Shown here: piece after piece, positions 1 through 34,800 of the stretch
Position numbering within the stretch: the stretch's first letter is position 1
How the letters are laid out: each line of letters begins with the position of its first letter
Source of the DNA: Candidatus Omnitrophota bacterium
GTDB taxonomy: Bacteria > Omnitrophota > Gorgyraeia > Zapsychrales > JAHFFX01
Reading direction: 5' to 3'
DNA length: 34,800 bases
NCBI GenBank assembly: GCA_023247705.1
Contig: JAHFFY010000018.1
Span: 1 to 34,800 of the forward strand
Made by a program: the position numbers and the translations under genes
Notes under the pieces: generated by a model
Told to the model about the DNA's origin: nothing
Databases searched by the model: none
What the model saw: only the letters and a program-made list of their open reading frames with translations

Positions 1-1
1 C

Positions 2-388
2 ATACTCAAGATGGAGTGGTTTAAGCCTGGGGCGATTGTTTGCGATCTTGCCTATCCAAAAAACCTTTCCTACAAATCGACCCGCAAAGATATTTTTGTT
101 TTTTCAGGGGGTCTAGCTTCAGTGCCGACGCCGATTAATACGGGAAATGATATCGGTGTCCCGTCTTCTGATGTGTGCTATGGATGTTTTTGCGAAGTGA
201 TCATATTGGCCCTGGAGCGGCGTTTTGAAAATTTTAGTTTCGGCCGGGGAAATATTACTCTGGAAAAAATGGATGAGATTAGAAAAATGGGGATTAAACA
301 TGGTTTTGAGCTGGCCCCGTTTTTCTGGGCGAAGGGGTTGATCACAAAAGAGGATGTTGAAAATATAAAAAGAGCCGCAATGGTTTAG
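2..388 (+). CDS. Acyl-ACP-reductase-like NAD(P)-dependent dehydrogenase, C-terminal part
   Basis: Open frame entering from the left edge, so only the last ~128 residues are present; the first visible Met is not necessarily the start. The text KPGAIVCDLAYPKN, then a Gly-rich turn, then YGCFCEVIILALERRFE and a closing helical tail ending in KEDVENI, resembles the C-terminus of cyanobacterial-type long-chain acyl-ACP reductases (AAR) and related shikimate-dehydrogenase-fold proteins. Those enzymes reduce acyl-ACP to fatty aldehyde through a cysteine thioester; whether the cysteine-bearing part is intact cannot be judged here. It lies 34 bases upstream of an NAD-dependent reductase gene and in the same direction as the two ketosynthases, which suits a lipid-modifying cluster. 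The family call is by recalled motif similarity; another Rossmann dehydrogenase is possible. Confidence 0.6.
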   Translation: MLKMEWFKPGAIVCDLAYPKNLSYKSTRKDIFVFSGGLASVPTPINTGNDIGVPSSDVCYGCFCEVIILALERRFENFSFGRGNITLEKMDEIRKMGIKHGFELAPFFWAKGLITKEDVENIKRAAMV

Positions 389-422
389 AAGCACAATTTT
401 GGGCGGGAGAAGATAAAAAAAG

Positions 423-1436
423 ATGAAGGTTTTAGTGACCGGAGGGACAGGTTTTATCGGATCAGCGGTTATCAGGCATCTGTTGGCCGCCGGGCATGAT
501 GTAAGAATATTGGCCCGAACAAAAAAGAATCGGTATCTTCTCGATGGCCTTGATGTTGAAATTGTTGATGGCAATATCACTTCGATTGAAGCTGTAAAAA
601 AAGCCGTTAAGGGTTGTTCTGTTGTATTTGATCTTGCCGCAGTTTATGCTTTTTACCCTTTTTGGGAAAAAGAGGCCAAGTCCATGTATCGAATCAATGT
701 CGAAGGGACGCGGAATCTGCTTAATTGTGCTTTGGAATATGGCGTCAAACGGTTTATCCATACCAGTACGATCGCAACTATCAGCAAACGTTCTGATGGC
801 CAACCTTCGGATGAACAAACGGGTTTTAACTTTAAAGAAGCCAGTCACTATGCCCGTTCCAAACATATGGCTGAACAGGAAGTTTTAAATTTCTGTCAAA
901 AAGGTTTGAACGCGGTCATTCTTAATCCGGGGATTGTCTTCGGGGAAAGAGATTATAAACCCACGCCTTCAGGAGAGATTATTGTTAAATTCTTAAATCG
1001 ACAATATCCTGTCTATTTTGATACGATTTGGTCAGTCGTTGATGTTGATGATGTGGCCCACGCCCATGTGGCGGCCATACAAAAGGGAGAGACAGGGCAG
1101 CGTTATATTTTGTGTGACAAAAATTGTTATTCTATGAAGGAATTATTTCATTTGTTACAGAAAGTATCAGGTGTTCCAGCCCCTAAAATGAAAATTTCTC
1201 ATACTTTTTTGTCGATTTTTGTGTATCTGGATGAATGGTTTTCTTGCAAAATATTGAATAAGAAGCCTTTAATACCATCGGAGGGCCTTAAGTTTTGCAG
1301 GAATTTTGTTACGTACGATAACAAAAGGGCTGTTAAAGAGTTAGGGTATATGCCTACACCCATTGAAGAGACATTACGTAAAGCGGTTAACTGGTACAGA
1401 AACAATGGGTATATCAAAAATATGCGTGAATCCTAA
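423..1436 (+). CDS. NAD-dependent epimerase/reductase, extended SDR, HpnA/dihydroflavonol-reductase-like
   Basis: A 337-residue extended short-chain dehydrogenase. The N-terminus has the Rossmann motif TGGTGFIGS (residues 6-14), followed by an acidic residue region after the second strand, a FDLAAVY segment, and the catalytic YARSK (YxxxK) near residue 143. The pattern KPTPSG followed later by a GQRYIL strand is typical of HpnA-like 'hopanoid-associated sugar epimerases' and OleD/dihydroflavonol-4-reductase relatives, which act on sugars or beta-keto/hydroxy lipids. The C-terminal half (VDVDDVAHAH, then a ELGYMPTPIEETL tail) is complete. A GGAG-like ribosome site precedes the ATG. It follows the AAR-like gene closely and is followed one base later by the formyltransferase, so they are probably co-transcribed. 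The substrate is not predictable; a keto-lipid reductase is an inference from neighbours. Confidence 0.8.
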   Translation: MKVLVTGGTGFIGSAVIRHLLAAGHDVRILARTKKNRYLLDGLDVEIVDGNITSIEAVKKAVKGCSVVFDLAAVYAFYPFWEKEAKSMYRINVEGTRNLLNCALEYGVKRFIHTSTIATISKRSDGQPSDEQTGFNFKEASHYARSKHMAEQEVLNFCQKGLNAVILNPGIVFGERDYKPTPSGEIIVKFLNRQYPVYFDTIWSVVDVDDVAHAHVAAIQKGETGQRYILCDKNCYSMKELFHLLQKVSGVPAPKMKISHTFLSIFVYLDEWFSCKILNKKPLIPSEGLKFCRNFVTYDNKRAVKELGYMPTPIEETLRKAVNWYRNNGYIKNMRES

Positions 1437-1437
1437 T

Positions 1438-2340
1438 ATGGTTGACAATGTAAATAATAAAGAAAATGATATTCGTCCAGTTTTGATCATCTACCCGACG
1501 TTATTTTCTTTGCTGATATTAAATTATTTAGTTTACCAGAAAAAGGTTAAGTTTGCCGGTGTCATTTTATCTGTAGCACATATAAAGACTAAGGGCGTCA
1601 GTTTTTCTTTCCCAGAGTCCTCATATATTTTATTAAGAAGAACAGGAGTTTGGTATGCAACGTACCTATTATTTATGATTAAAGGCGCTTATCTTTTTTT
1701 ATTGTTTTGGCGGATTTCTGGTTTTTTTACAGGAAAAAAAGTAGAATTAAGGACATTTTCAAAAATATTCAAGGAATACGGTATTCCTGTATTTAAAAGT
1801 GAAGATATCAACAATGAAGCGGCTGTAAACTTTATGAGAGATATCAACGCAAATTTTATCGTTTCGATATACAACAATCAAATCTTAAGGTACCAAACGT
1901 GTAAGAAGTTCACGTATGGAGCCATTGGGATCCATAATTCCTATCTTCCTGATTTTGGCGGGCTGGATGCAGCTTTTGAGGGGTTATTCCATTTTGTAAA
2001 AGAAACAGGAACGACCGCGCATTATGTGGATACAGGTATTGATACCGGGGATGTTATTTGCCAGGAGAAGATTTCCATTGATCCTATGGATACGGTATTT
2101 TCGTTAAATATTCGTCAGTGGATCAAAGGTGCCCAAATGATTCCGCTTGTTCTTGATCAAATCGAGAAAGGCAATGTCAAAGTTAAGAAACAGGACTTCA
2201 GCAAAGTTCAATATCCATACCAATCATTTCCGAGTAAAGAAAGAGTCAAAGAGTTTCACCGAAAACAAAAGAATTGTATTCGTTTAAGAGAAGTCTTTAT
2301 ACTTAATGAATTCTTATGTAACGTATTTGGTGTGAGATAA
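1438..2340 (+). CDS. Formyltransferase family protein (methionyl-tRNA formyltransferase fold)
   Basis: Uses 10-formyl-tetrahydrofolate-type chemistry if the family assignment is right. I take the ATG at 1438, one base after the preceding stop; the reading frame is open further upstream to an ATG at 1363, but that would overlap the epimerase by 74 bases. Counting from 1438, the formyltransferase triad is visible: Asn146/147 in VSIYNNQIL, His166 in GIHNSYLPDFGG (HxSxLPxxxG signature) and Asp198 or 202 in YVDTGIDTGDV. The N-terminus (VLIIYP... then LNYLVYQKKVKFAGVILS) is a Rossmann-like start. The ~300-residue length and lack of an obvious tRNA-binding C-terminal domain argue against a true Fmt; sugar- or lipid-amine formyltransferases are more likely. 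The gene is visibly more AT-rich than the ketosynthases and the riboflavin operon. Confidence 0.75.
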   Translation: MVDNVNNKENDIRPVLIIYPTLFSLLILNYLVYQKKVKFAGVILSVAHIKTKGVSFSFPESSYILLRRTGVWYATYLLFMIKGAYLFLLFWRISGFFTGKKVELRTFSKIFKEYGIPVFKSEDINNEAAVNFMRDINANFIVSIYNNQILRYQTCKKFTYGAIGIHNSYLPDFGGLDAAFEGLFHFVKETGTTAHYVDTGIDTGDVICQEKISIDPMDTVFSLNIRQWIKGAQMIPLVLDQIEKGNVKVKKQDFSKVQYPYQSFPSKERVKEFHRKQKNCIRLREVFILNEFLCNVFGVR

Positions 2341-2373
2341 ATTAATTGAGAGTAATGAATAAGGATGTAAATA

Positions 2374-4530
2374 ATGTTTTCTCCCTCTAATTATTTTTTT
2401 AATATTCATGCCTTGCCATTCTTTGTATCGGGAGCTTTAATTACGATTGAGGCCGCTTTTGTTTATTTTCAAAATAGAAAATCTCTCATCAATATTGGAT
2501 TTGCAACTGTTACAGTTTGCGCGGGGTTTTGGCTTGTTGGGATCGGATTAATTTATTCTTCCTCGCATGAAACAGCCGCCCTCATCTGGTCGCGGTATTT
2601 TTGCTGGCTGGGCATTATATTTATTTCACCAAGTGTTTATTTATTTTCTACAGTATGGAAAGATAAATCATTGAAGAAAGCAAGGCCAGTGATACTTTTT
2701 AATTATACTGTCGCTCTTGTATTTTATGTGATTTGTATTGCCACTTCTTCGCTTGTGAAGGGATTATGGTCGTATTCCTGGGGTTTTTATCCCAAGGCTG
2801 GAATGGTACAGAATTATTTTATGGTTTGGTATGTTATTCTTATGATATTATCGTTTCGTAATTTTATTCAGAATTATATATATGAAGACGTTGAAATACA
2901 TAAAAAACATACCGGATTTGTTATTTTGGCGTTCATATTCGGTGGGATTGGCGGATCCTTAGATTATTTAGGAAATTACGGTATTGCTCTTTATCCTTCT
3001 GGTAGTTTTTGCGTTTTATTGTTCTCCACAGTGATTGCATACTCCATCGTTAATTATCGATTGATGGACATTGAGACCGTTTTGCATAAAACAGCCCTGT
3101 GGATTTTGTCTTTCTCTTTGATCGTGGTTCCGATCCTGATGGTCTACCAGTGGGTTTTCCCTCACATAAAAAGCTCAACTGTTCTTCAATTCATTTTTGT
3201 ATCCCTCTATTTTGTTGTCTTTGCGGTTTATTTACGTTTGATCCAGCCGAAAGTCGACCATTTCTTCCAGAGGCGCAAGGCAAATTTTGAAGAAATTTCT
3301 AATCAATTTATCAGTGATTTGGTTCATTTGAAAGGCCTTGACAGCCTTATCCAGCGGCTCGAAGAAACTATTACTAATACTTTGTATCCGCAAGGGATCG
3401 ATATCTTTATTTATGATGAAAAAAAAAAGAATTATCATATGATTAATAGGAATGCGGCGGCAAATCGGGTGTCTCAATTTCCGGTTGGAAATGAATTTTT
3501 GATATGGTTAAATAGGAATAATAGTATTGTTCATAAAGAGTTCGTAGACACTGATCCGAAATATGCTGCCATCAAAGACGTGGCCAGGGATTATTTTGAT
3601 TCCACAGGGGCCATGGTGGTGATCCCTTTGGTTTTAAACGAACGGTTGCTAGGGGTTATTAACTTAGGAAAGAAGGCAAACTTAAGACGTTATAACGCGG
3701 TGGATTTTCATTTCTTAACCACCATGAAAAATCAATCGGCGATTGCTATTTCCAATTCACTCATTTATCAAAATATCGAAGAGCAGGTTAAAGAGAGAAC
3801 GAGAGAATTGGTCGAAGTGCAGAAACAGCTTGTTCAGGCCGAAAAATTAGCCACCGTCGGTACCCTTTCGGGTGGCGTTGCCCATGAAATCAATAATCCT
3901 TTAACTGCGATCTTGACTAACGTTCAGATGCTTCTGACATTTAGTGAAAGCACAGACGCAAAAATGGACAGGGAGGCTTTGGAGATCATTGAAGAAGCCA
4001 CGCAACGCTGCCGGACAATCGTTCAGAAAATGATGGCCTATGCCAAAAAGCCCCTGGAATCCGATCAGGTGGCCAAGATAGATCTATCTGATGTCTTGCA
4101 AAAAGCGGTCTCCTTTATTAATTATCAGTTGGAACAGGACAGTATCCAAATTGATATTGATGCGCATCAATCCCCTTATTCGGTTATGGGAAACGGGAAT
4201 GAACTGGAGCAGGTTCTGACAAATTTGATTTTAAACGCCCGCGATGCCATAATGGAGACTAAACAAAAGGGAAAAATTCAGATAACTCTTTCCAAGAATG
4301 AAAGGTATATCAAGGTTAGAGTTAAGGATGAAGGAATTGGGATCTCGGAAGAGCATATGGCCAAGATCTTTGATCCATTTTTTACAACCAAAGATGTGGG
4401 GAAAGGATTGGGTTTGGGCCTTTCTATTTGTCAATCTATCATTGAAAAGCATCAGGGACAGATTACGGTCGAATCAAAGCCAGGGGAGGGGGCTGCGTTT
4501 ACCGTCCATTTGCCCTGGTATTCCGGTTGA
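2374..4530 (+). CDS. Membrane sensor histidine kinase with 7TM-type N-terminus and GAF domain
   Basis: A 718-residue kinase. Residues 1 to ~295 carry about eight to nine hydrophobic helices (for example around [17 protein letters not shown] and FILAFIFGG-like stretches), resembling the 'histidine kinase N-terminal 7TM' class. Residues ~310-470 read as a GAF domain, followed by a short coiled linker ([18 protein letters not shown]). The H-box [11 protein letters not shown] places the phospho-accepting His at 504; the N-box is [10 protein letters not shown]; the G boxes are DEGIGI and GLGLGLS, ending FTVHLPW. Layout recalls PrsK-type kinases, but the cognate regulator here has no output domain. 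A receiver gene follows 94 bases later. Placement between the reductase genes and the ketosynthases suggests control of that cluster, which is inference. Confidence 0.92.
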
Positions 4531-4624
4531 AATTTCTTCGGCACAGAAAACCATCGATTTCAATTGGGAGAGCGTCACTGTTAACCATGCATGATCCGTT
4601 AGGATTCAGCAAAGGAGAAACAAG

Positions 4625-4999
4625 ATGCCTAAAAAAATTTTAGTTATTGATGATGAGGCTATGGTTACGGAGAGCGTAAAAAAGCTCTTAAAAAAATCAG
4701 GCTATGAAGTTGAAATTGCTCATAGCGGTGCAGAGGCCATAAAAAAAATCAAAGATGCTAATTTTAATCTTATCATCTCCGACATAAGAATGCCGGGGGA
4801 AGACGGTATAGAAATTATCAAGAATATCAGATCCTATTTGCGAGAAAATAAAAGAGACCTGATCCCGGAAATATTAATTACCGGTTACGCCAGTCAGGAC
4901 AAATACAAAAGCGCTATTGAATTAAAAGTGCGTGCCTATCTTAATAAACCGTTTGATATCAAAGAACTATTGGAAAAAATAAAAGAAATTTTAAGTTAA
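4625..4999 (+). CDS. Stand-alone receiver-domain response regulator (CheY-like)
   Basis: A 124-residue protein consisting of one receiver domain only. Acidic pocket Asp9-Asp10, phospho-accepting Asp53 in ISDIRMPGEDG, Thr86 in LITGYAS and Lys108 in LNKPF are all in place. It ends right after the last helix (LLEKIKEIL), so there is no DNA-binding or enzymatic output domain. The start is supported by AAGGAG about ten bases upstream. It is the likely partner of the kinase just before it; the next gene, the degenerate ketosynthase, begins about 30 bases after its stop, so all may share a transcript. A single-domain receiver must act by protein contact or in a phosphorelay with a partner outside this window. 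Confidence 0.93.
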   Translation: MPKKILVIDDEAMVTESVKKLLKKSGYEVEIAHSGAEAIKKIKDANFNLIISDIRMPGEDGIEIIKNIRSYLRENKRDLIPEILITGYASQDKYKSAIELKVRAYLNKPFDIKELLEKIKEILS

Positions 5000-5029
5000 A
5001 AGTAAAATAGTGAAGCTCAATAAAAGATT

Positions 5030-6262
5030 ATGGAAAAACGTATTGTGATTACAGGGATTGGGGTTGTTTCTCCCAATGGGGTAGGAAAAGATGATTTCTG
5101 GCAGGGCATTAAGAAAGGCCGGTCAGGCATCAAGCCCATCACCATTTTTGATCCCAGTTTTTATAAAACAAAACTTGCCGGAGAAATCTCGGATTTTTCT
5201 CCGGAGGAATTTTTAGGCTCACAGGGGCTGAAAAATTTTGACCGGGCAACCAAGCTTGTTTGCTCGGCCGCGAAACTTGCATTAGACGATTCCGGATTTC
5301 AAATTACTGAACAAAATACGGAGGATGTCGGGGTCGTCACCGGAACAACGCTTGCTTTTTGGAGTATCGCCGAGATAAGTCGCGAAATTGTGGAAGATGG
5401 CCCGCAGTTCACAACGGCAGGTATATTTGCCGGCACAACGATCAACAGCGTTTCCAGCCAAATTTCGATTCGTCATAACATTAAGGGATTTAACAGTACG
5501 ATCTCAACGGGGTATACCGCCAGTATGGACGCGCTGAAGTATGCGGTGAATTTTATTAAATTGGGTAGGGCTAAAGCGGTTCTTGTGGCCGGAGTTGAGG
5601 GCTTGACATTTGCGAGCTTTACCGGATTTTATAAAATTGGATTTCTCGCGGGTATTAACGGCGAAGAGGTGTCCTGCCCGTTTGATAAAAGAAGAAACGG
5701 AATAGTCCTGAGTGAAGCGGCCGGTGTCATATTGATTGAGGAGGAAGAGCACGCGAGGGCGAGGAAGGCCAATATTTATGCGGAACTGGCTGCGGTTGAA
5801 AATACATTTTATGCCTTTCGTGCTGCAAAATATGACCCGAAGGCAAGGGGTATTACTAAGACCATGTTCAAGGCCCTGGATAACGCGGGGCTGCAGGAAG
5901 AAGAAATTGATTATATTTCGGCTTCTGCCAATTCGGTTCCGCAACAGGACATGCTGGAGACCATGGCCATCAAGGAAGTTTTTAATATCTATGCTTCCCA
6001 AATACCGGTGAGCGCCCTTAAATCCATGGTGGGGGAAAGCGTCAGTGCCGCAGGCGTTTTGCAGATCGTGGCTGCGATCGGGTCTTTGCAGCAATCGTTT
6101 ATTCCTCCAACGATTAATTACAAAGAAAAGGATTCTGCGTGCGACCTGAACTATGTGCCCAATACCGCACAGAAGATGGATGTTGAGAATATTTTGATCA
6201 ATAATTTCGGTCCTGGAGGTAGCAACGCAACTGTTATTATCAAAAAATATAAAAGTGGATAG
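5030..6262 (+). CDS. Degenerate beta-ketoacyl synthase (chain-length-factor / KS-beta-like)
   Basis: A 410-residue thiolase-fold protein of FabF type from VITGIGVVSPNG at the N-terminus to the C-terminal NNFGPGGSNATVIIKK. All three catalytic positions are replaced: the nucleophile Cys is Tyr162 (in ISTGYTASMDA, where active enzymes read STACASS), the first His is Ser299 (ISASANSVP, normally NAHGTST) and the second His is Glu336 (KSMVGESVSA, normally KSMxGH). The structural Lys331 and Gly-rich elements are kept, so the fold seems intact and the frame is undamaged. This is the pattern of KS-beta/chain-length factors of type II polyketide and aryl-polyene systems, which pair with an active KS-alpha. 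The next gene is exactly such an active partner. The order (beta before alpha) is the reverse of classic actinobacterial clusters. Confidence 0.88.
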   Translation: MEKRIVITGIGVVSPNGVGKDDFWQGIKKGRSGIKPITIFDPSFYKTKLAGEISDFSPEEFLGSQGLKNFDRATKLVCSAAKLALDDSGFQITEQNTEDVGVVTGTTLAFWSIAEISREIVEDGPQFTTAGIFAGTTINSVSSQISIRHNIKGFNSTISTGYTASMDALKYAVNFIKLGRAKAVLVAGVEGLTFASFTGFYKIGFLAGINGEEVSCPFDKRRNGIVLSEAAGVILIEEEEHARARKANIYAELAAVENTFYAFRAAKYDPKARGITKTMFKALDNAGLQEEEIDYISASANSVPQQDMLETMAIKEVFNIYASQIPVSALKSMVGESVSAAGVLQIVAAIGSLQQSFIPPTINYKEKDSACDLNYVPNTAQKMDVENILINNFGPGGSNATVIIKKYKSG

Positions 6263-6309
6263 GATGGAGACTCAGGGATCATACAATAATGTTTAGGAGT
6301 AAGATCAAC

Positions 6310-7527
6310 ATGGGAAATGAGGGACGACGGGTTGTAGTTACCGGAATAGGAATTGTTTCTTCGGTCGGCATTGGCCGGGACGCCTTTTGGGAGTCGATTA
6401 TTAATGGCAAATCCGGCATCAGCGAAGTCACCTCGATAGATACATCAGGATACCGGTGTCATCGGGGAGGAGAAGTCAAGAATTTTAAACCGGAAGATTA
6501 TATTTCCAGAAGGAAAATCAGGTTTTTGGGACGATCCTCCCAGTTGGCCATTGCGGCCGGATCACAGGCCCTGACTGACGCAAAGTTGATCAATAAAGAA
6601 ACTGTCCAGCGGGATATGGGTGTGGTTGTCGGAACGACAACAGGCGAGCAACCTCTTGAACAATTGTTGTCGGCTTGGGCTAAGGGCGGATTGAAAAATA
6701 TTGACCGAAATAAAGTTTTTCAAGCCGCGGCAAATAATATTTCAGAAAATGTCGGTATGGAATTTAAGACATGTGGGCAGAATTATCTTATTCCCACGGC
6801 CTGTGCTGCCGGCAATTACGCGATCGGATGCGGGTATGATTTGATCAAGAGCGGAGACCTGAATTTTGCTCTGGTTGGTGGAGCGGATGCCTTCTCAACG
6901 GTTGCCTTTACCGGTTTTCAGAGGATTTACGCGATGTCTCCCGATGTCGTGCGTCCGTTTGACAAGAACCGGAAAGGAATGATGCTTGGCGAGGGAGCTG
7001 GGATGCTTTTACTGGAGACTTACAAATCGGCGGTTAAACGCGGCGTTCATATCTATGCCGAAATTTTAGGCTACGGCCTTTCCTGCGATGCCTTTCATGC
7101 CACCGTCCCGAACTCCCGAGGGATCAGCAGGGCCATGGAAAAGGCTTTGCTTGAAACGGGTTTGACATACAAGGATGTGGATTATATCTGCGCGCATGGG
7201 ACAGGCACTGTTTCGAATGATAAGACGGAGTGCCAGGCCATCAAAGATGTCTTTCAAGAGCGGTCCAAGGAAATTTTGGTCAGTTCTATAAAATCAATGA
7301 TGGGGCATCCTATGGGCGCGTCATCGGTCATTGAAGCCGCGGCCTGCTGCCTGGCTGTCCAAAACCAGATTGTTCCACCGACGATCAATTTTGAAAATCC
7401 CGATCCCGAGTGCGATATCGATTGCGTTGCCAATAAAGCCAGGAAGACGAAAATCAGGATTATCCTGAATAACGGTTTTGCTTTTGGCGGGAATAATGCA
7501 TGTGTCGTTGTAAAAAAGATTGAGTAG
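6310..7527 (+). CDS. Beta-ketoacyl-ACP synthase, FabF/KS-alpha-like, catalytically intact
   Basis: Elongating condensing enzyme that joins malonyl-ACP to an acyl chain. I choose ATG 6310 because AGGAG sits ten bases before it; an in-frame ATG at 6289 adds seven residues and has no ribosome site. Counting from 6310, Cys165 (PTACAAGNYA), His296 (CAHGTGTVSNDKTE) and His333 (KSMMGHPMGA) form the complete triad, and the GEGAG and C-terminal FGGNNA loops are normal. Length 405 residues is usual for FabF. It follows the catalytically dead ketosynthase by under 50 bases, suggesting a heterodimer. A housekeeping FabF is less likely, because fabG and fabZ lie 8 kb away and no acpP is adjacent. Confidence 0.9.
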   Translation: MGNEGRRVVVTGIGIVSSVGIGRDAFWESIINGKSGISEVTSIDTSGYRCHRGGEVKNFKPEDYISRRKIRFLGRSSQLAIAAGSQALTDAKLINKETVQRDMGVVVGTTTGEQPLEQLLSAWAKGGLKNIDRNKVFQAAANNISENVGMEFKTCGQNYLIPTACAAGNYAIGCGYDLIKSGDLNFALVGGADAFSTVAFTGFQRIYAMSPDVVRPFDKNRKGMMLGEGAGMLLLETYKSAVKRGVHIYAEILGYGLSCDAFHATVPNSRGISRAMEKALLETGLTYKDVDYICAHGTGTVSNDKTECQAIKDVFQERSKEILVSSIKSMMGHPMGASSVIEAAACCLAVQNQIVPPTINFENPDPECDIDCVANKARKTKIRIILNNGFAFGGNNACVVVKKIE

Positions 7528-7610
7528 ATGATCGTTCTCGAATACGATGACAGAATAATAGTTTCCTAAAATCTTACCGCAAGAATTCCTCTTGTTATTC
7601 CTTCCCATGA

Positions 7611-8183
7611 TTAATTATTAAATCGGAATGTTTCAATCGTTTCATAGATCGGACCTTGCGCGGTCAAGGTGCTTTTGATCAGTCTGATGGCCTGGACCGT
7701 TTGCTGCAAGGGTTGGAGGAAGGAAAAATTTTGCATGGTCTTGATCAGGGGTGATTTATTTAACGGAGAACGCACGCGTCCCAAGGTGATGTGTGGTGAG
7801 AAATCGCGTTTTTCTTTGGCAAATCCTAGAATTTGCAAATCATCCTCAATCTTTTGAACAATCTCAACAATTTTTTCTCCCCCCGAGGAAATGCCGACCC
7901 AGATCACTTTCGGGTATTCCGGTTTGGGAAAGACACCTAATTTATTTATTTCCATGGAAAAATTTTGATAGGGAGAGGTGATCTTAGATAAAATCGATTT
8001 GAGTTTCTCTATCTGGTCGGTAGATGTGTCGCCCAAAAATTTTAGAGTCAGGTGAATGTTGTTCGGGGCGACCCATTTGACATCTGCTTTGGCTCTTTGC
8101 AGATGTCGTTGGATTTCCTCCAATTCTTTTTGGATAGAAGCGGTCAGCTCGATGGCAATAAATGTTCTAAGGGAATTGGTCAT
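7611..8183 (-). CDS. thpR: RNA 2',3'-cyclic phosphodiesterase (2H phosphoesterase, ThpR/LigT)
   Basis: A 190-residue 2H-family enzyme acting on 2',3'-cyclic phosphate ends of RNA. The two defining tetrapeptides are present: HLTL at residues 44-47 and HITL at 131-134, with the N-terminal RTFIAIEL strand and the mid GVFPKPEYPKVIWVG strand usual for the family. It is transcribed leftwards, just downstream of pncC (26-base gap); cinA/pncC next to thpR is a common bacterial arrangement, often with recA, which is not present here. It converges on the ketosynthase operon with about 80 bases between the stops and no clear terminator there. Confidence 0.93.
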   Translation of the reverse strand: MTNSLRTFIAIELTASIQKELEEIQRHLQRAKADVKWVAPNNIHLTLKFLGDTSTDQIEKLKSILSKITSPYQNFSMEINKLGVFPKPEYPKVIWVGISSGGEKIVEIVQKIEDDLQILGFAKEKRDFSPHITLGRVRSPLNKSPLIKTMQNFSFLQPLQQTVQAIRLIKSTLTAQGPIYETIETFRFNN

Positions 8184-8209
8184 GGAACGATCTTATGGCG
8201 GAAGCGGTC

Positions 8210-8692
8210 TTATAAAAATTTTAAGAAGAGTTTTAAGGCGGTTGTAGCCGCCTGGTTTTTGATCTGCAGGCGTTTGCCTCTGAATAGACATTGAAGACAG
8301 CGGTTGTCTTCCGCTTTGAGTTTTTTATTCAATGAATTGATTGCGATAAAAGTCAATCCGACCGGTTTACCTGGCTGCGCGCCGCCCGGCCCGGCAATGC
8401 CGGTGATAGCGATCCCGATATCTGTTCGAAAAAATTTACGGATATTTTGGGCCATCTGTTGTGCGACTTCAGCACTCACTGCTCCATGCTTGGCTAATAA
8501 AAGAGGGGAAATTTTTAACAATTTACTCTTTGACTCATTACTGTAGACGACGAGCCCGCATTTAAAGAATTTGGAACTCCCGGGGATGTTGGTCAGGCGG
8601 TGGGAAAGCAGTCCCCCGCTGCAGGATTCCGCAATCGCCAGGGTTTTTTTATTTTTGATCAGAAGTTTCACTATTTTTTCCTCGATCAGCAT
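8210..8692 (-). CDS. pncC: Nicotinamide-nucleotide amidohydrolase (CinA C-terminal domain, PncC)
   Basis: A 160-residue protein equal to the C-terminal CinA domain alone. It would hydrolyse NMN to nicotinate mononucleotide plus ammonia in pyridine nucleotide salvage. Family marks are AESCSGGLLS (residues 21-30), the KHGAVSAEVA stretch and GIAITGIAGPGG followed by KPVGL. The N-terminal CinA (MoaB-like) domain is absent, as in many stand-alone PncC proteins. It is the first gene of a leftward pair with thpR and is divergent from the slyD-like gene, with about 80 AT-rich bases between the starts that must hold both promoters. Confidence 0.92.
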   Translation of the reverse strand: MLIEEKIVKLLIKNKKTLAIAESCSGGLLSHRLTNIPGSSKFFKCGLVVYSNESKSKLLKISPLLLAKHGAVSAEVAQQMAQNIRKFFRTDIGIAITGIAGPGGAQPGKPVGLTFIAINSLNKKLKAEDNRCLQCLFRGKRLQIKNQAATTALKLFLKFL

Positions 8693-8771
8693 GGTATTAT
8701 TATTACAAAATTTTTTATGAAAATCATTATCTATCTTTGCGAATAAGAAAGATCAAAGAAAAGAAAAAATT

Positions 8772-9245
8772 ATGCCCAGGCAGGTTATTACGTTTCATTA
8801 CACCTTAAAAGATAAACCCGGTAAAATTCTGGATTCTTCCGGGGACAAAGAGCCGATCTCTTTTTTGACGGGATCGGGCCAGATCATTGCGGGTCTGGAG
8901 GCCGTGCTCATCAATCTCAAAAAAGACGACATGAAAGAAGTGTTCATTCCATATCAAGAGGCCTATGGCCCGTATGATCAACAGTTGATCTATCAGGTTT
9001 CCAAAGACAAGTTTCCCATACAGGAGATTACAATCGGCGATATTTTTCAGATCCAGAAAGATGATATTCACCAGATGGTGACGGTGATTGATATTCTGGA
9101 CTCAGATGTTATGTTGGATGCGAACCATCCTTTAGCCGGAAAAGATCTCTATTTTTCGATCAAGATCGTGGAAATCCGCGCGGCAACGCCGGAAGAAATC
9201 GCTCACGGCCATGCCCATGGAGAAGGCGGCCATCACCATCATTAA
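8772..9245 (+). CDS. slyD: FKBP-type peptidyl-prolyl isomerase, SlyD-like, with histidine tail
   Basis: A 157-residue cytosolic-type isomerase and chaperone. The FKBP half starts VITFHYTLKD and has LDSSGDKEPISFLTGSGQII and GLEAVLINLKKDD; an insert-in-flap region follows (EAYGPYDQQLIYQVSKDKF to about residue 130), and the FKBP strand returns near DLYFSIKIVEIR. The C-terminal HGHAHGEGGHHHH is a short nickel/zinc-binding histidine tail like that of SlyD, which donates nickel to hydrogenase maturation in enterobacteria. No hydrogenase genes are seen here, so a metal-delivery role is only possible. No signal peptide. It is transcribed divergently from pncC. Confidence 0.92.
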   Translation: MPRQVITFHYTLKDKPGKILDSSGDKEPISFLTGSGQIIAGLEAVLINLKKDDMKEVFIPYQEAYGPYDQQLIYQVSKDKFPIQEITIGDIFQIQKDDIHQMVTVIDILDSDVMLDANHPLAGKDLYFSIKIVEIRAATPEEIAHGHAHGEGGHHHH

Positions 9246-9298
9246 TTTTTTCCCCTTTTTTTCTCTTTCGATTTCCGTCTGAGGAATCAATTCTCACG

Positions 9299-10156
9299 AT
9301 GAACAAAGAACAATTCCTTACAGTCATGAAAATTTTTGTCCAGGAGGGAGGGAAGATTGTCCTTCGGTATATCCGGGATAGTTCTCCTTCCCTTAAGCCG
9401 GATCAATCGATTATTACTGAAGCGGATAAAGCGATCTCGGTGTTGGCGCACGAGTTATTAAAAGAATTTCTGACCCGCGGGGACCATATCCTCATCGATG
9501 AAGAAGATGAACAGCGCGGCCGTTATCTTAACCAGGCCAAGCTCGCCCCAATTCCATATCTTTGGGCGATTGACCCGATCGATGGGACAAGAAATTATGC
9601 GAACCGCATGCCCAACTTCGGGATTTCGATCGGCCTCCTCAAAGACCTCAAGCCGTGGCTGGGGATGGTTTATTTTCCGTTATTGAACGAGTTGTTTTAT
9701 TGTGACGGGCAAGAGGCTTATTTTGTTCAAAATGCCTTCGGAGATCTCGAACATAGAGAACGTATTATTCCGGTGGATCAAGTCATTTCAAAGCAGAGTA
9801 TTTTTCTTCTGACGGACAGTTTTTTTCAATCATTTGATTGGGACAATAAGGATTGTCATGTGATGATTCCGGCCTGTGCTGTGGTGGATTTATGCTGGCC
9901 GGCGATCGGACGAGGGTGCGGTGCGATCCTGAAATCTTATCTTTGGGATTTTGCCGGATCGTGGCCGATTTGCCACGCCGCGGGTCTGTTTTTAAGATCG
10001 CTGTCCACCGGGCGGGTCCTGGACCGGCTGCAGGAAGATTTGTTTATGCAAGATCCCAAACCCTGGCGTTTAAAAGATTACTATATCCTTTCCTCAGAGA
10101 GAAACTATCCCATCTTAAAGGCAAAAATCAGCCAAACAAGGGGACAAAAATCTTGA
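9299..10156 (+). CDS. Inositol monophosphatase family phosphatase
   Basis: A 285-residue metal-dependent phosphatase of the IMPase/CysQ/FBPase fold. Metal-binding residues sit in IDEEDEQRG (~66-74) and the signature WAIDPIDGTRNY (89-100, Asp92 and Asp95); the second signature is the C-terminal LWDFAGSWPICHAAG (Asp near 218). Substrate could be inositol phosphate, 3'-phosphoadenosine 5'-phosphate or a sugar phosphate; the sequence does not decide. It begins about 50 bases after the slyD-like gene. Its stop codon overlaps the -35 box of the riboflavin-operon promoter. Confidence 0.88.
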   Translation: MNKEQFLTVMKIFVQEGGKIVLRYIRDSSPSLKPDQSIITEADKAISVLAHELLKEFLTRGDHILIDEEDEQRGRYLNQAKLAPIPYLWAIDPIDGTRNYANRMPNFGISIGLLKDLKPWLGMVYFPLLNELFYCDGQEAYFVQNAFGDLEHRERIIPVDQVISKQSIFLLTDSFFQSFDWDNKDCHVMIPACAVVDLCWPAIGRGCGAILKSYLWDFAGSWPICHAAGLFLRSLSTGRVLDRLQEDLFMQDPKPWRLKDYYILSSERNYPILKAKISQTRGQKS

Positions 10157-10181
10157 CAACCCGGGGTCTATCGCATATATT
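10153..10181 (+). promoter_or_regulatory. Sigma-70-type promoter of the riboflavin operon
   Basis: A perfect -35 box TTGACA at 10153-10158, a 17-base spacer, then TATATT at 10176-10181. The expected start of transcription (about 10188) coincides with the first base of the FMN riboswitch P1 stem, which supports both calls. The -35 box overlaps the stop codon of the preceding phosphatase gene. Confidence 0.85.
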
Positions 10182-10187
10182 ACAACA

Positions 10188-10458
10188 AGCTTTCGGGATT
10201 CCTGAGGTCGGTTCTCAGGGGGGTGTAAGTCCCAGCTGGTAGTGATACCCTCTGAAATGGAATGGGTTTAAGCCTACGAGCACTTCAAATGATTATGTCA
10301 ATTTTTGAAGGTTAGCAGATCAAGTGAAGTCCGATCCATGGAAACATGATGAACAGGACGATTCTTGAGCCAATAGTTCCAATATCATTTGGATCCTCTT
10401 TCAAGGACGGTTAGCGCCAGATTCTAAAAAAGAGGAAAAGCCTAGATGGAAGAAAGCT
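10188..10458 (+). promoter_or_regulatory. FMN riboswitch (RFN element), enlarged
   Basis: Conserved RFN blocks appear in order upstream of ribBA. P1 pairs AGCTTTC (10188-10194) with GAAAGCT (10452-10458). After TTCGGG come the P2 block GGGTGTAAGTCCC and GCTGGTAGTGATACCC, then AAGCCTACGAGC, then GCAGATCAAGTGAAGTCC, then GAGCC, GGACGGTTAG and finally GCCTAGATGGAAGAAAG. Additional pairings are visible: ACCC/GGGT inside P3, TCAAG/CTTGA plus GTCC/GGAC in the P4/P5 region, and CCTCTTT/AAAGAGG in the last arm. At 271 bases it is much longer than the usual aptamer; an extra hairpin CCTGAG/CTCAGG (10201-10219) and two expanded arms account for the excess. It should bind FMN and reduce expression of the riboflavin genes. 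Confidence 0.87.
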
Positions 10459-10656
10459 GCTCAAAAGATAATGCATCACGTTGATTCTCTGCGTTGATTG
10501 TGTTCTTAAAATTTAAGATTATCTTTTGTAATCAATATTTCTTGAGTGAACGCAAAGAACGTTGAACGGTTTTTGGGTAAGGAATTTTAGTTTTTCAAAA
10601 CCGTTTAAGTGATCCTTGAGTTCTTCTTGAGGAGATATTTATATCTTCTATCCCAA
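10459..10656 (+). other. Riboswitch expression platform, non-coding leader
   Basis: About 200 bases without a credible gene between the aptamer and the terminator. A long bulged hairpin is suggested by GCGTT...AACGC, TTGATT...AATCAA and CTTAA/TTAAG (roughly 10491-10556), followed by a clean hairpin AACGGTTTT (10565-10573) with AAAACCGTT (10597-10605). One of these may be the antiterminator or an intermediate fold; which one was not resolved by eye. Confidence 0.5.
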
Positions 10657-10694
10657 TCCCGAGAGTAAAGTGTATCTTGGGGTTTTTTATTTTC
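10657..10694 (+). terminator. Intrinsic terminator in the ribBA leader
   Basis: Stem TCCCGAGA (10657-10664) pairs with TCTTGGGG (10675-10682), including two G-T wobbles, around a ten-base loop, and is followed at once by TTTTTTATTTT. It lies between the FMN aptamer and the ribBA start, so it is the expected target of the riboswitch: termination when FMN is bound. Confidence 0.82.
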
Positions 10695-10777
10695 TGATTT
10701 TGATCGTAAGCATGTAACGGTATTACAATCGAAATCATTGTTATCATTAACCCACTAAACGGAGTCGGATCGAAAAT

Positions 10778-11977
10778 ATGTTTAATACCATTTTAGAAAT
10801 TATTGAAGATTTAAAAGTTGGAAAAATGGTGATTGTGATGGATGATGAAGGCAGGGAAAACGAAGGAGACCTTTTGATGGCGGCCCAGTTTATTCGCCCC
10901 GAAGATGTTAATTTTATGGCGAAGGAAGCCAGGGGATTGATTTGCGTCCCGATGGAAGAAGATCGTCTCAATCAATTGGACCTGCATCCGATGAAAGATG
11001 ATTCGAATCAAAAACATCAGCGCTGCAATACCGGATGGGCGATCTCTGTCGACGCTGCGAAAGGCGTGACCACCGGGATTTCCGCCTTTGACCGGGCGCA
11101 AACCGTCAAAATTTTGATCGATCCGAAAAGCAAATCGACTGATCTGGTGACACCGGGACATTTGTTCCCTCTGCGAGCCAGAAAAGGCGGTGTTTTGGTC
11201 CGTGCCGGACATACCGAGGCCTCCGTTGATCTGATGCGTCTGGCGAATCTTTATCCGGCGGGGGTCATTTGCGAGATTATGAATGAAGATGGCACGATGG
11301 CCAGAACCCAGGACTTGATTCAATTTGCCCAAAAAAATAAATTAAAAATTTGCACGATCGATAGTTTGATTGAATATCGCCGGAAATATGAAAAGTTGGT
11401 CGAACGTTCTGTGGAAACCAATTTGCCGACGGGTTACGGTAAATTCAAAATGTTCGGGTATGAGTCTAAGGTCGACGGGGTTTGTCATGTGGCGCTGGTT
11501 TTAGGCAAAGTGGACGGGACTGTCCCGGAATTGGTCCGGGTCCAGTCCGAATGTCTGACGGGAGATGTGTTTGGCTCGCAGCGCTGTGACTGCAATGCCC
11601 AGTTGCACGGCGCGTTAAAAATGATTCAGGAAAACGGCTCGGGAATCCTGCTTTACATGCGGCAAGAGGGCCGGGGGATTGGACTCATGAATAAAATGAA
11701 GGCCTATCGTCTCCAGGATACAGGGATGGACACTGTGCAGGCCAATGAGGCCCTGGGGTTTGCCGCGGACCTGCGCGATTATGGGATTGGCGCGCAAATT
11801 TTAGTCGATCTGGGGGTGAAGCAGATCCGGCTTTTGACGAATAATCCGCGCAAGATTGTCGGGCTGGAAGGTTATGGTTTAATGGTCGTTGAGCGCATTT
11901 CGTTAAATATCCCGCAGAATGCAACAAACAAAAGATATTTGAAAGCTAAAAAAGAAAAATTAGGACATATTTTATAA
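10778..11977 (+). CDS. ribBA: Bifunctional 3,4-dihydroxy-2-butanone-4-phosphate synthase / GTP cyclohydrolase II
   Basis: Supplies both precursors of riboflavin. The RibB half (residues 1 to ~200) has the [11 protein letters not shown] metal/substrate loop at 22-32, the [10 protein letters not shown] turn and [11 protein letters not shown]. The RibA half (~205-399) has the zinc cysteines 259, 270 and 272 ([16 protein letters not shown]), RQEGRGIGL and the C-terminal LTNNPRKI. The length of 399 residues is normal for a fusion and no key residue is missing, so both activities are expected. First gene after the FMN riboswitch, with GGAG about 14 bases upstream of the ATG. ribH starts 27 bases after its stop. 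Confidence 0.97.
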
Positions 11978-12004
11978 AATCGTCGTGTTGATTGAGTTTC
12001 CTTT

Positions 12005-12469
12005 ATGGTCAAAATTATTCAAGCGTCCCAACAATCGCGAAATAAAAAATTTGGTATTGTCGTTTCCCGATACAATGAGTTTATCACCAAGAGATTGCTC
12101 GACGGGTGTTTAAAAGAATTGAGTCGTTTAGGTGTCCAAGAGAATCAGGTGACGGTGGTCTGGGTTCCGGGTTCCTTTGAGATTCCTCTGGCGGCTTTAA
12201 AGTTGGCTAAACAAAAGAGTGTTTCCGGTGTCATCTGTCTCGGGGCCATTATCCGGGGAGAAACAATCCATTTTGATCTGGTCGCGAAAGCGGTGGCGGA
12301 TGGGGTCCTTCAGGTAATTTTGAAAACGGAAAAACCGGTGGTCTTTGGGGTTCTGGCAACGGAAACGGTCAATCAAGCTTATAAACGTTCGGAGGCCAAA
12401 GGCGACCATAAAGGCAAAGAAGCCGCTCGGAATGTCGTTGAGATGGTCAATCTCATGAGCCGAATTTGA
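12005..12469 (+). CDS. ribH: 6,7-dimethyl-8-ribityllumazine synthase
   Basis: Condenses the two RibBA/RibD-derived intermediates into lumazine, usually as an icosahedral or pentameric shell. 154 residues, as expected. Visible marks are FGIVVSRYNEFIT (16-28), VPGSFEIPLA (54-63), GAIIRGETIHFD with the active-site His89, and VVFGVLATET. The C-terminal KGKEAARNVVEM helix is normal. It is followed 11 bases later by nusB; ribH-nusB adjacency is very common in bacteria. Confidence 0.97.
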   Translation: MVKIIQASQQSRNKKFGIVVSRYNEFITKRLLDGCLKELSRLGVQENQVTVVWVPGSFEIPLAALKLAKQKSVSGVICLGAIIRGETIHFDLVAKAVADGVLQVILKTEKPVVFGVLATETVNQAYKRSEAKGDHKGKEAARNVVEMVNLMSRI

Positions 12470-12479
12470 AAAGATATCT

Positions 12480-12905
12480 ATGCGCAAACGATCTCTGGCC
12501 CGGGACTGGGCATTAAAAATTTTGTATCAATCGGATGTTACCGGCCGTACGGTCGAACGTAGCGCCGAGGTCTTCTGGGAGAATGAAGAAGAGAAGGATC
12601 AAGAGGTTTTAGAGTTCTCCAAGAGATTGGTTTTGGGCGTTTATGAGAACCTCAAGAATATCGATGATAAAATTTCTCAATACGCCACCAATTGGCAGCT
12701 CAAGCGTATGGCGATCATTGATCGGAATATTTTAAGACTGGGTGTTTTTGAACTGCAATTTGCCAGCGATATCCCTCCCAAAGTCACCATTAACGAAGCG
12801 GTTGAACTTGCCAAGAAATACGGCGATCTCGACTCGAGCAAATTCGTCAATGGGATATTAGATAAAATCCACAAGACGGAAATCATCCCGAAGGATGAAA
12901 AATAG
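12480..12905 (+). CDS. nusB: Transcription antitermination factor NusB
   Basis: A 141-residue all-helical RNA-binding protein that joins NusE (ribosomal protein S10) on boxA RNA for rRNA antitermination. The start MRKRSLARDWALKILYQSDV, the central NIDDKISQYATNWQLKRMAIIDRNILRLGVFEL, and the end KVTINEAVELAKKYGDLDSS with FVNGILD match the family closely along the full length. Its stop TAG shares a base with the GTG start of the next gene (TAGTG), suggesting translational coupling. Confidence 0.96.
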   Translation: MRKRSLARDWALKILYQSDVTGRTVERSAEVFWENEEEKDQEVLEFSKRLVLGVYENLKNIDDKISQYATNWQLKRMAIIDRNILRLGVFELQFASDIPPKVTINEAVELAKKYGDLDSSKFVNGILDKIHKTEIIPKDEK

Positions 12906-13729
12906 TGACGCGATTCGCTGATTTACATATCCATACCGATTATTCGGACGGTACGATGTCGCCGCGAGAAATCGTTCAGGGTTCGATTCCAGCGGGTTTA
13001 ACCTGTTTAAGCATTACCGACCACGATACGGTCGACGGGATTGATCCGGCGATCAGCGCGGCCAAGGATTTTGACATCGAAGTTATTCCGGGGATTGAAT
13101 TGTCCGCGGAAATGGCTGGCAAGGACATTCATATCTTAGGTTATTTTTTGGACCATCAGAACAAAACGTTTATTTTAGAATTGCAGCAGATTCAGGAAGC
13201 CAGGCAGGACCGGATCAGACAGATGATCCAGAACTTAAAAAAGCAGGGGATCGATAATATTGATTTTGAAGAAGTGGCTTCGCTGGCGCGGTCCAAGTCG
13301 GTGGGACGTCCTCACCTCGCTATGATGCTGCAAAAGAAAGGGTGGGTCGGATCGATCCGGGGCGCGTTCGATAAATATATCGGCGAGGATTGTCTGGCCT
13401 ATGTCGAGAAGTTTAAACAGACGCCTTATGAGGCCATTGGGTTGATCCGTAAATTCGGCGGGGTCGCCGTGCTGGCGCATCCGATGGTCACGTTGCGTGA
13501 CGAATTGATCCCGAGCTTTGTCGACGCCGGTTTAAGCGGCCTGGAGGTTTTTTATCCTAATCAATCGTCAAGTATCATAAAGTATTACCAAGGCCTGGCT
13601 GTTAAATATAATTTGATTATGACCGGCGGATCTGATTTCCATGGAGAGAATAAAGACAACACCTACCTTGGAAAATCAAAGGTTTCTTATCAGATCGTCG
13701 AAGATCTTAAAATTGCAGCTGGCATATAG
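12905..13729 (+). CDS. PHP-domain phosphoesterase (RNase AM / nucleoside bisphosphate phosphatase type)
   Basis: A 274-residue PHP-family metal phosphoesterase starting with GTG at 12905. Metal ligands are seen in ADLHIHTDYSDGT (His8, His10, Asp15), SITDHDTVDG, PGIELSAEM, DIHILGYFLD, LAHPM and the closing GGSDFHGE. This pattern is that of YciV/TrpH proteins, which remove phosphate from 3',5'-nucleoside bisphosphates and trim 5' ends of RNA. It sits inside the riboflavin operon between nusB and ribD; no flavin role is known for the family, so the link is probably one of shared transcription. Confidence 0.9.
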   Translation: MTRFADLHIHTDYSDGTMSPREIVQGSIPAGLTCLSITDHDTVDGIDPAISAAKDFDIEVIPGIELSAEMAGKDIHILGYFLDHQNKTFILELQQIQEARQDRIRQMIQNLKKQGIDNIDFEEVASLARSKSVGRPHLAMMLQKKGWVGSIRGAFDKYIGEDCLAYVEKFKQTPYEAIGLIRKFGGVAVLAHPMVTLRDELIPSFVDAGLSGLEVFYPNQSSSIIKYYQGLAVKYNLIMTGGSDFHGENKDNTYLGKSKVSYQIVEDLKIAAGI

Positions 13730-13765
13730 TTTTTTTAGAATAAACCTCAATTCCTGCAGACTTTC

Positions 13766-14896
13766 ATGGCCATGACTAAAATTCCCAACAACGATTTGAA
13801 GTATATGAAAATGGCGTTTAATCTCGCGCAACGGGCAAAAGGCCGGACCTCGCCGAACCCGTTGGTCGGTTGCGTGATTGTTCGTGCGGGGAAGGTCATT
13901 GCCTCCGGGTGGCATAAGCGTTGCGGCGGGGATCACGCGGAAATCATGGCGCTCAAAAGCGCTGATCCGGCGCGCGTGAAAGGGGCCAGCCTCTATGTGA
14001 CGCTGGAACCGTGCTCTCATTTCGGCCGCACCCCACCGTGCGTTGATCAAATCATCAAAAGAGGGATTAAAGAAGTGATCGTGGGGATGAAAGATCCTAA
14101 TCCGGTGAACAACGGCAAGTCGCTTTTGAAATTTAAAAAGGCGGGAATTCAAGTGCGGATTGGATTTTTAGAAGATGAGTTGAAGCAAATGAATGAGTCT
14201 TTTATTAAATACATCACCCAGCGTCTGCCGTTTGTCGTGGCCAAATGCGGCCAGACCCTGGATGGGAAGATCGCAACAAGCCAAGGCCAGTCCCGGTGGA
14301 TCACATCAAAAGAATCAAGAGACTATGCCCATCGTTTACGTAATGATTTCGACGGCATTTTGGTTGGCATCAGGACCGTCTTGAACGATGATCCTTTTTT
14401 AAATACGACCGCAAAAATCAGGAAGAACATCAATCCGATCAAGAAAATAATCATCGACAGCCGTTTGCGTTTGCCCCCGGCGGCGAATTTGTTCAAGAAC
14501 ACCGCGCCGTCCCGGATTATTGTGGCCACGACCCGTTTGGCTTCGCAAAGTAAAATTCGACAATGGATGCGTCGAGGGATTATGGTGCTCGTTTGTCCGC
14601 AAAAAAGAAATCAGGTTGAGTGGCGATGGTTATTAAAAGAATTAGCGAAACAAGAAATCACGAATGTTTTGATCGAGGGCGGGGGGCAAACGATCGGAGG
14701 GGCGCTGCGGGCAGGCATGGTGGACAAAATGATAATCTTTCTCGCGCCTAAGATTATGGGTGATGAATCGGCGATCAGTTCTGTCGCGGGAAGCCGGATC
14801 AAACATGTGGATCAGTCCGTTCGGCTGCGTGATTTAACAATTAAGAAATTCAAAGAGGATATTCTCATCGAGGGATATGTTTACCGGAATCATTGA
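13766..14896 (+). CDS. ribD: Bifunctional diaminohydroxyphosphoribosylaminopyrimidine deaminase / uracil reductase
   Basis: Performs deamination then reduction of the RibA product. The deaminase half has zinc ligands His57-x-Glu59 (DHAEIMAL), Cys83 and Cys92 (EPCSHFGRTPPC). The reductase half starts near residue 150 with FVVAKCGQTLDGKIAT and SRWITSKESR, has DFDGILVGIRTVLNDDP, and ends with NVLIEGGGQTIGGAL and an APKIMG turn. The length of 376 residues is usual. An in-frame ATG two codons downstream (13772) is an alternative start. Its end overlaps ribE by 20 bases, so the two are probably translationally coupled. Confidence 0.96.
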   Translation: MAMTKIPNNDLKYMKMAFNLAQRAKGRTSPNPLVGCVIVRAGKVIASGWHKRCGGDHAEIMALKSADPARVKGASLYVTLEPCSHFGRTPPCVDQIIKRGIKEVIVGMKDPNPVNNGKSLLKFKKAGIQVRIGFLEDELKQMNESFIKYITQRLPFVVAKCGQTLDGKIATSQGQSRWITSKESRDYAHRLRNDFDGILVGIRTVLNDDPFLNTTAKIRKNINPIKKIIIDSRLRLPPAANLFKNTAPSRIIVATTRLASQSKIRQWMRRGIMVLVCPQKRNQVEWRWLLKELAKQEITNVLIEGGGQTIGGALRAGMVDKMIIFLAPKIMGDESAISSVAGSRIKHVDQSVRLRDLTIKKFKEDILIEGYVYRNH

Positions 14897-15470
14897 AGAG
14901 TTAGGAACCGTTCAAGCCATTCAGTCCCCAAAAAACCTTTTGGTCTTGAATGTCCGTGCGCCCAGGATTTTTGTCGGGACCAGGCCAGGTGACAGCATTA
15001 GTGTCAATGGGGTTTGTTTGACAGTGGCAAAGATGGTAAAACCGGGCGTTTTTGTTTTTGAACTGATGCGCGAGACCATGGATACAACGAACCTGCAGTC
15101 TTTAAAAAAAGGATCACGTGTCAACCTGGAACGCGCCCTGAAGGCGGGCAGCCGTTTAGGCGGGCATTTTGTGACCGGGCATATTGATGGCGTGGGACGG
15201 ATCGTGAAGATCCTGAAAAAGAAAAATTTTGTCGAATGGCAGATTTCCTTCAAAGACCAAACACACTGGAACCGATATCTGGTCCCGAAAGGATCGATCG
15301 CCCTGGACGGCGTCAGCCTGACGGTGGGAGAGGTCAAACAAAATTTGTTTACCGTGTATTTAATCCCGTATACTTTAAAAGTCACGACGTTTGGACACAA
15401 GAAGATTTCCGATGGGATTAATATCGAGATCGATCTTTTGACGAAGTATGTTTTGAAAATTTTGAAATGA
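14877..15470 (+). CDS. ribE: Riboflavin synthase alpha chain
   Basis: Dismutates two lumazines to riboflavin. The start MFTGIIEELGTV is the family's invariant N-terminus, fixing the ATG within the end of ribD. Two lumazine-binding barrels follow: the first includes GDSISVNGVCLTV and LERALKAGSRLGGHFVTGHIDGVG spans the junction, and the second contains GSIALDGVSLTVGEV. The 197-residue length fits a trimeric RibE. It is the last gene of the operon, and a strong hairpin begins ten bases after its stop. Confidence 0.97.
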   Translation: MFTGIIEELGTVQAIQSPKNLLVLNVRAPRIFVGTRPGDSISVNGVCLTVAKMVKPGVFVFELMRETMDTTNLQSLKKGSRVNLERALKAGSRLGGHFVTGHIDGVGRIVKILKKKNFVEWQISFKDQTHWNRYLVPKGSIALDGVSLTVGEVKQNLFTVYLIPYTLKVTTFGHKKISDGINIEIDLLTKYVLKILK

Positions 15471-15479
15471 AACGGCGAT

Positions 15480-15519
15480 GGGCCAACCCCCGATCGGTAA
15501 AATTCCGAAGGGTTGGCCC
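15480..15519 (+). terminator. Strong hairpin after ribE, without a T-tract
   Basis: GGGCCAACCC (15480-15489) pairs perfectly with GGGTTGGCCC (15510-15519; two G-T pairs are not needed), and TCGG/CCGA pairs inside the loop. It begins ten bases after the ribE stop, at the place of an operon terminator, but GGGCGTCCC follows instead of a run of T. It may stabilise the 3' end, or terminate without a U-tail. Confidence 0.5.
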
Positions 15520-15649
15520 GGGCGTCCCTTCAATCATCCGGTATGTGACGATCGTTTGATAAAGTTGATTTTTTCGTTATTGTAGGATAGGATAAGCGTA
15601 AATTTTTTACTCCCCAAAACAATGAAAACAACAGCGTGAGGTATGATTC

Positions 15650-16405
15650 GTGAACGAACTGACTTTAAAGGATAAAGTCGCGGTTGTCACCGGCGGCACC
15701 CGCGGGATTGGGCGGGCGATCGTCGCTATGTTGGCTCAATCGGGATGTCAGGTCGCTTTTAATTATCAGAAAAATAAAGAAGCCGCTTTAGCCTTGGAAG
15801 AGGAACTAAAAAAAATTGGGTGTCGCTCACAATCGAGATGTGTCGATATGAAAGATTTTGAAGCGGTCAAATCCTGGATCGAAGAAATAAAAAAACAATT
15901 TGGCCGGATCGATATTTTGGTTAATAATGCGGGGATGATTATTGATAAAGCCCTGATGCTGATGGGCCGGGAAGACTGGGATCAGGTGATCGATACGAAT
16001 CTGGGCGGTCTATTTAATGTCAGCCGTGCGGTGATCGTCAGTTTTTTAAAACAGAAAAGCGGGGATATTGTCAATATCTCATCGGTCAGCGGCCTCATCG
16101 GGTTAAGCCGTCAGACGAATTATTCGGCGAGCAAAGGCGGCGTTAACTCTTTTACCAAGGCCCTGGCCAAGGAAGTCGCGGCCTACGGGATCCGCGTCAA
16201 TGCCGTTGCGCCGGGATTTATTGCCACCGAGATGCTGGAAGGATTCAACGAAGAGCAGAAAAACCAGATTCTTAAAGAGATTCCGTTGGGGCGTCTCGGC
16301 TCGGTACATGACGTGGCCAACTGCGTCAAGTTTTTGTTAAGCCCGCAAGCACAGTATATCACCGGCCAGGTGATCTGTGTCGATGGCGGGATGACGATGC
16401 GTTAA
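15650..16405 (+). CDS. fabG: 3-oxoacyl-ACP reductase
   Basis: NADPH-dependent reductase of the fatty acid elongation cycle. GTG start at 15650, supported by GTGAGGT nine bases before it. Rossmann motif TGGTRGIG at 14-21, NNAG at 92-95, then the catalytic Ser145, Tyr158 and Lys162 (NISSVSG, NYSASKGG). The C-terminus ITGQVICVDGGMTM is that of true FabG. 251 residues. fabZ follows 39 bases later. A possible weak promoter (TTGATT around 15566, TAGGAT 17 bases later) lies in the 180-base gap after ribE. Confidence 0.93.
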   Translation: MNELTLKDKVAVVTGGTRGIGRAIVAMLAQSGCQVAFNYQKNKEAALALEEELKKIGCRSQSRCVDMKDFEAVKSWIEEIKKQFGRIDILVNNAGMIIDKALMLMGREDWDQVIDTNLGGLFNVSRAVIVSFLKQKSGDIVNISSVSGLIGLSRQTNYSASKGGVNSFTKALAKEVAAYGIRVNAVAPGFIATEMLEGFNEEQKNQILKEIPLGRLGSVHDVANCVKFLLSPQAQYITGQVICVDGGMTMR

Positions 16406-16444
16406 GATTTACAGGAAAAAAATTTCCCAGAAGAGGAGAGGTTT

Positions 16445-16879
16445 ATGCAACTGGATGCCCTTGAAATCAGGAAGATTATTCCGCACCGGTTTCCTTTTTT
16501 GCTGATCGATAAAGTGGTCGAGATCCGCCCGAACGAAAAGCTGATCGCGATCAAGAATGTCTCGATCAACGAACAATTTTTCACCGGACATTTTCCCGAG
16601 GAGAAGGTGATGCCGGGCGTTTTGATTGTCGAGGCGATGGCCCAGGCCGGGTGTATTTATTTTTATTACAGTAAAAATCTTTTCGGTAAAGAGATCATCT
16701 ATTATCTGGCGAAGGTGACCGCGAAGTTCATGGCCCCGGTTGTCCCGGGCGATCAGCTGCGCATCGAGGTGACCACCATCAAAATGATGCCCAAGGTCGG
16801 GTTCCTCAAAATGGAAGCCTTTGTGGCCGACCAAGCGGTCGCCGAGGCACAGATTGGTTTTAGCGTCAAAGAAGTTTGA
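16445..16879 (+). CDS. fabZ: 3-hydroxyacyl-ACP dehydratase
   Basis: Removes water from 3-hydroxyacyl-ACP in fatty acid synthesis. 144 residues, single hotdog fold. HRFPFLLIDKVVEI at 14-27, catalytic His49 in FTGHFPEEKVMPG and Glu63 in VEAMAQAG are all present. A GAGGAGAGG ribosome site precedes the ATG. It pairs with fabG upstream, and tRNA-Pro begins 23 bases after its stop on the same strand, so the tRNA may be cut from a read-through transcript. Confidence 0.95.
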   Translation: MQLDALEIRKIIPHRFPFLLIDKVVEIRPNEKLIAIKNVSINEQFFTGHFPEEKVMPGVLIVEAMAQAGCIYFYYSKNLFGKEIIYYLAKVTAKFMAPVVPGDQLRIEVTTIKMMPKVGFLKMEAFVADQAVAEAQIGFSVKEV

Positions 16880-16902
16880 ATTTGTCCTTTCGAAAAGATT
16901 TG

Positions 16903-16980
16903 CGGGGAGTAGCGCAGCTCGGCTAGCGCGCAACGTTCGGGACGTTGAGGTCGAGGGTTCAAATCCCTCCTCCCCGACCA
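16903..16980 (+). tRNA. tRNA-Pro (anticodon CGG)
   Basis: A 78-base cloverleaf with the 3' CCA encoded. Acceptor CGGGGAG/CTCCCCG with discriminator A, D-stem GCGC/GCGC, anticodon stem CAACG/CGTTG with loop TTCGGGA (anticodon CGG at 16938-16940), T-arm GAGGG-TTCAAAT-CCCTC. C at position 1 is typical of bacterial tRNA-Pro. It reads CCG codons. Confidence 0.97.
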
Positions 16981-17108
16981 TGAACCACTCGCCTGCCCTG
17001 CACTGGAGCAGAGCGACTAATGCAGGGTAATCTCGGGTTCATGGCAAGCCATGCAGCCAATAGTATGGGGGTCATGAGTTCTGTACCAGAGCAACAGCGA
17101 CTGGTACA
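16979..17108 (+). other. Hairpin-rich stretch directly after tRNA-Pro
   Basis: No gene is credible here, but the stretch is unusually structured. CATGAACC (16979-16986, sharing the last two bases of the tRNA) pairs with GGTTCATG (17036-17043). Nested inside, CCCTGCA (16996-17002) pairs with TGCAGGG (17021-17027). CATGGC-AA-GCCATG follows, and then TGTACCAG (17082-17089) pairs with CTGGTACA (17101-17108). It might be a processing or termination structure, or remains of an element inserted beside the tRNA. Confidence 0.5.
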
Positions 17109-17144
17109 GGGGCGATTCGTAACGACAACCAAGTTTTACAACGC

Positions 17145-17404
17145 AGGTATTTTGTTTATATTCTTCAAAGCGAAAAAGATTTTTTTCTTTATACAGGGTT
17201 TACAGAAAATTTTGAAGCAAGATTGCAACGCATGAAAAAGGCGAGGTCCCATCGACTCGCTTTAGACGACCTTTGAAATTGATTTTTTAGGAAGCCTATT
17301 TGACAAAAAGCGATGCCATTCGTCGCGAGCAGTATTTTAAGACATCGAAGGGTAAAACAGTTTTGAAGATGATGCTAAAAGATTATTTTACAATCTCCGA
17401 TTAA
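17145..17404 (+). pseudogene. Broken GIY-YIG endonuclease-like gene (UPF0213 type)
   Basis: Reading codon by codon gives YFVYILQSEKD and LYTGFTENFEARLQR in one frame (from 17148), then, after loss of one base near 17230, HEKGEVPSTRFRRPLKLIF in another frame (from 17231). An in-frame TAG follows at 17288-17290, then EAYLTKSDAIRREQYFK and a tail to TAA at 17402. This is the full length of a small GIY-YIG domain (YVYIL, YTGxT, RRPxxLI, EAYxxKxDAxRRExY). The expected start codon reads AGG at 17145. Three lesions make a decayed gene more likely than a sequencing error. Confidence 0.85.
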
Positions 17405-17425
17405 AAAATAATGGAGGACTGCTTT

Positions 17426-18199
17426 ATGAAACGATTCTATGTCAGCGCAATCTTTTTGTTCGTCGTTGTTTTATTTTCTTCTCAACCCGCCCACGCTCAA
17501 CAACAAACCAACTACCCCCGCCTCATCAGCGTGACGGCCGAGGCGCAGGTGAAAGTCGTCCCGGATGAAGTCGTTTTGCGTTTAGGGGTGGAGACCTGGG
17601 ATAGAGTTTTGACGGTCGCACAATCCCAGAATGATGTGATTGTCCAAAAAACCTTCGATATTGCTAAGGAATTCAAGTTAGCGGATAAAGATATCCAGAC
17701 CGATTATATTAAAATCGTTCCCACCTACGATAACAATAATTACAACCAGTACGATAAAGGCCATATCACCGGTTATTTGGCCCAGAAAACGATCGCGATC
17801 AATTTAAAGGACGTGAACAAGTTTGAAACGTTGCTGACTCAGTTGTTGCAGGGGGGAGTCAATCATGTTCACGGCATTCAGTTCAACACTTCCGAATTAA
17901 AAAAATACCGAGACCAGGCCCGATCCCTGGCGATCAAAGCCGCACGGGAAAAAGCCGAAAACCTCGCCAAAGAATTGGGCGTCAAAGTTGGAAAACCCTA
18001 TAATGTGTCCACCTACTCCGGAGGGTGGTGGATGGATTATGGAACCGGCTGGGGCGGCGGTTACGGCGGAGCGATGTATCAAAACGTTCAACAATCGGTC
18101 AATACCAGCGGCAATGGCGAAGATTCCGAAGGCAACAGCCTTGCGCTAGGCCAGATCAAAGTGAACGCGAGTGTGAGCGTCAGTTTCGAAATCGAATAA
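17426..18199 (+). CDS. Secreted SIMPL-domain (DUF541) protein
   Basis: 257 residues from the ATG at 17426, chosen because GGAGG lies eight bases upstream; an earlier in-frame ATG at 17411 overlaps that site. The N-terminus MKRFYVSAIFLFVVVLFSS with cleavage expected after AHA is a signal peptide, so the protein is periplasmic or outer-membrane associated. The SIMPL domain shows as ISVTAEAQVKVVPDEVVLRL, the DIQTDYIKIVPTYD strand, ITGYLAQKTIAINL and the AREKAENLAKELGVKVGKP helix. A Gly/Trp/Tyr-rich insert (WWMDYGTGWGGGYGG) precedes the last strand. Family function is unclear (oxidative-stress or outer-membrane links are reported for relatives). Confidence 0.88.
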   Translation: MKRFYVSAIFLFVVVLFSSQPAHAQQQTNYPRLISVTAEAQVKVVPDEVVLRLGVETWDRVLTVAQSQNDVIVQKTFDIAKEFKLADKDIQTDYIKIVPTYDNNNYNQYDKGHITGYLAQKTIAINLKDVNKFETLLTQLLQGGVNHVHGIQFNTSELKKYRDQARSLAIKAAREKAENLAKELGVKVGKPYNVSTYSGGWWMDYGTGWGGGYGGAMYQNVQQSVNTSGNGEDSEGNSLALGQIKVNASVSVSFEIE

Positions 18200-18200
18200 C

Positions 18201-18226
18201 CTTCGCAACATCCGATGTTCGCGAAG
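18201..18226 (+). terminator. Hairpin two bases after the SIMPL gene, no T-tract
   Basis: CTTCGC (18201-18206) pairs with GCGAAG (18221-18226), continuing inward as AACA/TGTT around a small loop with one bulged C. It starts two bases after the stop codon. No run of T follows, so termination is only a possibility. Confidence 0.4.
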
Positions 18227-18277
18227 ATCCAGGTATTCCTCGCTTCCCCAGTTTCCTGCCTGTATAGGAAGTCTATC

Positions 18278-18300
18278 TTCGAACCGCGTAGATTAGAATT
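18278..18300 (+). repeat. Imperfect ~25-base repeat, copy A
   Basis: TTCGAACCGCGTAGATTAG with AATT following. It lies upstream of the toxin-antitoxin operon and matches copies B (18907-18928) and C (19038-19060) at most positions; the shared core is roughly CG(C)GTAGRTTAGRATT. Confidence 0.5.
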
Positions 18301-18327
18301 AAAGGGATTTAAAATAACTTCTAAAGA

Positions 18328-18345
18328 TATACATTATAGTGTATA
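18328..18345 (+). promoter_or_regulatory. Probable autoregulatory operator of the toxin-antitoxin operon
   Basis: Inverted repeat TATACA-TTATAG-TGTATA with six-base arms and a six-base spacer, 19 bases before the antitoxin ATG. TATAGT/TATACT-like -10 sequences overlap it. Phd/YefM antitoxins typically repress their own promoter through such short palindromes. A strong GGAGGTGA ribosome site follows at 18354-18361. Confidence 0.55.
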
Positions 18346-18364
18346 CTCTTCCCGGAGGTGAGAT

Positions 18365-18637
18365 ATGACTCATACGATTACGTTAAAAGAACTACGGCCG
18401 GAATTGCCCAAGGTGTTTGATGACATTGATAAAAAGTGGGAACGTTATATTGTGACCAGACATGGCAAACCATCGGTTGTGATGTTGAGTGTCGAAGACT
18501 ATGAATCCTTAATGGAGACGCTTGATATCTTGGCTGATCCGAAGGCGGTCAAAAATCTTAAGCAAGGTGAGGACGATTTACGGAAAGGCAAAACCCGCAG
18601 TTGGCAGGAGATTAAAGCACACCTTGAAAAGCTATAA
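18365..18637 (+). CDS. Type II antitoxin, Phd/YefM family
   Basis: 90 residues. The N-terminus TITLKELRPELPKVFDDI and then RYIVTRHGKPSVVMLSVEDY is the Phd/YefM fold that binds DNA and would repress its own operon. The C-terminal part is charged and helical (LKQGEDDLRKGKTRSWQEI), as expected for the toxin-neutralising tail. GGAGGTGA lies just before the ATG. It overlaps the toxin gene by 14 bases if the toxin starts at TTG 18624, the usual coupled layout with antitoxin first. Confidence 0.9.
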   Translation: MTHTITLKELRPELPKVFDDIDKKWERYIVTRHGKPSVVMLSVEDYESLMETLDILADPKAVKNLKQGEDDLRKGKTRSWQEIKAHLEKL

Positions 18638-18890
18638 ACTGGAACTGACCCGTCAGGCAGAATCAATCCTCGAACATATCGCGCGCCGTGAACCCGATTT
18701 TTATCGTCGTATTGCAAAGGTTTTGGATGATCTTCAAGCAGATCCTTTCATCGGAAAGCAACTGAAAGGAAAGCTTAAAGACCGTTATTCCTATCGTGTT
18801 GGTTCCTACCGCATCATTTATGCGATCATCAAGAATGAATTGTTGGTGATCGTGATCGACATCGGGCATCGAAGGGATGTTTATCGGTAG
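18624..18890 (+). CDS. Type II toxin, RelE/ParE superfamily mRNA interferase
   Basis: About 88 residues. I propose a TTG start at 18624, because the in-frame ATG at 18522 lies deep inside the antitoxin gene and adds about 34 residues that do not belong to the family. The body YKLELTRQAESILEHIARRE, LQADPFIGKQLKGKLKDRYSY-type segment, VGSYRIIYAII and IDIGHRRDVYR is RelE-like, with the closing GHRxxVY and basic residues used to cut ribosome-bound mRNA. It should be held inactive by the antitoxin. The exact start is uncertain; a GTG was not found nearby. Confidence 0.88.
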   Translation: MKSYKLELTRQAESILEHIARREPDFYRRIAKVLDDLQADPFIGKQLKGKLKDRYSYRVGSYRIIYAIIKNELLVIVIDIGHRRDVYR

Positions 18891-18906
18891 GTTGCGAGTA
18901 GTATCA

Positions 18907-18928
18907 TTCGAATCGGTAGGTTAGAATT
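18907..18928 (+). repeat. Imperfect ~25-base repeat, copy B
   Basis: ATTCGAATCGGTAGGTTAGA with ATT following; just after the toxin stop, so copies A and B bracket the toxin-antitoxin operon. An additional 11-base direct repeat ATCGGTAGGTT occurs at 18884-18894 (across the toxin stop) and at 18912-18922. Confidence 0.5.
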
Positions 18929-18950
18929 CGCTGAGCCCACAAGAGGTCGA

Positions 18951-18983
18951 AAACTTGAGGTGTCAATTGGGCACCTCAAGTTT
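18951..18983 (+). terminator. Perfect 12-bp hairpin after the toxin gene
   Basis: AAACTTGAGGTG (18951-18962) pairs without mismatch with CACCTCAAGTTT (18972-18983) around a nine-base loop. It lies about 60 bases after the toxin stop and 95 before the next gene. There is no T-run on the + strand beyond TTT inside the stem, so it could be a terminator of a non-canonical kind or a recombination-site arm. Confidence 0.45.
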
Positions 18984-19037
18984 GGGAGGCAGGCGTTATC
19001 CGCCGTACGTTTTACTGAATAAGGTGTTGTATGGATA

Positions 19038-19060
19038 TTCAGCCGCGTAGGTTAGGATTA
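19038..19060 (+). repeat. Imperfect ~25-base repeat, copy C
   Basis: TTCAGCCGCGTAGGTTAGGA followed by TTA, ending 17 bases before the HEPN gene start. The text after it (TTAAGAATTTAAAATA) also resembles that after copy A (TTAAAGGGATTTAAAATA), so similarity spans roughly 40 bases. Confidence 0.5.
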
Positions 19061-19077
19061 TATTAAGAATTTAAAAT

Positions 19078-20037
19078 ATGCTAGAAGCGAAACAAAATAA
19101 TTTTATCGAGTACTGTTACCCAATAATATTAAAAAATGATAATATTTCTAACCCAGTGTCTTTATCTGAGTACATTTTGATTAGGCCATTAACTCAAAAA
19201 GAGAAGAATGAGTATTTTGGTATAGCGAAAATCTATTTTATATGGGGATCAGCATGTAAAATCAAATTAGGTCATGTGCTTATTCATACAATAGATCGTG
19301 CAGATAATCAAGGTAGGTACGACTATAAGCGAATATTTGATGTCGGAATATATGATGGTACATCTGATATTCTAGCATCAAACTATGTAATTGTTGTGAG
19401 AAGCCATCCTGCTCAAATTGATTCTTTGGTTGAAAGAATCAATTTATCCTTCAAATTATTACGGCCAACTTCTACCGGAGGGTATCTGGGTTTTAAAAAT
19501 AACGACACAGATGTGCACTTCCATCACTCATTCCCCAATCCTATTCATGGGCCATATGATTATCTATTGCTAGAGAAGAATGACCATATTGAGTTGAGGG
19601 AGTTATATAAAGCACTTGAGCAAAAAGAATACGATAAGAAATTGGAGGGAGCTTTGTCTCATTTTTCCAGAGCTTTGGAAAATATACCTTATAAAGCAGA
19701 CAATCGGATTGATTTACGTTTTATTCTATTAATTACAGTTTTGGATCTTTTATACATTCCTGATGGAAATTCTACCAGTGACAAGATGGCATCGAGAATT
19801 TCTGTTTTATTATCTCATTTGGGTGTCACACACCAAAGAGTTTGTAGTCTTTATAAAATTAGAAATAAAATTATTCACGACGGCGGATGTCCTACTTTAA
19901 GTTGGAAAGATTTTTTTGATTTAACTGAAATTGTACGTGGGTCGTTAATATTTTATCTTAAAGACAGTACGGTTTTTGAAAAGAACCATTTAAAAAGAAT
20001 CGAAATTGTAAAATGTCTCAAAGTTAATAAGCAATGA
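19078..20037 (+). CDS. Uncharacterised protein with C-terminal HEPN-like RX4H motif
   Basis: 319 residues, clearly more AT-rich than recQ behind it and lacking an evident ribosome site, both signs of recent arrival. Residues 1 to ~190 are a mixed alpha/beta region I do not recognise. The helical C-terminus (from about 200) contains Arg262-Asn-Lys-Ile-Ile-His267 in LYKIRNKIIHDGG, the RX4-6H signature of HEPN ribonucleases, preceded by a helix DLRFILLITVLDLLYI. The overall plan (unique N-terminus, HEPN at the end) recalls ApeA-like abortive-infection proteins, but I cannot confirm homology. Its stop overlaps the recQ start (ATGA at 20034), so the two are probably translated together. It sits beside a toxin-antitoxin cassette. 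Confidence 0.6.
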   Translation: MLEAKQNNFIEYCYPIILKNDNISNPVSLSEYILIRPLTQKEKNEYFGIAKIYFIWGSACKIKLGHVLIHTIDRADNQGRYDYKRIFDVGIYDGTSDILASNYVIVVRSHPAQIDSLVERINLSFKLLRPTSTGGYLGFKNNDTDVHFHHSFPNPIHGPYDYLLLEKNDHIELRELYKALEQKEYDKKLEGALSHFSRALENIPYKADNRIDLRFILLITVLDLLYIPDGNSTSDKMASRISVLLSHLGVTHQRVCSLYKIRNKIIHDGGCPTLSWKDFFDLTEIVRGSLIFYLKDSTVFEKNHLKRIEIVKCLKVNKQ

Positions 20038-22241
20038 GTCGTTATACTACTCCCCCCATCCACGACATCCTCAAAAACTACTTCGGCTACGACCAATTCC
20101 GGCCGCTGCAGGAAGAGATCATCACGCATATTTTGTCCGGCCGCGATGCGGTGGTGTTGATGCCGACGGGCGGGGGGAAGTCGTTGTGTTATCAGCTGCC
20201 GGCGCTGGCGATGGATGGGGTGACGATTGTCATTTCGCCGTTGATCGCGTTGATGAAAGATCAGGTGGATAATCTCAAACTGGACGGGGTCGCCGCGGAA
20301 TATATCAACAGCACGCTGCCGTTTCCGGAGATTTTAAGGATCCAGGACGCGGCGAGGAATCAGCAGTTGAAGATTTTGTATGTTGCCCCCGAGCGGTTGG
20401 CCTTGCCGGGGTTTCAGGCGTTTTTGCAGGATTTAAAAGTGAGCTTGATCGCCATCGATGAAGCGCATTGTATTTCGGAGTGGGGGCATGATTTCCGTCC
20501 GGATTACCGCAACCTGGCGAACCTGCGCCAGGAATTTCCGCAGGTCCCGGTCGTTGCCCTGACCGCGACCGCGACACCGTTTGTCCGCGACGACATCATT
20601 GCCCAGCTGAAATTGACCGATCCCAAGATTTTTCAGTCGAGTTTCAACCGCGAAAATCTTTTTTATCACATTTGGCCCAAGAAAAACGCCTTCCAGTCGC
20701 TGGTGAATTTTCTGTCGCAATACAAAAATCAACCCACGATCATTTATTGTTTTTCGCGTAAAGACACGGAGCTCGTGGCCTCCAAGTTGTGCGCGCAAGG
20801 GTTCCCGGCGGTCGCGTATCACGCGGGGCTGGAAGACCAGATTCGCTCGGAGGTCCAGGACAAATTTATCCGCGACGAAGTATCGATCATCGTGGCCACG
20901 ATCGCCTTCGGCATGGGGATCGATAAACCCGATATCCGTTTAATTGTGCATTACGATTTGCCGAAATCCGTCGAAGGGTATTATCAGGAAACCGGCCGCG
21001 CCGGGCGGGACGGGTTGCCCAGCGGCTGTCTGTTGTTTTATTCGTGGGGGGACAAGATCAAACAGGATTTTTTCATCGACCAGATTGTCGATGAACAGGA
21101 AAAGGCCAAGGCCCAAGGCAAACTCGCGCGCATCGTTGAATTCTGTCAAAGTCAGAAATGCCGTCGGAAATTCCTGCTGGAATATTTTGGCGAACAATGG
21201 GACAAACCCAATTGCGGGCGGTGCGATATCTGTATTACGCCGCTTGAGGAGTTCGACGCGACGGAGATTGTCCAAAACATCTTGAAAACGATCGCGTTGA
21301 CCGGCGGGCGTTTCGGCGCCGGGCATCTGGTGGATGTGTTGCGCGGGGCGGAAACCGAAAAGATCTTTGAACGCCGGCATGACCGGCTGGCGGTTTATGG
21401 AGTCGCTAAGGATTTTAGTACGCGGGAATTAAGAAGGATCATCGATCTTTTGCTGGACCGCAATCTGATTGTCAAAACACCCGGCGAATATCCGACCTTA
21501 ATCATGAGCAAAAGCGGCCAGCAGTTGATGACTACTAACGAAAAAATCAATTTGCCCAAACCGCCGCCGATGAGTGTGGCCAAGGACGCCGGAAAATCAA
21601 CCGGCAAAATGGTCCAGGATTTGAAATACGATCAGGTTCTTTTTGAAAAACTACGGGCTCTTCGCAAAAAAATCGCTGATGAGAAAAACGTGCCGCCGTT
21701 TATGGTCTTCCCGGACAGGTCTCTCTTTGAGATGGCTTTTTATTTCCCGCAAGATACCCGCGGCATGGGAAGGATTTTTGGAGTCGGTGACAAGAAATTG
21801 AGAGAGTTCGGGCAAATTTTTGTTGAAGAGATTGCGGATTATTTAAAGACGGCCCGGCCGCCGCGGCCTGCGCCATCGCAACCTCTCGCGGCCTCAGGCC
21901 GCAAGCAGGAACCGTCGCAAAAAAATGTTTCAACCTATGACGAAACCCAAAAATTAATCGACCAGAAATTAACTCTTTCAGAAATCGCCCGGCAGCGCAA
22001 CCTGGCCGTCGGCACCATCCTTTCCCATTTGGAAAAAATCGTTCAGGATGGATACGGCATCAATCGTTTGGAGTTTCTTCGCCCTGCGGAGCCAAAATTT
22101 AGTAAAATAAGATCCGCGTTCGAGATCTATGGAACAGGGAAGCTTTCGCCGGTTAAAGAATTTTTAGGAGTAGAATTTTCCTACGACGATATCAGGCTGG
22201 CCAGGATCTTTCTTGTCGAACAGCACGGGGAGGAAATATGA
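20034..22241 (+). CDS. recQ: ATP-dependent DNA helicase RecQ
   Basis: 735 residues; unwinds DNA 3' to 5' in recombination and repair. Walker A PTGGGKS at 44-50, DEAH at 142-145 (IDEAHCISEWGHDFRPDY), helicase C motifs FGMGIDKPD and QETGRAGRDG. Then the zinc-binding region CRRKFLLEYFGE ... CGRCDIC, an RQC winged helix (FGAGHLVDVLRG), an HRDC domain near 535-615 (PPFMVFPD), and a C-terminal helix-turn-helix (LIDQKLTLSEIARQRNLAVG). This full domain set is longer than E. coli RecQ because of the extra C-terminal region. The start overlaps the HEPN gene by four bases and the end overlaps acyP. The sequence is GC-rich and typical of the chromosome. Confidence 0.96.
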   Translation: MSRYTTPPIHDILKNYFGYDQFRPLQEEIITHILSGRDAVVLMPTGGGKSLCYQLPALAMDGVTIVISPLIALMKDQVDNLKLDGVAAEYINSTLPFPEILRIQDAARNQQLKILYVAPERLALPGFQAFLQDLKVSLIAIDEAHCISEWGHDFRPDYRNLANLRQEFPQVPVVALTATATPFVRDDIIAQLKLTDPKIFQSSFNRENLFYHIWPKKNAFQSLVNFLSQYKNQPTIIYCFSRKDTELVASKLCAQGFPAVAYHAGLEDQIRSEVQDKFIRDEVSIIVATIAFGMGIDKPDIRLIVHYDLPKSVEGYYQETGRAGRDGLPSGCLLFYSWGDKIKQDFFIDQIVDEQEKAKAQGKLARIVEFCQSQKCRRKFLLEYFGEQWDKPNCGRCDICITPLEEFDATEIVQNILKTIALTGGRFGAGHLVDVLRGAETEKIFERRHDRLAVYGVAKDFSTRELRRIIDLLLDRNLIVKTPGEYPTLIMSKSGQQLMTTNEKINLPKPPPMSVAKDAGKSTGKMVQDLKYDQVLFEKLRALRKKIADEKNVPPFMVFPDRSLFEMAFYFPQDTRGMGRIFGVGDKKLREFGQIFVEEIADYLKTARPPRPAPSQPLAASGRKQEPSQKNVSTYDETQKLIDQKLTLSEIARQRNLAVGTILSHLEKIVQDGYGINRLEFLRPAEPKFSKIRSAFEIYGTGKLSPVKEFLGVEFSYDDIRLARIFLVEQHGEEI

Positions 22242-22510
22242 TGATTCAAGCGCATGTCTTTTTTTCCGGAGCGGTCCAGGGGGTCGGATTTCGTTATACG
22301 ACACAGCGCTTGGCCACGACGTTAGGTTTGAAGGGGTGGGTCAGAAACCTTGCGCAAGGGGGCGTTGAATTGATGGTCGAAGGTTCCAAAGAAACCATTG
22401 AACAGCTGTTGCAAAATATTGATGAACATTACACGGGATCGATTCGCAACAAGACCGTGAGCTACAGCGACGCCGTGGAGCATTTTGAAGATTTTGAGAT
22501 TAAAGCTTAA
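22238..22510 (+). CDS. acyP: Acylphosphatase
   Basis: 90 residues; hydrolyses acyl phosphates such as carbamoyl phosphate or 1,3-bisphosphoglycerate. The ferredoxin-like fold shows GAVQGVGFRYTTQRLA with the phosphate-binding Arg, and GWVRNLAQGGVELMVEG with the catalytic Asn. Two adjacent ATG codons (22238 and 22241) are available; GGGGAGG at 22227-22233 gives better spacing to the second. It overlaps the end of recQ, so it is likely coupled to it. Confidence 0.95.
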   Translation: MMIQAHVFFSGAVQGVGFRYTTQRLATTLGLKGWVRNLAQGGVELMVEGSKETIEQLLQNIDEHYTGSIRNKTVSYSDAVEHFEDFEIKA

Positions 22511-22556
22511 GATTTACCGTCATTGCGGTATCAATTTTAAATAAAGAAAACTAACA

Positions 22557-23282
22557 ATGCGCTACGGTATCTTTTCCGATGTCCATGGGAATTTTCCCGC
22601 CCTACAGGCGGTCGTTAAGGCATTAGCGAAGGAATCGATTGATGAATATTATTGCGTAGGTGATGTGGTGGGGTATGGCGCCGATCCGGATGAGTGCATC
22701 CGGTTGATCAAAGAGCTTCCGGCGGTCTGTGTCGCCGGCAATCACGATTGGGCCGTTGTGGGCCGGGTGGATGTTGAATATTTTAACAGCTGGGCCAAAA
22801 GCGCGGTTGTGTGGACGCGTGAACATCTTTCGCAAGAAGGATTTGATTTCTTAAACCAGTTGGATATGATCTATGAGAACAACACAATCGCCCTGGTGCA
22901 CGCAACTCTGCCTCATCCGGAAGAATTTGATTATCTCTCTGATATCAACAAGGTGACGGCAATGTTTCCGTTGATCCCGAAAAATATTTGTTTCATCGGG
23001 CATACGCATGTCCCGGAGATTTTCATCCAGCAACCAGGCCGCAGTGTGTGGTGCGACACCATGTCGGTGCAGGTGGATCAAGCTAAAAAATATATCGTGA
23101 ACGTAGGCAGTGTCGGCCAGCCGCGTGACGGAAATCCGCAGGCTGCTTACTGTATTTACGATTTGGATAAAAACACAATGGCCATTAAAAGGACACGTTA
23201 CGATATCCATGAAGCGCAAAAAAGGATCCTTAAAGCCGGATTACCCCCATTCCTCGCTGATCGATTATCCTCGGGCGAATAA
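22557..23282 (+). CDS. Calcineurin-like metallophosphoesterase (YfcE-type)
   Basis: 241 residues with all metal-binding blocks of the calcineurin-like fold: FSDVHGNFPAL (Asp8, His10), VGDVVGYGADP, VAGNHDWAV, then FIGHTHVPEIF and VNVGSVGQPRDG. Such stand-alone proteins act as phosphodiesterases or protein phosphatases; relatives are often annotated as YfcE or DUF-type phosphoesterases and the natural substrate is unknown. No signal peptide, so it is cytosolic. It lies between acyP and ligA, nine bases before ligA, in a run of same-strand genes. Confidence 0.92.
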   Translation: MRYGIFSDVHGNFPALQAVVKALAKESIDEYYCVGDVVGYGADPDECIRLIKELPAVCVAGNHDWAVVGRVDVEYFNSWAKSAVVWTREHLSQEGFDFLNQLDMIYENNTIALVHATLPHPEEFDYLSDINKVTAMFPLIPKNICFIGHTHVPEIFIQQPGRSVWCDTMSVQVDQAKKYIVNVGSVGQPRDGNPQAAYCIYDLDKNTMAIKRTRYDIHEAQKRILKAGLPPFLADRLSSGE

Positions 23283-23291
23283 TTTTTAGAT

Positions 23292-25310
23292 ATGGACAAA
23301 GTCAAAGCCAAAAAAGAAATCGAAAAACTGACCAAAGAAATTTTAGCGCACGATGAGCGTTATTATAATCTTGACCGGCCGACGATCGCCGACCAGGAAT
23401 ACGACCTGCTGTTGAAGCGTTTGATGGATCTGGAAGAACAGTTTCCCGGTTTAAGAGGACCGGATTCCCCAACTCAACGCGTCGGAGCGAAACTCGAAAA
23501 AAGCCTACGGGCGATTCCGCATAAAGTCAAAATGCTTTCCCTGGATAACACGTATTCGTTCGAGGAGATGAAGGAGTGGGAGACGCGCGTGTTGAAAGGA
23601 TTGCCCGGGGAGAATATAGAATATGTCGCTGAATTAAAGATTGACGGGGTGTCCGCTTCGTTGATTTATCAGGACGGGATTTTTACCATGGGGGCCACCC
23701 GCGGCGATGGGTTCATCGGCGAGGATATCACAAATAATTTGAAAACGATCCGCAGCGTTCCATTGGTTTTAAAAAAGATAAAGGGCCATGATTTTCCGAA
23801 GTTGCTTGAGGTGCGCGGGGAAGTTTATATGGAACGCAAAGATTTTGAACTTTTGAACAAGGCCAAGCAGGAGAAAGGCGAAGTCTTGTTTGCCAACCCG
23901 CGCAACGCGGCCAGCGGTTCGGTCAAACTGTTGGATTCGCGGATGACGGTCTCAAGAAAACTGAATTGCTTTATTCACTCCTTCGGGATCTTGTCGGGTG
24001 GAAAACCTTGCGAAAGCCATTGGGAATTTCTATCACAAGCGCAAACGTATGGTTTTCCGGTTAACACGCATCGAAGACTGTGCAAATCATTGAAGGATGT
24101 TATTTCGTTTTGTCAGGAATATCAGGATAAAAGAGATACGATCCCATATGAAATCGACGGGGTCGTCGTTAAGGTGAATTCGTTTCGCCAGCGAAGTCAG
24201 TTGGGCGAAACTTTAAAGAGTCCACGCTGGGCCATGGCGTATAAATTTCCGGCCCAACAGGCCACAACGATTGTAAAAGAGATCGTGGTTCAAGTCGGGC
24301 GGACGGGTGTCCTGACGCCGGTTGCGGAATTGGAGCCCGTGGAATGCGCCGGGGTTGTCATTTCCCGCTCGACGTTGCACAATTTCGATGAGATCAAACG
24401 TTTGGGCGTCAAGAAGGGCGACCGCGTTCTCATCGAACGCGCGGGAGATGTGATCCCGAAGATCACCCAGGTCGTTGAATCTTCCGTAGATCGGGTTGAG
24501 CATCCTTTCAAAATTCCGACGCATTGCCCGGTCTGCGGTGGTAAAGTCGCCAAGAGCAAGGAAGAGGATGTTGCGTATCGCTGCATCAACCCATCGTGTC
24601 CGCGGCAGATGGAAAAAGGGCTGATCCATTTTGCGTCCCGTGGAGCGATGGATATCGAGGGATTAGGGGAGTCGGCGGTTCGTCAGTTACTGGAAAAGAA
24701 ATTCGTGAAAGATCTGGCGGATATTTATTTTTTGAAGAAAAATCAATTGTTGGAGTTAGAATTGTTCAAGGACAAGAAAGCGGATAATCTTTTGGCCGCG
24801 ATTGAACAAAGCAAGGCCAGACCATTGTCGCGTTTTTTATTCGCTCTGGGGATTTGGAATATCGGGGAAAAGGCCGCGTACACCTTGGCCCAGCGGTTTG
24901 GTTATATTGATAACCTGATGACCGCCTCAAGCGAACAACTGAACGCCATTCATGAGATCGGCGATGTGATGGCGGAGTCCGTTAAAAATTTTTTTGGCCA
25001 GAAATCCACCCGGAAACTCATCAAGAGATTTAAAAGCGCCGGGCTTCGTTTGACTGAGCCACGGGGGCGAGCCGTGAATACGAAACTATCAGGAAAGAAA
25101 TTTGTTTTAACCGGAGAACTGGATGGCCTCACCCGGCAGGAGGCATCCGCCCGGATCAAAAGGATGGGAGCAGCGGTGGTGGAGAGTGTGAGCCGCAAGA
25201 CGGATTTTGTTGTCGTCGGCGCGAATCCGGGATCGAAATATCAGAAGGCAGTCGATTTAGGCGTTAAAATTCTTAACCAATCCGAATTTGAGGAGATGAT
25301 GAATGAATAA
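23292..25310 (+). CDS. ligA: NAD-dependent DNA ligase
   Basis: 672 residues, the standard LigA length; seals nicks in replication and repair. Adenylated Lys116 is in ELKIDGVSASL; the N-terminal Ia domain has YYNLDRPTIADQEYD; the OB fold contains VGRTGVLTPVAELEPV. Four zinc cysteines follow in CPVCGGKV and CINPSCPR, then helix-hairpin-helix repeats (ALGIWNIGEKAA), and a BRCT domain ending the protein (GKKFVLTGELDGLTRQEA, FVVVGANPGSKYQKA). The last eight bases overlap the start of a small lipoprotein gene. Confidence 0.97.
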   Translation: MDKVKAKKEIEKLTKEILAHDERYYNLDRPTIADQEYDLLLKRLMDLEEQFPGLRGPDSPTQRVGAKLEKSLRAIPHKVKMLSLDNTYSFEEMKEWETRVLKGLPGENIEYVAELKIDGVSASLIYQDGIFTMGATRGDGFIGEDITNNLKTIRSVPLVLKKIKGHDFPKLLEVRGEVYMERKDFELLNKAKQEKGEVLFANPRNAASGSVKLLDSRMTVSRKLNCFIHSFGILSGGKPCESHWEFLSQAQTYGFPVNTHRRLCKSLKDVISFCQEYQDKRDTIPYEIDGVVVKVNSFRQRSQLGETLKSPRWAMAYKFPAQQATTIVKEIVVQVGRTGVLTPVAELEPVECAGVVISRSTLHNFDEIKRLGVKKGDRVLIERAGDVIPKITQVVESSVDRVEHPFKIPTHCPVCGGKVAKSKEEDVAYRCINPSCPRQMEKGLIHFASRGAMDIEGLGESAVRQLLEKKFVKDLADIYFLKKNQLLELELFKDKKADNLLAAIEQSKARPLSRFLFALGIWNIGEKAAYTLAQRFGYIDNLMTASSEQLNAIHEIGDVMAESVKNFFGQKSTRKLIKRFKSAGLRLTEPRGRAVNTKLSGKKFVLTGELDGLTRQEASARIKRMGAAVVESVSRKTDFVVVGANPGSKYQKAVDLGVKILNQSEFEEMMNE

Positions 25311-25821
25311 TGGCGAACGAACCCCCTTTTTTTTAGTTTTAATTTTTTTTGTGATCGTCACGATGACTTTCAGCAGCTGCGAACCGTTAAGAAAGAAATT
25401 TACCCGTCAGAAAAAGAAATCCGCTGAGGAGTCTGAGATCATTCCGATCTTGGACCCGATTGAATATCCGGCCAAGGTGTATTCGAATGACGAAATATAC
25501 CGGCAGCATTATTCCCTGTGGCAGGTTTGGCAGAAAGATCTTGTCTCTTCGATTGTGGAGGAGGAGAGCGGAAAGAAACAGAAATACAATTTAAACCAAA
25601 GTATCATTCAGCTGGAAGAAATCCAGAAACTGGTGTCCGATGCAAAAGCGCAGGAATTAACCAAGTTCATTGACCGATTAAAACTGGTGCAAGTAAAGCT
25701 GGATGATCCATTTCCCATGCGCAATATGTCTTCCATCCGACTTGAAATTGAATCTATTGGGAAGGATATCCGGGAAGAGTTTAGGTTTACGAAAATCAAG
25801 GACAGTTTGAAATCCGAATGA
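25303..25821 (+). CDS. Putative small lipoprotein, function unknown
   Basis: 172 residues that I do not recognise. A hydrophobic N-terminal stretch (FFLVLIFFVIVTMTF) ends in SSC, a plausible lipobox with Cys25, so the mature protein would be a lipoprotein of about 148 residues. The rest is charged and mostly helical, with a coiled-coil-like middle (QLEEIQKLVSDAKAQELTKF). It overlaps the end of ligA by eight bases and is followed seven bases later by a Xer recombinase, so it is translated as part of that run. No homology can be claimed. Confidence 0.75.
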   Translation: MNNGERTPFFLVLIFFVIVTMTFSSCEPLRKKFTRQKKKSAEESEIIPILDPIEYPAKVYSNDEIYRQHYSLWQVWQKDLVSSIVEEESGKKQKYNLNQSIIQLEEIQKLVSDAKAQELTKFIDRLKLVQVKLDDPFPMRNMSSIRLEIESIGKDIREEFRFTKIKDSLKSE

Positions 25822-25828
25822 GTTTTTC

Positions 25829-26716
25829 ATGAAAGAATTTGTTGAGGATTTTTTAAATTATTTGTCGGTCGAACGCGGACTGGCGCGCAACACCATTGCG
25901 TCCTATCGACTGGATTTGACGAGCTATGTCGCCTTCTTACAGGAGAAGAAGACGGCATCTCCCGAACAAATCAAGCGTCAACAGATCACGGATTACATGC
26001 TTCATCAAAAGAAAGCAAATTTGTCCCCGCGGTCGATCTGCCGGCATTTAGCGGCGATCAAGATGTTTCACCGTTATCTGGTGAGGGAACGGTTGTCCAA
26101 AGACGATCCGACTGCGTTAGTGGATACGCCAAAACTCTGGAAGAGGATCCCGGAGGTTTTGTCCTCGGGAGAAATCGAATCGATTTTAAATGTCGCGGAT
26201 GGAAAAAGCAAACAGAAAATACGGGACTCGGCGATGCTGGAATTGCTTTACGCCAGCGGCATGCGGGTTTCGGAGCTGGCGGATTTGAAGGTTGAAAATG
26301 TGAATTTCGAGATGGGGTTTATCCGCTGCACGGGAAAAGGCAGCAAAGAAAGGATTGTTCCGATCGGTCAGAAGGCCCGTGCGGCGATCAAAAAATATCT
26401 GGAACGCGTGCGCGGCAAGCTGGCGCAATCCAATACGAACTCATTTTTGTTTTTGAACCCTTCGGGGCAAAGAATCAGCCGGCAAAGCATCTGGAAATTA
26501 ATCAAGAAATACGGCGGTCAGGCGAAAATCAAGAAGATCATCAAACCGCATACGATCCGTCATTCATTCGCGACACATCTTCTGGAACACGGCGCGGATT
26601 TGCGTTCCGTCCAGGAAATGCTGGGGCACGCCGATATTTCGACCACCCAGATTTATACGCATGTGGATAAAGAACGCTTGAGGAGCATTCATAAAGAATT
26701 TCATCCGCGGTCTTAG
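25829..26716 (+). CDS. xerD: Tyrosine recombinase XerC/XerD
   Basis: 295 residues, usual for Xer proteins that resolve chromosome dimers at dif. The N-terminal SAM-like domain starts DFLNYLSVERGLARNTIASY. Catalytic residues are all present: Arg146 (ASGMRVSEL), Lys170 (GKGSKER), His241 and Arg244 (HTIRHSFATH), His267 (MLGHADISTT) and Tyr276 (IYTHV). Normal N-terminal length and the housekeeping neighbours argue against a phage or integron integrase. XerD rather than XerC is a guess; no second Xer is in the window. Confidence 0.9.
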   Translation: MKEFVEDFLNYLSVERGLARNTIASYRLDLTSYVAFLQEKKTASPEQIKRQQITDYMLHQKKANLSPRSICRHLAAIKMFHRYLVRERLSKDDPTALVDTPKLWKRIPEVLSSGEIESILNVADGKSKQKIRDSAMLELLYASGMRVSELADLKVENVNFEMGFIRCTGKGSKERIVPIGQKARAAIKKYLERVRGKLAQSNTNSFLFLNPSGQRISRQSIWKLIKKYGGQAKIKKIIKPHTIRHSFATHLLEHGADLRSVQEMLGHADISTTQIYTHVDKERLRSIHKEFHPRS

Positions 26717-26737
26717 CACTGATGAAGGGATCGGTTC

Positions 26738-26769
26738 CCCTCCCTGCATGGGGGTGGGATAGGGGAGGG
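26738..26769 (+). promoter_or_regulatory. G-quadruplex motif with overlapping hairpin in the cca leader
   Basis: On the + strand, four G-runs lie within 20 bases: five G at 26750-26754, three at 26756-26758, four at 26762-26765 and three at 26767-26769, with loops of 1, 3 and 1 base. That is a canonical and potentially very stable quadruplex, 29 bases before the cca start codon. The same bases can form a rival duplex: CCCTCCC (26738-26744) with GGGAGGG (26763-26769). Confidence 0.6.
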
Positions 26770-26798
26770 ACATTACCCATTGAGGAAGGTTTTGTGAG

Positions 26799-28073
26799 AT
26801 GAAGAATTTATTGTCACGATTGAATCAAGATATCAGATTGATCCTTAAAGACATCGGCAACATCGCGGATGAGCGAGGGGTTGCGGTGTTTGTCGTGGGG
26901 GGATTGGTAAGGGATTTGATTTTGGGTAAAGAAAATTTTGATCTGGACATCGTGGTGGAAGGCGACGCCATCACGATGGCCGAGGCCATCGCCAAAAGAA
27001 AAAAACTGGAATGGGTTTGTTATCGGGAATTCGGCACAGCGACCGTCATTTTTTCTAAAGGGGATAGAGTTGATTTTGCCACCGCCCGAAAAGAGTCTTA
27101 CGCCCATCCGGGGGCTTTGCCTAAGGTCGTTGCGGGATCGATCCATGATGATTTGTTTCGCAGAGATTTTACGATCAACGCGCTGGCGGTCCGGATTAAT
27201 CCTGTTCGGCTAGGCGTATTGATCGATGATTTCAGTGGCGTCCAGGATTTGAAAGCAAAAAGAATCCGCATTATGCATGATCAAAGTTTTATCGATGATC
27301 CTACGAGGATCTTGCGCGCGATCCGTTTTGAACAGCGGTTCAATTTTCGGATAGAAAAACACTCGTTGAATATGTTAAACTTAGCATTGTCAAAGAAGGC
27401 CTTTCAAACGGTCAAGCCGGAGAGGATCTTTGAGGAATTTAGAAAGATGTTGTCGGAGGGAACCCCGCAAAAATCGCTCAAACGCTGTGATTCATTGGGC
27501 GCGTTGGATTTTCTGGGGATCAAGCTCAAGAATTTATCTGAATCGTTACGTTTGATGGAAAAATTTTCTTATTCGTCCCGTCCACTTCAAAAAAAATTAT
27601 TTAAAGACAATCCGATCGAGGCTTGGTTGGTTTATTTTATGATCCTAGTCGAACATTTTGGGGAAAAGGATCTGGACACGATTTTTAAGAGATTTAATTT
27701 AAAAAAGATTGATCGGAACAAAATTGCATCTTCTAAACAAGGTCATGTTGTTTTAAAGAAATTAAAGGCCAAACGGTTAAGCCCCAGTCAGATTTATCGG
27801 CTCTTGAGTCCGTTAAGTTCTGAGGCGATTTCTTTTTTAAGAATAAAAGCAGCCTCCCACCGGATCCTTGTCAGGCGTATTGATCAATTTTTTTTAAATT
27901 ATAGGGCTGTGGCCCTATCGATCAACGGAAATGATTTGATAAATTTTGGTTTGTCTTCTGGGAACAGAATTGGTATGATTCTAGCTCAAATTCTGGATGA
28001 AAAGCTGGATGGATTGATTACCACGCGCGAAGAGGAGATTCTTCGCGCCAAGACATTAGCCGTTCAGGGATAA
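26799..28073 (+). CDS. cca: tRNA nucleotidyltransferase / poly(A) polymerase family protein
   Basis: 424 residues, class II nucleotidyltransferase. The head has GGLVRDLILGKENFDLDIVVEGDA (Gly34-Gly35, metal Asp48 and Asp50 in segments of the motif), then RRDFTINALAVR and DDPTRILRAIRFEQRF. The C-terminal half is helical and without a clear HD domain. It would add CCA, or only parts of it or A, to tRNA 3' ends; the tRNA in this window already encodes CCA, so repair would be the role. A-adding versus CCA-adding cannot be read from the sequence by eye. A GAGGAAGG ribosome site lies about ten bases before the ATG. Confidence 0.85.
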   Translation: MKNLLSRLNQDIRLILKDIGNIADERGVAVFVVGGLVRDLILGKENFDLDIVVEGDAITMAEAIAKRKKLEWVCYREFGTATVIFSKGDRVDFATARKESYAHPGALPKVVAGSIHDDLFRRDFTINALAVRINPVRLGVLIDDFSGVQDLKAKRIRIMHDQSFIDDPTRILRAIRFEQRFNFRIEKHSLNMLNLALSKKAFQTVKPERIFEEFRKMLSEGTPQKSLKRCDSLGALDFLGIKLKNLSESLRLMEKFSYSSRPLQKKLFKDNPIEAWLVYFMILVEHFGEKDLDTIFKRFNLKKIDRNKIASSKQGHVVLKKLKAKRLSPSQIYRLLSPLSSEAISFLRIKAASHRILVRRIDQFFLNYRAVALSINGNDLINFGLSSGNRIGMILAQILDEKLDGLITTREEEILRAKTLAVQG

Positions 28074-28145
28074 AAATATAAAAGCATGTCTATTGAAATT
28101 TGTGTTTCAATCAACAAGATGATTTCATAAAGGAGATGACAACGG

Positions 28146-28508
28146 ATGGAAAGAATGGATAAGATCAATCAAATGATGAAGCGGGAAGTCAGCGATATTA
28201 TTCAAAAAGAACTCAAAGACCCTCGCCTGGAATTCGTGACGATTACCGAGGCTAAAGTGACCAAAGATTTACAGCACGCCAAGATTTATTACAGTGTCTT
28301 GGGCAACCAGGAAAAAATGGAAAAGGCGGCAGAAGGATTGAACAGCGCCCGCGGTTTTGTCCGCAAGCTGGTCGGACAGCGCATTCGTATGCGGTATACG
28401 CCGGATATTGAATTTGTTTTCGATCAATCGATTGAATATAGCGCACGGATCGAAGCCGCGTTAGAGGAGATCAATCATGAGCAGCGCAAAAATCACCAAA
28501 ATAATTAA
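28146..28508 (+). CDS. rbfA: 30S ribosome-binding factor A
   Basis: 120 residues; helps mature the 5' end of 16S rRNA in the small subunit. Visible are INQMMKREVSDIIQKELKDPR, VTITEAKVTKDLQHAKIYYSVLG and the KH-like RIRMRYTPDIEFVFDQSIEY. AAAGGAG lies ten bases before the ATG. In most bacteria rbfA follows infB and nusA; here it follows cca. Its end overlaps nrnA by 32 bases. A weak hairpin (ATTGAAA/TTTCAAT at 28092-28111) lies in the gap before it. Confidence 0.96.
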   Translation: MERMDKINQMMKREVSDIIQKELKDPRLEFVTITEAKVTKDLQHAKIYYSVLGNQEKMEKAAEGLNSARGFVRKLVGQRIRMRYTPDIEFVFDQSIEYSARIEAALEEINHEQRKNHQNN

Positions 28509-29439
28509 AGAGAATAAAAGATTTCTCATCGCGACTCATGTGAATCCGGACGCAGACGCATTGTCTTCCCAATTGGCCATGGCGCTTTATTTAAAACATC
28601 TTGGTAAGAAAGTTTATGTGATAAATGCAGACGCTGCGCCGGCCAGGTTTCATTTCATCCCTGAGATTCATTTGGTGGAGAAATTAAAAGACGATATTCA
28701 TCTGGAATACGATGTCGCCGTGATTCTGGATTGCGGCGATATTGACCGCATTGACCAAGTCAAAAGGCTTATTCAAAATGATACCATGATCATCAATATC
28801 GACCACCATTTGACGAACACTCAATTCGGCGATGCCAATCTAGTCAATCATAAAGCCTGCTCGACGGCCGAGGTACTTTTTTTGTTATTCCAGCAGTTTA
28901 AATTCCGATTGACCCGCGAGATCGCGATTCTTTTGTATCTTGGGATCATGACGGATACGGGGTCTTTCCGCTATGACAGCACAACGGCCTATACGCATTA
29001 TGTTGTTTCGGAGTTGATGAAATTTAAATTCTCGATCAGCGATCTGTATCGAAAGATGTATGAGCATGTGCCTTTAGAGGACCTGAAGCTCTTTACGCGC
29101 ATCGTCAATCGGTTTGAGCGATTGTATGGCGGGCGGGTCGTTTGCATCGAAATGAAGAAAAGAGTGATTGAAAAATTTTCCTCCGAGTTTGACGTGAAAG
29201 ACAAGATATTCAGTTTCCTGAGGGCGATTAAGGGAGTGGAAGTGATCATTATTTTGACTGAAAATGCACGTCATGTGACCCGGGTCAATCTTCGTTCTCA
29301 AGGAGAGAAAGTCAACGTGGCTGAGATCGCGGCTTCTTTCAACGGAGGGGGGCATCGTAAGGCGAGCGGTTGTGTGATCCATGAGGATTTTGCGAAAGCA
29401 AAAGTGAAGATTTTATCCGCATTAGAGAAAGTTTTATAA
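28477..29439 (+). CDS. nrnA: Bifunctional oligoribonuclease / pAp phosphatase, DHH family
   Basis: 320 residues; removes nucleotides from short RNAs and dephosphorylates 3'-phosphoadenosine 5'-phosphate. Metal motifs: ATHVNPDADALSSQL (His21, Asp25, Asp27), the ILDCGD strand, DHH at 109-111 (NIDHHLTN) and the DHHA1 glycine loop FNGGGHRKASGC near the end. The DHH and DHHA1 domains are joined by a normal linker. It starts inside rbfA, and its TAA shares a base with the truB ATG (TAATG), so three genes are tightly coupled. rbfA-nrnA-truB is a familiar order. Confidence 0.94.
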   Translation: MSSAKITKIIKENKRFLIATHVNPDADALSSQLAMALYLKHLGKKVYVINADAAPARFHFIPEIHLVEKLKDDIHLEYDVAVILDCGDIDRIDQVKRLIQNDTMIINIDHHLTNTQFGDANLVNHKACSTAEVLFLLFQQFKFRLTREIAILLYLGIMTDTGSFRYDSTTAYTHYVVSELMKFKFSISDLYRKMYEHVPLEDLKLFTRIVNRFERLYGGRVVCIEMKKRVIEKFSSEFDVKDKIFSFLRAIKGVEVIIILTENARHVTRVNLRSQGEKVNVAEIAASFNGGGHRKASGCVIHEDFAKAKVKILSALEKVL

Positions 29440-30101
29440 TGGACGGTGTTATTAATATTGATAAACCGGATGGAATGACCTCGCATGATGTGGTGAGTTT
29501 TATCCGCCGGAGATTTCGTTTCCGAAAAGTGGGGCACGCGGGCACGCTCGATCCGTTGGCGACCGGCGTTTTGGTTATCTTGCTTGGCAACGCGACGAAA
29601 CTGTTCGATAATTTTGTCGGTTTCGACAAGGCTTATAACGCGACCCTGAAATTAGGGATGACGACCACAACCGCGGATATTCAAGGGGAAGTTTTAAAAG
29701 AAGCTCCCTTTGATTATGTGACGAAAGAACAGATTGAAAATGTGTTTAAACAGTTTGTCGGCGACATCAAACAAGTTCCACCGATGGTTTCCGCAGTCAA
29801 ATTAAACGGAGAGCGGTTATATAAACTCGCCAGAAAAGGCGTTCAGGTGGACAGAGAACCGCGATCCATTCATATTGATCTCTTGAAATTAATTGATTTT
29901 ACTTCTCCGCATGTGAAATTCTATCTTGAATGTTCTAAAGGAACCTATGTCCGTCAATTAGCCGAGGATGTCGGCCAATCGCTGGGTTGCGGCGCCTGTA
30001 TTGCCCAGATTGAACGCACGCGCGTCGGTCCGTTTCGGATCAATGAGGCTGTCAAATTAGAGGATCTTAATGAAAATCATATCCAACTTTGGAAAGGATA
30101 G
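29439..30101 (+). CDS. truB: tRNA pseudouridine-55 synthase, short form
   Basis: Makes pseudouridine 55 in the T-loop of tRNAs. GVINIDKPDGMTSHDVV, then GHAGTLDPLATGVLVI with the catalytic Asp41, and YNATLKLGMTTTTAD are as expected; KGTYVRQLAEDVG and GACIAQIERTRVGPF close the catalytic domain. The protein stops at 220 residues, whereas E. coli-type TruB has about 310, so the C-terminal PUA-like part is missing. The ribF start lies inside its end with a 32-base overlap, so the short length seems genuine rather than a frameshift artefact. Confidence 0.94.
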   Translation: MDGVINIDKPDGMTSHDVVSFIRRRFRFRKVGHAGTLDPLATGVLVILLGNATKLFDNFVGFDKAYNATLKLGMTTTTADIQGEVLKEAPFDYVTKEQIENVFKQFVGDIKQVPPMVSAVKLNGERLYKLARKGVQVDREPRSIHIDLLKLIDFTSPHVKFYLECSKGTYVRQLAEDVGQSLGCGACIAQIERTRVGPFRINEAVKLEDLNENHIQLWKG

Positions 30102-31023
30102 TCTCAGGTTCAAAAAAGTTTTTTTAGCGATCGGCGTTTTTGATGGCGTTCATTTAGGTCATCAAGCCTTGATCAAGAAGGTCATTGCGAAAGCAAAATC
30201 AGTTGGGGGCACAAGCGCTGTCATGACCTTTGATCCTCATCCGGTCCAAGTGCTCCATCCGACAAAAGCCTTCCCCCTTTTAGTGACATTACCGCACAGA
30301 TTGAAACTGATCGAAGAACTGGGGGCAGATGTTTGTCTGGTCATCCGGTTTACCAAGAAATTTTCCAGGTTGAAGCCGGAAGAATTTATTCAAAATTTTT
30401 TGATCAAGCATGTCCATCCTCAGGAAATTTTTGTCGGAGATGATTTTCGTTTCGGACAAAACCGCAGCGGAGATCTCGCTCTTTTTAGATCGGTTGCCTG
30501 GAAATATCATTTCAAAGTTAACAAGACGAGGGCTGTCCGATGGCAGGGTGAGAAAATTAGCAGTACAAAAATTCGTCAATTGATTGCCGATGGGAATATT
30601 ACCGAGGCCAGCCAGTTGTTAGGGCACAGCGTTTCGATTCTCGGCCGGGTTGTAAAAGGAGAATCCAGAGGCAAAAAACTTGGCTTCCCAACCGCCAACA
30701 TAGAATATCATTCCGAGGTGATTCCTCCTCGAGGCGTTTATTTGGTTCATGTGATCATCAAGTGCAACCGCCTTCCCGCTCTGGCCAATATAGGCGTTCG
30801 TCCGACCTTTAAAAGAAAACAGGAAAAAAATATGAAACTGGAAGTTCATATCTTGGATTTTAATCAGGATATTTATCAACGAGAAATCGTAGTCGAGTTC
30901 GTCAAGAAGATTCGAGATGAGAGACGCTTTATTTCGGCTGATCAACTCATTGAGCAAATCAAACTCGACGAAAAATCCGCCAGATCGTACTTCATGAAGC
31001 CCCCCTCCCGAGGAACGTCTTAA
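30070..31023 (+). CDS. ribF: Bifunctional riboflavin kinase / FAD synthetase
   Basis: Converts riboflavin to FMN and FMN to FAD. The adenylyltransferase half has AIGVFDGVHLGHQ (20-32), GDDFRFGQNRSGD and ISSTKIRQL. The kinase half shows GRVVKGESRGKKLGFPTANI followed by PPRGVYLVHV and ANIGVRPTF. 317 residues is usual. It overlaps truB by 32 bases and is the last gene of the rbfA-truB run. It is not under the FMN riboswitch at 10.2 kb, so the final flavin steps are regulated apart from riboflavin synthesis. Confidence 0.96.
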   Translation: MKIISNFGKDSLRFKKVFLAIGVFDGVHLGHQALIKKVIAKAKSVGGTSAVMTFDPHPVQVLHPTKAFPLLVTLPHRLKLIEELGADVCLVIRFTKKFSRLKPEEFIQNFLIKHVHPQEIFVGDDFRFGQNRSGDLALFRSVAWKYHFKVNKTRAVRWQGEKISSTKIRQLIADGNITEASQLLGHSVSILGRVVKGESRGKKLGFPTANIEYHSEVIPPRGVYLVHVIIKCNRLPALANIGVRPTFKRKQEKNMKLEVHILDFNQDIYQREIVVEFVKKIRDERRFISADQLIEQIKLDEKSARSYFMKPPSRGTS

Positions 31024-31155
31024 TTATTTTTTAATCATTAAATGCATTGAATCACTGCTGAAAGTTTTTTTGTCTTTTTAAGGCCACTATATTTAGACTA
31101 ATCGGCCAATTTTCTACAATTTATAGTATTTTCAAAAAATATTGCTATTTAGCTG
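31024..31155 (+). other. Non-coding gap between ribF and the dcw promoter
   Basis: AT-rich stretch without a believable gene. T-runs occur (for example around 31060-31080, after TGCTGAAAG), but no clear stem precedes them, so a ribF terminator is possible yet not demonstrated. Confidence 0.4.
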
Positions 31156-31184
31156 TTGACAAACGAAATTTGTTTTCTTATACT
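31156..31184 (+). promoter_or_regulatory. Sigma-70-type promoter of the dcw cluster
   Basis: Perfect -35 TTGACA at 31156-31161, 17-base spacer, -10 TATACT at 31179-31184. It lies about 170 bases before mraZ, in the only sizeable gap in this region, and fits as the start of the division/cell-wall transcript. Confidence 0.85.
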
Positions 31185-31198
31185 CACATTTGCCCATA

Positions 31199-31224
31199 AA
31201 AGGGTTCAAAGTAGAGTAAAGTGG
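31199..31224 (+). promoter_or_regulatory. MraZ-box-like repeats, probable autoregulatory operator
   Basis: Three repeats spaced 9-10 bases apart: AAAGGG (31199), AAAGTAG (31208) and AAAGTGG (31218). They resemble the AAAGTG(G/T) boxes reported for MraZ. They lie just past the predicted transcription start, where a bound MraZ would block the promoter. Confidence 0.55.
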
Positions 31225-31355
31225 TTTAAATGCTTGATTTACTTTCTTTTTTTAGGGTGATTTAGAGATATTTCAACCCAGATGTTAGATTCTTTCAGCT
31301 TCAAAATCATAAGCGAAGTTATTAAGTTTGATAACATTGACTCAGGTTTTTCTCC

Positions 31356-31793
31356 ATGTTTTATGGTGAGTATACACATAGTCTCGACCTCAAGGGGAGA
31401 CTTATTCTTCCGTCCCGGCTCAGAGATGTGTCGCGGGACAACGGGATTGAAAAATTCTTCGTGACGCGGGGATTGGACCGTTGTCTGTTCATGTTTACCG
31501 AGGAAGAATGGAGAAGCCAGGAACAGAAGTTCAAAAATATGTCTTTTACTAAACAAGAATCCAGAAATTTTAATCGTATCTTTTTCTCCGGCGCCGTTGA
31601 AACGATTCCCGATAAGCAGGGGCGCTTTGTCATTCCGCAATATCTGAAAGATTTCGCAAATATCGTCAAAGATACGATTATTATTGGTGTTGCTAATCGA
31701 ATTGAGATTTGGGATAGCCGCGTTTGGAAAGATTTTTATGCGAATTCCAGTAGCTCTTTTGAAAAGATCGCGGAGAGAATGATCAACATTTAA
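31356..31793 (+). CDS. mraZ: Transcriptional regulator MraZ
   Basis: 145 residues, two AbrB-like SpoVT-type halves. FYGEYTHSLDLKGRLILPSRLRD and, later, AVETIPDKQGRFVIPQYLKDFA are the two DXXGR repeats (DLKGR and DKQGR) that form the DNA-binding surface of a multimeric ring. First gene of the dcw cluster, usually an autorepressor; the box-like repeats upstream fit this. The ATG at 31356 gives the standard MFYGEY start. Confidence 0.96.
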   Translation: MFYGEYTHSLDLKGRLILPSRLRDVSRDNGIEKFFVTRGLDRCLFMFTEEEWRSQEQKFKNMSFTKQESRNFNRIFFSGAVETIPDKQGRFVIPQYLKDFANIVKDTIIIGVANRIEIWDSRVWKDFYANSSSSFEKIAERMINI

Positions 31794-31807
31794 ACAAGGT
31801 TAAGTAT

Positions 31808-32749
31808 ATGATTCATATTTCCTCAGAACAAGAACAGGTGGTTGAAGACATGAACGAACAAGCATTTCACACTCCCGTCATGTCACGGGAAGTTATCGAG
31901 CATTTGAATCTCAAACTGGGATCCGTGGTTGTTGACGCAACTTTGGGCATGGCCGGTCACGCCAGCGCCATAGTTCAGCAAATAGGACCCGAGGGACAGT
32001 TGATCGGAATCGACAGGGATAAAAATTCGTTAGCCATCGCTGCGAGAAATCTCGCTCCTTTTTCCAGTCAAACCCAATTAATCCAGGACGATTATCGCAA
32101 TCTGGCGCGCATTTTGAACCAATTGAAGATTGAACAAGTCGACGGCATGTTATTTGACTTAGGGATTTCGAGCTATCAGTTGGACAATCCTGACCGAGGT
32201 TTTAGCATTAAAGCCGATGGGCCATTGGACATGAGAATGGATCAGGATAGTTATATTTCCGCATATGATTTGATTAATTCTCTCTCGGAGCGTGAACTTT
32301 CTACGATTCTCAAGAATTTTGGACAAGAACGATGGCATAACCGGATCGCGCATTATCTGGTTGAAAAACGATCGCAGAGTCCTATCGAGTCCACAAAAGA
32401 TTTGAGCGATGTCGTTTTGAGGGCGATCCCTTATCGGTATCAGAATCATAAGATCCATCCTGCGACCAGAACTTTCCAGGCCATTCGTATCGCCGTGAAT
32501 CGGGAGCTTGAAGCGTTGGAAATTGTTTTAAATCAAGCGGTTGATTTTCTGAAGGTTGGAGGTCGGATCTGTGTGATCGCTTTCCATTCCCTGGAAGACA
32601 GGATCGTCAAAGAGAGATTCAAGTTTTTTAGTCAAACAAGAAAATTAAAATTGATCGTTAAGAAACCTTTACGTCCAACCGAAGAAGAAATTAACGTCAA
32701 TCCCCGGTCAAGAAGCGCCCGTCTTAGAGTGGCGGAGAGGATCAAATGA
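31808..32749 (+). CDS. rsmH: 16S rRNA (cytosine-1402-N4)-methyltransferase
   Basis: 313 residues; methylates C1402 of 16S rRNA. Typical features: FHTPVMSREVIEHL, VVDATLGMAGHA as the SAM-binding loop, LIGIDRDKNSL, GMLFDLGISSYQLDNPDRGFS and the C-terminal VIAFHSLEDRIVK. The family usually begins close to the HTPVM motif, so ATG 31850, preceded by AGGTGG, is an alternative start 14 codons downstream. Standard second gene of the dcw cluster; the end overlaps ftsL (ATGA). Confidence 0.96.
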   Translation: MIHISSEQEQVVEDMNEQAFHTPVMSREVIEHLNLKLGSVVVDATLGMAGHASAIVQQIGPEGQLIGIDRDKNSLAIAARNLAPFSSQTQLIQDDYRNLARILNQLKIEQVDGMLFDLGISSYQLDNPDRGFSIKADGPLDMRMDQDSYISAYDLINSLSERELSTILKNFGQERWHNRIAHYLVEKRSQSPIESTKDLSDVVLRAIPYRYQNHKIHPATRTFQAIRIAVNRELEALEIVLNQAVDFLKVGGRICVIAFHSLEDRIVKERFKFFSQTRKLKLIVKKPLRPTEEEINVNPRSRSARLRVAERIK

Positions 32750-33129
32750 AATTGACACAATTTTTTAAAGGAATGGTTTGTTTAACGATCTTGTCTTTGA
32801 TCTATATCAATCTTCAAATGCAGATCTTTGACTTGGCTTATCAAGGCAAGAAGAAGGAAAAGGAGATCCGTAGATTAATTGACGATAACGGAAAAATTTT
32901 TTATGATGTTTTAAGTTTGAAGTCCGCCAGTAATCTGGGCATAAAACTGTTAAACGAGAAGTCTCAATTACAGTTTATGGACAAGGATAAGATTGTTAAA
33001 CTGGAAACATTTGAACCGTCACACACGGATAAAGGAATGGCTTTGTCCCAGAAAAAGGAGCGAAAGCTGAGTATTCTAGAGAATCTCTTTTCTTTAAAGG
33101 CGCAAGCCGAAGCCAGATCCATCGAATAG
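32746..33129 (+). CDS. ftsL: Cell division protein FtsL-like
   Basis: 127 residues with one membrane helix (VCLTILSLIYINLQ, ~11-25) and then a charged helical region (KKKEKEIRRLIDDNGKI) suited to a coiled coil. Such bitopic proteins between rsmH and ftsI are FtsL, a partner of FtsB and FtsQ in the divisome. Sequence identity in the family is always low, so the call rests on topology and position. The C-terminal 40 residues (charged, with a KKERKLSILENLFSL helix) are longer than in E. coli FtsL. Confidence 0.75.
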   Translation: MKLTQFFKGMVCLTILSLIYINLQMQIFDLAYQGKKKEKEIRRLIDDNGKIFYDVLSLKSASNLGIKLLNEKSQLQFMDKDKIVKLETFEPSHTDKGMALSQKKERKLSILENLFSLKAQAEARSIE

Positions 33130-33201
33130 AGCAGAGTGGTGTCCTGAACAATCAATCAATTTTAATTAACATACAACTTATTAGCTAGAAATATCCCAAA
33201 A

Positions 33202-34800
33202 GTGCAAATCAGAAAGCACTCCTTCCGGTTCAGTTTCGTATTTCTCTTTTTAATAGCTTGTTTGATATTCTTCTCTATTAAACTGGTGTTGATTCAGGTC
33301 TTTCGTTCCTCTTATCTGGTCGATCTCGCCCAAAGGCAGCATAATCATTTTATTGATCTGGAACCTCGCCGAGGCACGATCTATGACCGTAATCTGCGTC
33401 CTTTGGCGATGAATGTCGCTGTTTATTCACTCTATGCTAAACCTAAATTGATGAGCGAACAAAACAAAAGAGATGCGATTAAGAATTTATCGGGGTTGTT
33501 AAATTTAAGCGAGGAGTATTTAGCCGACCGTCTTAATAAGATGAAATATTTTGTCTGGATCTCCAGAAAGATTCCTGCCGAGACGTATGAAAAAATAAAA
33601 CGTTTAAAGATCCAAGGATTGGATTTTATTAAAGAAAGTAAACGCTATTATCCGGATGGGATCCTGGCTTCTCATTTAATCGGGTTTGCGAACATTGATA
33701 ACCGTGGACTCGAGGGGTTAGAGCTTTGGTATGATAAATACCTAAAAGGGGAATATGGATGGGCGCAGATTTTGCGCGATGCCAGGCAACGGGAATTATT
33801 GATTGAAAAGAATTTCGTCCCTCCGCGCGACGGTTTTAATCTTGTCTTAACGATTGATGAAACGATTCAGTACATTGCCGAGCGGGCCCTTCAGAAGGCC
33901 TTTGAACAACATAACGCCAAAGGAGCGAGTATCATTGTGATGGATCCGAAAACGGGAGAAGTCCTCGCGCTCGCCAACCGCCCGACCTATGATTTAACGA
34001 AAATCAGTCAAAGCCCGGTGGAAAACCGGATTAACCGGGCGGTAGTTTATACGTATGAGCCAGGCTCGGTTTTTAAAATTGTCACCGCATCGGCGGCTCT
34101 GGAGGAAAACGTCGCTAAAGAAGACGATAAATTCTTTTGTGAAAACGGAAAATATAAAGTGGGCAATCATATTCTGAAAGATCATCATCCGCACGGGACA
34201 TTGACTTTTACCCAGGTCTTTGAAGAATCGAGCAATATCGGTGTCGCCAAGATTGCTCAGATGCTGGGACCGCAGAAGATTTATGATTACGCGAGGCGGT
34301 TTCGTTTTTCAATGCCAACGAGGATTAATCTACCGGGAGAAATGAGCGGGTTTTTAAGACCGCCGCAGAACTGGTCCAAGACTTCGATCGGGGCGATCCC
34401 GATGGGCCAAGAGGTCACGGTCACTGCGATCCAATTGATATCGGCCATTTCAGCAATCGCAAATGATGGCGCTTATATGCAGCCGTTTGTGGTAAAATAC
34501 ATCAAAGACAATCAGGATGAAGTTATTAAAGAGTTTACTCCAAGAGATTTGGGGCGGGTGATTACTCCGGAAACGGCGGACAGGATTAAAAAAATTTTAG
34601 TGGGTGTTGTGGAAAGCGGAACGGGCAAGCGGGCAAAAATTGAAGGGATTCAAGTGGCCGGCAAAACCGGAACCGCGCAAAAAGTCGTTAACGGGACCTA
34701 TTCGCACAATAAATATTACGCAACTTTTTTCGGGTTTGCCCCGGTGGATGATCCTAAATTAGCGGTTATTGTTGTCGTGGATGAACCTCATCCGAGTTAT
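33202..34800 (+). CDS. ftsI: Peptidoglycan transpeptidase FtsI (PBP3), cut by the window end
   Basis: The first 533 residues of a class B penicillin-binding protein. I take the GTG at 33202 as start, because the frame has no ATG before the membrane helix; the upstream ribosome site is weak. The N-terminal helix (FVFLFLIACLIFFSIKLVL) is followed by PRRGTIYDRN, a dimerisation domain, and the transpeptidase domain. Active-site motifs are complete: SVFK with Ser289 and Lys292 (EPGSVFK), SSN at 343-345 (EESSNIGVAK), and KTG at 488-490 (VAGKTGTAQK). It crosslinks septal peptidoglycan with FtsW. The reading frame continues beyond the last base, so a PASTA or other C-terminal part cannot be judged. 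Confidence 0.95.
   Translation, partial: MQIRKHSFRFSFVFLFLIACLIFFSIKLVLIQVFRSSYLVDLAQRQHNHFIDLEPRRGTIYDRNLRPLAMNVAVYSLYAKPKLMSEQNKRDAIKNLSGLLNLSEEYLADRLNKMKYFVWISRKIPAETYEKIKRLKIQGLDFIKESKRYYPDGILASHLIGFANIDNRGLEGLELWYDKYLKGEYGWAQILRDARQRELLIEKNFVPPRDGFNLVLTIDETIQYIAERALQKAFEQHNAKGASIIVMDPKTGEVLALANRPTYDLTKISQSPVENRINRAVVYTYEPGSVFKIVTASAALEENVAKEDDKFFCENGKYKVGNHILKDHHPHGTLTFTQVFEESSNIGVAKIAQMLGPQKIYDYARRFRFSMPTRINLPGEMSGFLRPPQNWSKTSIGAIPMGQEVTVTAIQLISAISAIANDGAYMQPFVVKYIKDNQDEVIKEFTPRDLGRVITPETADRIKKILVGVVESGTGKRAKIEGIQVAGKTGTAQKVVNGTYSHNKYYATFFGFAPVDDPKLAVIVVVDEPHPSY

Follow-up and report, generated by a model that had tools for sequence, protein, structure and literature searches.

Why should a bacterial genome keep, directly ahead of an intact ketosynthase gene, a second one whose product has lost its entire catalytic triad? 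The question is raised by two adjacent genes in a 34,800-nucleotide stretch of DNA (the window), which is the whole of contig C12 in a Candidatus Omnitrophota genome of 2.4 Mb and 91% completeness. A preliminary description had read them as a KS-beta and a KS-alpha, and had pointed to the beta-first order and to a Tyr at the nucleophile position as departures from classic clusters. Is the first protein a decaying copy, an enzyme with new chemistry or a subunit? With what does it pair? How did the two genes come to lie where they are?

A degenerate ketosynthase and its intact neighbor

The features concerned are as follows.

5030..6262, + strand: KS1, degenerate ketosynthase (KS-beta), 410 aa, with Tyr162/Ser299/Lys331/Glu336
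6289..7527, + strand: KS2, active ketosynthase (KS-alpha), 412 aa, with Cys172/His303/His340 counted from ATG 6289
6293..6297, + strand: AGGAG, ribosome-binding-like, preceding ATG 6310

Both reading frames (5030-6262 and 6289-7527) are unbroken, and the N and C domains of the Pfam ketoacyl-synthase families score above cut-off in both proteins, which are 34% identical to each other. In the alignment, Tyr162, Ser299 and Glu336 of KS1 occupy the Cys-His-His columns and Lys331 is retained, whereas KS2 has the complete triad (Cys172/His303/His340 in ATG 6289 numbering). The residues described earlier for KS1, in an intact frame, were thus confirmed by the ORF check, Pfam and the alignment. So was the full triad of KS2, for which the earlier positions Cys165/His296/His333 had been counted from ATG 6310; this is the likelier true start, because the AGGAG precedes it. 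The cut-off of the FabF equivalog TIGR03150 (493.75) was reached by neither KS1 (348.5) nor KS2 (417.8).

Among 50 aligned Omnitrophota homologues of KS1, the nucleophile position holds Phe in 36, Tyr in 9, Ile in 2, Met in 2 and His in 1, so that Phe or Tyr is found in 45; the first-His position holds Asn (30), Ser (10), Ala (6) or a few others, and the second Glu (48) or Asp (2). The Lys, and the Asn that follows the first-His site, are invariant. Since the triad is absent from all 50 and the same Asn/Lys/Glu-or-Asp set recurs, its loss is not a matter of chance. Purifying selection on KS1 and KS2 is about equal (pN/pS 0.21-0.22 vs 0.16-0.20, a rough measure as synonymous sites are saturated in the window comparisons), and dN/dS is 0.11 for a close pair of KS1 genes, one from a one-contig genome (G257) and one from its sister. 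KS1 is not decaying. A pseudogene copy on its way to being lost would agree with the missing triad and with some recent gene loss and rearrangement near the locus; the intact frame, the purifying selection and a degenerate signature conserved in tens of genomes reduce its probability to almost nothing, and on these conservation and selection data it was rejected. The same data led to rejection of an active KS1 that uses Tyr as nucleophile or some other new chemistry. The strictly conserved Asn-Lys-Glu/Asp set with an aromatic residue at the nucleophile site might suggest such an enzyme, but the homologues mostly have Phe and some Ile, Met or (in PDB 9s5h chain C) Val, none a usable nucleophile, and both decarboxylation histidines are lost, which makes it hardly credible. 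The aromatic residue is indeed unusual beside classic clusters, as the preliminary description held, but Phe and Val at this position were reported in 2009 for anammox FabF paralogues (PMC2649909). The Phe/Tyr-Asn-Lys-Glu signature offers a sequence test for beta subunits of this type, distinct from aromatic chain-length factors (CLFs).

An AlphaFold2 model of KS1 (pLDDT 84.6, pTM 0.89) has the FabF fold intact (TM about 0.9). Residues 109-139, its low-confidence stretch, may be where the subunits of the dimer touch; low confidence there is usual for a subunit folded alone. When the model was used for a structure search, FabF entries led and 9s5h was not among the best 50 listed; the search thus speaks for the fold and not for kinship.

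Kinship and pairing of KS1 and KS2

The solved homologues are found in PDB entries 9s5h and 9s5i, which together hold eight chains of each of two sequences, with an ACP chain also present in 9s5i. Among PDB chains, KS1 is matched best by 9s5h chain C and KS2 by chain B. In trees with SH-aLRT supports from quick searches, KS1 and chain C form one clade (100), and KS2 falls with chain B and Iga11 (95). Chain C carries Val163, Asn298, Tyr300, Gly302, Lys328, Glu333, Gln342 and Arg392, which is the set printed for Kuste3606 by Rattray 2009 (PMC2649909). Because all eight residues match, we infer from them, and not from the PDB record, that chain C is Kuste3606 or an orthologue; Gln345, Lys331 and Glu336 of KS1 are the equivalents of its Gln342, Lys328 and Glu333. 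For the L042 cluster, ACP and FabZ alike have their best PDB matches in the ACP and FabZ of one entry, 7qv0, which we take to be an anammox entry. By sequence we class KS1 and KS2 with the anammox ladderane candidates, as a KS-alpha/KS-beta pair that has highly reducing type II polyketide synthases (PKS) among its relatives.

KS1 is not nested among active FabF enzymes in the trees, a placement named beforehand as one that would speak against a beta subunit. KS1 was expected to cluster with chain-length factors, but the aromatic type II CLFs that were tested group with another KS-beta of the window's own genome (contig C35), KS1 forming its separate clade with support of 100. It is very improbable that KS1 is itself the CLF of an aromatic type II PKS. 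The KS-alpha/beta arrangement and the SRPBCC domain in the linked reductase would suit such a role, but there is no cyclase/aromatase cluster within the window, KR and DH genes accompany the pair in relatives, and the trees, which separate KS1 from aromatic CLFs, led to its rejection.

The C35 locus (L008, 3639-10871) is a second, different KS-alpha/KS-beta pair, accompanied by an ACP of its own, a B12-type radical SAM-like protein and several that are SRPBCC-like. The triad positions of this KS-beta, which falls with the aromatic CLFs, hold Arg/Asp/Asn. Such pairs are common in the order.

Does KS1 belong with KS2? Among 352 Omnitrophota genomes, KS1 is found in 93, KS2 in 84 and both in 74 (Fisher odds ratio 97, p 1.8e-46). 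Where the two are linked, that is, within 15 kb on one strand, KS1 precedes KS2 in 69 of 70 pairs. Pairwise distances for KS1 and KS2 correlate with r 0.55 (maximum 0.26 over 5,000 permutations), a value that still includes shared species history, and point to co-inheritance. The beta-first order, put forward as unusual, is so beside classic clusters but is the rule here. The earlier interpretation stood in part: co-occurrence, gene order, tree congruence and the solved alpha/beta homologue give good support to a KS-alpha/KS-beta pair with a non-catalytic partner, and the aromatic-CLF affinity fell away.

We think it quite unlikely that KS1 functions independently of KS2, binding acyl-ACP as a homodimer or partnering the housekeeping FabF, with the KS2 pairing secondary. 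About 19 of the 93 KS1 genomes have no KS2 match at the threshold used, and in order relatives KS1 stands solitary in the riboflavin operon with fabG-fabZ. Three KS1-only genomes (G007, G010 and G022) also have no fabD match, and therefore the contig bearing KS2 is probably missing from them. In at least two, the absence of KS2 is not easily explained by missing contigs: G051 has its fab operon with fabD, and G257 is in one contig and retains KS1 under the purifying selection noted above. Against independence stand the strong co-occurrence and tight gene order, the congruent distances and the 1:1 solved homologue.

Gene neighborhoods and origin of the linked pair

Upstream of the pair lie the island genes, and downstream of it genes of a riboflavin operon.

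1..388, + strand: SRPBCC + acyl-ACP-reductase gene (AAR, TIGR04058-like), C-terminal part; N-terminal part on the end of contig C16
423..1436, + strand: NAD-dependent epimerase/dehydrogenase, HpnA-like (EPI), syntenic in L042/L113
1363..2340, + strand: formyltransferase-fold protein (FMT), start probably downstream of 1363
2374..4530, + strand: sensor histidine kinase of the island, syntenic in L042/L113
4625..4999, + strand: CheY-like response regulator of the island, syntenic in L042/L113
15471..15649, no strand: ribE-fabG gap with hairpin, the KS1 site in relatives, empty in the window
15650..16405, + strand: FabG-type ketoreductase of the riboflavin operon, candidate KR partner
16445..16879, + strand: FabZ dehydratase of the riboflavin operon, candidate DH partner

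The reductase is TIGR04058-like with a score below cut-off. Because its gene is split across both, contigs C16 and C12 appear to be neighbors, in agreement with the conserved gene order on either side. C16 also carries (L156:1087-2388), at the far end of the inserted island, a FadL/TodX-type outer membrane transporter that perhaps moves a lipid product.

The closest cluster (L042/L113) runs from acyltransferase, acyl-ACP reductase, epimerase, formyltransferase, kinase and regulator to FabG, KS1, ACP, FabZ, KS2, KS3, a desaturase-like gene, kinase and regulator. The window retains the reductase-to-regulator order, followed directly by KS1 and KS2. ACP, FabZ and desaturase are not beside the window pair, nor is FabG adjacent, and no desaturase match was found in the genome; in relatives ACP, FabZ and desaturase lie alongside the pair (e.g., L042/L113, L116), and FabG-KS1-ACP-FabZ-KS2 layouts also occur. 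The ACP/FabZ/desaturase neighborhood is a trait of the cluster and not of the KS pair. Most order relatives have a solitary KS1 in the riboflavin operon, between ribE on one side and fabG-fabZ on the other, and their KS2, where found, mostly follows plsX-fabH-fabD-fabZ. Other lineages have the set behind a TCA/lipB-type operon (gene names by sequence recognition). For Omnitrophota MAGs, antiSMASH calls of ladderane-like clusters have been published (PMC9902471).

Candidate ACPs of this genome lie on contigs C15, C35 and C40. The one on C40 adjoins, as judged by eye, a FabV-like enoyl reductase gene (L164:1471-3168), and both are candidate partners of the KS pair. On C15 (L010:3100-3102, minus strand), the housekeeping FabF gene has an in-frame TAA exactly at the codon of the conserved Lys in S-T-K-S-M-T-G-H; the cause may be misassembly or a genuine truncation, and the latter would raise the importance of KS2. 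The window also holds a toxin-antitoxin-like pair (18365-18890; Phd/RelB-like and RelE-like, by eye).

How did the window come to have a linked pair? The closest named relative is a Candidatus Omnitrophota MAG, at 71% for KS1. Identity of KS1 reaches 71-72% with members of other families as against 48-49% within its own; for KS1 and KS2 together the values are 71-77% to other-family members vs about 48-51% to the same-family genome G001. Both proteins nest with the same few genomes (support 99). At 15471-15649, the riboflavin-operon site of the native KS1, the gene is absent and no remnant was detected. On contig C50, next to menaquinone genes, an N-terminal stub of FabZ (L157:3712-4020) abuts KS3 and a kinase; in a relative (L134) the matching place is taken up by FabZ, one more gene, KS2, KS3 and the kinase, and the stub is apparently the deletion scar of the native KS2. 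On C32 no fabZ-KS2 follows fabD, and a transposase-like fragment is found there instead (by eye). GC3 is 0.34-0.41 in the island genes upstream of KS1, 0.49-0.52 in KS1/KS2 and 0.49-0.66 in the riboflavin operon from RibBA to FabZ. Horizontal acquisition of a linked KS1-KS2 pair, replacing native genes that lay apart in the riboflavin and fab operons, would account for the identity pattern, the nesting, the empty rib site, the C50 stub, the state of C32 and the GC3 values, and is probably what happened; the direction and number of the transfer events are what we infer from comparison.

Proposed role and comparison with known systems

KS1 and KS2 likely form a condensing heterodimer of the Kuste3606/Kuste3605-like type, in which KS2 condenses and KS1 is non-catalytic, encoded by a horizontally acquired linked pair. 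The growing acyl chain would sit on Cys172 of KS2, and His303/His340 would decarboxylate malonyl-ACP. KS1, folded and paired with KS2, would be incapable of acyl loading or of malonyl-ACP decarboxylation. With all three catalytic residues lost, KS1 is most simply read as a structural component of the dimer and its acyl pocket, the part that other beta subunits are known to play (PMC8358021); by analogy with these, it would line the acyl pocket, aid ACP docking and set chain length. The partner enzymes are guesses, since the window pair has no adjacent ACP, FabG, FabZ or desaturase of the kind seen in its closest relatives. The nearest candidates, FabG and FabZ of the nearby riboflavin operon (15650-16879), would reduce and dehydrate in each round, and since the cluster has no enoyl reductase dedicated to it the double bonds would be retained. 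Release of the chain as aldehyde or alcohol would fall to the linked acyl-ACP-reductase-like protein, the aldehyde being suggested by the reductase family (TIGR04058-like). The product would thus probably be a polyunsaturated acyl chain. Desulfotalea has fab clusters in synteny with the Kuenenia ones and produces C31:8 and C31:9 hydrocarbons, not ladderanes (PMC2649909), which is a lead, though not a test, for polyunsaturated chains as the shared output.

A broader reading, which we regard as doubtful, makes KS1 part of the basic lipid machinery in many Omnitrophota, as a transferable beta subunit located in riboflavin or other housekeeping operons. It would be partnered by KS2 or, without it, by FabF, so that fatty acid synthesis is diverted to polyunsaturated membrane lipids, and the ladderane pathway of anammox bacteria would be one specialized offshoot. 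To our knowledge, the biosynthesis of ladderane lipids is unsolved. Across Omnitrophota this dead/live ketosynthase pair recurs in many arrangements, often with no radical SAM genes adjacent, which makes it possible to ask which genes build the unsaturated chain and which the rings.

How does the pair compare with other systems? Like the KS/CLF of aromatic type II PKS, it couples an active and a dead ketosynthase, but it belongs to a separate clade, is beta first and has no cyclases. Aryl polyene ApeO-ApeC is, like the proposed KS1/KS2 pair, a KS-CLF heterodimer, and makes polyenes; ApeC is about half size with a single thiolase domain (PMC8358021), whereas KS1 has 410 aa and both Pfam domains. 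The E. coli CFT073 stretch examined as an aryl-polyene reference did not contain the cluster.

In ishigamide-type highly reducing type II PKS (Iga11; PDB 6kxd), KR and DH steps are expected as for KS1/KS2, and KS2 groups with Iga11 (SH-aLRT 95). Iga12 (6kxd_B) was not among the best 60 PDB matches of KS1. The Iga-like Streptomyces plasmid clusters seen are alpha first, and have a short degenerate ketosynthase (L161:6423-7532, L162:6369-7253) with an Iga11-like one, whereas KS1 is full length. These short proteins score 70-73 bits with the KS1-family profile vs 22-39 with those of FabF, KS2, KS-alpha and aromatic CLF; only the profile scores were used, as their long branch makes the tree position weak. 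The second ketosynthase of these clusters groups with KS3, with a long-branch warning, and was given no weight.

The pair is of a kind already known from anammox bacteria, where the non-canonical FabF Kuste3606, and also Kuste2805, is found with the FabF Kuste3605 (PMC2649909, PMC4790861). Like KS1, the Kuste3606 type is a dead beta with an aromatic or aliphatic residue at Cys, the Lys kept, Glu at the second His and Gln at 342; Kuste3605, like KS2, is the active alpha subunit; and kuste3603-3608, like the clusters of KS1 relatives, includes ACP, FabZ and a phytoene-desaturase-like gene. In contrast, the window KS1 has Tyr/Ser where Kuste3606 has Val/Asn at the Cys and first-His positions, and the window pair, from another phylum, is beta first and is not beside an ACP, FabZ, desaturase or radical SAM gene. 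What is new is the beta-first order, seen in a different phylum and throughout it, the beta genes within riboflavin operons of relatives and, as the comparisons suggest, the exchange of separate native genes for a linked pair gained by horizontal transfer.
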